From contig CAMXCT020000252.1 in NCBI GenBank assembly GCA_947184155.2, forward strand, positions 216,855-280,854: 64,000 bases of DNA, read 5' to 3'. Positions 1 to 64,000 of this stretch are shown one piece after another; position 1 is the stretch's first letter; each line of letters opens with the position of its first letter. This DNA comes from Cladocopium goreaui (lineage: Eukaryota > Sar > Dinophyceae > Suessiales > Symbiodiniaceae). The translations under genes were made by a program, and so were the position numbers. The notes below the pieces were generated by a model. That model was given only the letters and a program-made list of their open reading frames with translations. It had not been told where the DNA came from and did not search any database.

Positions 1-46
1 GTTTGGAAGCCGCTCCCTGGCCTTCTTTGCTTCCTCATTGTCATTG

Positions 47-612
47 CTGGCCCCCTTCAAGGGGGGTTCTGATTTCTTTGACCATTGGATTAGTGATCGC
101 AGCTGACAGTCAAGAGGATGACTATTACGTTCATGAAGGCCCATTACGAGCTGACCTGAGAGGACTCTGAGAGAGATTTCGTAGTTGTCTGCTTTCGTGT
201 ACAGCTAGGCTCATGCTAGGGTTAACCCCCGAGCTGAGTCTTCATGTCTGCCTGAGCAGCTGCGACACATAATTCGTTTTTGTTTGCATGCTTTTGATAG
301 GGATGCAGTGGATTTTCCACTGCTTCCAAGTGCAAATCGATTCTGTGGGTGTTTTCGTTTGGGCTCTGGCCCCGTTTTTGTGCTTTGGTGTTTTCCTGCT
401 TTTTGCTTCGCTTTTTCCGCTGGCGAAACGCAAGTCTGGCTGGGGGATTTGCGGGTCGTCGCTTTTTGTGTGGTTGTTGTTTCTTTGTTTTGCTTCAATC
501 GATTTGCTGATTTCAAGGACCTTGCGTCCCTGTACAGAGTTTTTTGCTGCTTACTCTCATGTAAGGACCGAGCCATTAGCGCGACATCGGCCACACTCGA
601 GGAAAAAAAAGT
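47..612 (+). repeat. Dispersed poly(A)-tailed retroelement-like repeat, copy 1
   Basis: This stretch aligns with 7100-7672 in order: a C-run/G-run hairpin (51-68), a shared CTGA-CTGAGAGGAC block near 150, a GATGCAGTGG block near 302, a GAAACGCAAGTCTGGCTGGG block near 424 and the 3' end CATGTAAGGACCGAGCC followed by ATCGGCCA and an A-run (604-611). The ordered homology and the terminal A-run point to a non-LTR or SINE-like retroposed family. No conserved protein is encoded; frames that are open in one copy are not kept in the other. The 5' limit is uncertain. Confidence 0.6.
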
Positions 613-738
613 CCCCTCCTTCTGCAGATGGCCCAAGAGGCGGCACCTGTCCACATGTCCACTGAGCAGCAGTTGTCCCTCCCTTTGCTTGCTCAGGCAA
701 TGAGAAGGCTGTAACGGCTGGGTTGGCAAAAGTTTCAT

Positions 739-1560
739 TTAATGCCTGCATAGTGTCCCCGTGACGTCAAATGGCTTCGCACTGACTTGCCCTGTAGGGT
801 CTGAGTACTTGCGTTTGCCATGAGGCACCTCTTCCTTGCGTCCGATTTGCCTCATACCATACTCATCTTCAAACCCTGTGGTGAAGGTCTCATGAGAGGC
901 CCAGCAGCTCCGAGTGTCATCGTTAAGTGCAATGATACGGTCCTTCTTTTTGCCTGCATCCGTTTCAAGCTCCTTGGAAGTCCAGCAGGCAGTACGGCGC
1001 GCAAGGATGTGGTGTTCGTGCATTTTATTGGAATAGAAGTGATTCAGCTTCTCATTGTGTGGATGGCCTGAGATGACCGCAAATCTTCTTGGGCTAACCC
1101 AAATCCATAGGTCTTCCTGGAAAGACTCCGTTGTGTAAAAGGGCCAAATTGTGCGACCTCCCATTTCTACAAAACTGAAGTTGGTATATACATCATCACT
1201 GTTGTCAGAGTCAACATGACAAAAGTCATGCGTCAACTTGGCCGAGCTGGAGCCTGGAAAACCGCTCAGAACCTCCTTCATATTCTCATCAATAATGATA
1301 TTCCAACATTCAGAGTTGATGACCATGCGATATTCGTAGAAAGCCCATGAGTAGATTTGCGGGCCGAGATGCTGATATCTGCCTTGGTGGTGATACACCT
1401 TGATTCCATCATATTCTTGTACAAAAGACTCTTTATATTTCTGACGTCGGAGCTCGAGGTCAGCCTCTGCGGTTGGGCCATCCGGCATCGTGCTGTTAGA
1501 TGCGGGATCAGGTTGAGGGCCCGCTTTCAGTCTCCAATTATCCCCAACCCATTGCGTCAT
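739..1560 (-). CDS. Hypothetical protein, 273 aa
   Basis: An ATG-started minus-strand frame of 273 residues with a natural amino-acid mix, unlike the low-complexity frames around it. It is rich in Trp, Tyr and His (for example YDGIKVYHHQGRYQ and the WIWVSPRRF stretch) with a polar, basic C-terminus. I see no signal peptide, membrane segment or catalytic motif that I recognise. The ATG at 1560 was chosen because the frame further upstream has no ATG before an in-frame stop and enters purine/pyrimidine-biased sequence. It could be a single-exon gene or the last exon of a longer one. It lies downstream, on the same strand, of the broken gene at 2135-4584, and could be connected to it by splicing, but I see no proof. 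Confidence 0.45.
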   Translation of the reverse strand: MTQWVGDNWRLKAGPQPDPASNSTMPDGPTAEADLELRRQKYKESFVQEYDGIKVYHHQGRYQHLGPQIYSWAFYEYRMVINSECWNIIIDENMKEVLSGFPGSSSAKLTHDFCHVDSDNSDDVYTNFSFVEMGGRTIWPFYTTESFQEDLWIWVSPRRFAVISGHPHNEKLNHFYSNKMHEHHILARRTACWTSKELETDAGKKKDRIIALNDDTRSCWASHETFTTGFEDEYGMRQIGRKEEVPHGKRKYSDPTGQVSAKPFDVTGTLCRH

Positions 1561-1621
1561 GCAACACTGCTTACAGCTTGATCGCCACAATTGCGCAAAT
1601 CGAGTAGAGGAGGGTCCGAAT

Positions 1622-1880
1622 GGACACAAGGTAAGGGCAGCGGGCACAATAGGCAGAGATACCAATCAGGGAGAGGACACAAGGAGCACCAGCAGCAGGT
1701 GGAGCAAGAGCCAGGGGGAGGCGGGGAGTAGCCAGGAGGCAAAGGGACAGATAAAGGCGCAGGGAGAACGGGAAGGACGTAAGAGGGGGAGAGTGGGCAA
1801 AGGGAGGTAGGGGTGGTAAGGAGAGGGTACACCCCTGAACCAGTCTGCGGCCAGAGGTGTGAGAGCCCTCACCTTACCCA
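1622..1880. other. Purine-rich low-complexity sequence
   Basis: The plus strand is strongly A/G-biased (GGGAGAGG, GGAGGCGGGG and similar). Open frames here on both strands (Pro/Leu-rich on minus, Gly/Arg/Lys-rich on plus) reflect composition. I see no gene. Confidence 0.5.
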
Positions 1881-2134
1881 GGCAAAGGGGGAAGAGGGTA
1901 ACTTGAGCCACAATGTAGCAGAATGCAATCTTTGCGTGAGATGCTAGCTATGGTCAACTTGCATTCGTGCCTCACAAGACAGCATGTTCAGCTTGATATG
2001 CTAGTGACAAAGTAGAGTGTGCACACCATGCATATGATGATTTCCATGAAGCACACAGCTTGTTTTTTCTCCCCTACTTCTCACGAGTTCGTACCTTTGT
2101 GTACGGCGTCCAAAGGCTGTTGATAGTGTATTGC

Positions 2135-4584
2135 TTAAAATAAAGAACGAAAGCAGGCGAGCTCTGTATAACTCTGTTGGGCATGAACAGTCGCAACCCG
2201 GATGGTGGAAACATCAGTGAAACGGATACCCTCAGCACCCAATTGAGCAATCATCTGATCATCGATGTAACTGATGACCTCTTCAGTGAGGGTGCATTCA
2301 CACGGTGTGCGCTGTATCAAGCCATTGGACAGCAAAATATACTCTTGAAAGTGAGTACTGTCAAGCCCAGCAACTGCAGATGTTGCAGTGCATGCCGTCC
2401 AAACTTCAGCGTCAGGTGATCTCAGCTTAAGTATAAAGAGCTCGAGGTTTTGTCCAATGGTGCCTGGAACTGGCCGCTCTGCCACTGGAACGACGTCTAG
2501 GACCACTTAGCAAGTACTTCTGAGAGGGTGAATACACATTCCATTTGAATAGCCAACTCAGCAGGGCAAGAGATTAGATGCATGACATACGTGGCATGTG
2601 TGCTGTGCGAAGCGGGTACTTGAGCATTAAATCTGCTGAGAAAGGTTCCAGAACAGATGCATATCGTGAGGTGGGGCATACTGGTGCATAATGTAGCTTC
2701 TCAGCTTGAACCTCCACTTTTTCCACGATGTCAATAATTCTATCACACTTTGTAGGTGATTCTACAGCAGCACAACGCTAGGGGATAACAACTCGCTGGT
2801 GGAGTCACTCACCGCTGCATTGGGTGGGTCCTGTATCAGAAACTGAATGCGTACTAGGGGCTGAATCGCTCTGGCCACATCCCTGAGGAGAGTGTCTTGT
2901 GAGACCGGTCGTACAACCGTATCGATTCCATCAGCTACTTCAGTCCAAGTACTTATGTAAGGTGGTCGATTTGCTCTTAGGAGCACAAAAGCGATGTCAA
3001 TAAAAGCTGAAAGGGAGACTGCTAATGCCGTTGCATCGACGAAACCACCCAGACTGGCTGCGATCTGTACTGTCTGCACCACGACTCGAAAAGGGTGGGC
3101 ATCAAGTGGAACCGGGCGCCTTCCTGATTCATCAGTCAAGGAACCTAGACCTGTGGGGACCAAATACAGTCGGTTGATCCAGACCCCTCTAGAAGCTGGG
3201 CAGCTAAATGCCGCCAGTGGTACTTGATACTCTGACATGAACGCTCTACTTGCATTAAGTCTCTGTCAAGCGTACTGTACAACAGCTGTAGCCCCAACAC
3301 CTCATCCGGAAAGAGGGTGACGAGACCGCTTTGCATTAGTCTGACAGTACGACGGAGGTCTCGTAGAGTGGTTGTCAGATCTTGCGCCGCCTCCAGCCCA
3401 TAGAGGATTATTCTGACCGATGGCGGAACTTGATGGCCACGCTGTCTAAAACGCGCGAAGGCCATGGGTCTTAGTTGTCAGAGAGCGTCAGATGCGGATT
3501 CTCCGGTATGGGCTATAACTCTTCCAGGAAAATTTGTTAAAGGAGGTAAGCCTACCGGATCAGTCTGCGACCAGACAGGCAAACCTCCAGAAACCAAGAG
3601 CAAACATATCAGTTGGCTGATGGTATTCCCTGTAGTAAGGAGATATTTAGTGGCAGGTTGATAACATCCAGTCCAAACAACCGTCAAACCGAGAAGACAA
3701 TAGGGTAAAATAACACAGGGAGGAAGCGCTAAGTATTTTGTTTGAGCCAACGCTGCAGAGAAGTGTCAGAATCATCATATATACCATTCAGATTCTAGTG
3801 AGCATCATGATCAATGCGGCTTATCTCTTATTTGAGCTTGTTGAAATTTTTCTGCTCGCATCTACCCTTAGAGCATTGCTCTAGTGCACAAAACTAGCTC
3901 CACAGGGGCAGAACCCCGCTGTGAAACAGCAGATTAACCACTGACAAGAGCCGCATAGGCTTCGCTGAGCATCTGCCAACTTTGTTGCACACGGTAGATA
4001 GCCTGGTTTGCTTCATGTATCAAATCATTGTGTTGCCTTTGCAGAAGGTGTATGCCTTCACTTAAGTGGAAAAGTCTGTCCGCTTCACTGGAGCTGTTGG
4101 GGAATCTCCCAGCAATTGCATCACGGCAGACTTGAGATGCGCGGAAGTCAAAGCAGGATCGATCATCTTCATGCACAGCACTATTGATCCTGGCTTGGTC
4201 CCTGAGAGCAATTCCTTCTGCCTGGGGGGCATATACTTCTATACGATTCCCCAACAAGTTGTAGGCATGCATAACTTCTGCTATAATGGCACATTGTTGG
4301 GCACTTCGTGCCACAATAGCGAGCCGACGTGAATTCGCCCAACAGGCGTAGCCATAGTGGCGACTTTCAGCTGCAAAGGGGTAAAAGCCTCGTCCAGCTA
4401 CTTAATCCTCGTCAGTTTCATTAATAAGAACTTTGTGGAAACCATGAGGTAAGCGGTCTCGTGTCTGAACATTCGCGTCCTGTGGGAGCCAATTGTCATC
4501 GTCGGCCCATAATATATTCCACTTTTGCTTCATAGGGGAAGAAGGTGGCTCCATACAACTCCCGCAAGAAGTTGCCATTGTTTG
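2135..4584 (-). pseudogene. Broken or frameshifted gene: seven overlapping or abutting coding-like frames
   Basis: Reading right to left, protein-like frames follow each other almost without gaps. 4584-4405 and 4401-3934 are in one frame, split only by TAA (4402-4404). After a gap with a possible acceptor (TTCTCTGCAG near 3753), 3750-3481 and 3477-3145 are again one frame, split only by TGA (3478-3480). Then come 3238-2762, 2777-2574, 2679-2497 and 2506-2135, each overlapping the previous one and each displaced in the same -1 sense. The peptides look like real protein: a helical, Gln-rich segment near 4000, a hydrophobic segment near 3720, and a mixed alpha/beta-like segment at 3238-2762. I do not recognise the family. 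The simplest reading is a decayed gene with one-base deletions and nonsense changes; unrecognised introns or recoding are alternatives. Confidence 0.5.
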
Positions 4585-4629
4585 TCCTCATCGGGAGTTC
4601 GAAGGACTGCAAAGGGATGCGGTTGACCA

Positions 4630-5271
4630 GTGCTGCAGGCAGTCAAGTTCACCGACAAGAATGCCCCTGGACTGAACTTGGCGCTGGATGAGGAATTCCA
4701 AGCAGCCAATTGTTTTACGGAGCTCATCCGTGGGTACACAATGGGCGCAGTGGAACCCTACACCATGATGGGTCTGCAACCCACTGGACCCACAAGAGTC
4801 AACTTGGAAGTCATCGTACCATCCCCAACAGGACTTACTCCAGCAAAGTGGAAGCAGACAGCTACTCTGTGCCCACTAGATTGGCCGTCAAACTATAGCC
4901 TCCTCAGATTGTGGCACACGACCAAAAGCTTCCACCAGTATGCTGCACAACTCAAGCAGCAAATGCAGCATCGTCATATGTTTACCCACTGGGAAGTCAA
5001 CCGCACGAGGTTGGCGAGTAGGGTGCTCTTCCAGCGACCAGCCCATTATGTGCCAGAAGCGACGCTTAGGCAACATGTGCAAGAAAGGGTTTCCCCTGAT
5101 AGGCGATTACGTAGGAAAACGCAAGAGACTGACAGGGTTGCCTTTCAGGCCAAATGCAATGAACTGCGGCTCCATGCCGCAGGGGAAGAGAGAACTAATC
5201 CTGTCTCCTTTGCAATTGGGAACAGCTGGAATGACACTCTCCGAGCAGATAAACACTCTCCGAGCAGATAA
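4630..5271 (+). CDS. Hypothetical protein or terminal exon, about 210 aa
   Basis: A long plus-strand frame with convincing amino-acid composition: a hydrophobic/charged N-terminal part, a PSPTGLTPAKWKQ segment, a Gln/His-rich helix and an Arg-rich C-terminal part. There is no ATG at the left edge; an in-frame TGA lies at 4624-4626 and a possible acceptor (GCTGCAG|GC) near 4638, so it is probably an exon; the first in-frame ATG is at 4741. It is divergent from the broken minus-strand gene at 4584. The stop is created by a 19-bp tandem duplication; without it the frame would run on for about a dozen residues to TAG near 5311. The family is not recognised. Confidence 0.45.
   Translation: MLQAVKFTDKNAPGLNLALDEEFQAANCFTELIRGYTMGAVEPYTMMGLQPTGPTRVNLEVIVPSPTGLTPAKWKQTATLCPLDWPSNYSLLRLWHTTKSFHQYAAQLKQQMQHRHMFTHWEVNRTRLASRVLFQRPAHYVPEATLRQHVQERVSPDRRLRRKTQETDRVAFQAKCNELRLHAAGEERTNPVSFAIGNSWNDTLRADKHSPSR
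5234..5271 (+). repeat. 19-bp perfect tandem duplication at an ORF 3' end
   Basis: ACACTCTCCGAGCAGATAA occurs twice back to back (5234-5252 and 5253-5271). Because 19 is not a multiple of three, the second copy shifts the frame and supplies the stop TAA. Confidence 0.9.
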
Positions 5272-5319
5272 ACAACACTACCTTGAATATACTACACGGA
5301 GTTTGACGTAGCGACCCTC

Positions 5320-6400
5320 CCCTTCCTTCTCCTCTTCCCTTGGTTTTGTTGTCTCGCTTTTGCCAATTTGTCTCCTGTGTCCTCTGTCCCTGGGCACCAC
5401 ATTGCGATTTGCCCCCACTTGCCGCGGTGTGGTGGGGGTCTTTTTGCGTGCCTCCGTGGGGTTCTGTCCCCTCTTGGCCCCCCTTTTCTTTAGTTTAGTA
5501 GGTTGGTTTGGTGCGGTCTTGATTTGGGCTGTGCTCTCCCTGCCGTCTTTTGTCCTTGGTCGTGTGTTTCGCTTCCTCTCGTGCGGGGCCCCTTTTTGGT
5601 GGTGTTTTCGTTGTGTTGGTGTTTCTGCCTGCGCGGTTGTGGGTGTCTTTCCGTGGCCGTCTTGCTCCTTTCTGTGGGTGGTTGGGTCTCTTTGTGTCTG
5701 TTCTTTGTTTGGCTGTTGTCGGCTCCCCTCCCCTGCCGGTTGCTGCTTCCCTTCCCCCTGCGGTTGGTCCCTTGTGGCGTCCTGGCCCAGTTTCTACGCT
5801 AGTCCCTCCCTCTGGGTATCTGGTTGCTTTTTGTGACGGCCTGGTTGCCTTGCCTTACTGCTGGGGGTGTTGTTGTGCTCTGTCGTCCTCACTTCATTTT
5901 GTCTCATGGCAGCAAAGGCCTTTGGCCCTGTGTGGGGTTTGTTTTACCCTCTACACCATGATGCATGTGTTGTTAGGGTGCTCAGTATTACCACGCTGAG
6001 GTATTCATCTGTGATGATCCAGGTCCCCCATTGGACACCGCTAAGCTACACTTTTGCTATTCTTGGCAGTAAGTGTGGCATCCTCCGCCCCTGTCCTCTT
6101 CTGCCTTCCCGGTGCCCCCTCTCTCTTTCCTGTTGTGGGTGTGTCTTGGTTGCTGCTCGTTGGTTCCTTCCGTTTCTTCATGCAATCTCCCCTGCCCTCA
6201 CTTAGGCGCGTGACGTATGGAGCTTAGATTGGTGCGAGAGTGCTTTTTGATTAGTTTGGGGTGCCTTCATAGATTTTTGTTATTGTTTGAGTGGCAAGGA
6301 AACAGCAATGTTCACTAAGGTGACTAAGGACTGGAATCTTTTGGCGCCCCCTAGGGCCCCCGTTTTTTGCCCCTCTTCCTTTGCTTTGCCCTCCTCGAAT
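5320..6400 (+). repeat. C/T- and T/G-rich repeat; right part has an inverted copy at 7700-8035
   Basis: The first half is strongly pyrimidine-biased, so its open frames (Cys/Leu/Phe/Val-rich) are not credible genes. The right part, about 6060-6400, is homologous to the reverse complement of 7700-8035: both share the CTGCCTTCCCGG block, a CACTTAGGCG block, TTGATTAGTTT, TGGCAAGGAA and CTAAGGTGACTAAGG in the same order. This is therefore a dispersed repeat present twice in opposite orientation. Confidence 0.55.
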
Positions 6401-7080
6401 TCGTTTGTTTCTTCTGAGCTTGTAATGGGTGTCCTCTGTCCGGTGGCTCTACGTGGTTGGTTGTGTCTATCCGAGAGGGGCGGTAGTTAGCCGGCCGAAG
6501 CCATGGACCAGGCTGCGCTGCAGTGAGTCTCACTGGAGCAATCCAGTGGTGCTCCCTGTAGGACAGCCTGGGGCGCCCGCGCGCAGCACAAGTCTGCCTG
6601 CATGGTTCGTCAGTTGGTGGACGGGACTTGGTGACTCTGCAGCCTGCCTACTCTGCGGGTGAGTAGTTGTACGGGTTTGGATGCACTATATTCGTCTACT
6701 TTGCATACTGCAATGCACTGCAGGTCTTTCAGGGACGATGACATCCTGAAATGTCTTGAACAGTTCTGCGGTTGGCACGTTTAACGAACCTGCACCAACT
6801 AGAGCTACGTTGCCGAATGTAAAGTTGGTATGGCGAAACTGTTGTTTGCAGTCATGTCAATCTTCGGCTTTCTTTTGCTGTCCGAGCGTGGAGTCAACGC
6901 ATTGTCTGGCTTCATGCTATCTGCACGACTGAAGACATTTTTGCATGCTTTTCATCTTTGCGAGCATTGCCTATGGCAGAGGAGTACCACTGGCTGAGCT
7001 CAATCACTTTGCAGGTTTACATTTCTCCCCTATGAAATTAGGGGCCCTGCACTACATGATCTACAAAGGCTGTATGGAAG
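6401..7080. other. No supported gene
   Basis: Mixed sequence between repeats. Short open frames lack start context, family motifs or conserved composition. I see no feature I can support. Confidence 0.4.
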
Positions 7081-7099
7081 TTTTTCACTGGCTTGCGAA

Positions 7100-7672
7100 G
7101 CTTCCTATGCGCCACTACCGTCCGCCCCCCCTCTTGGGGGGGTACCTGGTACAGTGACCACCACGACATTCTTGCTCACGGAGAATAGATGATGGTGATT
7201 CCGTCCATGGAGGCCTTCTGGACAAGCTGATCTGAGAGGACGCTGAGAGAGGCACGGTTGTAGCCCCGTGATCATGTACAGCATCGGCACTTCTATGCCA
7301 AAGTAGACAGGCAAAATGTTTAGGCCTTCATGTCTTCTTGAATGTCGTGGTTCTTAATTCATTTGCGCATGTTTTTGAGAGTGATGCAGTGGTCAAGCCA
7401 CTGTGTCCTTTGGCAAATCTTTTTGGTGGGTGTTTTTGTTTGGGCTCCGGCCCCTTTTGTGTGTCTGGTTTGTGGTTTCTCTTGACGAAACGCAAGTCTG
7501 GCTGGGGGATTTGCGGGTCGTCTGGCTGGTCTTTGTGTTGTTTGGTTTGTTGTGATTTGCCTGCATTTCCGGACCCTTTTGGTCCCTGTACAAATTGGCG
7601 TTTTACTGCTTATACTCATGTAAGGACCGAGCCACAGTGCGACATCGGCCATACTCGAGGAAAAAAAACAAG
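7100..7672 (+). repeat. Dispersed poly(A)-tailed retroelement-like repeat, copy 2
   Basis: Homologous along its length to 47-612: hairpin CCCCCCC-TCTT-GGGGGGG (7125-7142), the CTGATCTGAGAGGACGCTGAG block, the GATGCAGTGG block (7384), GAAACGCAAGTCTGGCTGGG (7488), and the 3' end CATGTAAGGACCGAGCC ... CGACATCGGCCATAC with an A-run at 7661-7668. The copies are clearly diverged, so this is not a recent duplication of the whole region. Confidence 0.65.
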
Positions 7673-7699
7673 TAGCAAAACACATCACCGATTAAGGAG

Positions 7700-8035
7700 G
7701 AGAGAGACCAAAGGAAGAGAGACAGGGAAAAGGAGCCCTCCAGGGGCGCCGGGACTTTCTAAACCTTAGTCACCTTAGTAAGCCAAGTTCTTTCCTTGCC
7801 AAACATACAACATCAGAAAACTAATCAAACAAGACACACCAGAGAATACCCTCTAAAAGAGCTGAGCCCCAGACTTCTCTCGCCTAAGTGAAGGGAAAGG
7901 ATTGCACAAAGGGAAGGAAAAACGCCACCGACCGACAACCAAAAACCCACAACAAAACAAGAAAGAGGGAGAGAGGGCGCCGGGAAGGCAGATAAGGACA
8001 GGAGCGGAGTATGTCACACATGCTGCTAGGAGCGG
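7700..8035 (-). repeat. Inverted copy of the repeat at 6060-6400
   Basis: Its reverse complement matches 6060-6400 in ordered blocks (CTGCCTTCCCGG, CACTTAGGCG, TTGATTAGTTT, TTGGCAAGGAA, CTAAGGTGACTAAGG), with indels between blocks. No protein is conserved between the two. Confidence 0.55.
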
Positions 8036-8039
8036 TGAG

Positions 8040-9290
8040 TGTGATCATCAACGAGCTCCTGTAGTGCGGTGTCACGAAGCACGCAGCGCTGTCTGACAGC
8101 TCCATCAATATGCAATTGCCATCCCACTGGCGTCCTCCTGCTCGCCTTCTGGTTCTTGAGATTCCTCAGCTTCATAAGGCTCTTCACCTTCGTCACTTCT
8201 CTGAGTTTCCCTCCTTTTCCTCCACCTTTGCCCGCCCTTGCTGCCTTTCCTCTTTGGATCGAACAAAACGGAGACGGTCTCCTAGAAGAATCGTCTGCTA
8301 TGGTAGTCAAATCTTTTGTAGTGAAGACTGGATCAAAGGGGGCCAGAGGGAGATCGAGTACTGAGAGACCGGTGACACACCATATGAGCAGCACACTGCA
8401 AGATTTTGTAGGTAGTGCAGGGATAGGAGATCCTGAGACCGCTGGCTGGTAGACTCAGGGACCACATGCCACATCGTTTCTGAGAAGTGGGTCAAAGCAC
8501 TACACTGTGAGTTTTGAGTATCCTGTCCATCTCCAAGCTTGAAGGGTGCAGGAGACAATGATCTGCCTGTCAAAGGGTTGTTGATCTGGAATTCAAAGTA
8601 GGTAAGACGAAGATTACCAGCGTGCAGAGGAATTCTTTTGAATGTGATCTCAACTTACGCTCTTTTGGAAACTGGTTGGAAGACAGTTCTTGGCAATGCT
8701 GAGGAGAGTAAATTGTTTTTGAAGAACCTTTGAAGATTTCTGAGAGCATGGTGGCTGAAAGTCAGTTTGCTTTCAAAGCACAAGAGTGGTGTGAAGGGTT
8801 CTGGACCAGCACCGATGGACTTGAGCACCGTGAACACTGGAAACACTGTGAACACTGAACGCACTGAAACGAAACAAACCAAACGAACACTTGTTGTGGT
8901 TGTAGTTCAGTTGCAGCAGTTGTCCCTGAGGATGTTGTGGCTAAGGACCTGGTAACTAAGGAAGCTTCAGATGAAAAGTGCTGACATGTTGCAGTCGTTT
9001 TCCTATGTTGTAGGAGGTTTCATTTTGGAAGCACTCCCTTTTTTCAGCATGTTTTTGATGAACATGAGCCAATACCATTGAAACAGACGTTTTGTTCAAA
9101 ACAAACGTTGAAACAACATTTCATTCATGTTGCTCAAAGAATACTGGTTCCGTGAACTACACCTAGGCCTCAAAGTAACGGCATCCTTTGACCGTACTGA
9201 GTCGCACGTACGAGTGATTGATGGGCAGGTCCGATGCATCACACCTGACTTCAAGCCATATGCTTGCCCTGTTGTTCCAAGACTTCCATA
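8040..9290. other. No supported gene
   Basis: About 1.2 kb with only short, uncorroborated frames on both strands and short direct repeats such as the GTGAACACTG/GGAAACACTG run near 8825-8860. Nothing assignable. Confidence 0.4.
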
Positions 9291-9297
9291 CATTGGT

Positions 9298-9367
9298 GCT
9301 GCTGGAATCCACTTTGGCTCAGAGCGTTATCGGCCACACAGAAAAAAAGCTGCTGGAATCCACTTTG
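9298..9367 (+). mobile_element. 32-bp 5'-truncated retroinsertion with 19-bp target-site duplication
   Basis: GCTGCTGGAATCCACTTTG occurs at 9298-9316 and again, identical, at 9349-9367. Between the copies sit 32 bp that match the extreme 3' end of the dispersed repeat family (GCTCAGAGCG-TATCGGCCA and an A-run). This is the classic signature of target-primed reverse transcription of a very severely truncated copy. Confidence 0.85.
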
Positions 9368-9384
9368 TGTCCATTGTCAACCTC

Positions 9385-9573
9385 TCAGACTGGCCTGCAG
9401 ATTTCGCCTCTTGTGGTTTGTGTTTGTGTTTTGTTTGTGCTTTTGATTTGCCATCCTACATGACCACAGGTGTCTATGTAGATGTTATTTTAACTGCTTC
9501 TTCTCATGTAAGGACCGAGCCTCAGAGCGTGATCGGCCATACCGGAGAAAAAAAAATCAGACTGGCCTGCAGA
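9385..9573 (+). mobile_element. 155-bp 5'-truncated retroinsertion with 17-bp target-site duplication
   Basis: TCAGACTGGCCTGCAGA is present at 9385-9401 and identical at 9557-9573. The 155 bp between end in the same family 3' terminus as the copies near 612 and 7672 (CATGTAAGGACCGAGCC, then GATCGGCCATAC, then nine or more A). It is a third, truncated member of that family. Confidence 0.85.
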
Positions 9574-9604
9574 GTTCTGCGCTACTGTTGGTGTCTGCTG
9601 CACT

Positions 9605-9786
9605 GGTTATTGTTGAAGTCCTCCAGTCCACTTTTGTGGCTCCCATCCCTGATGGCGGCTCCTTGTATTCATTAATTACTGTAGTTAATTTACCGGTTCT
9701 ATGCAACATGCAGCTGAACGTGTGGAACGACCTGGCAAAAGCCAAGAGGCGTTGGACGGAAAAAAAAAAGGTTGTTGTTGAAGTCC
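9605..9786 (+). mobile_element. Poly(A)-tailed 148-bp insertion with probable 17-bp target-site duplication
   Basis: GGTTATTGTTGAAGTCC (9605-9621) and GGTTGTTGTTGAAGTCC (9770-9786) differ at one base and flank 148 bp that end in ten A residues (9760-9769). The body does not resemble the other two insertions, so it may be a retrocopied fragment of another transcript or another family. Confidence 0.6.
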
Positions 9787-11503
9787 AGAACCTGTACGGT
9801 GTCGAAGATCTATAACCCTCTTGGGTCAGCAACATCTGTTGGCGCAGCATCTGTGCCATCACTGGGTCTACTGCTGTGACAGTGGTGAATGCCTGTGCTG
9901 TGTCCCTATGGCCAGAAAAACGAGAATCTAAAAATGTGGTGGCATTCCAAATGTGGCAGCTGAGTTGTCACTCTGTCCACTGCTTCCAGTTTGCCAGGTT
10001 CCCGTACCGTCAGGAACGTCTGGCACCAAAAGCTACCAGGGTACTGATGAAAGTGTTTTTTGCTGTCAGGATGGCAAGATTCGACTTATTGCTGTGCAGG
10101 GCCTGGCCACCCGAGTGACCAAATCGAGCTCAGATTGTGATAAAGCTTTGCACAGACTCATATGCAACAACTCCACACTGGATCACAAAACAAAGGCTTG
10201 CTCGGGGACAATGTGAGTGGATATCTTGTGTTTTTTTTTGGCCCGACCCCGTTGCCTTTCGGCGCGTCTACGGACTTGAGACTTGCTCGTCTACCACGTC
10301 ACGATCGCGGCCCCACCCGGGGGGAATCGATCCGCGGCTAGCTGTCTATCAGCCCTGAGACGTGAAAATCTTCTCTGGTGTAGATCGATTTTGCGGTGGC
10401 AAATTTTGAGGTTCATGAGAAAACTCGTCGGAAAACGTCGATTCTGAAGCTACGAATTGTGAAAATTGGAGGACGTCTCGCACGAAATGCTCGTTTTGAT
10501 GTCTCGTCTCGAGTCTCTGATTTTCCTCTAGCCTCGCCGTGTCTATGTGGGAGGCTGCAAAACCTATCCTTTTTGAAGCTGTCAAAGCAGGTTGGCATGT
10601 CGTTTTGCGCGGCAGCCGTGGCACGTTGTGACATTCCAACCTGTTTGATAATGTGTCGAAAGTCGTTTGCATGGCAGGCGCCTTACTTTTGCGACGTTTT
10701 CAGAAGATGGGTTGCAGTTTTCGTGATAGATGTTGCAGGCGCAGCACCTTGGAGACCGCTGAGAGATCAGTGACGTTGCACAGTTTTGATTTCACAAAGT
10801 ATCGAGCCTATTTCGACGTGGAACGATTGTGAATGGACAGATCGTAGTTTGTAGTTTTGATTTGACCGAATATCATCTGTGGAAGATATACTTTTGGATG
10901 TTTTTCGATGCTCTATGAAGCATAGATCATTTTATGACACTCAACGAGCACAACCGACACTGCGGTTGCACTCGTCTCGTTTTGTAGTTGAGAGTTGTGA
11001 TGTTTTTGTAGGAAACCGAACATTATTTGAACAGTTTGGAAACATTTCAACAGTTTGAGAACCGAATGAAAGCTTTTGATCCTCAGTGGATCGCTTTTCG
11101 GAATTTCGTCAAGACTGGAATCCAGTTTGCAGTTTAGACAAAAACCCCTCCTTGGTTTTTGTCACCTTTAAACAGTATTTGAACTGAACACCCAACGACA
11201 TTCGTTGGCTCAAGCCCGAGCGAGAGAAACAGAGTGTGTGTTGAAGCGTTGCTTGTTGTCTGGAGTGATTTGAGCGAGAGAGCACGGAAAGTTTGACTCA
11301 CGTTTGTTTATTTGTGGAAAAGCCTTTGGGTAACTTTGATCGCGATAGGTTTTGTTTTGGTTTTCAAGGCACAACTTAGCGGTGCAAAGTTTTACGTGGT
11401 AGCGGAGCTTCGTGCTCCTACCACAGATCTGTGTGATCTTGGTTTGTCTGTGGATCCAGGAACCGTGTTTGTGAGTTTATACTTTGCTCAGGTCTTGCGT
11501 GAA
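9787..11503 (+). other. Region upstream of the copia-like gag; possible LTR/leader
   Basis: No gene is supported. The part from about 10340 to 11500 has a uniform, T/G-rich character with recurring TTTTG/GTTTTGA and TCGT motifs and no convincing protein frame, as expected for an LTR and leader in front of the gag at 11523. I could not find a second LTR in the window, so LTR boundaries cannot be defined. Confidence 0.3.
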
Positions 11504-11520
11504 TCTTGTTTGTGTTTCAG
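11504..11520 (+). promoter_or_regulatory. Splice or trans-splice acceptor before gag
   Basis: A pyrimidine-rich tract ends in TTTGTGTTTCAG immediately before GTATGG, placing an AG acceptor two bases before the gag ATG at 11523. In dinoflagellates such a site could accept the spliced leader. Confidence 0.45.
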
Positions 11521-11522
11521 GT

Positions 11523-12886
11523 ATGGCCGACGCATCTGCAAGCGGCGGTGCGGGTCAGGTACCGACACAGCGTGGAGAGAGGGAAAGAAGTCCCACTCGT
11601 ACGCCTACGACTCAGGAACAGCAACAGCCTGCACAAGGACCTCAACGTTTCAGGATGAACTCGCCGGAGGGCGGACAAGGTTTGCCTGGAGGGGCAACTG
11701 CACCTTATGCCTCTGTACCACCCCCGCCGCCGAAAGCTGCCAGTGGTTGTGGAAGTATGCCAGGAAGTCCAACTGGACAGCAAGAAGTTTTCTCCACTGT
11801 GCAGATGATTCAGATAGCCCAGATAGTGTCTTTGAGTTTGAACCAGGCTATGGGTGAGTTTAACATGAGGTTGAACGGTTTGCAACAACAGGTAGTTCAT
11901 CAACAGAATGTGTTTGCTCAGGCACAGGTGCAGCAAGCTGCATCACAACCAGCTCAGGTACCAGTTGCGAAGACATCACCTTCTATCTCAAGTGGTTTGT
12001 CATCATTTGGAGATCGTCCACCCACCAGTCCACAACCCAATTTTCCAAGGAACACTGTGGAACAGCCACCAGGTTTGCAGCAGTCGCCTCAGAGACTGAT
12101 TAGTGAAGTTCGTCAGGGGCAGGGTACTGCACAGAACACTCAGGGTGAAGCGTCGTCACAGGATGACAGGGATGTCTTTACTAAGAGTGAGAAGTGGCTT
12201 CCTCCATTGCCCAAGTGTGAGCATGGAACTTGGAAGACACGTGAACAGGAGATTTTGGGTTTTGCCGGCTATGTTCAGTCTTTGAGGAGCTGGGTAGCAT
12301 TGGCAAGTGATACGTTTGGGTGGGAGCTTGAAAGTGCGCTGAGTTGGCCGCACGAACTGCACATGACGAATCTGAAACTTGCACAGCAACTTCGTAGTGC
12401 CAGGTTGCTGGCCATCCTAACTCAGGCGTTTGCAGAGTATCCGCGAGCCTACAGGCCTATTCAGAAGGAATTGGTATGGATGGTTCTTTTCAGGCAGTGC
12501 GAGGAACGTCTGGTTTTGAGGCGTTGCGTTTGCTTGCAAAGGAGTTCAGTTTGAGATCAAGAGCGGAAGCTGCATTTTTCAGGTCTGAGTTCATGTCCAA
12601 GACGTTTAAGGCACAGAGTGGCCCTACACAGATCAGTGATCTGGTCCGACAGATGGACGTTGGTTTGTCCAAGTATCGGAAGTTGATCGATACTTTGCCT
12701 CAGCATTGCGACAAGACTGGTTTGGATTTGCAACAGGTCGACTTGACGTTGATGTTGCTGAGATCTTTGCCCAGTGATGTGAAGAACTATGTCGTTTTGC
12801 ATGCTTCAGGTGAAGGCTACACTGATTATCGCACAGCAGCTCTGAAGTTTGAACAGCAACAACGTTTGTTTCAGGAGCTTGGATAG
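11523..12886 (+). pseudogene. gag: Ty1/copia-like gag, frameshifted, pol absent
   Basis: The frame from ATG 11523 begins with a Gln/Pro/Ser-rich disordered region (about 220 residues), followed by a helical domain with a conserved-looking GWELESALSWPHEL segment. Near 12470 the protein-like reading passes into the frame that ends at TAG 12884-12886; continuity of the helical gag domain across the break (an F-R-S-E-F-M segment, then SDLVRQMDVGLSKYRKL and FEQQQRLFQ) shows a one-frame indel. The order of features resembles the retrotransposon gag (UBN2-type) of copia elements. No zinc knuckle, protease, integrase or RT follows: AT-rich satellite DNA starts right after the stop. I infer a 3'-truncated, inactive copy. 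The family call is by pattern, not by alignment. Confidence 0.6.
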
Positions 12887-13212
12887 ATATATTAATATTT
12901 ATATTCAAGCCCCAAGCCAACCCTCAACCAAACCTTATATAAAGAGATCTTAAACCAACTCGATGATAACATCAAATGAAACTATTGTGCATCGTTGTGC
13001 CTTAACCTACATTCCACATGTTTCCAAGGTGCATGTCGTGTAGTATATACACCTTAACTTGAGTATCACATTCAACCAAGCACCTTGCATGTGAAAATAA
13101 GTGTTTCCAATCTGCTTTGGGGGGGAGGCACTGCGCGCTCCCCCCCAATCCCCCCCTCCCGTTTTTTTTTTAATTTAAATTCAAACTTGCACACATTTCA
13201 ATACACTAGTTT
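12887..13212. other. AT-rich intergenic DNA with a C/G-homopolymer patch
   Basis: Short C-rich runs (GGGGGGGAGGC, CCCCCCAATCCCCCCC) near 13120-13160 followed by T-runs. No gene seen. Confidence 0.5.
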
Positions 13213-13402
13213 GGTTAGACTATACTGTATATATATATATATTGTATATATATTGTATATATATTGTATATATATTGTATATATATTATATATATTGTAT
13301 ATATATTGTATATATATTGTATATATATATTGTATATATATTGTATATATATTGTATATATATTGTATATATATTGTATATATATTGTATATATATATAT
13401 AC
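13213..13402. repeat. 11-bp AT satellite (TATATATATTG)n
   Basis: About fifteen near-identical copies of TATATATATTG with occasional two-base length changes. Both strands appear open with Tyr/Ile-rich translation, which is a by-product of the repeat. Confidence 0.9.
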
Positions 13403-13508
13403 ATATGGTTGTTCATATACACAGCTTTCATCCCAAAATAAACTGTAAATAATCATGTGCATGCATATGCGTCCACATAAGTATAGTTATTTGTATGTAC
13501 ATGTTGTA

Positions 13509-13657
13509 TCCCTAAAAAACCCCTAATCCAACCCTAAACAAACCCTAAACAGACCCTAAACCAGCCCTAAAGAAACCTTAAAACCAACCCTAAATACACC
13601 TTCAACAAATCTAGAATAAACCATAAACCAACCCTAAATAGACCCTAAAACCAAACC
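13509..13657. repeat. Degenerate telomere-like CCCTAAA tract
   Basis: Nine CCCTAA motifs occur in about 150 bp, mostly within a loose AACCCTAAAC unit of 10-13 bp. CCCTAAA/TTTAGGG is the Arabidopsis-type telomere repeat also reported for dinoflagellates. The spacing is irregular, so this is an old interstitial tract or an independent satellite. Confidence 0.55.
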
Positions 13658-13736
13658 CTGCAGATATATTAATTACACTTGTAAATGCATTGATCTACAT
13701 ATGCATATAGTCATGATTAGTCATGCATGTATACCT

Positions 13737-14158
13737 ATATCTATCTATATCTATCTATATCTATCTATATCTATCTATATCTACGTATCTATATCTATCT
13801 ATATCTATCTAGATCTATCTATATCTATTTATATCTATCTATATCTGTATCTATATCTACATCTATGGCTGTATCTATATATCTATATATCTATATATGT
13901 ATATAATTATCTATATATCTATATCTCTATATATCTCTATATATATCTCTATATTTCTACCTATCTCTATATATCTATATCTATATCTATATATATATAC
14001 ATATCTCTATATCTATATATCTATCTATCTATATATATATATATTTATAAATATCTCTATATATCTCTTTATATATGTATATATATATATATCTATATGT
14101 ACATCTAAATTTATATCTATATATCTATTTACCACTATATATCTATATATCTGTATAT
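13737..14158. repeat. (TATC)n/(TATATC)n microsatellite block
   Basis: About 420 bp of ATCTATCT and ATATCTAT variants. Ile/Tyr/Ser-rich frames through it are not genes. Confidence 0.9.
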
Positions 14159-14420
14159 AAGGTTGCCTGGGAAGACGCTTTAGCTGATTCTGAGTGGACG
14201 CTACTGCTCCTCCTCAGCCCTCTCCCCCATACCCCCTTCCTGTTTTCTTATTGAGGAAGGAAAGAAAATGTGAGGAAAATGATGAAAAACCAAGGAAAAA
14301 GTAATGGAAAACGAGGAAAAAGTGAGGGAAGTGAAGGAAAACCAATGAACAACTAAGAAAAAATAATGGAAAACGAGGAAATTACTTTACTTCGCGTGAT
14401 CCCCACCGTGACATTTTTAC
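14159..14420. other. Purine-rich low-complexity DNA (GGAAAA-type)
   Basis: A short unique stretch is followed by imperfect repeats of GAGGAAAA and AATGGAAAAC, a composition that recurs at 15500-15690 on the other side of the satellite blocks. No gene seen. Confidence 0.5.
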
Positions 14421-14960
14421 ATTTTCTTACTGGCAAATCTTCTGGCATTCTATCTGACATATCTTCTGGCATTCTATCTGGCAAATTTTCTGGCATTCTA
14501 TCTGGCATATCTTCTGGCATTCTATCTGACATATCTTCTGGCATTCTATCTGGCATATCTTCTGGCATATATTCTGACATATCTTCTGGCATTCTATCTG
14601 GCATATCTTCTGGTATATCTTCTGGCTAGTTCTGGCATATCTTCTGGCATTCTATCTGGCATATCTTCTGGCATATCTTCTGGCATATTATCTGGCAAAT
14701 CTTCTGGGATTCTATCTGACATATCTTCTGGCATATGTTCTGGCATATCTTCTGGCATTCTAACTGGCATATCTTCTGGCATATTATCTGGCAAATCTTC
14801 TGGGATTCTATCTGGCATATCTTGTGTCATTCTATCTGACATTTTATCTGGCATACCTTCTGGCATTCTATCTGGCATATCTCATGGCATTTTATCTATC
14901 TGGCATTCTATTTGGCATTCTATCCGGCAAATCTTCTGGCATTCTTTCTTTGTAACTTTC
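14421..14960 (-). repeat. 12/24-bp satellite (ATGCCAGATAGA-type), minus orientation
   Basis: The plus strand shows alternating TCTATCTGGCAT and ATCTTCTGGCAT units. Read on the minus strand they give repeated MPDRMPED-like peptides. The same 12-bp unit occurs in plus orientation at 47953-48245, so one satellite family occupies two places in the window. Protein-coding use is not supported. Confidence 0.85.
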
Positions 14961-14993
14961 TTCTGCACATTCTTTGTCCCATATCTTCCTACA

Positions 14994-15353
14994 TGAGGTC
15001 CGGCAGGGAACACTTGGCATGGATACTCGCGGTTGAGGTCCGGCAGGGAACACTGGGCGCGGATGGTCGCGGTTGAGGTCCGGCAGGGAACACTGGGCGC
15101 GGATGGTCGCGGTTGAGGTCCGGCAGGGAACACTGGGCGCGGATGGCCGTGGTTGAGGTCCGGCAGGGAACACTGGGCGCGGATGGTCGTGGTTGAGGTC
15201 CGGCAGGGAACACTGGGCGCGGATGGTCGTGGTTGAGGTCCGGCAGGGAACACTGGGCGCGGATGGTCGTGGTTGAGGTCCGGCAGGGAACACTGGGCGT
15301 GGATGGTCGTGGTTGAGGTCCGGCAGCGAACACTGTGGATCGCGGGTCGCAGT
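14994..15353. repeat. 40-bp minisatellite, nine copies
   Basis: The block GAGGTCCGGCAGGGAACACT recurs every 40 bp from 14994 to 15314, nine times, with few substitutions (the first and last copies are most diverged). A 40-bp period rotates through all frames and gives RPVFPAGPQP-type peptides on the minus strand in three frames. Confidence 0.9.
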
Positions 15354-15480
15354 TGAGCAAGGACGACGAGGACGACGAGGACGACGAGGAGGACGAGGAG
15401 GAGGAGGAGAGGAGGAGGAGGAGAGGAGGAGCAGGAGGAGGAGCAGGAGGAGGAGAAGGAGGAGGAGGCAACTGACATAA
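15354..15480. repeat. (GACGAG)n/(GAG)n purine tract
   Basis: Continuous GAC, GAG and GGA triplets directly following the 40-bp minisatellite. Confidence 0.85.
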
Positions 15481-16162
15481 AATCTAACAACCCTCACCTG
15501 GCAGGTGGGGAAAAATGAGGAAAATGATGAAAAACCAAGGAAAAGCAATGGAAAACGATGAAAAAGTGAGGAAAATTATGAAAAACAAAAGAAAAATACT
15601 GGAAAACGAGGAAAAAATGCGGAAAAATGAAGGAAAACCAATGAAAAACCAAGGATAAGTCATGGAAAACAAGGAAAAAGGGAGGAAACCGTGCCCACGA
15701 CCAAAAAAAAAACAAAACAAGAAAAAAACATCCCCAAAACATTCCGCACCCTTTTAATTGGAGTGGTTTTTGCACGTTAGATGCATTCCACATCAGAATT
15801 CGCAATGACTGTTCTGAGCAAGTGTGTGCAAAGAGCAGTAAACAAGTCTGTGTGAAAATATTTTTTTTTAAATTTGGATGGGCGATTTTCTTGACATTTG
15901 GACGATTTTCTTGACATTTGCCTGCCATGAAAAAACAACAGTGTGTTGTCCAGAACACCGATTTGTTGGAGACGTGCTCAATTTTTTCAAACGGTCAACA
16001 TGTGACGTGGTTCCACTCCGCAAAAAAATCGGCACTACAACTCCGCAGAACCCGTCACATCTCCAAAAACAAACGTGGATTCAAACAGTTTCTTTGGCAA
16101 CATGAATGCCAACATGATTGTTTTTGTGCAGGAAAAAAATACACAATTAGCTAATTTGTGCG
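15481..16162 (+). other. A-rich sequence and presumed 5' region of the PARG-like gene
   Basis: GGAAAAC-type purine repeats to about 15700, then more unique sequence. A 17-bp GATTTTCTTGACATTTG motif occurs twice in close succession (about 15886-15919). A pyrimidine tract ending TTTTTGTGCAG near 16130 could be a trans-splice acceptor for the gene at 16163. Confidence 0.35.
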
Positions 16163-16993
16163 ATGCCGCTCGTTAGTTTCCGATGTAGTTCTGCAAGGTC
16201 AGTCTCCTCATACGTTTGGGTGGTGATTTTGCAAAGTCACCGGATGCCATGGACCCGGAAAAACTCGAACCAACCAAATCCATCTGCGATCATGACTGAG
16301 ACCAAACGCATAATAGCAAATGGCCATTACAAAATCGAAAACGCATCTGTAAAACTGGATAAGCGTCGCTTGGTGGTCGCTCCGAAACATGCCGTGAAAT
16401 TTGATTTTGACGACATTTCTCAACCTTTTGCGACGGAATCATCAGTGGGACGAACTCCGTGCCGGATTAGACTTCTCCAATGCGATTGCTTGGAAGCAGC
16501 TGAACTTTTGAAAGCAGAACACGGAACTATGCCTCTTGTTTTGGACTTTGCTAGTGGATCAAATCCGGGAGGTGGAGTGAAACGTAACCAGCAGGGAACA
16601 CAAGAGGAAAATATTTGCCGACGGTCAAGTCTGTTGCCATCACTCGAACAACAAGACTATCCGTTGCCATCGATGGGTGGCATTTATGCTCCCGACATTT
16701 GTGTTTTCCGAGGACCTGGACGAAGTGGTTACCCTTTGTTGAAGGAACCCTTTTGGATAGCCATTCTGGCAGCAGAAATGCCCAATTTAGCAGAGATTGG
16801 AAAGAAAGAACGGATCTTTATCCAAGGCAAAATTCAAGGAGTGCTACATATGGCTTTGCGGCATGGACATTCGTCCTTGGTCCTTGGTGCCTGGGGGTGT
16901 GGAGCCTTCGGTAATGATGCACGGACGATGGCCGCCATTTTCAAGGACCAAGGTTTTGACATTTTTCGACCACATGTTTGTTTTAAGCATTGA
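16163..16993 (+). CDS. Bacterial-type poly(ADP-ribose) glycohydrolase-like protein (TIGR02452/DUF2263 type)
   Basis: A single uninterrupted 276-residue frame. The PARG signature GGG-x(8)-QEE is present: GGG at 136-138 and QEE at 147-149 (GGGVKRNQQGTQEE), preceded by the substrate-loop-like DFASGSNPG. A second macrodomain-like motif, LGAWGCGAFGN, is at 241-251 with ARTMAAIF following. The order and spacing match the microbial PARG-fold family, which removes ADP-ribose chains from proteins; the tandem Glu pair 148-149 would include the catalytic Glu. The first about 43 residues look non-conserved, so Met44 (16292) may be the true start. The lack of introns, in a window where other genes are finely split, suggests horizontal acquisition or retroposition. 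No targeting signal is obvious. Confidence 0.8.
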   Translation: MPLVSFRCSSARSVSSYVWVVILQSHRMPWTRKNSNQPNPSAIMTETKRIIANGHYKIENASVKLDKRRLVVAPKHAVKFDFDDISQPFATESSVGRTPCRIRLLQCDCLEAAELLKAEHGTMPLVLDFASGSNPGGGVKRNQQGTQEENICRRSSLLPSLEQQDYPLPSMGGIYAPDICVFRGPGRSGYPLLKEPFWIAILAAEMPNLAEIGKKERIFIQGKIQGVLHMALRHGHSSLVLGAWGCGAFGNDARTMAAIFKDQGFDIFRPHVCFKH

Positions 16994-17022
16994 TGGTAGG
17001 ACTAGTGGGTGCTGGATAATGG

Positions 17023-17382
17023 ATGCCAGTTGAGTTGAAATTGTTGTTTGCAAGCGCAATGAAAGGTTTGAAAACTCGCAAGGAGGAACTTGGCAAAATT
17101 GGTACTGCCATGGATGTGGTCTTTGCCATTCTGGGCCACAATGCGAACATCTTTAGTGAAGCCTTGGAACTCCAGATCAGCGCGCCCGAGGGCAAACCCG
17201 CCGCTACTGTGTCTGCGACAGCTACGGAAACTGATGAAACTCCGGAAACGATTCCCCTGGCAAAGGCTTCAGGAGAGCACAAAAAATGGGCGTGTGTGTT
17301 CCTGAGCAATGGTTGTACTTTATTGCACAGTTGGTTTCATTTTTTCTGTGCTAAATGTCTTGTCGGGTGCACCTGGGAATAA
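17023..17382 (+). CDS. Hypothetical protein, 119 aa
   Basis: An ATG-started frame 29 bases downstream of the PARG-like stop. The first about 90 residues look natural: a helical start (VELKLLFASAMKGLKTRKEEL), then a Thr/Ala/Glu-rich linker. The last 30 residues (Cys/Phe/Trp-rich) look like intron or UTR read-through, so this may be an exon ending near 17290. No family recognised. Confidence 0.3.
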   Translation: MPVELKLLFASAMKGLKTRKEELGKIGTAMDVVFAILGHNANIFSEALELQISAPEGKPAATVSATATETDETPETIPLAKASGEHKKWACVFLSNGCTLLHSWFHFFCAKCLVGCTWE

Positions 17383-17879
17383 TGTTTTTTAGATTTTAGA
17401 GATTTCATGGTGCTTATGAGACGGTTTAAACAACAACAGCAGTCGTGTGAATCGTTAGAAACATCATTGGCAGCATATAACAATTTTCAGATTGCATAAC
17501 AACACTTCAGCAACACCCTTCAAAAACAACACATTTTCTAGCAACATTATTACATATGTGTTATATATTGCATAGATTGCATTACAATATTGCTTGAAAC
17601 GTTGCGAACAACTTCACAGCGCAACTAGACCCCCAAAACAAACAAGTGGACGAATTGCTCCCATCACGGAACAGGAAAGTCAGCAGGAACATCACTGCAT
17701 CATGAGCGAATTGTTTGAGCTCTGATTAGCGTGCAGCGCACGACACCTTGAACATTCCATGTCCTTTGGTTGAAAATCAAGCGTTTTGTCCACCTCTCGG
17801 AAGCCAACACATGGCAGGTATGGACAACCAATGACTAATGGACCTTAGTTGCTACCTCCACCTGCATTGATTCTCCAAA
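17383..17879. other. Intergenic, no gene seen
   Basis: AT-rich DNA with AACAACA-type runs; no supported feature. Confidence 0.45.
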
Positions 17880-18572
17880 ATGGTTATACAGGTTTTGCGA
17901 AGAAAACATGGACACCAGATTGCACATTTGGACTCATTCTATCAAACGGAAAGGGACATGATCATGAAGTTTCACGTCAGCATCAGTAGCAATCAGCTAA
18001 ATCATGATGCAATGGTGGAAGCTCAAGAAACCAACGCTTCAAAGCTCTCCCTGTTGCAACGTCACCGTGAAGCTCGTGAACTTTTGGTAAAAATTCAATC
18101 TGAACCCAAGGAACCCAAGGAGGTGAGTGAAAGGCGCAGACCGCAAAGCGCATGCAGCGAAGTCTTTGGAAAGCGAGGCTCCCAATCTTCCACTGACCGT
18201 CCCAAATCTGCTGCACCGAGCTTTCTCGGTGGCACTGGCACTGGTGCTGGCACTGGTCGTGGGGATGCGGCAGCTGCGGCAAATGTGCATTTTTGTCCGG
18301 TGCCCAATCCTTTGCCACCTCACTTAGGAGGTGGTAGCAGTGGTAGCACATCATGTGCACCTCGGAAGCGACCGCTTTCTGCCTTTCCAAACCGTGCAGC
18401 CGTCTCACAAGTCGGACGGCGGCCTGCAAGTGCTTGCGGTGTGCGAGAGCGCTTTGACAACGAGGTGGCTTTTTTATTTTCGCTGAAAAAAACATGAAAC
18501 ATTTTTCTGACTTTGATCTTGCAGGCCTCCAAGAAGAAGGAGCACTTTGGTGGCACATTAAGATGTGATTAG
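17880..18572 (+). CDS. RPxSA-repeat protein, 210 aa, one intron (join 17880-18464, 18525-18572)
   Basis: ATG at 17880 opens a frame of 195 codons to 18464. A 60-bp intron (18465 GTGGCT ... TTGATCTTGCAG 18524) then joins in phase to ASKKKEHFGGTLRCD and TAG. The N-terminal part (about 1-80) is helical and polar. The rest is disordered with four spaced R-P-x-S-A motifs (RPQSA, RPKSA, RPLSA, RPASA) and a Gly/Thr-rich linker GGTGTGAGTGRG. Repeated RPxSA motifs are seen in various ciliary or cytoskeletal proteins, but that is only a hint. Without the splice the frame would end in a poor FLFSLKKT tail. A GTGAGT at 18121 looks like a donor but skipping there would break the motif series. Confidence 0.55.
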
Positions 18573-20038
18573 GTTGAAATGATTGAAAATCACTTCGCGG
18601 TTGTAGCTTTGGCCAGTGTAGGCCGTGTAGGTGATGACAGGATACATGAAAAACTCGCATGACTCACAGACAACGGTTTGGTCTTCTCGATCAGCTGTTT
18701 TTCACTTCCAAGGTCCTCGAACACCCTAGGCCGCCCGTTTTCAAGTCATTTTCCGAAATGGATTGAACTGGGTATTGGAGGTTTGTAGATGTTTCTAATG
18801 ATGTGTCAGTGCGGGTTCGCAAGTCAGATCATGCGCAAACGTCGGATAAGTGAAAGAAGATGGCGGAGTTTTCGTTTTTGCTTGAGATATACTTGTGCTT
18901 GGTCGCAACTGGTGGGTAGGTTCAAGCGAAGCACCAAGCGAAAGTTCGGATCCCAAGTAAGTCTTGTTTTCTTCCAGTCACGAAACCTATTGCCATTGAA
19001 ATTGACTACAAACTGCTGAAACATCTATACTTGGCAATGTTTCTCCAAACCATTTCGAAAAATGTCTGAATTTACACAGTGCGTGAGAATCATGATGACG
19101 GATCATGATTGAACAATTTGAAAATCTGTGATCGATCAAATTTATTTGTGTTTGGAGCTGCTTGTCTTGTCCTTTTCACTAGTACTGTAACTCAACGTGA
19201 CTCAACATGATATAGTTTGAACATGTTTCAACAAGAAAGTGCACTGGCCGTGCAAGGCAGCCGAGGAGCATTGCCGAGCCAGGGCCCGTCGTCCTTGCGT
19301 GTTTGAGCATTTCAAATCAAAACGACGAGCCGGTGACTAATGCGGCTAGCCCTTCAAACAACAGGAGGGAGTCAACTCAGTCTGAAAATGCAGGGACCTT
19401 CTGGCTTTTGCAGCTCGATTTGGTCCGGGTCTTTGTCTAATGGAGGTGAACTTTTTCACATTTTTTCACTTCGCTGTGGCAGACAATCACTTCGTTTGGT
19501 TCTTTTACAGTTCTACTATTCCTGGCTGATTCGAGATCTGAATTCCAAGCTGAGGCCCAGCGCCCCCGCTTCCACCTCTACCACCAGAACTGGACGCCCA
19601 CATGTTAGCATGAAGCGCAAGACGTAGCTTTTCTTAGCTGCCATGCCGAAAACGTTTATATATATATATAATATTGTATATATATATGTTACATATTGTT
19701 ACATTGTCATACAATTCTACAAAATCCTCACTCACTTGTCAAAGTTCTGCTTGAATCCATGATACAAGACAGATCAAGACAGTGTAATTTTTATGAAGGA
19801 GGTGATCCAAGTTCATGATTTGAATTCGTGAATTAAGGAAATTGTTTCCAGTGCCTAGCAGACGCTAACCTTTTATCTTTTTCTGGGACCACAAATCTAG
19901 AAAACTGGGTGAAACAAGACCGGTCGAAGAGTTCAATTTCTCCTGTGTTGGCAGTTGTTTCTCTTCTCTCTGTCGGAATTGATAGGCTTCGTTCTCGCTC
20001 TTGCCAGGAGAGAGGAAACTCGGCCAGGAATGCACCAG
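18573..20038. other. No supported gene
   Basis: Short frames only. A small TATATATA tract is at 19658-19687. A candidate exon-like ARNAPGAK frame near 19909-20040 runs into the following satellite and is not credible by itself. Confidence 0.4.
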
Positions 20039-20041
20039 GTG

Positions 20042-20108
20042 CCAAACCATTTGGCCAAACCATTTGGCCAAACCATTTGGCCAAACCATTTGGCCAAACC
20101 ATTTGGCC
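20042..20108. repeat. 13-bp near-palindromic repeat (CCAAACCATTTGG), five copies
   Basis: Five consecutive CCAAACCATTTGG units. Each unit reads nearly the same on both strands, so the array can fold into alternative hairpins; translated frames (LAKPFGQTIWPNH) are artefacts. Confidence 0.85.
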
Positions 20109-20261
20109 TTTCTGCGCATGGTCCATGTCCGCCAAATCCTGCTTGGCAGGTCCGGAAGAAGAGTTGGATGACTTCACTCCAGAGGCTGCGTCGGGCTTGC
20201 AGTCAAAGGCAGCAACTGACAAACATAGAAAATGACATGACACAGTTCTTGGGCCACTACG

Positions 20262-20283
20262 ACGGTGATGGTGATGGTGATGG

Positions 20284-20323
<40 letters not shown>

Positions 20324-20340
20324 CATCATCATCATCACCA
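20262..20340. repeat. (GATGGT)n(GAT)n followed by (CAT)n hairpin microsatellite
   Basis: GGTGAT units pass into GAT units and then abruptly into ATCATC/CACCATCAC, giving a self-complementary tract. Poly-Asp and poly-His frames here are not genes. Confidence 0.85.
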
Positions 20341-20450
20341 TCACAACAACTATTGTTCTTGTTCTTATTACTGGATATGACCCATTGGTGACTCATTCAA
20401 TGCAACGATCAGCTGTAGCTCCACCTCGCAACTGGCGACGTTTTTACCAC

Positions 20451-23400
20451 AGGAGAGACGGCTGGAACAAGAGTCCGAAGAGGTAGCCGAGGGTTGTGGC
20501 CTTTGAGTTGGCAATTGGCTGGGGCTCAACATTCTTTCATGAAACATGATGAAAGTTGTGGACGCTTTGGTACCTGCTCCTTGAGCCAAAGAAGGCTTGT
20601 TGAATGACTTCGGGATTTAGACCGCAGGCTCTCAACCAACTGGAGGCTCTGGATGCAGCAGCCAAGGCCTCAATGGCCTTAACAGCCTCAGTTGCTTCAG
20701 TCCATCAAGAGCCAACGGTGTTTGCACAGACTGCTAAAAATGCGCAGAATTGCCTAGAAGGGGGATGTCCATTTTGTCATTTGACGATACTGGTGTGACA
20801 TTCATATGTGGTTTCTAACACCTCTAAGTACAACATGTTATGCATTTCCATCGTTTGCGGTGTTTTTAGGTAGAGGCTTTGCGCATGAAGTTGGAAGTCA
20901 GCAAGGAAGACGTGGAGCCGCTGGCTCAAACATGACTTGATGAACCAACATCTGGAAGTGATATACTATAACAACCACAGATTTTGATGCTTCGCCATTT
21001 TTATCCCAATCTGTTGGTGAAATCGGTTGATTGTTACAATTTGTTGATCAACAATTGTTGATGGTTCATCCCATTTTATGTGATTTCCCATTTCCATTGA
21101 GGTGTTCGCAAGCTGAGCTTCTCCAGCTCCGGTCTGCTGCTAGCAGCTGGACCAAGGTGGAGCGTCAAAGTGGGATATCTGTTTATCTTTCAATCATTCT
21201 GTGTATTTGTCTCTCTAGCGTTCTATCTATTTAAATAATTATATATATATATAATGATATAATTATATATATATATGTTTAAAGATGCATACAGCACACA
21301 CACACACATGTGTATGTATGTATGTATGTAATGTAATGTAATGTAATGTAATGTAATGTAGTGTAATGTAGTGTAGTGTAATGTAATGTATGTATGTATA
21401 GGTAGTCAGTATAAATGCATGTGTATCTACATATACCAAATTAGGTCCTTCAGTGAGGCTGCAGAGGAAAGTCGCCAAGAGCTGAAAGATCGAGAACTTC
21501 GTTTGCAGGACCCAGTCTGCGGCAGGGTCAACTTTTCAACGGATCAGTTGCTGGAAATTGGAGCAATAAGATCTGTTGAAACTAATTGGTGGATAGTGGT
21601 TGATGAATATGGACTCAGGTGGAATTCATGAATAGAAGATGGAGAGGTTTTGTTTTTGGAGTACGGAAGCCTCTCTGAAACACTGCGATACTCTCCCGGA
21701 GATGGAGTCGAAGTGCCAGGGACCATGTGATATGCCGAGCATTTTTTCGGCTCAGAAAATAAGTTGGCTTCTCGCTGTCTGTTTGGTGAGCGGACGATTT
21801 CATCCTGCAGGAGTTGTTGGCTGTGCTTCCCGTGCTTTCCCCAGTGGAGACAGACTGAAAATCTGAAAGACGAGATCATTTTGCAGTTGACAAGAGCCGT
21901 TTTCGCAAGACGCCTAGACGCTTCGTGTCTAGGCGGAAGAGGAGGAGGAGCTGTGAGCCTGAATTGTTTTTGAGCAGAGCACTAAAGGTGAGAGGTTTGA
22001 AAAGGCTTCGGCCTTGGGATGTAGCCAAGTGCAGTAGATTTTCCTCCTGGTGATTTGCCAGCGGCCACTGTGCAAACACAGCTTGGAACTTGTTGCAACA
22101 ATTCCCCTGCCTTTCCCAGGAGTCTGACAAGCAAACAGCGTTGGCAGCAGAGAGGCAACTCGGGTGAGCTTCAAGTTTGTAGCACTTCATGGTATAGGGT
22201 GGAAGACACCAGCATACTGCTAGTCTAATGGATGGTTTCGAGATTGCTGTGAAACAGTATCATTTAGCCTGTGAAACAGTAAAATGAGATTTAGCCAGCC
22301 CTCAAATCTGAACAGGTTTGGGTGGAATGTGTCTCTTATTTTACCTGGAAACTGCTGGCTTGGCTTACCAGGCTTACCAGGCTTACCAGGCTTACCAGTA
22401 AATGTATTCATTTAACACTTCTCAAAGATGCTACAAAATTAGAACATCTCCAGGCTGCGGGTGCTGCAATTGCAGACAGATCGGCTCCGCGAGCAGGCGG
22501 AAGTTTTGGAGATTTGCCGATCGTCTTTTTGGAGATTTTGAGCATATGGCTTTTGATTCAACTTTTGGCTTCTGATGGCTTCTGGTGAGTTTTCCGATCG
22601 ATTTTTTTTGGGTGTTTTTTTGGTCCATGTTCCAGGGATTCTGATGGATTCCGATGGATTCGTGGAGCCACGCCAGGTGGAAGTGCAGCAGGGTTTGCTT
22701 CTGCAGCGCCTGGAGGAGCGCAAGGCGTTGGAGTCTCAAGTGGAGGCAGAGCGGTGACAGATTGGTGTTGTTGGCTTCGCCGTGCACTGCTCTCCCAATG
22801 TTTACGCAATGCTTACAGCCGAATGGTCTGAAATCATGGGATTCTGAAGATGATTTAGAAGCAGGAAGGCCTCACCTTAAAGACAAACGTTTTTTTTTCC
22901 TTTCTGCAGATCTGTCTGCCACAGGGCCTCACCAGCGAGCGTGACGAGCAGAGGGCAGTACAGCAGAAGGCCTTCCTGGGATGGTGGCTCTAGCGCCTAG
23001 CGGAGTGTTGAGCACAGCAAGTTGCTGCGCTTCCTCGATCTCTCAGTTCCACAGCCACCTTTCCAAGAAGACACTCTTTGGATCTCTTTGGTGTCTCCCA
23101 TCTTTGCCATGAAAACTCTCACGACCATTCACGACCTGCGACAGCGGGTCACGGGCCAATCAGCACCAAACGTCCCGGCGAAGGGCTGAAGCTGAGTCCT
23201 CTTGCCTTTTGCTGTGCCCCGAAGTGCGTGTACTGCAGATCCACAGCTTGGCTGTGAATGGAGTTATGATAGTTATGTATATAATGGGTATCTACCCAGC
23301 ATGTTGACAACGGATTCGATGGCCAACTTGGTGAGTTCAAATTCGTTCGAATGGTCCTGCTTAACGATGGTAGGACCCAAATGGGCACGCATGTTTGCGA

Positions 23401-24243
23401 TGGTTAAGAAACCAAACAGCTTGAGTATTGTTGCCAAGTGAAGGAAAGAACATTCTGACAGGCGAGAGCAGCCTTGCGCACGGCAGAGAGCCAGCTGAAG
23501 GTGAAGGAAGAGGCGCCCGAGTATTGGACGTGTCTCTGTTGCATGGTGTTGGCTGGTCCTTACTCCTTACTGGTCTTTTTTGCGTAGTGTTTTGTTCGGT
23601 GTTCCTGAATTCCTGAATTTCTGATCAATTTGTGAACTTTCATGAACTTTCATGAACTTTCAGGAACCACTGTAACTTGTAAATTGTAACATATTGTAAC
23701 CATTGTAACCATTGTAGCCATTGTAACCATCATGTTGGGGCCCTCGACTCAGCCTCCAGGCGCTGTCTGCATTTGCACGGCGTCGACAAGATCTTGAGCG
23801 TCAATCTGTGCGCATGCGTGGTGAGGCCCCGCTGAACTTGACACTCAAAAGATGTCTGACACCGCAATGGCCCAAGGGGGCCCAAGGGGGCCCAAGGTAT
23901 ATCTAATCTTTGGAATCTTTGGAATAATTCAGTTTCAATCTGTGAACTGGCTTCGCAAAAGCCGCAGCGCAAGACGTGTTTTGTACTGTGTGGATTTGTG
24001 CTATTCCAATGCAAGCAACCATGAACGACTTTACACACTCGCATCATGTTCCGGTGGGCTGCAAAACATCACTACATGCTGGGATCTGTCCATACAGCAG
24101 CACAAGCGACAAGAATTGTTTGCAGTACTTTCATAGGGGAAACCAAGCCTTCAAGGTCAACCACCAGCCTGCAAGGTGCGAGGTCTCAAAGCTCGCTTGG
24201 CGGTTTCAAGCTCAGATCCTACTCTACCCTGTACAACTCACCG
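20451..24243 (+). CDS. Multi-exon coiled-coil protein gene
   Basis: A series of short exons, each preceded by an AG acceptor and encoding heptad-like, Glu/Arg/Gln/Leu-rich helix, lies on the plus strand: about 20451-20486 (ERRLEQESEE), 20629-20720 (ALNQLEALDAAAKASMA), 20871-20937 (VEALRMKLEVSKEDVEP), 21111-21175 (AELLQLRSAASSWTKVERQ), 21446-21520 (FSEAAEESRQELKDRELRLQ), 22451-22510 (LRVLQLQTDRLREQAEVLE), 22675-22756 (VEVQQGLLLQRLEERKALES), 22912-22985 (LTSERDEQRAVQQKAFLGW), 23460-23522 (ARAALRTAESQLKVKEEAPE), 23757-23845 (ALSAFARRRQDLERQSVRMR), and 24178-24243, which ends at a GTAAGTT donor. The product is probably a long coiled-coil scaffold, perhaps cytoskeletal or centrosomal; no specific family is recognised. 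Both termini and exact joins are unresolved. An acidic exon-like piece at 20129-20235 (PEEELDDFTPEAASGLQ) may belong to it. Confidence 0.55.
21300..21395. repeat. (GTAT)n/(GTAAT)n microsatellite inside an intron
   Basis: GTATGTATGTAT followed by ATGTA pentamers between two coiled-coil exons. A related CATTA/CACTA tract is at 24250-24330. Confidence 0.85.
22363..22398. repeat. 9-bp repeat (GCTTACCAG), four copies
   Basis: Four exact tandem GCTTACCAG units within an intron of the coiled-coil gene. Each unit carries CTTACC, the reverse complement of a GGTAAG donor. Confidence 0.85.
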
Positions 24244-24399
24244 TAAGTTACATTATATATCATTATATTACATTACACTACACTACATTACATTACGCCA
24301 ATGACATTGCAAGTACATTAAATTACATCGTATGACATAGGTACATACTTATGTACACACATACATGGTGTGACGTTTATGCATGCCAGTAACGACAAT

Positions 24400-25155
24400 T
24401 TCTTGCACTGCATGCTTTATTAATTATTAATTGCAACTAAACACGTGAGCCACTCCTTTGCGTCTAACTTTGCCACCGCTGATTCAAATGCATTCATGTG
24501 GCTCCATAGCATTAAGACCTCAAGTACTTGGCAACTTGGCATGCAGTGTTAGCTGATGTTAGCTGCATGGTCCGCATGGTGCAAGAATGCATTGCCGACA
24601 CAGGACCTTGGGACAGTGAAAGGCACAATCACACTGTCAAGTTTCAGCCCGATAAAGTGATGATGTCCCACTGTATATCTTCACCTAGGGTCCAGTATCG
24701 AACCTTTTACGCAATGGCAACGGACAATTCACCATTCATAGATAATCTTCCTATTTAAAAGCCCATTCGTAGGGGGATTTTCTGCACCGTGGATTTTTTC
24801 GCTGTCCAGTCGAGTCAGTTGACTCCGCTTCCAGGAGTCAATTGGGCACTGTGGCGAGAGCGCCCTCGGATAGCGACTTCCGTGTTGGCGCGCCTCGCGA
24901 AAGAAACGGATGGGATCAAAAAGACTTTGGACCTGCTCTGTCAGATGCAGCAACAAGAGGCTGGTGATGTCTCTGGTGTAAAAATGGGAGTAAAAACATT
25001 TGCACATTCGATCAGCCAGTTGCAAGATTTGTATAGATTTGTAGCTTCCTGTTTCCTGGGTTAGGCCTAGGCAAAAACACACACTGTGGGCACACGCTGA
25101 CAGCATTGTGGTCTTGATCAAGCATTTGTTGGAAATTCAAAAGAATCAGAAGAAA
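24400..25155. other. No clearly supported gene
   Basis: One exon-like stretch near 24830-25000 (NWALWRERPRIATSVLARLA, then a helical ETDGIKKTLDLLCQMQQQE) may be coding, possibly belonging to the gene on either side, but it has no recognised family. Confidence 0.3.
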
Positions 25156-25159
25156 CATG

Positions 25160-25262
25160 TGGGGGGTTCCATAAATGGGGGTACCCCTAAATCATCCATT
25201 TCCAAAGGATTTTCCCTTATAAACCCTCACTTTTTGGGTATCTCCAAGTAAAACCCCCCATG
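25160..25262. repeat. Snapback (inverted-repeat) element
   Basis: The left arm CATGTGGGGGGTT (25155-25167) is matched by the right arm AACCCCCCATGTG (about 25251-25264) in inverted orientation, with further partial pairing of GGGGGTACCC and GGGTATC inward. About 105 bp, no coding capacity; MITE-like. Confidence 0.5.
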
Positions 25263-25289
25263 TGGTGCTTGATTTTTTTTCTGCGGGAA

Positions 25290-28200
25290 AGGTTGAGACA
25301 AACATTTTTCACTTCAGCTGTGCAATCAGTGCATGCGAAAAATTGGCTGACTGGTCGATGGCATTGGAAATCCTGCGGAAGATGAAAGAGCGACAGGTTC
25401 CGAAGTTTTGGTGTGACCTTTAGAATGTATTGAAAAGATCAGTCGAGAAAGTGAAATATTTGCCGAAATGCAGCAGCTTAGTACATGGCTTGCCTGTAAG
25501 AATGCACATATGGCCTTCGGAAAGTTGCAATTTTCAAACGTGTCCACTGTTCTGGTAGCTGTGGTCCATGCTTGTGTCCCAAGGGCCATGGCCCCCGTGC
25601 GAGGTGCCCTGTAATGTGGTGAGTTGCAGCTCGACTCTCAGCGCTTGCGAAAAAGCCTCGCAGTGGCCGATGGCTCTGGAGCTGTTCCAGACCATGACGG
25701 AGCAGTAGCTATCCTCCAGACCAGCAACCCAATAACAACCCCGGAGTATTAGGCACTGGTTGACATATGTTGACATACTAAGTGGAATACACCCAGAAAG
25801 TGATCATTTGCTATGAGAATGGTACCCCCAAACTAAACAGCCCACGGGTTTATTGATCCAGGGTTGACATTACACTTTATAGACTTATAGATGATTTCCC
25901 CATGGAAGATGGTCACTTGCCATTGCCATGTGTGATTACTGGAGGGTACTCTGCCAGAAGAGCTGGGACTGTCACGTCAGGGTTGTCTGATCAACCTTCA
26001 GACGAGAAAACAAAGACTTTGCTTCCTCCAAGAGGCTACATGAACAGTCCACTTTCATCCACTTTCATTCCACTTTCCACCTGTGAATATCAAGGCAACT
26101 TTATAATTTATAATGATTGCTTGGAGACTTGGCAACAGGAGCAGTTTCCTTGTCCAGTTTCAAATTCTGAGAGCCAAAACCTTGGGATTTGGCTAAGGCA
26201 AATTTCACCAAATCTGATTGCATTGAGTTCCACCATCAGTGCATGTGAGAAAGGAGGAGAATGGCAAATGGCACTGGAGCTTTTCGCCTCTGCTCACATG
26301 GCACCCTGAAAGAATGGCCAGTTCAACATATTTCAACATTCAGCTCTTTTGCAATTAGAATTGTTCTACTAGACTTTACTAAGGATCACGATGTGGTGAG
26401 CTATAGTTCGATGATCAGTGCATGTGCGCAGGGTGGCCAGTGGCAACTGGCTGTCCATATTCTGCAAACAATGACAGAGAGACAGACACTTTCAAGCAGC
26501 TCTTGCCCAGCCATCTGCCGTAGTCGAATAGAAAGTTGTCTGGCAGAGAACTCTTGCAACTCAATCCTGGAAGAGGGCCAAAGTGGAACAGTCCAGTTGT
26601 TCGGAGAGGGGATGACAGAACATGTCATGGTGTGATTCAGTGCATATATATATATGGTGCATATAGCTTCTCATGGAAAGCCAAAGTATGCTTTGACCTG
26701 CGTTGGTAGTCGCATCTGGGTCATCGACCTGTGAAGATTTCAACAGAGACCAGGACAGAGCCAAACATCATCAGCTTCAACTCTGTCATCTCTGCGCACG
26801 AAAAAGGACGTCAGTGGCAAAGAGCACTGCATTTCCTCCTGTGGATGTTCCAGGTGCGCCTTCTGGGTCTGACACTGAAGGAGCAGCCGTTGAGCTTTTG
26901 TTGAGGTCTGGAAGACGATCGCCGCAACTCCCAAGTTTGGTAAATCTCCGTGGCAAAATCCTGATCACGGAAGGCCAACAAAGCTCCGAATGTCATCAGC
27001 ATCAGCGCGACCATCAGTGCCTGCGAAAAGAGCGGGCAGTGGCAGCGGGGGATGCTGTTGCTGACGCTCGGCCATAGCAGATGCCTGGGATGGTCCAATG
27101 GTGGATTTTTCACCAATCTGACCCGATCTGACCCGGCAGCTGTGATTCGAGGAACACCATGCCAGTGTGGAGCGTGAAGCCAAATCTTGTGAGCTTCAAC
27201 GCAGCCATTAGTGCAGCCGAAAAGGCCGGATGAAACAGACCCAACTGTCCCACAGTGAGAGTAGTGAAAGGCAGGTTGGTTTGCTGACTATAGCGTGCTA
27301 TAGCCACTGTTAGTTGATAACTACTCGGCAGGCACAAGAGTGGGAAGTCGCGCTGCAGCTTTTGTCCACGATGCTGCTCCAGAAGGCAAACTGGCGAAGT
27401 CATCACACGTTTTTAAGTTTTCAGGTGTTGCGCGGAACAGGATTCTTCAGCGACAGGTAAAGCGTAAATTATGCTGCTGTGCTTCAATTTGCAACATTCA
27501 GTCAGAGGTAGCACTCGAGTAACATCCAACACAGCCTGCATATCGGAGTCTCTTTTGTTGTTTGAAAGTTCCTTCTGAAGTCACAGGTGCTGCCCTCAGT
27601 GGTTAGCTACAGCTCTGCCATAAGTGCTTGCGAAAAATCACTTCAGTGGGAGATGGCTCTTGCTCTGATGGCTGCAATGCCTTTCGCCCGTGCCGCCAAG
27701 CTGAATCATCTCATGTAGAGCAAACAATTGAGCAGTGTTCAAAGTTGCTGTTGGTTGATCATTATAGAGGGTCATACTACCCAACATTTTGGGGATTATC
27801 ATGGATTATCATAAGCCACTCTGGCTTTCCTAAGGACAGAGGGCTTTGAACAATGCTCAAGTGTCCACGCATCTTACAGATTGTTTAAAACCTGAAAGGA
27901 TAACTCCCAAACTAAGGTGATGCCCAGTCAAGTCACGTACAACAGTGCGGCCTGGCATAGAAAGAAATGAAGCGAGGCACTTTCGCTCTCCCTGATGGAT
28001 TTGTGAAGTGTTTGAGTTGCAAGGTCATTAGTGCCTGCGAAAAGGGCAGTCAATGGCAATCCGCAGTCTTCCTTCTATTTTCAATGCCAAAAGCTCGTGT
28101 GGACCAGGAGCTGCTTTGTTTGTTGCAATTGATATGGGATGGTTTCGCGTGTGTCCTTTGTTTTCAGAGTTTGCTACATCTCGAAGCTGAAGGTTAACTA

Positions 28201-28500
28201 ACTAACCTTTTTGAACAACTATATGCCAGTATCAGAGTACATATTTATATACATATATACACATGAACTACACATATTCATATGCCATTTGCAAAGAATA
28301 TACTCCAATTATAACCAACCATTAAAGCTTTCCCCTTGAAGTTCCGGAGGACGTGCTGAGTTTTGGCGCAGCCATCAGTGCTTGCGCTCACAGCCACCAC
28401 TGGCGTAGCGCTGTGCGGGTGTTGAAGCTCAATGCTGCTGATGTTGTGGGCTACAATGGAGCAGTGGATGCCTGTGCCAAGGCCTTGATGACTGCCAGTG
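25290..28500 (+). CDS. Pentatricopeptide repeat (PPR) protein gene, multi-exon
   Basis: Roughly ten PPR units with the dinoflagellate-type signature ISACEKGGQWQ-ALELL occur in order on the plus strand, one per exon and in changing frames: near 25315 (AISACEKLADWSMALEILRK), 25635 (LSACEKASQWPMALELFQTM), 26235 (TISACEKGGEWQMALELF), 26395 (VVSYSSMISACAQGGQWQL), 26770 (SFNSVISAHEKGRQWQRAL), 26995 (ATISACEKSGQWQRGMLLL), 27180 (NLVSFNAAISAAEKAG), 27605 (VVSYSSAISACEKSLQWEMA), 28020 (VISACEKGSQWQSAVFLL), 28355 (VLSFGAAISACAHSHHWRSA) and a partial VVGYNGAVDACAKAL at 28447. PPR proteins bind RNA, usually in plastids or mitochondria, through helix pairs. Several units are damaged or run into stops, so some exons may be misread at their edges or the gene may be decaying. 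The start and targeting peptide were not found. Confidence 0.75.
25801..25917. repeat. Possible snapback element within the PPR gene
   Basis: GTGATCATTTGC...GGTACCCCC on the left partly pairs with GATTTCCCCATGG...GGTCACTTGCC on the right. Weaker than the copies at 38425 and 53920 and listed as tentative. Confidence 0.3.
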
Positions 28501-29500
28501 CAGTCATCCAGATTTTGCCTGCTTTTTTGAAAGTCGAAGTTGACAGAAGTTGTCCCAAGTTAGATGAACTTTTTGCGCGGGAGGCAACGCAATGGCAGTG
28601 GGCTTTGACTTTGTGCCAAAACAGCGACTTTCTGGGCCGCAGTTTCGCCCTGGAGGCCCAGGTTCAGAATTCTGCACTGAGGCAATCTCATCCAAGCTCC
28701 ATGCACAGCATTTGCACTTATATAATCCATTATAATCATATATAAATCTTATAGAAGTCTTATACAAGTCTTATATATTGATATTGAAATTGGAATATGG
28801 CGCTATACCGGTGATTTAGTAAGGAAAATTATGATCAACGACAGGATTTTTGGGTATTCCATTTTCAAAGCTAAATGTTGAAGACATGACTTGATGCCCT
28901 TGATCAGCTGTGTGAGGCCTGTGATGCCAGTGGTCATTTGTCACCGCTACCGCGGCTACTTTCGGGCCTGGATGAAGCCATTGGAGCTCTTGGAAGCTCT
29001 CGCCTGTGAAACCTGGTAGGTTTGATGTTTTTTTTGGGTCCAACTTATGGGGTTTCTGATTCCTGGATCTCCAGTGATCTTCAGGTTTCCCTTGAAGTCC
29101 CGCTTTGAATGGACGTTTTCCGACTGGGAAGTCGGAGCAACAAAGTTGACATAAGTTGACCATGGAGCCAAAGATGGCAGACTAAGTTGCCAAGCTCTGC
29201 GCGTAGAACATCGCAGAACATCGTAGAACTCTCCAGCTTGGAAGCCTTGCAAGATGGAGTGTCACTGCCAAAACTTCAACTGCTGAGACTTGCACTGGAA
29301 AGAAGCTGGTTGAAAAGGAATTGGCTGAGTGCACAGGAATCATGGAATTGTCACTTTTTGCCATTGCCTGAGATTTCTTTGCGTTGTCTGCTTTCAAATG
29401 ATTGTTAACTAGTGACGATTGGTCACGATGTCACGATCTGGGGAGCACCACAGAATATCCTTGAAGTCAACTTGCAGTTGGAAGTGATACGCTTGGTATT
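28501..29500 (+). other. Poorly resolved; one exon-like stretch
   Basis: The 3' flank of the PPR gene. A possible exon at about 29190-29330 reads LPKLQLLRLALERSW and resembles a leucine-rich segment; its gene is unknown. Otherwise nothing is supported. Confidence 0.3.
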
Positions 29501-29549
29501 GAACCTGGTATTGGTTCAGTCAAGCCAAGTTGTGGATACCGCTCCAAGC

Positions 29550-31483
29550 CAAACATTCCGTGGTGCCAAGGCTCTTGCTGCTCAGGCCAAAGAGAAGCAT
29601 CAGCGAGAGGCATCGCAGTGTGGACCTCAAGGGCTCGGGCAGTGGCTCGAAGTTCATGGTTTGGATCCCTTCGAAGCCGCTAAGCCGCTAAGCCTCGCTT
29701 GTTACAAGGAAGTCAGAGCGGCACAGACAGACCTCTCTGAAGCTTCAGCATGAGGCAGGAGCAAGTCAGATTTCAAGCATGCTCAATTTCCAGACGTCAC
29801 CTGCTCCCGGTAGTAATAACCAGTTAGCCAGTAGTAATTGTCACACTTGGCCAAAGTGGTGGCAGCATGGCCGTTGCCCTCGTCACAGCACAGGTGGTGG
29901 AGCTGTGGGAGGCTTTGCGCAAGTACAGAGAGAAGGCGGGAGAAATGAAAACTGTGAAGGGTCAGATAGGCCGTGATAGGCCATAGGCTGGCCATAGGCT
30001 GGCGTTCCGAAAGCTGATGAAGTGTTGCCGACCTGCTGGTGCTCAGGTTCAAATCTCCAAGAAGGACTACGCCAAAGAGGAGTTGCTTCAAAGCTTTCGA
30101 GCTCGAGACAGCACTCGCTACCTGGTGGCTCTTCAGTTGGCCAACGATGCTGAGGTTGAGCCAGAAGATATCCCTTGTGTGTACAGCCTACATCGTTTGT
30201 CCCAGACCTTCCAGGTTCCTGACATTGATGTGAATGTCTTGAGCGTCAAGGCACAGCTGTGCTTTGTGTTGGACTATACCAGCAGTATGAAGACGCAGGT
30301 GGCTCAGGCAAAGACCAGTGTCGCCCGAATGATTGAGGCGGTGAGGAACATGGTCCGGGAAAAAGTCATAGAAACACATATTGGTGACGCTGAATATTGC
30401 TGGATTTTAGTAGTTTATCTTAGTTTTATCAGTTTTATGTGGTTCTCCTTAGCTTTACCTAGCTTGGTGCACTTGTTGAAGAAGGCCTGTTTTTGAATTT
30501 TTTGGTCAAGGGTCTCAATGAGACACCAATCAGGTTAAAACTGAACCATATTTTGAACATGGGGGTATCTATGTGGCCCCTGGGAGGAACGTGTACATAC
30601 CTTTGCTGCCCAACGCGTCGGTTGATTTGGAGATGACTGCGATCGCGTACAACGACTGGGATGAAGGCACAGCACGACTGGGCCGACCGGTGGTGGCTGC
30701 CTTTGGGGGCAAAGAGATCAAACGAGCGCACGATGGGAGCTTGACGCTGGAGGATTTCAATCTAGGCGGCAAGTTCACAAAGGACAGTGGTCTCGAGTCT
30801 GAACGTTTCTCAACTTTTCCCAAGTTCTTTGAAGTATTCAAACTATTCGGACTTCAAAGCAAACCACAAAACATAGTAATTTAAGCATCACCTCTGGTGG
30901 GTTGTTGTGTAGCGTCCCCGTCATCCCTTAAAAGGGCCTGACGTTTGAATTGCGTTACCAGGATGCTGAGGAGCTGGAAACCTGGCTGGATCAGGGTCTC
31001 GGCCATGGTGGTTTCATCCCCGAGGAGCTCACAGGTGCACTGCTGGCGGCCTCCAACTTGGAGTGGACCGGGCAGCAGAGGTTCGCTGTGGTGATCACCG
31101 ATGCACCATGCCATGGCAAGGACTACAGCAGTTGCGCCCACGATGTCTTCTGTGATCGAAGAAATGGTCTTACCTGCACTGGTCGACCAGAAATGCCTCT
31201 GAGAACTTTGAGAGATCAGGGCGTGAAAGTCTTCATTTTCCATACAGGTGAAGCACATGCCGTCAGCATGTGTGAGAAGTTGCGGGAGTCGGAGCCTGAT
31301 TTGATCCATGAGAAGGTGGATCCATCTGAAACGGCCGACAGATTGGTGTCAGTTCTCAAGGGGAAACTCCAGCTGCAGCCTCTGTGGTATTTGCTGAAGC
31401 CTTTGACCTTGGGAGAAGCCGAGTCCACGTCTCCACTGGATCTAGCTGTTGCACATGATGTGGAGCTGGAGGACACCAATGGT
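29550..31483 (+). CDS. von Willebrand factor A domain protein gene, multi-exon
   Basis: Exon-like frames run on the plus strand: about 29556-29700 (AKALAAQAKEKHQREAS), 29865-29962 (VVELWEALRKYREKAGEM), 30002-30365, 30585-30785 and 30955-31483. The third contains strand 1 and the MIDAS of a vWA domain: QLCFVLDYTSSMKTQVAQAK, i.e. D-x-T-S-S in place of D-x-S-x-S. The fourth has a second strand, MTAIAYNDWDEG. The last has GHGGFIPEELTGALLAAS and VVITDAPCHGKDY, then VKVFIFHTGEA. The DAPCHG-x-x-Y motif is typical of the vWA domains found in Dictyostelium-type vwkA (alpha-kinase) proteins; no alpha-kinase domain is seen here. The usual Asp of the GGGD loop is replaced (GHGGF), so metal binding may be altered. 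The last exon ends at a clear donor (AATG|GTAAGGAG). Confidence 0.65.
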
Positions 31484-31751
31484 AAGGAGAAACACAAGCT
31501 TGGTCCCTCGGCTGCAATATATATATATATATTATATGTGTATTTTTCGGCCAATCCGAAGCATACCCAGGACTTCAAAGAGCTAATGCGTATAGATAAA
31601 AATTACAATCACAGATATCGAGATATTGATCTTTCAAAAATTTGGGCTATACCATGCTATACCTATGGCTGGACTCCAGTAAGAATTTCTTAACCTGTTT
31701 GGATCTTCCAGACCAGTTGCACATCATGTGAGAATAGAATGGGCTAGCGCC

Positions 31752-31790
31752 CTGGTACCGCCGACCCCCCTATTTGGGGGTTCCTAAAGA
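31752..31790 (+). repeat. Hairpin resembling the 5' hairpin of the dispersed repeats
   Basis: TACCGCCGACCCCCCTATTTGGGGG resembles the C-run/G-run hairpin context near 7115-7145 (TACCGTCCGCCCCCCC-TCTT-GGG). It may be a fragment of that family. Confidence 0.3.
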
Positions 31791-31810
31791 GAGAGGGAGA
31801 GAGAGAGAGA

Positions 31811-33470
31811 GAGAGAAGGGGCATGTAGCTGTAACAGTTGTTGCCTTGGAGGCCTGCGGAAGCGTTTGGGGGGTTTGAGGCCGGGCAAACGGCAGTCTTG
31901 AACCCCCTGAAAAACAGATGGCAGGGGCATGTAGCTGTAAAAGTTGTTGCCTTGGAGGCTTGCGGAAGCGTTTGGAGGGTTTGAGGCCGGGCAAACGGCA
32001 GTCTTGAACCCCCTGAAAAACAGATGGCAGGGGCATGTAGCTGTAAGAGTTGTTGCCTTGGAGGCCTGCGGGAGGGTTGGAAGCGTTTGGGGGGTTTGAG
32101 GCCGGGCAAACGGCAGTCTTGAACCCCCTGAAAAACAGATGGCAGGGACATGTAGCTGTAAGAGTTGTTGCCTTGGAGGCCTGCAGGAGGGTTGGAAGCG
32201 TTTGGGGGGTTTGAGGGCGGGCAAACGGCAGTCTTGAACCCCCTGAAAAACAGATGGCAGGGGCATGTAGCTGTAAGAGTTGTTGCCTTGGAGGCCTGCG
32301 GGGGTTGGAAGCGTTTGGGGGGTTTGAGGCCGGGCAAACGGCAGTCTTGAACCCCCTGAAAAACAGATGGCAGGGGCATGTAGTAGCTGTAAGAGTTGTT
32401 GCCTTGGAGGCCTGCGGAAGCGTTTGGAGGGTTTGAGGCCGGGCAAACGGCAGTCTTGAACCCCCTGAAAAACAGATGGCAGGGGATGTAGCTGTAAGAG
32501 TTGTTGCCTTGGAGGCCTGCGGAAGGGTTGGAAGCGTTTGGGGGGTTTGAGGGCGGGCAAACGGCAGTCTTGAACCCCCTGAAAAACAGATGGCAGGGGC
32601 ATGTAGTAGCTGTAAGAGTTGTTGCCTTGGAGGCCTGCGGAGGGTTGGAAGCGTTTGGGGGGTTTGAGGGCGGGCAAACGGCAGTCTTGAACCCCCTGAA
32701 AAACAGATGGCAGGGGCATGTAGCTGTAAGAGTTGTTGCCTTGGAGGCCTGCGGGAGGGTTGGAAGCGTTTGGGGGGTTTGAGGGCGGGCAAACGGCAGT
32801 CTTGAACCCCCTGAAAAACAGATGGCAGGGGCATGTAGCTGTAAGAGTTGTTGCCTTGGAGGCCTGCGGAAGCGTTTGGGGGGTTTGAGGGCGGGCAAAC
32901 GGCAGTCTTGAACCCCCTGAAAAACAGATGGCAGGGGCATGTAGCTGTAAGAGTTGTTGCCTTGGAGGCCTGCGGGAGGGTTGGAAGCGTTTGGGGGGTT
33001 TGAGGGCGGGCAAACGGCAGTCTTGAACCCCCTGAAAAACAGATGGCAGGGGCATGTAGCTGTAAGAGTTGTTGCCTTGGAGGCCTGCGGAGGGTTGGAA
33101 GCGTTTGGAGGGGTTTGAGGCCGGGCAAACGGCAGTCTTGAACCCCCTGAAAAACAGATGGCAGGGGCATGTAGCTGTAAGTCTTGAACCCCCGCAAAAA
33201 CAGATGGTAGGGGCATGTAGCTGTAAGAGTTGTTGCCTTGGAGGCCTGCGGGAAGGTGCGGAAGCGTTTTGGGGGTTTGAGGGCGGGCAAACGGCAGTCT
33301 TGAACCCCCTGAAAAACAGATGGCAGGGGCATGTAGTAGCTGTAAGAGTTGTTGCCTTGGAGGCCTGCGGAAGCATTTGGAGGGTTTGAGGCCGGGCAAA
33401 CGGCAGTCTTGAACGTCCTGAAAAACAGATGGCAGGGGCATGTAGGTGTAAGAGTTCGGCAGGAGCATGT
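31811..33470. repeat. Minisatellite of about 105-125 bp units, about 15 copies
   Basis: The core GGGCATGTAGCTGTAAGAG, then TTGCCTTGGAGGC, GTTTGGGGGGTTTGAGG, GGGCAAACGGCAGTCTTGAA and AAAAACAGATGGCAG recurs about fifteen times with unit-length changes caused mainly by presence or absence of a GAGGGTTGGAAGC insert. All three minus-strand frames stay open for 570-620 codons. It lies between the vWA exon ending at 31483 and the exon at 33679, so it is probably intronic. Confidence 0.9.
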
Positions 33471-33678
33471 AGATGGCTGGGGCATGTAGCTGACAGAGGT
33501 GTTGCCTTGATGGCGTGTGCCTTTGCTTGCGACCCGAGAGCCAAGTTCCACACCTCCGGTGGTCCCAGGCGCCGCCCCTGCCTTGGCAAAGGCCGGGGTC
33601 GGCGGATATGTTGTATTATGTTGTGTTTCACTCTGTATAATTTCATTCTCTTTCCATGCGAAACGTTGATGTCATCAG

Positions 33679-33866
33679 GAGTGGATGGACTTCTGTTCGT
33701 GGGTCAAAGAACAACGAACCCAAAGGTTGCAGTACGACGACCTTTGGAGTCCAAATTGGATCCTTTGTTTGAAAGGACCAGTCAGCAAGTAGAGCTGGAT
33801 CGGCTGTACGACGCTGAGAGACGCTATTTCTTGCAGATGGCTCCGCTTCAGCCCAGCTGGTCTTAG
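33679..33866 (+). CDS. Probable terminal exon, function unknown
   Basis: Following an acceptor (GTCATCAG|GAGTG), 62 natural-looking codons (GVDGLLFVGQRTTNPK, then RRPLESKLDPLFERTS and ELDRLYDAERRYFLQM) end at TAG 33864-33866. It may be the last exon of the vWA gene, spliced across the minisatellite, or of another gene. Confidence 0.4.
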
Positions 33867-36800
33867 GTCTAACTCTTTGTGATCAGCTTGGCGTGAGCAG
33901 TTGTCCTTGTACCATAGTAAATGCTGGGGCCCTGCGCGAAACATGCGTTGAGGTCTGCGGAAAAGGGTCAGTTGTTTCTCAGGCGGGAATGGAACAGGGA
34001 AAGCGAGATGTTTCCAGTGTTGATGAGGAAATCTGATCATCAGGTTCCAAGGGATACAGTCGAGGCAAAAGGACAGATATTTGTTCAGAACGTATCCAGA
34101 ATGCACAGGTGCATCTTGAAGATTGTCGTGTGTGGCATCTATGACACATTTAGGCCCTTTATTTTACACCTTTGCATGCGGTTTTGCATGCAGACTTGTA
34201 TGATACATGCTCTGGATTGCGTTGACTGAGTTGACTTTAAAAGTTTGGCTCAATATTGCCGAAGTTAAGTTGCCATGGTTGAGCTGCAGAATTGATTCCA
34301 AGACACAGCATCCGTTATGATGCATTTATTTAAATTTATTTAATGTGTCTCGTGCATGTGCCTTCTGTGGTAGATGGCAAAGTCATTAGGCTTAATTGAA
34401 AGCGACGCCAAATGACAGCTTCATTATTGATCCAGGTACCTTGCAAAGAGTCGAGCAAGAACTCCAACCCGGATATGAATGAACTCCAACCCCACAAAGT
34501 GTCATCAACACTTCACCTCTGCCCCCATGGCGCTGTCATGTACATGTGACCACGTCTCAGAGGAATGCCACCGGCGGCCGAAGTGCTGGTCAAACGAGTC
34601 AAAACCACGTAAAAAGATATGAACATGATGGCTTCTGAAGGTTTTCGAATAGGTTTTCGCAGGTTTTTCGCGATTATGTCAAGTTTCCATATGAAACCAT
34701 TGAGGGCAGAGGTTGCAGTTCTGAGATCCGAGATCTATTTCAGAATATTTTATTACCCTCACATCGACCGAATTGCCACTGGTGTGTGTGACAGGACTCG
34801 TCACACGAGGAGGTGCATGGATACGAAGATTGTCCTGGATATGCCCCGCTGCCAAAGATGAGCCCCTTCTTGCCGGGCACCAAACACTGGGACCCTGTGC
34901 GCCAATCTTCGGTTGATGTTGAAGATTGGAGCAACGGACGGTTGACACCTTTGGAATCCTGTGGATATGGACTTGTGGATAGATTGGATTTCAGTTGCAG
35001 ATGAAAGTTTTGCAATGTTTGATCGGTTGTCCGTGACAAAGTGGTGAAGGACAGGTCATTGCCAGTGATTGGTGAAGACATTGGATTGTCTATTTGACTC
35101 GCCAATCTTTCAACTGTAAGCGCTGTAAGGTCATGTGGAAATCAGTTTCTCGGCAGACAAGATTTGGTGTTGGAATGGACAAACCCGGTCAGGGTCACCT
35201 AGTTCGAGCATTGAACGATTGGATCTGGCTTCAAAGGCCATTGCTTTCAGGGGGGTTGAGTATATACTTATATATATATAATATACTTATATACTTTATT
35301 TTATCTCATCTTATTTCATCAGCTGAGGTATAGTGCAGCCCATGGCAACTTCCAGCAGGTTATTTCCACCGTTGGGCACTCGAGATTTTGTTGTGGCATT
35401 GTTATAGCAGACAATATGGACCTCAAAGCCTCAAAAAGATCTGAATCTGCTGATCACTGGTTAATGGACGCTAATGAAACTAAGGTGGTTCCAAAAAACG
35501 CGGATGGAACTCCAAACCCAAATCTGGCTACACACCAGATCTTATTCGACGGATCCTTAGTTCTCCGCAAGGCCAGGCGCCTACCTCGATTTTGGCTTAG
35601 AGATGCTATGAGATGCCTAAACCATTTTGAGTGTTCCCCTTGTTCCCCTCGCTCTCCGCCCAAGGAGGATGAACACGGTGCAGAGACAGCGGTCGCTGTG
35701 CAAAAGGCGAAGAAGTGCATCCTGCAAGGCGCTTTCCTCGTGCGTCAGGTGCGGAGTGCGATGGATTGCCAAGGGATGTCAGCTGTTTCAGGTGTTTCAG
35801 TTTGGTGAGATCAGAATCAGTGCAGGCCGTGGCGACAAAGCAGCGAACGCTGGTGCATTGCAACTTGGCAAAGCGTTCCAAACAGGGTGTGTCAGAACGT
35901 ATGGGATGCTACATTTTACGGCCATTTTGTGTGGAATATGATCAGAAATCAGCGGATTTGGTGTAGGTGTATACTTGCTCTCTCTCTCTCTATATATAGA
36001 CCCTGATTTTCAAATATCCCGGTTTTCACAACAAACCCAACTGTCGGCTCTTTCCAGTTTGCCAAGAACTCCAGGTGAATGGGGCCAGAATCGATCGGGC
36101 TCCATTTGCTGCGCCTTCGCAGTCCTTAGGATGCACAAAGTCGAGTCTATAGACTACTTTTAATTTCCATCTTTCTGAGAACCCCCATAGAATTCAGTGA
36201 AAAGATATCGTAGGGCTTTGAGCTTTCCCAAGATTAGGTGCTGTACCTTGGCTGGTCTGCTGATGCTGCCGCTTGGCTTGATGTGATCAGCTGGCTGGAT
36301 GGGTCTCCCTTCACCAATGTACTGCGAATATGATTAATCTATGAATTGATATATTTATATATATATATATATATATTAATATTAATATGATTGAATTGAT
36401 GGCTGATTTGGATCTCCATTCTTGGAGATCCCCAGGCGATTCGGTATTTCCGAGACCAAAACCTGGTCGAACGTCACTACATCGGGCAAACCCCTATGAG
36501 TGCCTGGGCTTGCACCAGTTCCCCGAAATGCTTCCAAATATATGCAAATCGCCTATGAAAAACCATGGTTGATATTGAGGGTGTTTGATATGGGATTAGA
36601 TCCGAACCTCAGGAGTTTTGTCACCACCCAAAAGTTTGATCAAAATCAGCATCATCATTATCATCCATTATCATCTATATACGTTCTTCTTGAAAGCTTC
36701 GTTTAAACTGAAAGCTCCAAACTCCAGCACAGAACTGCGGCAAATGCGGCTACCAAGGCAATTCGAAATTCAACAAATTGATGGAGGAGTCGAACGCTGA

Positions 36801-38424
36801 AAATCTGTGCAATTTTTTAGTGGTCCCATAAATTGGTACAGATTCTCTGAAAGGACGCCAATTTACTGTGTTGGTTTCCACAGATTCATCACACTTACAG
36901 CTCTCAGCAGCTCTCAGCAGCTCTCAGCATCTCGGACCTCGGATCCAATCGCTGGCGGCATAGGAGATTGAACGGGAGCGGCCACAACTCCTTGGTGAGA
37001 CTCTGCCCATGTCTCCTCCACCAAAGGCACCACAACATGGGATGGGAAACAGCGGGCAATACCACCTAGGCATACCTAGGCCACATATTAGATTGAGATA
37101 GATTAAGTATGATTGAGTTCTGTTAGGGGTTCTCAATCTAATTCTGGCTTTTAGCCTTTGTTAGCCTTTGTTAGCCTTTGGTGCATCAAGTAATTTTGGA
37201 TAATTTTGGTGATTCAGCCGTCCTGGCTGTTAAGCTCTTCGCCGGAAGGTCGTTGTGGGTCCTGGGGCGAAAACCGATCGCCTCAGCAGCTCGGCAGATC
37301 GGTAGATCGCATGGCACATCCTCGCCGTCGCCTCATTCCGAGGTGGCATCCAGTTCTTCACGAACGCTCCAGTCAGAAGCTCATTATGACTCATTATGTC
37401 ATTTTCCAGCCTTACGCCTGACATATCTTGACATATTTTCCGACGTTTGCCTGACGTTTGCACATGGAACTGTTAAGGAGATGCGGCCGCAACAGTTTCA
37501 GTTCAGCAACTTGTCGAAGTTGGGTATCTCCTTGATACAGCTTGCAGTCACACTTCTTCACTGCCTTTTGGGACCGAACAGTTCTACTATCTAGCGATAT
37601 AAATTGATATAAAGCCAATATTTGATGTCAAGGAGCGCTGATTTTGCGTCTCAGCTCTGACATCTGGGCGCAGGTATGGCATAAGACAGATCTCTTGCAG
37701 CAACTTGGTAGATCGCATGACTAGAATGGTTGAGGAATGATCCTGGGTGAAAGAGTCAGGCATGTTACGGCATGTTCATGAACGTGGCTGTACCACTCAT
37801 GGCTGGTGGTTTATTTATCCCATGCGGTCAAGAATTGATGACACAACAGTCAACTGCTTTGTGGCTCTGGGTGTCTTGCGTCAATTTCTGTCCTTGAACG
37901 CGACCCAAAGAATCGCTTTTTGGGTGAAATGCTTGTTTTGATTACCACAACATACACACAGAGTGATTGGACTGGAGAGGAGTCTTGTAACTTCTCATTG
38001 CCCCGAGTTGGAACAGCTTAGCTTTCTGCGAACATTTGCACAACTCGCTTACTGACTTACCGAGTCCAATGTTTTGCGAGTTTGGCAGTCTTGAGCCGTT
38101 TTTGAGCTGCCCGTAGATCGATGTCTCATTGCAATGCTGTGAGATTGTTGAATCTTTTGAAGGCGGATGCTCTGGGAACCTACACCTTTGGACATCTGAC
38201 CCCACACATTTTTTTTTTGATGGCCATCCATTTGATGCAATCAAACCTGGCCCAATTCCGAGAGTTTCCAAACCTTAGTGCATTGTCAATTCGCCGCCTG
38301 AGTGGCGAGCGCCCCAGTCTGGAAGCCAAGTCTGGCGTTGGTCGTTTCAGCCAAGGGGTTGCCATATTTGCCATCGAAACTTTAGAAACACCCAAATGAT
38401 TTAGAGTCATCTATCCTCCGGCAA
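33867..38424. other. Poorly resolved region with isolated exon-like pieces
   Basis: Mostly intron-like or intergenic DNA with AT microsatellites near 35270, 35990 and 36355-36380. Two exon-like frames stand out: 34793-34930, following an acceptor TGTGACAG|GAC, with a YEDCPGYAPLPKMSPFLPG then TKHWDPVRQSSVDVEDW reading; and 35416-35808, an ATG-started 130-codon frame with a Pro/Ser-rich middle and a Lys-rich helix. Neither has a recognised family. Short direct repeats such as three AGCTCTCAGC units near 36900 occur. Confidence 0.3.
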
Positions 38425-38521
38425 TTAAGCATGGCGATGGAAAAAATCCCGCTCATTGATGATTTTCCCATCAAAACCTGCATTTATACGGGTTTATAAG
38501 GGATTTTCCATTGCCATGTTT
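38425..38521. repeat. 97-bp snapback element, family member 1
   Basis: The left arm AAGCATGGCGATGGAAAA...ATCCC (38427-38450) pairs with the right arm GGGATTTTCCATTGCCATG (38500-38518), with two mismatches and a two-base bulge. It is preceded by CCTCCGGCAATTAA. It resembles the element at 53920 in arm sequence and flank. Confidence 0.65.
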
Positions 38522-40585
38522 GATCAGCGAAGGGTATTTGGCTGTTCAGGTACTTTCCTGATTTTTTGTTGGTAGGACTCGACTCATATTGGCAGGACTC
38601 ACAAGACGTGGTGTCCCATGGCAACCTCCGCCACTCGCTCAGAAACTGAGTCAGGGGCTGTGACAGCCACCTGATGAGCTCATAATTTGATGTGCAAAAA
38701 AAAGGCTGCAAGGCTATTCCGCTGCAACCATTTTGTATGTCTCTTCAAGTTTGTGTGTTTGCTACATGTAACAACAAAGTAATCTATGTATATATAATAT
38801 ATATATATACACAGTATACAAAATTATACCTTTCTACATCTGTGCCTACACTGTACACGCATACCCAACCATACCTACACATGGAGTCATTTGGCTCATA
38901 CACCATGACTCGTTGAGCAACGTGATGGCTCTGTCTGATATCAAACCAAGAACACTTCATATTGTGGCAATCTGTGGGACAACCCTTACGCGAGTCAACC
39001 AAGAAATTTCTCTTCAGGATACTCGTGGTACCACATCGGCCATCACAGCTTACAGACGTCCAGGATAGATTAAGTACCTGTCTGTATTTTTCAATGTCTT
39101 GAGTTCTGGGCATATTTCGAAGTTCGCCTGATTTCCTTTGCAATTCCATTATAAAGGCTCTATAAAAGAAATCCAACAGCCCAAGGGAGCGCCAGCATGT
39201 GCTATGGGCAGCGCTTGCGGAGCCGCTGTGAACCACGACAGGAACCTACACCATGCAGCTCGGAATGATGAGGTGCTTGCAGCCAAGGCAAGGTCATAGT
39301 GATCATAGTGAGATCTAGGGATGAAATGATCAGTGGCAAATGATGCTTAATAATGGTTAATGATGGTTAACAACAACAATAATGATAATAATCATAGTCA
39401 ATAATGGCTAACGGAGCAGAGTGAAACAGTTCAGGATAGTTTGGAAGTCCCTTGAGATAGTCCCTACTTTTGGCCGCGGAGTGCTATTTGCAAGCCAGCT
39501 GTTGATCCAAACAAGTGCTTAATGTAACTGGAGATTGGGAAAGCACTTCACAACTCTGCTGCACATATCCGTAAGTGGGCGACACAATCTGGAGAGTTCT
39601 GTGGACAGGTCCATTGCTTTTTCATTGTGGGGGCTGCCCTTGAACAACACATGGCCAGGGAACCTTGAGCAAAAGCCGGGCAAGCCTGCACAACAAGGCG
39701 ATATCATCAGCATTGTCAATGCACACCATCCCACTCTCTTAGTAACCAAGACTCAACGCTGAAACGTGGAGCATCGAAGCACCCGATATTTTCATTTTTG
39801 TCGCAAGTTGTCCTGTGTGCATAGCTTGTCTTTCCAGATCTTGCATGTCCCAAAAGGTTACCAGAAGTTCAGTGGGAGTTTTGTTGTCCTGCGCAATAAT
39901 TTGTGGAGGACAAGCTTGGCCATCACACCCCACTGCACACCGCAGCCTTTGAAGGCGCGATCACTTGTTGCCAGATGCACCACAACAACAATGACACCAT
40001 TCTTGATGGCCGTGCAACAGGTGTAGAAAGTTTGTTTCCTCTTGCGGAATTCATTGATATTGGTTGAAATTTGAAATGATGATTCTTTCACATTCTTTCA
40101 CATCGTTTTCTGCCGGCACAGGCTTGGACATGTTTGAAGTCGACAAACAGAAGTCACTTGCTGCTGAGGTGGAGTATCAGTGGCCCAGCTTTTGGTGGAT
40201 TCAAAGGAGCGCCGAACTTGCCACTGGAATGGATGTAGGATCCCCCCTGGAATGACGTGAAACCAGTTTCGTGAGCTACAGATAAAGGCGGAGGTACGGC
40301 CAAAACAGGTAGTCAAAGGCAAGCACAAGCCGAATTTCACATCTTAAGATGGGACATTGGAATCATTGGACTGGATGTTTTAACTTCATTCGCCGATTTG
40401 CCAGAGAGGAATGGGATATCCAGAAGGTCTATTAATCCATTCCAGATGACTGCCCTCGAAAGGAGACGGTTTGGTAATAGAACTAACAGTTTTGAAATGA
40501 AAATGGCCATGGAAATGAGAGGTAAGTAAATGATAAATCATCTACTTTCATGGCTTATTTTCCATGGCAAACTCTGAAATTACCG
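38522..40585. other. No confident gene
   Basis: Short frames on both strands and a TATATA tract near 38785-38810. Some may be exons of the downstream ankyrin gene, but none has a motif. Confidence 0.3.
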
Positions 40586-40589
40586 GGTA

Positions 40590-43446
40590 GAGCCGACATC
40601 AGCACAGGCCCAGCTTGCAGCAGCGGACGAGCACAATGATACACCACTCCACCTGGCTACGTGACGTCCAGCAGTTCATGAAATTGTGGTTTGGTAATGC
40701 TTGGATATGTTTGGTATATTTGGTAAAAGGTTGCAGACCTCAAAATGCCACTTTCTGGCAAGATATGATTGACACCTGGAGGTACACGGGCCAAGCGGCG
40801 CAAGTTCGCATCGTGCAGATTTTGCTGAACAAAAGGATCGCCTTGAGCTTGATGCAGTCAGCAAGAAGTGCAAGTTTGGACGACGAGTTTTATTTGCATC
40901 GTATATCAGAGATATTCACAGAGTATGAAGATGTTCCCTTCAACCAATCCAGTGAAAAATCAGATGTTAATGGATGTTATATATGAATTTATGTATATAG
41001 ATGTTCAAGCTTTAAAGATGCGTGTTCAAGCCTCGAAGATGTGGATTCTTGCCAACAAAATCGTGAAAAGTGCAGAGCTTTACATAGATACCATCCACAA
41101 GATTCAGATGGCATAGTGAGGCACGAATGAAATTCTAGATATGTCGTATCTCACATTGGTACTTCCAACATCCAACTTCCAAGACTGTGCAGCAGAGATT
41201 ACTGTCCCTGCAGGGCAGCACCAGATGCTCGTGGCTCCTGGGAAAAGACGGTTGGTGCCTCAGGCTCTAATGCTGTGGCAAACCATAAACCACCCCAACT
41301 TTACCAGACATGGATGGTATGAAATGGTATGAAACATGTAATGTTGGTACAACAATGCCATAAACAATCCCCCAGTCATCACCAAAAATATGTAGGTGGT
41401 ATATATAAACCGTTTATAAACCATTCCCAGTCATGGGTGGTTTATGGCATTGTTTTAACCATGTCCTACAACCACCCTTAAAATTTAAGCGCCAAGGCCC
41501 TCCACCTCGCTGCACGACTGGGTCAAGCAGAGGCCGTTCAGCTGCTGATTGGAGGTGGTGCACAACTGGCGATGGCCGACAAGGACGAATCAGATCAGCT
41601 TGAAATCAACTATTTGAGTTGACAATCCACATTGAATCAGCTTGGATTCACATTGAATCAGATCACTCCTGGAGTTGGAGTCGATATATTTGAGGAGAAG
41701 TTGCTGAGGGTTTGACCTTGGAGTTCTTAAGGTCAATGCCATTTTCCCAAATATTCCCAAAGCGTCCATTTGTATAAGGTGGTGCCCCGAGTTATGTTTC
41801 TTGTTTTATAACCCCCACTGACTATTAACTAGTTAGATCAGTTAGTTCGATATATCTACCATAAACATCCATAGAGCGCAGAAATAACCTAGTTAAAAAC
41901 CAACTTATATTGAATTGGTATCTTAAGGCCCCACTTTGTACCTTCACTTTCCGCTCAAAACGGCAGGATGGCGATCTGCCTCTGCACGAGGCAGCACGTC
42001 ATGGGCAAGTCCCCGCCACGCAGGAACTTCTAAAGCCGCTGGTCCCACAGGGCACCGTTGGGCACCAATTTTTAGGACCTCAAAACCATCCAAAGTTGGG
42101 AGCAAGTGCTGGTAAATCAATGATTTGGAGCCATTCCCATATAAGGCCGGTGTTCATCAAGCTTGCAAATGGGTGAACTCACCATGTTAATCATCCATTT
42201 TGGGCGATCATTTTGACCCGTACCTACAAGTTTGGGGGGTCACTGCAATGTCCCACAGTCCCGGATATCCCAGCCCTGCTGAGGGCACGATCCCCGGTGG
42301 ATGCGGTGAATCTGGCGGGAAAGACGGCCTTGCACGTGGCCTGCGCCTGGGGTCAAGAGCAAGTGGTGGAGGAGCCACCCTCAGCCGGAGCTGAGGCGTC
42401 ATGGTACATGCTGGTACAAAGCACAAAGGATGGTCACAATGGAAGTGAGGTCTTGCTACAATACTCTGCCTCCATTCATTCTGCAGATCAGTGTGCGGAA
42501 CCTCGGAGGGGCTCTGGTGCGAGACCTGTGGCTCAGGAGTGTCCCAACTTATATGGACTGGGTAGAGCTGGGTAGCGTTTGACAGCCAAGCGGATGACTT
42601 TGTTTACAGCCATGTCTTGAGGTGGAAACTCACCTCTTCACGAGGTCACGGCAAGGGTCCGGGTTGGTAGTTCACACCCAGAGCATTGCCCAAATTGTCA
42701 GGGCTTTTTGCACCCTTTAAACCCCCATAAACCCCAAAAAGAAAAAGCACGAGACCAGCATATATAGCCCCTTGATCTTTGGCATCCTGTACATTGGTTC
42801 CGGTGGGATTTGGCCCCGAATCATCAACAAAAAGCGCCCCGTAGGAACTGCAGTAGTGAAATAAAGTGGCGCAAAAAAGGATCATCGCCGAGAAACCATA
42901 GCAATGCCGAAGTTCTACGGCCGAGGGTTTATAGCAACGTTGTTGGATTCCACGGCCGAGGGATTATAGGTAATGTCATGGGTTCTACGGTTGAGGGTTT
43001 ATAGCAATGTTCACTCGCGATTTACTCACGATTTTAGAGCCGCTATGTGTACCTTTTAGGTCCTTGACCTACCTATTTTAGGGGCTTAGGGACGTACTTT
43101 TTGACGTCCTACGCACGAAAACTCACGATTTCTCACCATTAAGGATATTATATAGCAACGTTCCTTTTTAGCCCTAAGGACTCAAAAGGTACATCAACAG
43201 GATGTTTATAGCAACGTTCCTTTTTAGCCCTAAGGACTCAAAAGGTACATCATGAGGCTTTTGCATGGACGCACTTTTTTGACCCACTTTCTACGGATTT
43301 TCATGAGGACATTCTTTTTCAGGTCCTGGACTTCCAGTATGTAATGTAATGTAATGTAATGTAATGTAATGTAATGTATGTATGTATACGTATACGTATA
43401 CGTATAGGTATATGTATACGTATACGTATAAGTATATGTATATGTA

Positions 43447-43483
<37 letters not shown>

Positions 43484-43659
43484 GTGTGTGTATATGTGGT
43501 ATATGTGTGTATATGTGTGTATATGTGTATGTATTTATTGTAATGTATTGTATTGTATTGTAATGTAATGTCATGTCATGTCATGTATGTATGTATTGAT
43601 ACATACGTACATACATACATACATACATACATACATACATACATACATACATACATACA

Positions 43660-43691
<32 letters not shown>

Positions 43692-46600
43692 CATACATAC
43701 ATACATACATACATACATACATACATACATACATACATACATACATACATACATACATGTATATATATATATGCCCAGGCATCATTCTCCCAACCCAGCC
43801 ACATTGTGACCAGTCACAGGTGTTCCCACGATAGTCTTATTTTGGATGATTAAGACCCCGTCATGGGTACTGACATGGTCTAAGATTTGCTTTACCACTT
43901 TACCACAAGGTTGGTTAATATCAGCCATTATTGTATATTCTTAAACCAAAAAGACACTATGTCCCAATATTTCGCATATGTCCCAATATCAACAATGAAC
44001 CAACAACAAATTGTTGTTGATATCCCCCAAGATTGCTCATAGATTGCCATCGCGAAAACAGGGCGCTCGCGTGGGGAAGCGCTACTTAGCGGAGCGTCTC
44101 ATTCAGCATCGAGTGCGGACCTCGATGATTTTATTTGAACCATTTTTTTCAGTAAAGCATAGAATTTTCCAGCCAAACATCGGGGTTTTGCCGTAAATCT
44201 TCCCTTCATTCCATCAAATGGGGACATTTATATGCTGTGTATATATATAATTATATATATATACATACACATACTGTATGTATTTATGTATATATATATA
44301 TATGCTATATATCTACCATACTGTGTATATATATATATTGTCTATATACTCTATATACGTACCGTATATATATATATAGTATTTAAACATATTTACACAA
44401 GGGAAATTGGTTACTCGTGACATGCAAAAATAGGATGGGGACTGAAACCATCTTTCCTAGGCGCCATTGGATGCTCAGAATCGGGATCGGCGGACGCCTC
44501 TCCATGCAGCAGCGGCTGCGGGCAACTATGACGTTGCCTCAGTGACACGAGAGCTGTGGATGTGGAGCTGTGAGTGCTCAGACTTGGAAAGTCAGAGTAA
44601 GGGCTCGGAATAGTGTCAGAGTGTAGTTTAAGAGTTTTGTAGTTGAGGAAATATGTTTTCATCTCCTGGTCCCATTTCTGTCCCTATTTCTGTCCCTTTG
44701 TGATGCTTTGGCCTTTGATGGCCAATGGGCCAAGGATTTTGCTGGCATTCTGATGCAATATGGCGCGAGTCCCGATGCACCAGATGCACAAGGGGCTGGA
44801 ACCTGAATCCAATCGCCGTTTGACCGTCATCATTCCCTGCAATATCCCTGCAGTACACGGGTTTTGGGCCTCTAATGTACCATTCTACAAGCTGAGCTGC
44901 TTAAATTGCTCTCAGCTTCTGTGCACAGTTGGAATGATAGCTCTTAGGATTCCCCAGTTCACCTTGCTGCCTTTTATGGTCGTGCAGCTGTGCCATGCTC
45001 TCAGATAACGGATTTTATTGCACTGTTTGCACGGCTGGAGAAAACATGATCAGCAAATGCAAAGAGCAAGAACCCTCTGTCCCTGAGCCAATCTGTGCCT
45101 TGTGAAAGGTCAGCTGGTCCATTTGTTGAGCAGCTGAGCACCAAGGCTTGACGTCATGTTTCAACTCCGGGTGGATCGCTCAGACGCAACGCAGTGCTAC
45201 AAAGTCTCAGGAACATGTCGTCAAAATTCTCCAGCGACCCTCAGTAAAACGACTTTTGTCGATATCCGAGGGTGTATACAGCAAACTTGAAACATGTGAA
45301 AAGGTGCTGACAGAAGCTATTCATTTTTGTAGACATACAGTGACATACAGTAGTTGATTGTGGACACAGTCAAGCGTCCCCAAACTTCACTGAGGTGGTC
45401 TCCTTGACGCTGAACAAAGAAGGCCAGGGTTACAGAGCAGCAAATTGAAATCGACGCTGATCAAAAGCAAAAACGAGACTCTGTGCCAGAGGCGTGGCTG
45501 AGTTGTGCAGAGATATCATGCCAGAAAGATCCAGAAAGGAGGTATAGTAACCGGTATAGTACGAAATTCCTAGCCTTTCTGTGTCATGAAGAGGTGAAAA
45601 AAGAGGTGAACTCAACTCGTCACAGACTGGCCACTGCAGGCAGAACGTCAATTCATCGTGCCGTGCAAGGAGGCAGTCGTCTTGCCAACATGAAAAATCA
45701 TGGGGGTTGAATGGTTGAAGCCATAGCCAAATTATGTTAAACCCCTCCAGAGTGTCTCCCAGGTCGCAGTGCAGCCTTGAAGAAGTTAGTGGATGGTGGG
45801 AGGCTTCCCTTGGACACTCCCGACAATCGAGGCGCTGGGACCTTAGGATCGCAATTCTGGCTTCGACTTGGGGGGATTAGTGGGATCCCCACTTTGTCGT
45901 AGACTTCCTTTTTTTGAATTGGATCCATGGTATTCTCAAAAGCAGTATCCCCAGGATTCCAGGCCAGTTGCTGAGGAGACGCCTTTGCATCTAGCGACCG
46001 CTCTTGGAGACGGACATGAGGCGGCTGTTACTAATGTTACAGCTGTTGTTTGCACAGTTCCAGACAACCTGGGGTGAGGTGGTTGAGACGTTGGCGCGCA
46101 ACCCTGGCACCTCACTGGAGGTGCTCTGCGAATCGATTTGGCTTTGGCTCGCTGGAGAAGCTGGGATAAAGAACTGGTGGATCAGATAGGACAGATGGCA
46201 AAAGACGTGTTTTTTCAGGCGCATCGCAGCGATGGCATGGCACCCTTGCAACTGGCAGCCATGCAAGGCGATGGCTCATGATTCTGAGAATTTCAAGAAG
46301 TTCTAAAGTGTTGGAAAAACTCTGAGAACCAAACTAAACCAACTAAACCAAGGCACTCTGGAAATCTTCAACAACTTCGACCGGTCCAGTCTTGGCTTTG
46401 AGGCAAAACGCGGACCGTGGAGATGCTCCTCCGTGCCAAAGCGCAGTGGGGACGCCTGGAGGTTGTCAGGTCGAGATACAGCAAGGACAGCACCACCTGG
46501 TTCCCAGAAGCACCATTGATATGCAATATCCTTAAATATCCTGAGATATCCTTAGATATCTTAGATGTCTTTCATTCCGAATTGCATAATCGTGTTTACC

Positions 46601-47110
46601 TTTCTCCGGTATGCTGCAATGATCAACACCCGCATGTGTGTGCAGGGTGGAGGTTCTAGACAGTGCAGGAAACACCGCAGGAGCACTCAGTTTTGCTATC
46701 GCTGATCCCTCATAGTGTCACGAGGGAAGTTTTGATTTGCTTTCGGGAAGCAGTAGCAATCGTTTGGCCTAAGCCTTTCAATTCTGGGGCATAGTCTCAG
46801 CAACAGCAACCGGCGGCGAGACTCCCTAGTTTCCTCGTCTTGCGACCATCCAAGTTTGCAAAGTGTCAGGAAACACGCTTAGTAAACGTCCCTCCATGGG
46901 CTATTATAGCATATCCCGTTCATAATTGAGATGTAAATTGAATTAAATTATATAATACTTGAGATAACTTGATTTACATCATATAACTTATAAAATCCTA
47001 AGAGATGGCTGAGCCGAGGCTCTTCATCTTGCTGCAGCTGGTGGTCACTTGGGGGTGGTGCATGCGCTTCTGGCACGTCAGGCGGCTGCTCATCGCTTCA
47101 GGGTTTTGTT
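40590..47110 (+). CDS. Ankyrin-repeat protein gene, multi-exon
   Basis: Ankyrin-type helices recur on the plus strand, roughly one per exon and in changing frames: near 40610 (AAADEHNDTPLHLAT), 40785 (YTGQAAQVRIVQILLNKR), 41495 (AKALHLAARLGQAEAVQLL), 41965 (DGDLPLHEAARHGQVPATQ), 42300 (VNLAGKTALHVACAWGQEQ), 44475 (RRTPLHAAAAAGNYDVA), 44735 (FAGILMQYGASPDAPDAQ), 45640 (AGRTSIHRAVQGGSRLA), 45975 (EETPLHLATALGDGHEAA), 46210 (AHRSDGMAPLQLAAMQGDG) and 47012 (AEALHLAAAGGHLGVVHALL). The TPLHLAA and G-x-T-ALHVA cores are unmistakable. Ankyrin arrays mediate protein-protein contacts; no further catalytic domain was seen, so the role is open. Introns are 200-2000 bp and hold microsatellites. Two separate ankyrin genes are possible, given the 2-kb gap between 42.4 and 44.5 kb. 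Confidence 0.75.
41351..41455. repeat. Short inverted-repeat element in an ankyrin-gene intron
   Basis: ACAATGCCATAAAC near 41351 is repeated in inverted orientation as GTTTATGGCATTGT near 41440, with CCCAGTCAT also present near both arms. About 105 bp, non-coding. Confidence 0.5.
42895..43252. repeat. Short direct repeats (56-bp spaced duplication and related motifs)
   Basis: A 46-bp block starting TATAGCAACGTTCCTTTTTA is duplicated at 43151-43196 and 43207-43252. Upstream, TTCTACGG(C/T)-GAGGGTTTATAGCAA occurs twice with a third diverged copy (42912-43015). The block AGGACTCAAAAGGTAC also appears inverted as GTACCTTTTAGGTCCT near 43049. No gene. Confidence 0.75.
43338..43764. repeat. Compound (ATGTA)n/(ACGTAT)n/(GTGTAT)n/(ACAT)n microsatellite
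   Basis: A 430-bp composite of pentamer, hexamer and tetramer repeats; the (ACAT)n part alone is over 140 bp. His/Thr/Tyr/Ile and Met/Cys/Val/Tyr frames on the two strands are artefacts. Confidence 0.95.
44230..44395. repeat. AT-rich TATA/TGTATATA microsatellite
   Basis: Runs of TATATATA broken by CATACTGTATG-type spacers in an intron or spacer of the ankyrin region. Confidence 0.8.
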
Positions 47111-47865
47111 GGGAAAACCTACAGGGAACCCATGTTTTTGGTCCTTGGAACCCTGGAACCTGCCGTTGGTTTGCAAAGCTGGGTTGATGTTTTTACCATA
47201 CAGGGGCTTCCTTCCAGATTTTCCCAATTCTGGGATGGATTCACTTGTCTTCGAAAGGGAAACAGACACATGTTGTTATGACATGTTATGACTGTTATGA
47301 TTGTTATGACCCTCCATTTTCCACAGTTGCCGCGTGATTCTGACGTTTCTGATGGGTTCTGAATCTTTTTGAGTTTTTTTGCGTCCTTCGGAACTCCAGG
47401 CTTCGCCCAATTTGCGAAACAGCTGCAATGAGACAGCCTTCCAGGCCGCTGGATTGAGATGATTGAGATGATTGAGATATATTGTGATAATGAGACAACG
47501 TTAGGTGTGGTGCGGAAGCACTGGTTTGTTCTGAGAAAATTAGCCGACTGCGAAGTACCCCATTGGGGTCATCCAAATCGCTCTTGAATTGAAACTTTCG
47601 GACAGCGGACATCACTTTGATGATTCAGGGCTATGTGGACTCAAATTAAGTGGCGCATCCCAAGCTTTTTCTCAGCAAGAACGCCTACCAAGAACGCCTA
47701 CCAAGAAGCCGATAGTGCCTGCAAAAGTCAAGTGAAATCAAGCCAAGCCAGTGCAGACGTATCCAAATGTTCGTGGGGATGTGCTCGAATGGTCTTTTTG
47801 TTTTCCTCCCACCTGCCAGGTGTGGGTCTCTAGATTTTTCGACAAAGGTGCAACTCCAACCCTCA

Positions 47866-47897
47866 CTCACTCACTCACTCACTCACTCACTCACTCC
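47866..47897. repeat. (ACTC)n microsatellite
   Basis: Eight CACT/ACTC tetramers in a row just before the 12-bp satellite. Confidence 0.9.
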
Positions 47898-47952
47898 CGC
47901 CTTCACTCCTTCGCTCTCGCCGGATACAGCGGAGTGCGCCTGGACCCGAAGT

Positions 47953-48245
47953 CATGCCAGAGAGAATGCCAGAGACAAGGCGAGAGAGAAAGCCAGACAG
48001 AATGTCAGATAGATTGCCAGTTAGAATGCCAGAATGAATGCCTGAAAAGATGCCAGATAGAATGCCTGAAAAGATGCCAGTTAGAATGCCAGATAGAATG
48101 TCAGAATAGATGCCAGATACAATGCCAGAATGAATACCTGAAACGATGTCAGATAGAATGCCAGAAAGAATTGTCAGAATAGATGCCGGGTAGAATGTCG
48201 GATAGAATGTCAGAGCATATGCCAGAAAGAATGGCAGACTATATA
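47953..48245 (+). repeat. 12-bp satellite (ATGCCAGATAGA-type), plus orientation
   Basis: ATGCCAGA-GAATGCC and related 12-bp units, the same family as 14421-14960 but in opposite orientation and more degenerate. Both sites lie close to an ACCTG(C/G)CAGGTG motif (about 15497-15509 and 47811-47823). Confidence 0.8.
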
Positions 48246-51235
48246 TATATGTGCCACATATACTTCCAGGTGGTATGCCAGAAACTATGTCAAAATAGGG
48301 TGTCAGGGTGGGGTTCACTCGAAGAATGCATTTTTCTTTTATGCGCAGTATTGTCTTTCAATTCCAAAGGACATCAATACATTGCTGTGACTGATCTCAG
48401 GTGGCTGGTACCCGTGGATTCGTGGAGGTTGCCAGGGCAATGAATCCCTTTGTGTCGCCCAGCAGCGTTTCGTTTTTTTTCATCGCTGGGTGGTTTCAAA
48501 TACTTCCCAAATCCTACGTGCCATTCCAAAATCATCCTAAATACTCAATATGCCTAAAACTACATCTCCATATCAATCCATATCATACAAGATATCTACA
48601 TCATACTACATCTAAATATGGTATGCTGAATGCAACCTCAATGTCATCTCTCAGGTCTGCAGAGCCCATGCAGGCCGCGAATGGGGGATCCCCAATAGCT
48701 GGATGGTTTATAATGGAAAATCCTACTCAACTGGATGATTCAGGGGTACCCCCATTAGGAAACCTCCAAATAAGATCATGGAGCATGTTCACTTTTTTGT
48801 TTCCCCCTCCTGATCATATGTTTTTCCCTTCTGTGGTCGGGGCTGCTGTGGAGTTCTGTGCTGCATGGTTTGGTCAACTGGTAAACTGTAATTCATTTCC
48901 ATTAAGAAAATCTCAAGAGATTGCCCGTGTTTCTTCAGGTCACGCAGCCAGCTCCTCTCGCCTTTGCGCAAACGTACCCTGGGCTTGAGGATGGCTGTCT
49001 AATTTGAAGCGGGTAATCCAGCCTGGCCCTTCCCATTTGTACATTAAAAACTGGCATTGAAGATTGGGATGTCCCATTGCCAGGCTTGTCAGGGTAGCAC
49101 TTCTCTCTGATTTTCTTCAGCTCACCAGATTGCACCGGGTTTGAAGTCAAGGCGTCTCAAAGAGAATGGGACAAGATTGCTCCTCAATCAGATTTCAGGG
49201 TGACATATCACTGACCCCTGATCAAAGGTTGCTCAGTGTTGAAAATCCCAGCCACCATGCCAAGTGTTTGTGACGGCGGAAACATTGAACCATTTGTCAT
49301 GCAAATAGCAGAGATCGAAGTTCTCTTGTGCCCATGGGGTATTGGTGAAATCAATTTAGGACCAATTTTGATCATTTTGAATATATATATATATGATCAT
49401 TCTAGGACCCATTGGACCACAGATTTTGATCATTTGACTTCCCATCAATTGAAAGGGCACAAGTCTCCGCAGCCAAGGCCTTCTCCTATTGCAGCTGCTA
49501 CAGCATATGTCAGCTACTCGGGTGCTTGCGAGACATATTTGAGTTTGTCTGAGAATTGGATGCCTGCAAACCCAGAGGATTATCATCATTACCCATTCAC
49601 ATTGCTATTTGGCGGGTATACCCCATCAGACAAACCCATTCAACATGGTATTGTCATCAGCTTCTAGGGAAGTAAATCAAGAGTCATATCTCCCAGAATT
49701 TCTCCTTCAGGCAACCTTTGGAGCAGCCAGTCCTGGTGGAATGTCACCTATGTCTCCGGCCAATGCACGGGTTCGAACATGGGATGTGGGCTTGGAAGTG
49801 GCATTGGAGAACTCGCAGCTTGGGAAGCGTTACAGCTGGAGCTGCTGGGAACTGCTGGGAGGCCAGATCTCTTCCACCACCACGCAGCGGCAAAGAACCG
49901 TTGGTGGCTCCGAGCTCAGCCATACTTTGAGCCAAGCCCCAGAACTGGCAGGAAGGGATAGCTGTGGAGAGACCAATTTTCCGGACCTGGACTGTTGTTG
50001 ATATTCGGGGACTATGTTGAAACGGTTGTGAGGGTGAATCGATGGAAGGAACAGGGTGACAGGACATCTGGGATTGACTTCACAGGCCCTGTTGCGGCGG
50101 GGACAAGCTGCATCACCTGCTGCGACGCTGTGGGATGCTTAGTGGCTGGCTGTTGCTCCCAGAATTGGGTCAGGGAAACTGTAATTTTCCAGGGCCTCCC
50201 TGAGGGTGGATTTTCCAGCCAGCACAATTATCAATATCTAGCATCTTAAAACATCTTAAAACCTGGTTGGTAATCTCACGTGTTTCGTGGCTAGATTGGC
50301 TAGGCCATATGGTTATAGCGGCCGTCCGGTTCGGGCTGAAGGTTTGTCTCTGCTAAAGGGAGCCCAGCTTAGGTGAACATGGTAGCTTCTGTTGGGTGTG
50401 ATAGGTGAATTTTTAGCCAGGGCGATTCCCAAGCTTGGTATCTAGGATTGGCCATGTCATGGTTGATCTTTTGAAATGGAAACTCCACCATGGGTGGAAA
50501 CACTAGAGACCTATTCGAAAAATTTAAGATATATACTTTGATGGGGCGAGCGGTGACATGTCTATGAGGGACTCAGTGATTTGAGCTTCTGACTGGACTG
50601 TCCTCGGTGCTTTGATGACAGCCTTTGGGTCAAAGTTCAAAGATACAAAAGATACAAGTCTGAGCGAAAGAATCTAGATCAGGTCGCACATGGGGCTTAT
50701 ACACGGCATTAATTTTTCAGACTTGTCTCTGGCAGGCTTTTTCACAGGACAAGGTGAATTCCACTCGAATGTCATTCTTCTGAAGATGAAACAACAGAGC
50801 TGTAACGTAGAGACTTGGCTAGCTATTGAAGCTATTGACTTTGTCGGAATTTTGCGGCCGTTCCTGTAGCGTGGCCGTTAGGATGGCATCCAAAACCACG
50901 AAAGAGCGAAGCCGCACATTCAAATCAGTTGAAGAATGCTTCGCAGCAGCAGGACGTTTGGAAGAGGAATCAAATCCAGTGACGCGCACTGCATGTGCCA
51001 TGACTTTTCGTGACTATTCGTAGCCGTCGTTGCCCCAAAGTTTCAAGCAGAGTATTTCTGAGAGCAAGTCTCCTTTTCAAGACTTTGGAATTCTGGCTTA
51101 AAGTTCTACACAGATCACAGAGACTTCTCTTCTTCTTCCATTCTTTCTGGGCAGCATAGGCAGCATTCGCAGCATTCATATCTTGCAGGGTTGTGTCGTT
51201 GAGGTACACCTGATTTAGAATTCTTCAAAGTCTTG

Positions 51236-53707
51236 GGCATCCCCCGCCGTGGCGACTGGCTGTCTGAGCACAAGGAGGTTGGGCAGACATACAGCACCTA
51301 CCAGAGGCGAATGAAGCCTCCGATGACGCCGAGTGTCTTGGTGGCATGCTGACAATATGGTGACATTGTTGATGCTGTGTAGAAAATCCCAAACGAGGCC
51401 ACGATTTTGTTGAGTTGTTCCTTAGGCCGCCGGACATTTTTTTTGAAATATCAAAGCAACCCATCTTGGAAATTGAGTAGCGTGACGTGGCCAGCCGAAA
51501 TTGCTGGATCTCAAGCAACAATCACGATGCTCCACTCCAAGGCAAGCACACTGACACGATTTTACTGGTTCCCTTTGGCAACTTTGAAGAGGGTGTGGCA
51601 AAGCACTTCTTGCCCCTTTTGTTGGAGTACTGCCAAGCCTTCTTCCCTGGGATGTTGGTCGAATGTGTTGAGAAGCCTTTGTCCATCGCGAAGGCAATTG
51701 CCAAGAACAAGCCGTGTAGATGCTTCTAGGAAACTGTTCAGACGTGGCTAGATTCCAGGCGTTTTAGGTTGACTCAAAGTGATTCTTGGCTATCAGGCCA
51801 ATTCAGCACCTTGACCTTGAGCCAGGCCAAGAAAAGACAGAACGACTTTGGTCATGATCAGTACCTGATCGCAGACCTCTTTGAAGCCTTGAACACACAG
51901 ACCAGAAGCTATCGAAGAGCCTACTGTCGCCTCGGCATCACTTTGGAATCTTGGCGGCAATGCGTGGGAAAGAACCACGATACTTTTCGTTTACATAGAT
52001 GGCATGCAATCCAGGCAGACACATGGAGATTTGGCCCAGGAAGACATCTATCCAGGGGAGGAGTGGAACTACGTCTTTGGTCAAGCAAAGCCCATGGAGT
52101 GCCTCGATTATTTCGATTCCGGGCTGATGACTTTGGGAAGGTGTCTCCAAGTCTCGTCACGGCCGGCTTCCTCACCACCCATCAAGGTTTCACAGCCATA
52201 GAAACATTGCGTGCGCCCACGCCACATGGGATAATGATCAAGGTTTGTTCTTACCTTCAGCGATCAAAAGATGTTGAGATAGGAGTAGATTCTGCGGGAG
52301 CCAGGTCTTGGATGTTTCTTCAAGAACATTGGGTGGTGGGACTTCAAATTCACGCCCTCTACTGACTCTAGTGACTTCAGATGCTTCAGCGCACAAGGCT
52401 CAGTCTGAGGCTTTACAGGTTGGATCTTTCCGATAACTTGGCACAACTTGGCACTAGGCCAAAGGTGAGAGACCCGTTGCAACTTTCCAGCCCGATAGCC
52501 AAGGCGCGTGGGCGTTTTCTCCTTTGCACGGCATTCACCCTTTTTCTACCAGGGATTGCATGCTTCGCAGGCGGGGGACTCTTCGTTTGCAGATGCGGTC
52601 CCAATGGCAAGTTGAATGCCTGAGGTACCAACTTTGAAAGATGCTGCTGGGTGGCTTCGTGCTTGCAACTTGCAGCAGAGTCAGTGATTTTCAGAGAACG
52701 CATTTTGCAGCTGGGTGCTACCAATGATGACATGGCCTTTGATCAGCTCAAGTGCTGGTTTAAATGCCAGCTCCAGAGGCATGCGGACAATGGTGCATGA
52801 AACTTGCCATATGTCCAGTCCTCAGCACCTGGTTGGCCTCTTGTGAAGCTCCGTTTTGACCAGCCTTCATTTTTGTGAGGTTTGGTATCCTTCATTGTGT
52901 CTACTTTCACTGTTTGATGACCCTTGACTGCCTGAAGAGCTGGACTGAGAAGAGATTGAGATGGTGGGCTAAAGCCATAGGCAGATGAGGTCATGGGTTG
53001 GTTTGTGGTATTGCCGAGTATCGCTGTCACAGTAGATGCCACACGAAATGTATACCTACTACAAAGGATTTGTTGTGTTTTGACCAACTATCTCAATATT
53101 TCTCATTCTGGACCCAGTCACTACTTGGTTTCACCCTGCTTCACTGGAGGAACGGCAATAACGGCCCCGGCGACAGCGCTGGACGCAGCAGCTTCTTGTG
53201 CCCTGTGTGCCTTCGGAAGGTGTGGCTGGCGCTGTCCTTTGCCCCCGCAGACGGCAGATCGGTGCTATCACGCTACCAGGTCGTGGGGCAAGAAAAAATG
53301 GTTGGAGACAATTTGGATACGGGAGATCCTGTTGAGGAAAGTGTTAGGGATACCCCACTGCATCCCACTGCTTTTGGTGCTTGCTTGTTACATGTTTGAC
53401 CTAGCAAAGATATCAAAGCTCGAGGCGGAGTTGTGTGTCCTGCTGCGGATTTACGGAAGCAAAAGCACACAGCAACAAAGCAATTAGCACTGTTAGCACT
53501 ATCAAGAGGTGAGATTTGAAGAGATCTATGCGGGTAGCGATGGGTTTCCCTTCAGCAGATCGAATTCTGTTCTTTTCTGCGCCCCGGTAGGCGATTCTGC
53601 AAGTGATGCAACAGATGGCCGTGACCTTCCGAGAAATGGAGGTGCAGGATGAAGAGATGGCTGAAGTGCTGGCCGATCTTGGCTGGTTGGAGATCCTTAG
53701 CCGATAA
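51236..53707 (+). CDS. Archaemetzincin-like zinc metalloprotease gene, multi-exon
   Basis: Exons match the archaemetzincin (AMZ) order. About 51236-51330 has GDWLSEHKEVGQTYSTYQRR; 51540-51720 has ILLVPFGNFEEG and LLLEYCQAFFPGMLVE; 51815-51955 has RQNDFGHDQYLIADLFEAL and YCRLGIT; 52020-52075 has EDIYPGEEWNYVFGQA. The zinc site is split by introns: an exon ending at 52812 has VHETCH (HExxH at 52796-52810), exon 52880-52918 has FGILHCVYFHCLM, and exon 53150-53279 has NGNNGPG and LCPVCLRKVW. Together these give HExxHxxGxxHCxxxxCLM plus CPxC. The last exon, 53591-53707, ends in TAA. The join 52812/52880 uses a GT donor; 52918/53150 uses a GA donor; 53279/53591 uses GT; all are in phase with AG acceptors. 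AMZs are presumed soluble peptidases; human members are AMZ1/AMZ2. After FGQA the expected GVxxFxF motif (GVPRLFRF) lies in a different frame, so a small intron or frameshift there is unresolved. Confidence 0.75.
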
Positions 53708-54970
53708 GCTGGGAAGGGAATATAGATGCACACACACACATACACATATACACACACACACACGCACATACTCAGCACACTTGCTGATTAACAGTCTCAC
53801 TCAGGAAACGGATGGCCACGTTGAGTCCGTGATGGGCCCTGGAGAATGCGATCATCGGTTGATTCTCGCGGAGTGAACTCATGGAGACTGCAAATTCTGC
53901 AGAAACCATAACCTCCGGCAATCAAACATGGCTGGAAAATCCTGATTATGGCTAGGAAGATGATATAAAACTGGGGGATTTCCTAGCCATGTGACTGGTT
54001 TTTGGAGGGTAACCTTTTTGGGGGCATTGCCGACTGTCGATTCCCCCTGGTCTCAAACTGAATTGTGAGCTGATCACTTGCGGCACTCCAAGTGCCCCCA
54101 AACACGTACAGATGTATAGATGGAGGCACGAGTGCCTTGACGGTGTCCGCATTTGGAGCGTGACAAAAAGACTGCGGATTTGGTAATTAAAATAATGTCA
54201 GAGCCAGCACAGGGTATGCAATCATGAGCAGCTGGAGTCAACGATACACAGACGTTGATGTTCAAGTTGTGGCTAATGGCTTGGTTAACAGCTATCTTTT
54301 ATGTTGAGAGACACCTGGCAGCCTGGAGTACCCAAAGTGAAAGTCGGACGGATGTTTCATGAGAAATGTCGTGATGAATCAGCATTTTTAGCTAACTATC
54401 AGCAAAGGGTATCTTTATTCTGAGGGATTGGAAGTGCCAACTGAAGAAAACATTTGTTTGAGTGCCTCTCAAAATTAAGATATCCAACTAGTACATTCGC
54501 AATACCAACTGGTCTGGGATTCTATTCAATTGATCCTTGTATCATCTTGTATCTTGTTTAGATATTGACATCAGCTCATTTTGCTTTTCAGCTTCCGCAC
54601 AAACCAAGGCGGGGCTGCTTGCTTTCGCCCCAAAGCGTCAGTGGACCTGGTAGCAGGGTTCAGCATACATGCTGTCTCCTTTTGTAGTATCATATATATA
54701 TATATACATAACACACACACACATATATATATATAAATATAAACACCTATACCATCTTTATCAATATCTATATCTCTATCTATACGACCTATATCTATGT
54801 CTACATCTATGTCTATATCTATGCTTACACCTATACCGATCGATATGAATATATCTTTATCTATATCTGTATCTCTATATACATATATATATATATCTAT
54901 AGGCTATAGCCATATCTATATCTGTATACTATATGCCATGCATTGATTCAAATTCCTTTTTAATCCACAG
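53708..54970. other. Intergenic with CA and TATC microsatellites
   Basis: (CA)n/(CACATA)n at 53731-53771, TATATA/CACACA tracts at 54690-54725 and TATCTATAT repeats to about 54930. No gene is supported between them. Confidence 0.5.
53920..53998. repeat. 79-bp snapback element, family member 2
   Basis: The left arm AACATGGCTGGAAAATCC (53925-53942) pairs with the right arm GGATTTCCTAGCCATGTG (53976-53993). The flank ACCTCCGGCAATCAAACATGG matches TCCTCCGGCAATTAAGCATGG at 38414-38434, showing common origin. Confidence 0.65.
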
Positions 54971-54974
54971 TCCC

Positions 54975-55760
54975 GCTCTCACAGTGACTATGTCATGCTT
55001 TCGAGAAGTATCCCACTTTGTAGCCCAGGATCAAGCAGCCTTGAGCTCCCTTCTGGATCGTTCAGCACAAGGCACCAAGATAAGGTATGAGTCATGCGTG
55101 CTCACAAACTTCTCTGGTTCCGGATGTTTCCCGGTTCTGAGGAATTTGACATCTACAATGATATAAACCCACTGTATCCACTTTAAGATGCTGAACTGGA
55201 GCTCAGCTCAGACGAAAGCTGCGCAGATGACATGAGGCAGACAGCGTCCAAATCCATTGCATGCGACGGCGCCAGAACTTCGAGTTGCACCACCTGCGTG
55301 GGGAGCACAGGAGGAATCTTACAGAACAAAAAAGGGGAAGTGCTGCCACAAGTACCACCTGGTTACCAGCTTTTCCAAGGCATCCCGAGGCCCCCAAGGC
55401 CCCCATGTTTCTGTGGATTTCCGCTGACTTGAGGCCGTCTGCTCCAGCCCCGCCCATGCTCACTGCACCTGCTGTGCCATGTGGCCCGCGGATAGCTCAG
55501 ATAACCAGAACGTGACGCCGAAGCAGCACAGCTTGCTTTTGAGCTCTGAATGTTTGTGGTCCAAGACAATTTGAAGGAAAGAAGTATGGAGTGAGCACTT
55601 GTTGTGACCTCAAATATATTGACACGCCTGCTTTTGAATCACAGAACCTCCGAGGCCACCGCAAATTCATCAGTGTGGGCCAAAGGGCTAGAGATGAGGC
55701 TGTTGCGGAAGCGAAATCCGCAAATTCATCCACGGAGGCAGCAGTAAAAATTATCAGCTG
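54975..55760 (+). CDS. Exon-like pieces of an unassigned gene
   Basis: Two good exon candidates occur before the tandem array. At 54975-55083, following an acceptor, the frame reads FREVSHFVAQDQAALSSLLD, then RSAQGTKIR, and ends at AAGATAAG|GTATGAG. At 55647-55760 the frame reads NLRGHRKFISVGQRARDEAV, then AEAKSANSSTEAAVKIIS, and ends at TGA. A third possible piece lies at 55203-55330. The helical, charged style is reminiscent of t-SNARE or other coiled-coil proteins but no motif is decisive. Confidence 0.35.
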
Positions 55761-57925
55761 AGGCCTGCCCCTGCACCAGCACCGGCACCAGCACTGGCAC
55801 CAGCACCGGCACCAATCCCGCCGGCAGCACCTGGAGTGCCCGCTGCGCCAGGGCCCAAAGGAACGCAGGACTGAACATCAGAGAGCTGGAGGGATGTGCT
55901 GCATTTGGCAAGGTAAGAATAGATAAGAAACACTTGCTACAGTATTGCATGCTATTGCTATTGCTTTCAACTTCTACAGTAGCGGACGAACTCTTGGACT
56001 GAATGTCAAAAAGACAAGTACCTGAAACTAGATTGGGACACTGTGACTGAAAATCTGGCCATCTATCAGACTTTAGAGCAGTCTTTGTTTGGTCTTCAGA
56101 GTGTAGGCATCCTGCAAAGCAGCGCCATTCTACTTGTGTTCTGGTTTTGAGCGGAGACTAGCAGAGGATTAGCAGAGACTCATCTGCTTGCCTAGTCCTC
56201 TTTTTTTTTTGTTTTTTTCCCAGACCTCAACTTGATATTCATATGTGCCTATTCTCTTTCTAGCAGTCAAGGCCTGCCCCGGCACCAGCACTGGCACCAG
56301 CACCGGCACCAATCCCACCGGCAGCACCTGGAGTGCCCGCTGCGCCAGGGCCCAAAGGAATGAAGGACTGAACATCAGAGAGCTGGAGGGATGTGCTGCA
56401 TTTGGCAAGGTGAAAATAGATCAGAAACACTTGCTATTGCATGCTATTGCATGCTATTGCTATTGCCTTCAGCTTCTACAGTAGCGGACGAACTCTTGGA
56501 CTGAATGTCAAAAAGACAAGTACCTGAAACTAGATTGGGACACTGTGACTGAAAATCTGGTCATCTAGTTCAGACTTTAGAGCAGTCTTCGGTATTCAGA
56601 GTGTAGGCATCCTGCAAACCAGCGCCATTCTACTTGTTTTCCGGTTTTGAGCGGAGACTAGCAGAGGATTAGCAGAGACTCATCTGCTTGCCTAGTCCTC
56701 TTTTTTTTTGTTTTTTTCCCAGACCTCAACTTGATATTCATATGTGCCTATTCTCTTTCTAGCAGTCAAGGCCTGCCCCGGCACCAGCACTGGCACCAGC
56801 ACCGGCACCAATCCCGCCGGCAGCACCTGGAGTGCCCGCTGCGCCAGGGCCCAAAGGAACGCAGGACTGAACATCAGAGAGCTGGAGGGATGTGCTGCAT
56901 TTGGCAAGGTGAAAATAGATAAGAAAGACTTGCTATTGCATGCTATTGCATGCTATTGCTATTGCTTTCAACTTCTACAGTAGCGGACGAACTCTTGGAC
57001 TGAATGTCAAAAAGACAAGTACCTGAAACTAGATTGGGACACTGTGACTGAAAATCTGGTCATCTAGTTCAGACTTTAGAGCAGTCTTTGGTCTTCAGAG
57101 TGTAGGCATCCTGCAAAGCAGCGCCATTCTACTTGTGTTCTGGTTTTGAGCGGAGACTAGCAGAGGATTAGCAGAGACTCATCTGCTTGCCTAGTCCTCT
57201 TTTTTTTTGTTTTTTTCCCAGACCTCAACTTGATATTCATATGTGCCTATTCTCTTTCTAGCAGTCAAGGCCTGCCCCGGCACCAGCACTGGCACCAGCA
57301 CCGGCACCAATCCCGCCGGCAGCACCTGGAGTGCCCGCTGCGCCAGGGCCCAAAGGAACGCAGGACTGAACATCAGAGAGCTGGAGGGATGTGCTGCATT
57401 TGGCAAGGTAAGAATAGATAAGAAAGACTTGCTACAGTATTGCATGCTATTGCTATTGCTTTCAACTTCTACAGTAGCGGACGAACTCTTGGACTGAATG
57501 TCAAAAAGACAAGTACCTGAAACTAGATTGGGACACTGTGACTGAAAATCTGGCCATCTATCAGACTTTAGAGCAGTCTTCGGTATTCAGAGTGTAGGCA
57601 TACTGCAAACCAGCGCCATTCTACTTGTTTTCCGGTTTTGAGTGGAGACTAGCAGAGGATTAGCAGAGACTCATCTGCTTGCCTAGTCCTTTTTTTTTTT
57701 TGTTTTTTTTCCCAGACCTCAACTTGATATTCATATGTGCCTATTCTCTTTCTAGCAGTCAAGGCCTGCCCCGGCACCAGCACCGGCACCAGCACCGGCA
57801 CCAATCCCGCCGGCAGCACCTGGAGTGCCCGCTGCGCCAGGGCCCAAAGGAATGAAGAATCGAACTGATCGAATGGATCTAACATGATCTAACATCAGGA
57901 AAGCTGGAGGAATGCGCTGCCATGG
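55761..57925 (+). repeat. Tandem array of about 500-bp units, each carrying an exon with splice signals
   Basis: A core beginning AGGCCTGCCCC recurs at 55761, 56270, 56768, 57268 and 57760 (spacing 509, 498, 500, 492). Each unit contains a GCACCAGCACCGGC microsatellite-like exon that ends in GGCAAG|GTAAGAATAG or GGCAAG|GTGAAAATAG, an acceptor TTCAACTTCTACAG before TAGCGGACGAACTC, and a second acceptor after a long T-tract, TTCTCTTTCTAG before CAGTCAAGG. The exon is open in two frames, one Ala/Pro-rich (APAPAPIPPAAPGVPAAPG) and one ending in LNIRELEGCAAFGK. Units differ by few substitutions and T-run length. The last unit diverges near 57863 and ends about 57925, next to the retroelement block. 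Confidence 0.85.
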
Positions 57926-58046
57926 GCAGCATTGCATGAGAGCACACATGTGCATAGGAACATGGGGAGGTAGTGCTGAACTGCCAACGGTGCAGCTACA
58001 GAGGCTCAAATAGCCCAAAGCAAGGTCCAGATAGGTCACGTCAGCC

Positions 58047-58622
58047 ATGGCTGCACTGGCATTGTCCCTCATGGAGAGGGTGGCAGACGCGCAGCTGGCG
58101 CGCAACACCATCTTTCCGGACAACGCCACCAGCCCCGTAGTGGGCCTACTGCTGATGGCAGCCACTTCAGCGCTGGACCACTGGACGCTATGCGGCAACA
58201 ACCCAGTTCGGCACCTGAGTCTGACTCTTGTCCAGATGATGGCCATCATTGGCCCCTTAGCCTGTGAGTCGACAGCGGCCATGGCAGAGGGGGACTTTGT
58301 ATGGACAGAGGGTCCAGACCATCCCACTGGAGAGGAGGTAGCCCGAGAGATGACCGCGCTCAGGGCTGAACTGGAACTTGCCACGGATCATATGATTCGT
58401 TGGCGCCTCGCCAAAGACGCCGAATCAGGGACCCGGGCAGACCGGCTCCTCTACTCTGCGGTGCTGGCCATAGAGGAACTTCGCTATTATGACATCTTCC
58501 CGTCCCTCAACCTGATCCAAACGGCCCTGAAAAACTATCAGTGGCGCATGCAGACGGCGCTCCTGGAAAGAACTCAGGACAGGCTTCAGGAAGCCATGAT
58601 GGCTGGCCAGCAGCCCCAGTGA
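58047..58622 (+). CDS. Unknown 191-aa protein, first ORF of the element
   Basis: ATG 58047 (context GTCAGCCATGG) to TGA 58620-58622. Composition is that of a real, mostly helical protein: LMERVADAQLARNTIFPDN, a hydrophobic VVGLLLMAATSALDHWTL stretch, EEVAREMTALRAELELATDH and a C-terminal helical TALLERTQDRLQEAMM. No signal peptide, zinc finger or enzyme motif is seen. Codon use is GC-rich like the three ORFs downstream, which is the main reason for placing it in the same element. Its function is unknown; a capsid-accessory or nucleic-acid-binding role would be speculation. Confidence 0.65.
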   Translation: MAALALSLMERVADAQLARNTIFPDNATSPVVGLLLMAATSALDHWTLCGNNPVRHLSLTLVQMMAIIGPLACESTAAMAEGDFVWTEGPDHPTGEEVAREMTALRAELELATDHMIRWRLAKDAESGTRADRLLYSAVLAIEELRYYDIFPSLNLIQTALKNYQWRMQTALLERTQDRLQEAMMAGQQPQ

Positions 58623-59010
58623 ATGCACAGGGTACACCTATGAGATTTCGAACACCATGACAGTCGGGCTAAGCCAGGGCCTCATTTCCTCTGTCTACTT
58701 CGAGACCGGACAGGGGACAGGCTCTGCTCATTTTGATCATTGCGCGGGTTGAAAAAGGGACCGCAGAGTTCTGCAAGTGCCTGCAATCTGGGCTTCATCA
58801 GCCCTTCTCATCACTCATAGCATGTGACTTGGAGACATTCTGTTATCCAACGTGAATGCATTCAGCGTTTCAGTTTCATCTTGCAGTGTGTAGGGTTGAC
58901 GATGCACGGAGTGATTCTTGCTGTGTGTATTTCACTTGCTTTGATTTCATTTGATTGCATGCATTTCTTTACACAGTTTCGGATTTCCACCACAGTTTGG
59001 CTGCTCTCAG
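58623..59010 (+). other. Spacer before the recombinase ORF with pyrimidine-rich AG sites
   Basis: No ORF. Several acceptor-like tracts occur: TTTCATCTTGCAG near 58886, TTCTTTACACAG near 58976 and GGCTGCTCTCAG directly before the ATG at 59011. These could serve trans-splicing of a recombinase message. Confidence 0.35.
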
Positions 59011-60720
59011 ATGTCTAATTTAGGAGAGTTGTGGGACTCCCTTCGCAGGGCTGGGCTTGAACAACTTGCCCCTGACCTAGTCCGCCATGGGATCGTCAGC
59101 CTCAACCAGCTGGTGTTGAGGTATGACGCACTGCATGAGGCAGGCATGCCCCATTGGCAATTGGAGGCCATCCTTGCCTCCTCGGGGACCCCGGCAGCAG
59201 GCCCGGGCGCTACCCCGGACACAACAAACCGGATCGATCTTCCGGTGCGTCGCATGGGCAAGAGAGCCTGCTTACAGGCGGCGTTGGAAGCGGCCTTACC
59301 GAACCAGAGGCAACGGTCTTTGCAACTTCTGGACCAAGATGTGTTGGCGAAGTCAACCAACCCAGCAGTCGAAGCTCGAGTCCGAACCTACATGGCCATC
59401 TGCCGTGCTTGGGAGATAGCTGGATTCCCACTGGACGGCAACAATATCAGATGCTTTGGTGCATCGCTCAAAGCGGGTGGGTACCGCAGTGCGGCAGTGT
59501 ACTTTCAGGCCATATGCGGCCACCAACAGAGAGTACTCAAGACACCAGTCCCAGCCATTGTCAAGCTGGGCATCAGAGATTGCATCAGGTCCATCCAACG
59601 TGGGCTTGGCGAGAGCAAGCTCAAGGATGCCTTCAACGGGCTACTTTTAGGAGGCATACAGCCGACCTCAGATGAAGAGCCTTTTTCGTTTGACAATATC
59701 TCCCACTGCCGGGACATGGCCATGATCGGGTTGTGGTTCATGCTCCGTGAGTCTGAAATGGCAAGTGCACGGGCATGCGACATCCGCTTAGATGGCAACG
59801 AAGTCTGTCTGAGCATTCCCATCCACAAGACGGATCAACGAGGACGGTACACAGAACGGTCCTTGACATGCTCCTGCACCGTGAAAATCCACGGGATGTG
59901 TGTTTGGCACAGTGCCGAACGTCACCTGGTCCGACTGGAAGCCCTCGTCAATGGAGGCTCACGGCAACACCTTCCACTGTTTCCAGATTCAGACGGACGC
60001 ACAGCATCCAAGAGCACCTTCATTGAAGCGGTTCGAAGAGTCATAGCAAGAACGGGAACTTCACTCACACGCCCAGGTCCAGAGGGGCAAGAGACACAGA
60101 GATACCACGGCCACGTGCTCCGGATCTCAGGTGCACAGATGCTGTCGAGCTCTGGGGTCGAACTCTCCTTGATCCAGTTGCTCGGGAGGTGGACCAGTAC
60201 AGCCGTACTGCGCTACACCCAGGACAGCGCCTTGAATAGGGTGCCCCAGATACCCCAACAAGTGTTGCAAGACGATGCGGCTGGCACATGCAAACTACAA
60301 CTACAAGTGGTTCAGGGAGCCGGCAAGGCATCATCGAGCCAGGCGTCGCCTCAACCGGCTGCACCCGCAGCCAGACCCAAGGCCCTGGCAGCAGCAGTCA
60401 GAGGCTTGAAAGCTGAGCTCGAACAAGTGAAGCAGGCCGTGCAGGCGCCTGCACAAACATATGTTTTCCGCCCAAGGGCCAGAATCCTACACAAAGCCTC
60501 ATATCATGAGGACAGCAATGAACCCGTCAAATGGCGGACACCGTGTGGCTGGAACTATGGCAGTCGCACATTTTTGAGAACGTCCAACGAGTTTGACGGA
60601 GCCAGACGTTGTAGGAAGTGTTTTAACCTGAGCGAAGACTCAAGCTCAGATAGCAGTGACGGGTCCTCAGGCCTCACTGATTTAGCCAGCTCCTCTGCAA
60701 GCAGCGCAGAGGCAGACTAG
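59011..60720 (+). CDS. Tyrosine recombinase (YR) with C-terminal Cys motif
   Basis: From the ATG at 59011 (569 residues) the phage-integrase fold is clear: an N-terminal SAM-like helical part (about 100-200, VEARVRTYMAICRAWEIAGF), box I Arg246 in LWFMLRESEM, Lys273 in IHKTDQRG, H368-x-x-R371 in YHGHVLRISGAQML, GRW at 392-394 in IQLLGRWTS, and nucleophile Tyr402 in LRYTQDS. All five catalytic positions are present, so the enzyme may be active in DNA strand exchange. After about residue 430 an Ala/Gln-rich linker leads to a small Cys-rich segment (PCGWNYG ... RCRKCFN) and an acidic Ser/Asp tail. The frame extends 20 codons upstream of the ATG, but that part lacks an ATG and looks non-coding. 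YRs of DIRS, Ngaro or Crypton elements are the nearest relatives by type. Confidence 0.85.
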   Translation: MSNLGELWDSLRRAGLEQLAPDLVRHGIVSLNQLVLRYDALHEAGMPHWQLEAILASSGTPAAGPGATPDTTNRIDLPVRRMGKRACLQAALEAALPNQRQRSLQLLDQDVLAKSTNPAVEARVRTYMAICRAWEIAGFPLDGNNIRCFGASLKAGGYRSAAVYFQAICGHQQRVLKTPVPAIVKLGIRDCIRSIQRGLGESKLKDAFNGLLLGGIQPTSDEEPFSFDNISHCRDMAMIGLWFMLRESEMASARACDIRLDGNEVCLSIPIHKTDQRGRYTERSLTCSCTVKIHGMCVWHSAERHLVRLEALVNGGSRQHLPLFPDSDGRTASKSTFIEAVRRVIARTGTSLTRPGPEGQETQRYHGHVLRISGAQMLSSSGVELSLIQLLGRWTSTAVLRYTQDSALNRVPQIPQQVLQDDAAGTCKLQLQVVQGAGKASSSQASPQPAAPAARPKALAAAVRGLKAELEQVKQAVQAPAQTYVFRPRARILHKASYHEDSNEPVKWRTPCGWNYGSRTFLRTSNEFDGARRCRKCFNLSEDSSSDSSDGSSGLTDLASSSASSAEAD

Positions 60721-61010
60721 GCGGCTCCAGCAGGCGAGCTGACCACATGCGGAGATGGAAAAACAAAGCGGCCACAACATATTTCACATTTCTCACGTGC
60801 ATTCCAACAATGACAGCGTGACCGAGACATCTTTGAAGTTTATTTGTGTTCAGTTTCATGGTCATGCCTCTCATGCCGGATTGTTTCCCATGTTTGCTTC
60901 ATTTGAAGGTGCAATTGACAGTGCTTCGTTATTTTATTTGCTGATTTGATGCATTCTGTTTTTCCCTCAGTCTGGCTGAGCACAACCGGTCCCAACGAGA
61001 CTTCACGACC
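60721..61010 (+). promoter_or_regulatory. Spacer with acceptor site before the gag-like ORF
   Basis: A T-rich stretch leads to TTCTGTTTTTCCCTCAG at 60954-60970, a strong pyrimidine tract plus AG, 40 bases before the gag-like ATG. Its composition resembles the spacer at 58860-59010, suggesting that each ORF is expressed from its own (trans-)spliced message. Confidence 0.45.
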
Positions 61011-62219
61011 ATGGTGCTCTCCCTTGCACCCACGTCGCTGGCAGACCTAGCAAGAGACGCGGCGGCCGGCGACATAGTCAACGAATACCTCGACGCTAGA
61101 GGGATCAAGACTCCGGCCACTTTGGCCCTTCTGAGTCGAGACGAAGACAACCTCGACCTCACCCTGATACAGCCTCTCCTGCAGGGCTGGCCTAGACCAG
61201 ATGGCACGACCATCACCGTGCGAGAACAGGACAAGCCCATTGCCAAGGCGGTATTGCTGCACATGTGGATGATGGCCAAGCAGGTATGGGAAGCGACACA
61301 ACATGCAGCCATGCCGAAGGCCACACCGACCCAGAGCACGTCTTCCACGGCAGCCTCAACACCAGCCGAGGACAAGGTCCCCAAGGCACTGGCTCCAGGA
61401 CGTTGGACAGCACTGGTGCAGGAATACCAGTCACAGCAGATCGGAGGCCAAGACCGAGTCTTCCCAGTCCAGGAGTTACTGGGGACAGAAGCTGTCATCG
61501 CCCGGGTCCTACACGAGCATGAGACCAGCAAGAACTATACCCCAGTGTTGCTGGGGGAGCTGATCTCGACCAGGACCTTTCAGGCCAATGGTGAGCCGAA
61601 CCCTCTCGCAAAGAGAGAGCGCAATGTGACCAAGCTCACATTGACAGGTGAGCAACTTGTGGCCACCCCTGAGGAACCGTGGCAACCTCGGAGCGTCCTT
61701 GCCATCCTGGACGGCTTGGCGAGCATTCGATGGTGCTTCATCCTATGCAAGCTGGGCACCGAGCAGGCGGTCCACGCCTTTTTCGATTGGCTGGTCAGGT
61801 TGGTCCGCAGCAGACCACAGAAGACGGACCAGCTTGCGCAGTTCTGGATGACGGTCTCCTGGAAGCTGGCCCTTGAGATGAGAGGAGGCCGCACGTTCAT
61901 GGAGGCCACGGCGCTCATCATGAAGGACTACGATTCTTTCACTGAGTGCATGAGCCGTGAACCCAGCCAGACCACCAAGAAGCCCATGCCATCAGCCCCT
62001 GCCAAGGCTGAAACCAAGGGTTATGGAAAAGGTAGCACAAAGTCAGGGAAGGGCACGAGACCTTCTCCTTACAGCCGCCCTACAAAACAGGGGACATGGC
62101 ACAAGGACGACGGCTATGACAGAGCCGCCCACCCTTGGCAGGGATCGCAGAAGCAGGATGACAAGCCGAAGTGGCAGAAGGAGCCCTGGTCTTCCGATTG
62201 GAAGACGCCGTCCAAATAG
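61011..62219 (+). CDS. gag: Gag-like structural protein, 402 aa
   Basis: ATG 61011 to TAG 62217-62219. It has a largely helical N-terminal two thirds (LADLARDAAAGDIVNEYLDA, LLHMWMMAKQVWEA, LAILDGLASIRWCFILCKLG, HAFFDWLVRLVRS) with a Ser/Thr/Pro-rich linker around 105-125, and a strongly basic, Gly/Lys/Ser/Trp-rich C-terminus (about 325-402, KGYGKGSTKSGKG, TWHKDDGYDR, KWQKEPWSSDWK). This layout, a capsid-like helical domain followed by a basic nucleic-acid-binding tail, is typical of Gag, though no CCHC knuckle is present. Position directly before the methyltransferase polyprotein, in the same frame, supports the call. It is not recognisable by sequence alone. Confidence 0.6.
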   Translation: MVLSLAPTSLADLARDAAAGDIVNEYLDARGIKTPATLALLSRDEDNLDLTLIQPLLQGWPRPDGTTITVREQDKPIAKAVLLHMWMMAKQVWEATQHAAMPKATPTQSTSSTAASTPAEDKVPKALAPGRWTALVQEYQSQQIGGQDRVFPVQELLGTEAVIARVLHEHETSKNYTPVLLGELISTRTFQANGEPNPLAKRERNVTKLTLTGEQLVATPEEPWQPRSVLAILDGLASIRWCFILCKLGTEQAVHAFFDWLVRLVRSRPQKTDQLAQFWMTVSWKLALEMRGGRTFMEATALIMKDYDSFTECMSREPSQTTKKPMPSAPAKAETKGYGKGSTKSGKGTRPSPYSRPTKQGTWHKDDGYDRAAHPWQGSQKQDDKPKWQKEPWSSDWKTPSK

Positions 62220-62237
62220 GGACAACACGGGGTCATG
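62217..62237 (+). promoter_or_regulatory. Single in-frame TAG between gag-like and methyltransferase ORFs (candidate readthrough site)
   Basis: The frames at 61011 and 62235 are identical modulo three. Between them lie only TAG GGA CAA CAC GGG GTC and then ATG. The stop followed by G (TAGGG) is a leaky context of the kind used for gag-pol readthrough in gammaretroviruses. Reinitiation at ATG 62235 is the alternative. Confidence 0.55.
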
Positions 62238-64000
62238 AGACAGGTGGATCTCGTGACACCCGACAGCACTGGGTACCCGCCACCCAGCCAACCACCAACG
62301 GCCGAGCGAGGCCAAGTTTTCCAGAAGTTAGATGAGGAGGTCATCCTTGTCAGCTGTTTCGACGGCATTGGGTCTGCTGCTTTGATCCTCAAAGGGCTGG
62401 TAGCAGCCATTTCGCTGCACATTGTATGGGAGGTGGACAGCGATTGTATGGAAGTGCTGAAGGCCCGTCACCCAGAGGCGGTGACCCGGGGTGATTTTCT
62501 CAAAGATGACCCTGATGAGGTCGCCAGAGTGATACACCGCCATGATCCTGAGGGCACCAAGCTGGTGCTCTTCGCAGCTGCTCCCCCATGCCCTGACTTC
62601 TCACGCATTCGTGCAGATGCACCAGGCTCAGCAGGTGAAGAAGGCCACAAATTCACAGCATACTGTGAATTTATCAGGAAGGTGGAGATGGGCATACCTC
62701 ACAGGAGGATAGGCCACCTTACCGAGAACGTGGTGATGGACAAGGGAGAGGCTGACCATTTCTCCAGCCTCCTGGACTGCAATGCGATCTTGGCTGACGC
62801 GCAAGACTTCGGCCTCATCAACCGCCCTCGTTTGTGGTGGACAAGAGTGGACTGGAGCAGCATCCGGACAAATCCCATCACAGGGAAACGGTTACGGTGG
62901 TCCAAGAGCCAAAAATACCACCGTCTCCATCACGACACCACGTTCCAGGAAGAGACGGATCTCCAGCTGGAAGGCCTTCGACTTCACAATGCGGTGGCAT
63001 CTCATGACAAGCGCATCCCGTGTCTGACAACTCCAGCACCATCGGACGATGGCAGACCAGCGCCGAAGAAGCTGAAAGGGAAGATAGACCCTGAACAGAA
63101 GGCGCGATGGATGAATGATGGGCGGCTATTTGCTCCATGGCAATACTCCAAGGAGGCTCTTCTACATGCAGCCGATGGGAGCATGGTGGTCCCGCCCCCG
63201 GAAGCCAAGGAACAGCTGCACCAGCTGCCGAAATGGTATACGTCCGTCCCGGGAGTGTCGGAGAAAGCCAGACACAGAATGCTGGCAAACGGTTGGCACA
63301 TTGGATCAGCACGGTTCATCATGATGCTGGTCCTCCAATCCATGTTGATGGTGACCGCTTCGTCACCCGTGCCACAGCCACGGCACACCGCGCTTCAGAC
63401 CATGCTGACCTTCCTGCAGCCAGCGACACCGCACCTAGGCCCAGGGACATGGCCCAGCGAAGCAACGTGCGTGGCCCAAGCCGGGTCGATGTGGGAGCAT
63501 TGGCAGATGGCCGTGGCTTCCAGTCACCCAGTACAACGGCCCCCTCGGCTGGAGCCGGGGCTACAGCAATGTGTGGACTTCCGGGGCATCATTGGAGGCA
63601 GCCTCGCACGCATGAGGACAGAGATAGTGGACGAGATCAAACAGTGGGCCCTCGACAGCATGGATGCGACCGAGACCTGGTGGAAGTCACTTCCACCTCA
63701 CGTGGCCCAGGTTTACTTCAACAAAGACCACAACCAAATCTCACAGATTCCACTTCTGTTGCGATTGCTCGACCTGGCCAAGATGCCAGGCCTTCCAGAG
63801 CTCACAGAAGACCTCCAGTCAGGGTTCCAGGTGACTGGTGAATTGCATGCGGGAGCGGGCTGGCTCCCACGGGCTGACAGCAAGTATGAGTTCCCAACGT
63901 CGGCCGAGACCTTCATGAAGCACAACCAACACTATACCAGAGCCAAACTGCGCAGCAAACGCGTGGATCCAGAATGGTCATCCATGTTGGATGAACTGCG
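62235..64000 (+). CDS. C5 cytosine DNA methyltransferase fused to retroelement polyprotein (partial at 3' end)
   Basis: The frame runs 588 codons from ATG 62235 without a stop to the window edge. C5-methyltransferase motifs are present in order: I, VSCFDGIGSA (39-48); II, WEVDSDC (65-71); IV, AAPPCPDFSRIRAD (115-128) with catalytic Cys119; VI, TENVV (163-167); VIII, QDFGLINRPRLWW (190-202); a target-recognition stretch of about 140 residues; and IX/X, VPGVSEKARHRMLANGWHIG (338-357). FDGI and ENV resemble the DNMT3-type branch. All catalytic elements look intact, so CpG-type methylation of the element or host DNA is plausible. After about 375 the protein has DEIKQWALDSM, then LPELTEDLQSGFQVTGELHA and GAGWLPRADSKYEFP, resembling the region preceding reverse transcriptase in other elements; RT is not reached. 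The start could instead be the upstream gag ORF by readthrough. Confidence 0.85.
   Translation, partial: MRQVDLVTPDSTGYPPPSQPPTAERGQVFQKLDEEVILVSCFDGIGSAALILKGLVAAISLHIVWEVDSDCMEVLKARHPEAVTRGDFLKDDPDEVARVIHRHDPEGTKLVLFAAAPPCPDFSRIRADAPGSAGEEGHKFTAYCEFIRKVEMGIPHRRIGHLTENVVMDKGEADHFSSLLDCNAILADAQDFGLINRPRLWWTRVDWSSIRTNPITGKRLRWSKSQKYHRLHHDTTFQEETDLQLEGLRLHNAVASHDKRIPCLTTPAPSDDGRPAPKKLKGKIDPEQKARWMNDGRLFAPWQYSKEALLHAADGSMVVPPPEAKEQLHQLPKWYTSVPGVSEKARHRMLANGWHIGSARFIMMLVLQSMLMVTASSPVPQPRHTALQTMLTFLQPATPHLGPGTWPSEATCVAQAGSMWEHWQMAVASSHPVQRPPRLEPGLQQCVDFRGIIGGSLARMRTEIVDEIKQWALDSMDATETWWKSLPPHVAQVYFNKDHNQISQIPLLLRLLDLAKMPGLPELTEDLQSGFQVTGELHAGAGWLPRADSKYEFPTSAETFMKHNQHYTRAKLRSKRVDPEWSSMLDEL

Follow-up and report, generated by a model that had tools for sequence, protein, structure and literature searches.

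A UAG-hairpin junction ahead of the DNMT3-bearing Pol of a dinoflagellate DIRS retrotransposon, a candidate site of stop codon readthrough

A tyrosine-recombinase element at the contig end

The right end of the window (the whole stretch of 64,000 nucleotides that was analysed) carries a terminal repeat, an unassigned frame (ORF A), a tyrosine recombinase ORF, a Gag-like ORF and the first part of a Pol frame with a C5-methyltransferase domain (Table 1). Contig C252 stops exactly at the last base of the window, so the RT lies outside it and the right half of the element was read from other copies. The methyltransferase frame had been noticed in a first-pass annotation; observations beyond it are a tyrosine recombinase, a Gag-like ORF that shares its phase with Pol, and the junction of UAG codon and hairpin.

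Table 1. Features of the element in the window.
Feature	Position	Strand	Basis
Left terminal repeat A1, 86 bp, left end of the element	57937..58022	+	start of DNA homology between copies
ORF A, 191 aa, function unassigned	58047..58622	+	open frame; no Pfam match
Tyrosine recombinase ORF, 569 aa, terminating in TAG	59011..60720	+	PF00589 and weak Cre matches
Gag-like ORF, 402 codons	61011..62216	+	open frame directly before Pol
UAG stop ending Gag, in phase with Pol	62217..62219	+	window sequence; sibling copies; other loci
Purine-rich 8-nt spacer GGACAACA (GGACARCN over the lineages)	62220..62227	+	8 nt in 13 of 13 lineages
Proposed readthrough stimulator: hairpin of 13 bp, one A bulged, loop of 8 nt	62228..62262	+	fold, covariation, scan control
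Pol, N-terminal part	62220..63998	+	open as far as the contig end; C700 counterpart frame of 1194 codons
DNMT3-type C5-methyltransferase domain	62340..63332	+	structure searches and alignment; catalytic Cys codon 62589-62591
Pol linker toward RT/RNase H	63333..64000	+	RT/RNase H themselves past the contig end

The genome searched (1.17 Gb, 6202 contigs) contained at least 80 matches to the window protein, the window itself counted; the number is a lower bound because 74 of the 590 candidates were scored. Four further places (C700, C2327, C25 and C857) encode proteins 98-100% identical to that of the window, in frames of 1170-1198 codons. The ends of C252 and C700 overlap by 5078 bp, of which 3281 bp are free of differences and 1797 bp contain four. 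At three of these the base of the window is unique (C700, C2327 and C25 agree) and at the fourth that of C700. The other copies are 98.3-98.7% identical in DNA. By this comparison C252 and C700 are likely to be one unjoined locus; two very young copies are the less favoured interpretation.

DNA homology between the copies starts at 57931 (C2327) or 57937 (C25), and three copies begin with TGAGAGCACACATG right after unrelated flanks. The 86 bp of A1 were found again, at 100% identity, near the right ends of C25 and C700. There the A sequence is enclosed by two copies of a 118-146 bp repeat to give the split direct repeats B1-A2-B2; the right end of C2327 stops after B1. No target-site duplication was visible by eye in the flanks of C25 and C252/C700. 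From A1 to the end of B2 the element measures about 8.1 kb, a figure obtained by adding separately measured pieces, the right part taken from C700.

ORF A differs from its C2327 counterpart in four codons, all of them synonymously, and from that of C25 by 10 synonymous changes and one nonsense change. The recombinase ORF matched PF00589 with E 3.3e-5 and 24.2 bits, below the curated 27.1, and among solved structures it matched, weakly, solely Cre and the Cre-derived Tre (17 sequences, E 0.022-0.14). The residues R...HxxR...W...Y, which we take to be the catalytic motif of tyrosine recombinases, were located by eye in the translation. Compared with C2327, this ORF shows 16 synonymous and 7 non-synonymous differences. 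The Gag-like ORF had no match in Pfam and is called Gag-like by its position. A related frame lies upstream of Pol in all 30 loci L010-L039, and its length is 402 codons in five lineages (window, L015, L016, L017 and L029).

Split direct repeats, together with the ORFs for a tyrosine recombinase and a Gag-like protein, identify the element, on the evidence of its sequence, as a DIRS (tyrosine-recombinase) retrotransposon of the published SymbioDIRS-Dnmt3 kind. As described in PMC5890265, SymbioDIRS-Dnmt3 likewise is a DIRS element that has a DNMT3-type domain and RT in one Pol ORF, a separate tyrosine recombinase ORF and A-coding-B-A-B repeats. The first-pass annotation had pointed to a report of C5-methyltransferase-bearing retrotransposons in Symbiodinium (de Mendoza 2018), and this precedent is correct (PMC5890265); since elements of this kind are already published, the methyltransferase itself is not new.

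The methyltransferase domain and its place in Pol

Between stop codons the frame 62220-63998 has 593 codons, stop-free up to the end of the window, or 588 counted from the ATG at 62235. The motifs that we take, by their customary names (I, II etc.), to be those of the C5-methyltransferases are all present in this frame and in order, and the Cys of the PPC motif (TGC, 62589-62591) is codon 124 of the frame and residue 119 from the ATG. The open C5-methyltransferase frame claimed in the first-pass annotation was thereby confirmed. The check proposed there, comparison with the Pfam DNA_methylase profile, did give a match to the window protein, but only with E 0.0054, below the curated cut-off. 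When solved structures were searched with the single sequence, all 29 sequences at E<=1 were DNMT3A, 3B or 3C, the best with E 1.6e-8. A profile built from the alignment of eight diverged relatives matched DNMT3A with E 2.4e-26, the match including a further stretch over the C-terminal motifs. Other matches of this profile were to DRM2 (2.2e-8), HaeIII methylase (5.7e-7) and DNMT2 (4.5e-4), and DNMT1 was absent from its 53 solved-structure matches. The Phe/Gly of motif I, the Glu of motif II, PC, ENV and RPR were invariant in the eight-sequence alignment. Judged by similarity, the methyltransferase of the window belongs with the DNMT3 family. Named relatives of the window protein are few: Symbiodinium records (CCMP2592, KB8) and 'Skav' gene models, which point to a Symbiodiniaceae dinoflagellate as the probable host.

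In C700, C2327, C25 and C857 the frame runs on past the linker into an RT with YVDD and then an RNase H-like region, both recognised by eye; neither the stop nor the host gene that would have spoken against the retroelement polyprotein of the first-pass annotation follows in these copies. RVT_1 was matched below the cut-off (E 0.01 to 5e-5) in the homologues P0009, P0014, P0020, P0029 and P0032. In the first three of these the match (E 0.01 to 1e-4) lies behind the methyltransferase-like part, and P0032 has Pfam matches both to methyltransferase and to RVT_1. The sibling copies support the view of a retroelement Pol polyprotein that starts with the methyltransferase as its N-terminal domain and continues with RT and an RNase H-like region.

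In the methyltransferase domain dN/dS was 0.07 for the pairs window-L015 and L017-L027 and 0.11-0.29 in seven other estimable pairs. Between the four youngest copies the methyltransferase showed 2-10 synonymous and 4-10 non-synonymous differences, and the RT-RNase H part 4-27 synonymous and 3-8 non-synonymous ones, so that among these copies the methyltransferase is less clearly constrained than the RT. The C857 copy has changes in methyltransferase motif I and beside PPC.

The junction between Gag and Pol

The 30 loci L010-L039 correspond to 27 places because L022/L037, L023/L038 and L027/L028 are each two pieces of one element. The sequence TAGGGACARCNCGG is carried by 28 of the 30 loci, all but L033 and L036; in L033 the Gag match joins Pol at residue 109. 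When near-identical loci were represented once, the 28 motif-bearing loci gave 13 lineages, all from one genome, whose Pol identity to the window goes down to 32%. In pairwise comparison of the methyltransferase region of eight lineages, synonymous distance was above 2 or not estimable in 26 of 28 pairs. TAGGGACA is nonetheless identical in all 13 lineages. Loci were also searched for whatever in-frame stop comes last before Pol, with no particular codon presupposed; 18 of the 20 examined, which span all 13 lineages, gave TAG and directly after it GGACA. One of the two exceptions, L021, is a relative of L019 with a shifted frame and retains the motif; in the other, L036, inspection showed that the junction had been lost by deletion.

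A search of the whole genome for the motif TAGGGACARCNCGGGG gave 31 exact matches, against one for the reversed-pattern control. Twenty-eight of the 31 lie before a DNMT-Pol, 27 by their coordinates and one (C5833) before a decayed copy; the matches in C172 and C3425, which are mutually identical, and in C6140 have no related ORF and were counted as chance. No viral or prokaryote contig was confirmed to hold a relative. Among viral contigs the motif had twelve matches, which lacked significant similarity to Gag or Pol (one match, E 0.71) and were likewise counted as chance.

The junction keeps Gag and Pol in one frame in all 13 lineages, and expression by programmed frameshifting was therefore rejected; frame changes were seen elsewhere in L018, L021, L032 and L034. 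Reassignment of UAG to a sense codon is unlikely because the recombinase ORF of the element itself ends in UAG, which indicates that UAG is a working stop.

In all 13 lineages the hairpin begins exactly 8 nt after the TAG. Its sequence and the peptide encoded by it differ between lineages and the pairing is retained: 96.9% of the 163 hairpin cells were paired, compared with 77.0% (sd 2.0) in 500 shuffles that keep the relatedness between lineages (as did all shuffles used for the hairpin statistics) and 35.7-45.3% when the partner strand was slid. The covariation score was 0.575 (shuffled 0.192, sd 0.030). Double compensatory changes occurred in 8 of the 13 pairs, with 32 double-change cells against 8.7 in the shuffles, and the count of pairs with a change on both sides was matched by 8 of 500 shuffles. 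RNAalifold, supplied with no structure, returned the same 13 pairs. With nine or eight representatives, taken as rows from the 13-lineage alignment, pairing and double-change cells were matched by none of 2000 shuffles, and the pair count by 64 and 16 of 2000, respectively. Searching by the 16-nt motif alone added two more lineages, C879 with 11 of the 13 pairs and C5833 with 12. With these included (15 lineages), 95.8% of 189 cells were paired, the score was 0.613 against 0.196, RNAalifold gave the same pairs again, and the count of pairs changed on both sides was matched by 68 of 500 shuffles.

As a scan control, 190 windows of 60 nt were folded along the gag-pol codon alignment of 12 lineages, with L020 and L037 in place of L019 and L022, L018 omitted, and gap-rich rows and windows with fewer than eight rows left out. 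Three windows at the junction gave -22.1 to -24.0 kcal/mol and 25-29 double-change cells; a fourth, which cuts the hairpin, gave -8.7 kcal/mol and 23 double-change cells. Elsewhere the best value was -2.1 kcal/mol, and no window had more than 6 double-change cells. Folding of single sequences was modestly better than that of shuffles (z -0.4 to -3.8, 11 sequences), and L017 and L039 had a minimum-energy fold other than the hairpin. The Rfam search had two matches at E<=1; these did not reach the gathering score and lay away from the hairpin. Comparative analysis thus strongly supports a hairpin that is conserved and covarying in the lineages of this genome. A pairing of the loop with downstream sequence was equalled or bettered by 6 of 720 permutations in six representatives and was absent in L039; a pseudoknot like that of murine leukaemia virus (MuLV) is only suggested by these data.

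Readthrough of the UAG codon and alternative explanations

From the element anatomy, the in-phase UAG and the hairpin, as they stand in this one genome, we infer programmed UAG readthrough in an arrangement like that of MuLV. It is very probable, in our judgement, that this element of about 8.1 kb and of the SymbioDIRS-Dnmt3 kind, with its DNMT3-like domain first in Pol, uses UAG readthrough to make a Gag-DNMT-RT-RNase H protein. Most ribosomes would stop at the UAG that ends the Gag-like ORF, and a minority would misread the codon, with the spacer of constant length (8 nt) and the hairpin that follows it as aids. The rate of this event would make the Gag-DNMT-RT-RNase H fusion a minor product. 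Its Gag part could carry methyltransferase and RT together into the particle, where the methyltransferase may methylate freshly made cDNA ahead of its insertion by the recombinase.

The strongest competitor is separate translation of Pol, by reinitiation, non-AUG initiation or from a trans-spliced mRNA, with the UAG merely ending Gag. Trans-splicing is pervasive in dinoflagellates (PMC5890265). In the window copy an AUG follows the UAG by 15 nt (62235), so that separate initiation would be possible there, and Pol predictions in the databases begin at or after such codons. An AUG ahead of motif I is, however, restricted to 4 of the 13 lineages (window, L015, L029 and L032). The other nine have their first in-frame Met downstream of the TAG only past motif I, and a separate AUG start would yield a broken enzyme. 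Moreover, neither a strict phase nor a UAG with its 8-nt spacer and covarying hairpin would be needed for reinitiation. We regard separate translation as improbable.

Somewhat less probable still is removal of the stop from the mRNA by splicing or RNA editing, to which the predicted proteins at first sight lend weight. Seven of 76 related proteins (P0018, P0024, P0043, P0044, P0050, P0056 and P0068) matched Gag, and in all seven, six of which are EukProt gene models, Gag is joined to the Pol part; none of them has GQ[H/L/P]G, the peptide following the stop, between the two parts. In the three that were inspected closely (P0050, P0056 and P0068) the skipped stretch varies in length, which argues against splicing and is as expected of gene predictors avoiding a stop. 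Also speaking against this rival, the UAG lies outside the duplex. Readthrough may itself explain these seven predicted Gag-Pol proteins without the junction peptide.

The hairpin might also be real but have a different function, for example in packaging or dimerisation of the RNA, its place beside the stop being accidental. Packaging structures occur in retroelement RNAs. We nevertheless give this explanation little credence, given that exactly 8 nt separate hairpin and UAG in all 13 lineages and that UAGGGACA is invariant in them. Finally, a normal host gene for a DNMT or a chimeric assembly, which the end of the contig within the element might bring to mind, was rejected as next to impossible since the copies share the whole retroelement context: four close copies have the order Gag-like, UAG, DNMT, RT, diverged loci have Gag-UAG-DNMT, and the ORF that holds the domain is repeated, free of introns and accompanied by a tyrosine recombinase and split direct repeats.

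The preferred reading, UAG readthrough, has precedents among other retroelements. In MuLV, a UAG, a purine-rich spacer and a 3' RNA structure give 5% readthrough, with Gag and Pol in one frame as in the element described here (PMC2194720). The latter differs in having a long bulged hairpin, with the pseudoknot only suggested, and in being a DIRS retrotransposon of a protist. Two in-phase coding parts with one stop between them are also described for Tca2, SIRE1 and the fission yeast elements Tj1, Tosmo1-3 and Tcry1 (PMC2194720, PMC10085805), and in-frame gag stops are known in LTR elements (PMC10085805). The fission yeast elements share a conserved stop context (PMC10085805), and Tca2 has an 8-nt spacer in an arrangement called reminiscent of that of MuLV (PMC2194720). 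Unlike the UAG found here, Tca2 and the fission yeast elements use UGA, in fission yeast followed by CT (PMC2194720, PMC10085805), and none of Tca2, SIRE1 and the fission yeast elements, as described there, is a tyrosine-recombinase element. A caution comes from Tca2, a look-alike whose junction did not direct readthrough in yeast (PMC2194720).

Among tyrosine-recombinase elements, DIRS1-like elements, PAT, Ngaro, VIPER and TATE have Gag-like, YR and RT/RH ORFs as here, and PAT, VIPER and TATE also split direct repeats (PMC3266345, PMC6681497). DIRS1 differs in carrying its methyltransferase after RT/RH (PMC3266345, PMC6681497), and that enzyme is of the adenine type (PMC5890265). A word search found neither 'stop codon' nor 'readthrough' in PMC3266345 and PMC6681497, and neither gag nor readthrough or read-through in the main text of PMC5890265. 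A literature search by title and abstract, with subscription papers mostly outside its scope, found no description of readthrough in DIRS or dinoflagellate elements. Relative to SymbioDIRS-Dnmt3 as published (PMC5890265), the UAG-hairpin junction is an addition; what is new here thus appears to be the expression control of the element, at a junction of UAG and conserved hairpin, the kind of methyltransferase being already known.

The mechanism offers a concrete and testable account of how a retrotransposon-borne DNMT would be expressed, both in the amount made and in its fusion partner, and it bears on whether such enzymes act on cDNA in particles or loose on the host genome. If it is true, readthrough by UAG and RNA structure, known from a retrovirus, would extend to DIRS elements and to a probable dinoflagellate. 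In yeast, two SymbioDIRS domains that had been assayed introduced CG methylation de novo, and methylation of cDNA was proposed by the authors of that study (PMC5890265). The first-pass annotation had suggested that the enzyme could methylate copies of its own element or reshape the host methylome; either activity is a hypothesis. A broader proposal, of which our expectation is tentative and a little below even, is that tyrosine-recombinase retrotransposons of dinoflagellates use retrovirus-style UAG readthrough to keep their DNMT3 a minor, Gag-fused product sealed in with the RT, so that their own cDNA would be methylated before integration and the host spared.

Two Pol domain orders are described in PMC5890265. 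In the present genome all five of the weaker-match loci examined had, by eye, RT-RNase H-like sequence before the DNMT, and both orders seem to be present in it.

Coding capacity upstream of Pol

Between the left terminal repeat (A1) and the recombinase gene lies ORF A, whose differences across three copies of the element are nearly all synonymous (4 of 4 relative to the sibling copy on contig C2327). Since synonymous changes predominate in this way, ORF A probably encodes a real protein; a Pfam search with it returned no match. The tail of the recombinase ORF contains Cys and gave a weak Pfam match to RecR_ZnF (E 0.088), and is perhaps zinc-finger-like.

Approximately 30-40 nt upstream of the Gag AUG, five lineages (the window copy and loci L015, L016, L017 and L027) carry CAG followed by nYTGGCYGA. 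This motif could serve as a trans-splice acceptor for a Gag-Pol mRNA.

Features in the window
Feature	Positions	Description
115-bp array	31817-33456	tandem units of ~115 bp, strong GC skew
499-bp array	55782-57852	~four tandem units, 96% matches, intron-like pyrimidine tracts
ORF A	58047-58622	191 aa, between A1 and recombinase
Recombinase tail	60500-60640	
CAG-nYTGGCYGA	60968-60980	

Variant copies and predicted proteins

The C2327 copy (L040) ends after the B1 repeat and lacks A2-B2, perhaps as a result of repeat recombination or of insertion from a shorter cDNA. In the C857 copy (L014) DNMT motif I has an altered residue and one residue is missing before PPC; its RT is still open.

Seven predicted proteins (P0018, P0024, P0043, P0044, P0050, P0056, P0068) combine Gag and Pol but lack the junction peptide; this is probably artefactual, the gene predictor having skirted the stop.

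A second element class and tandem repeats

On contigs C4423, C1261, C1001, C2008 and C1779 of the same genome (L063-L067) an RT-RNase H-like sequence precedes the DNMT in a single open frame, with no stop upstream of the DNMT within the ~0.85 kb read. This is another domain order that has been published for SymbioDIRS.

The 499-bp array stops immediately left of the element.
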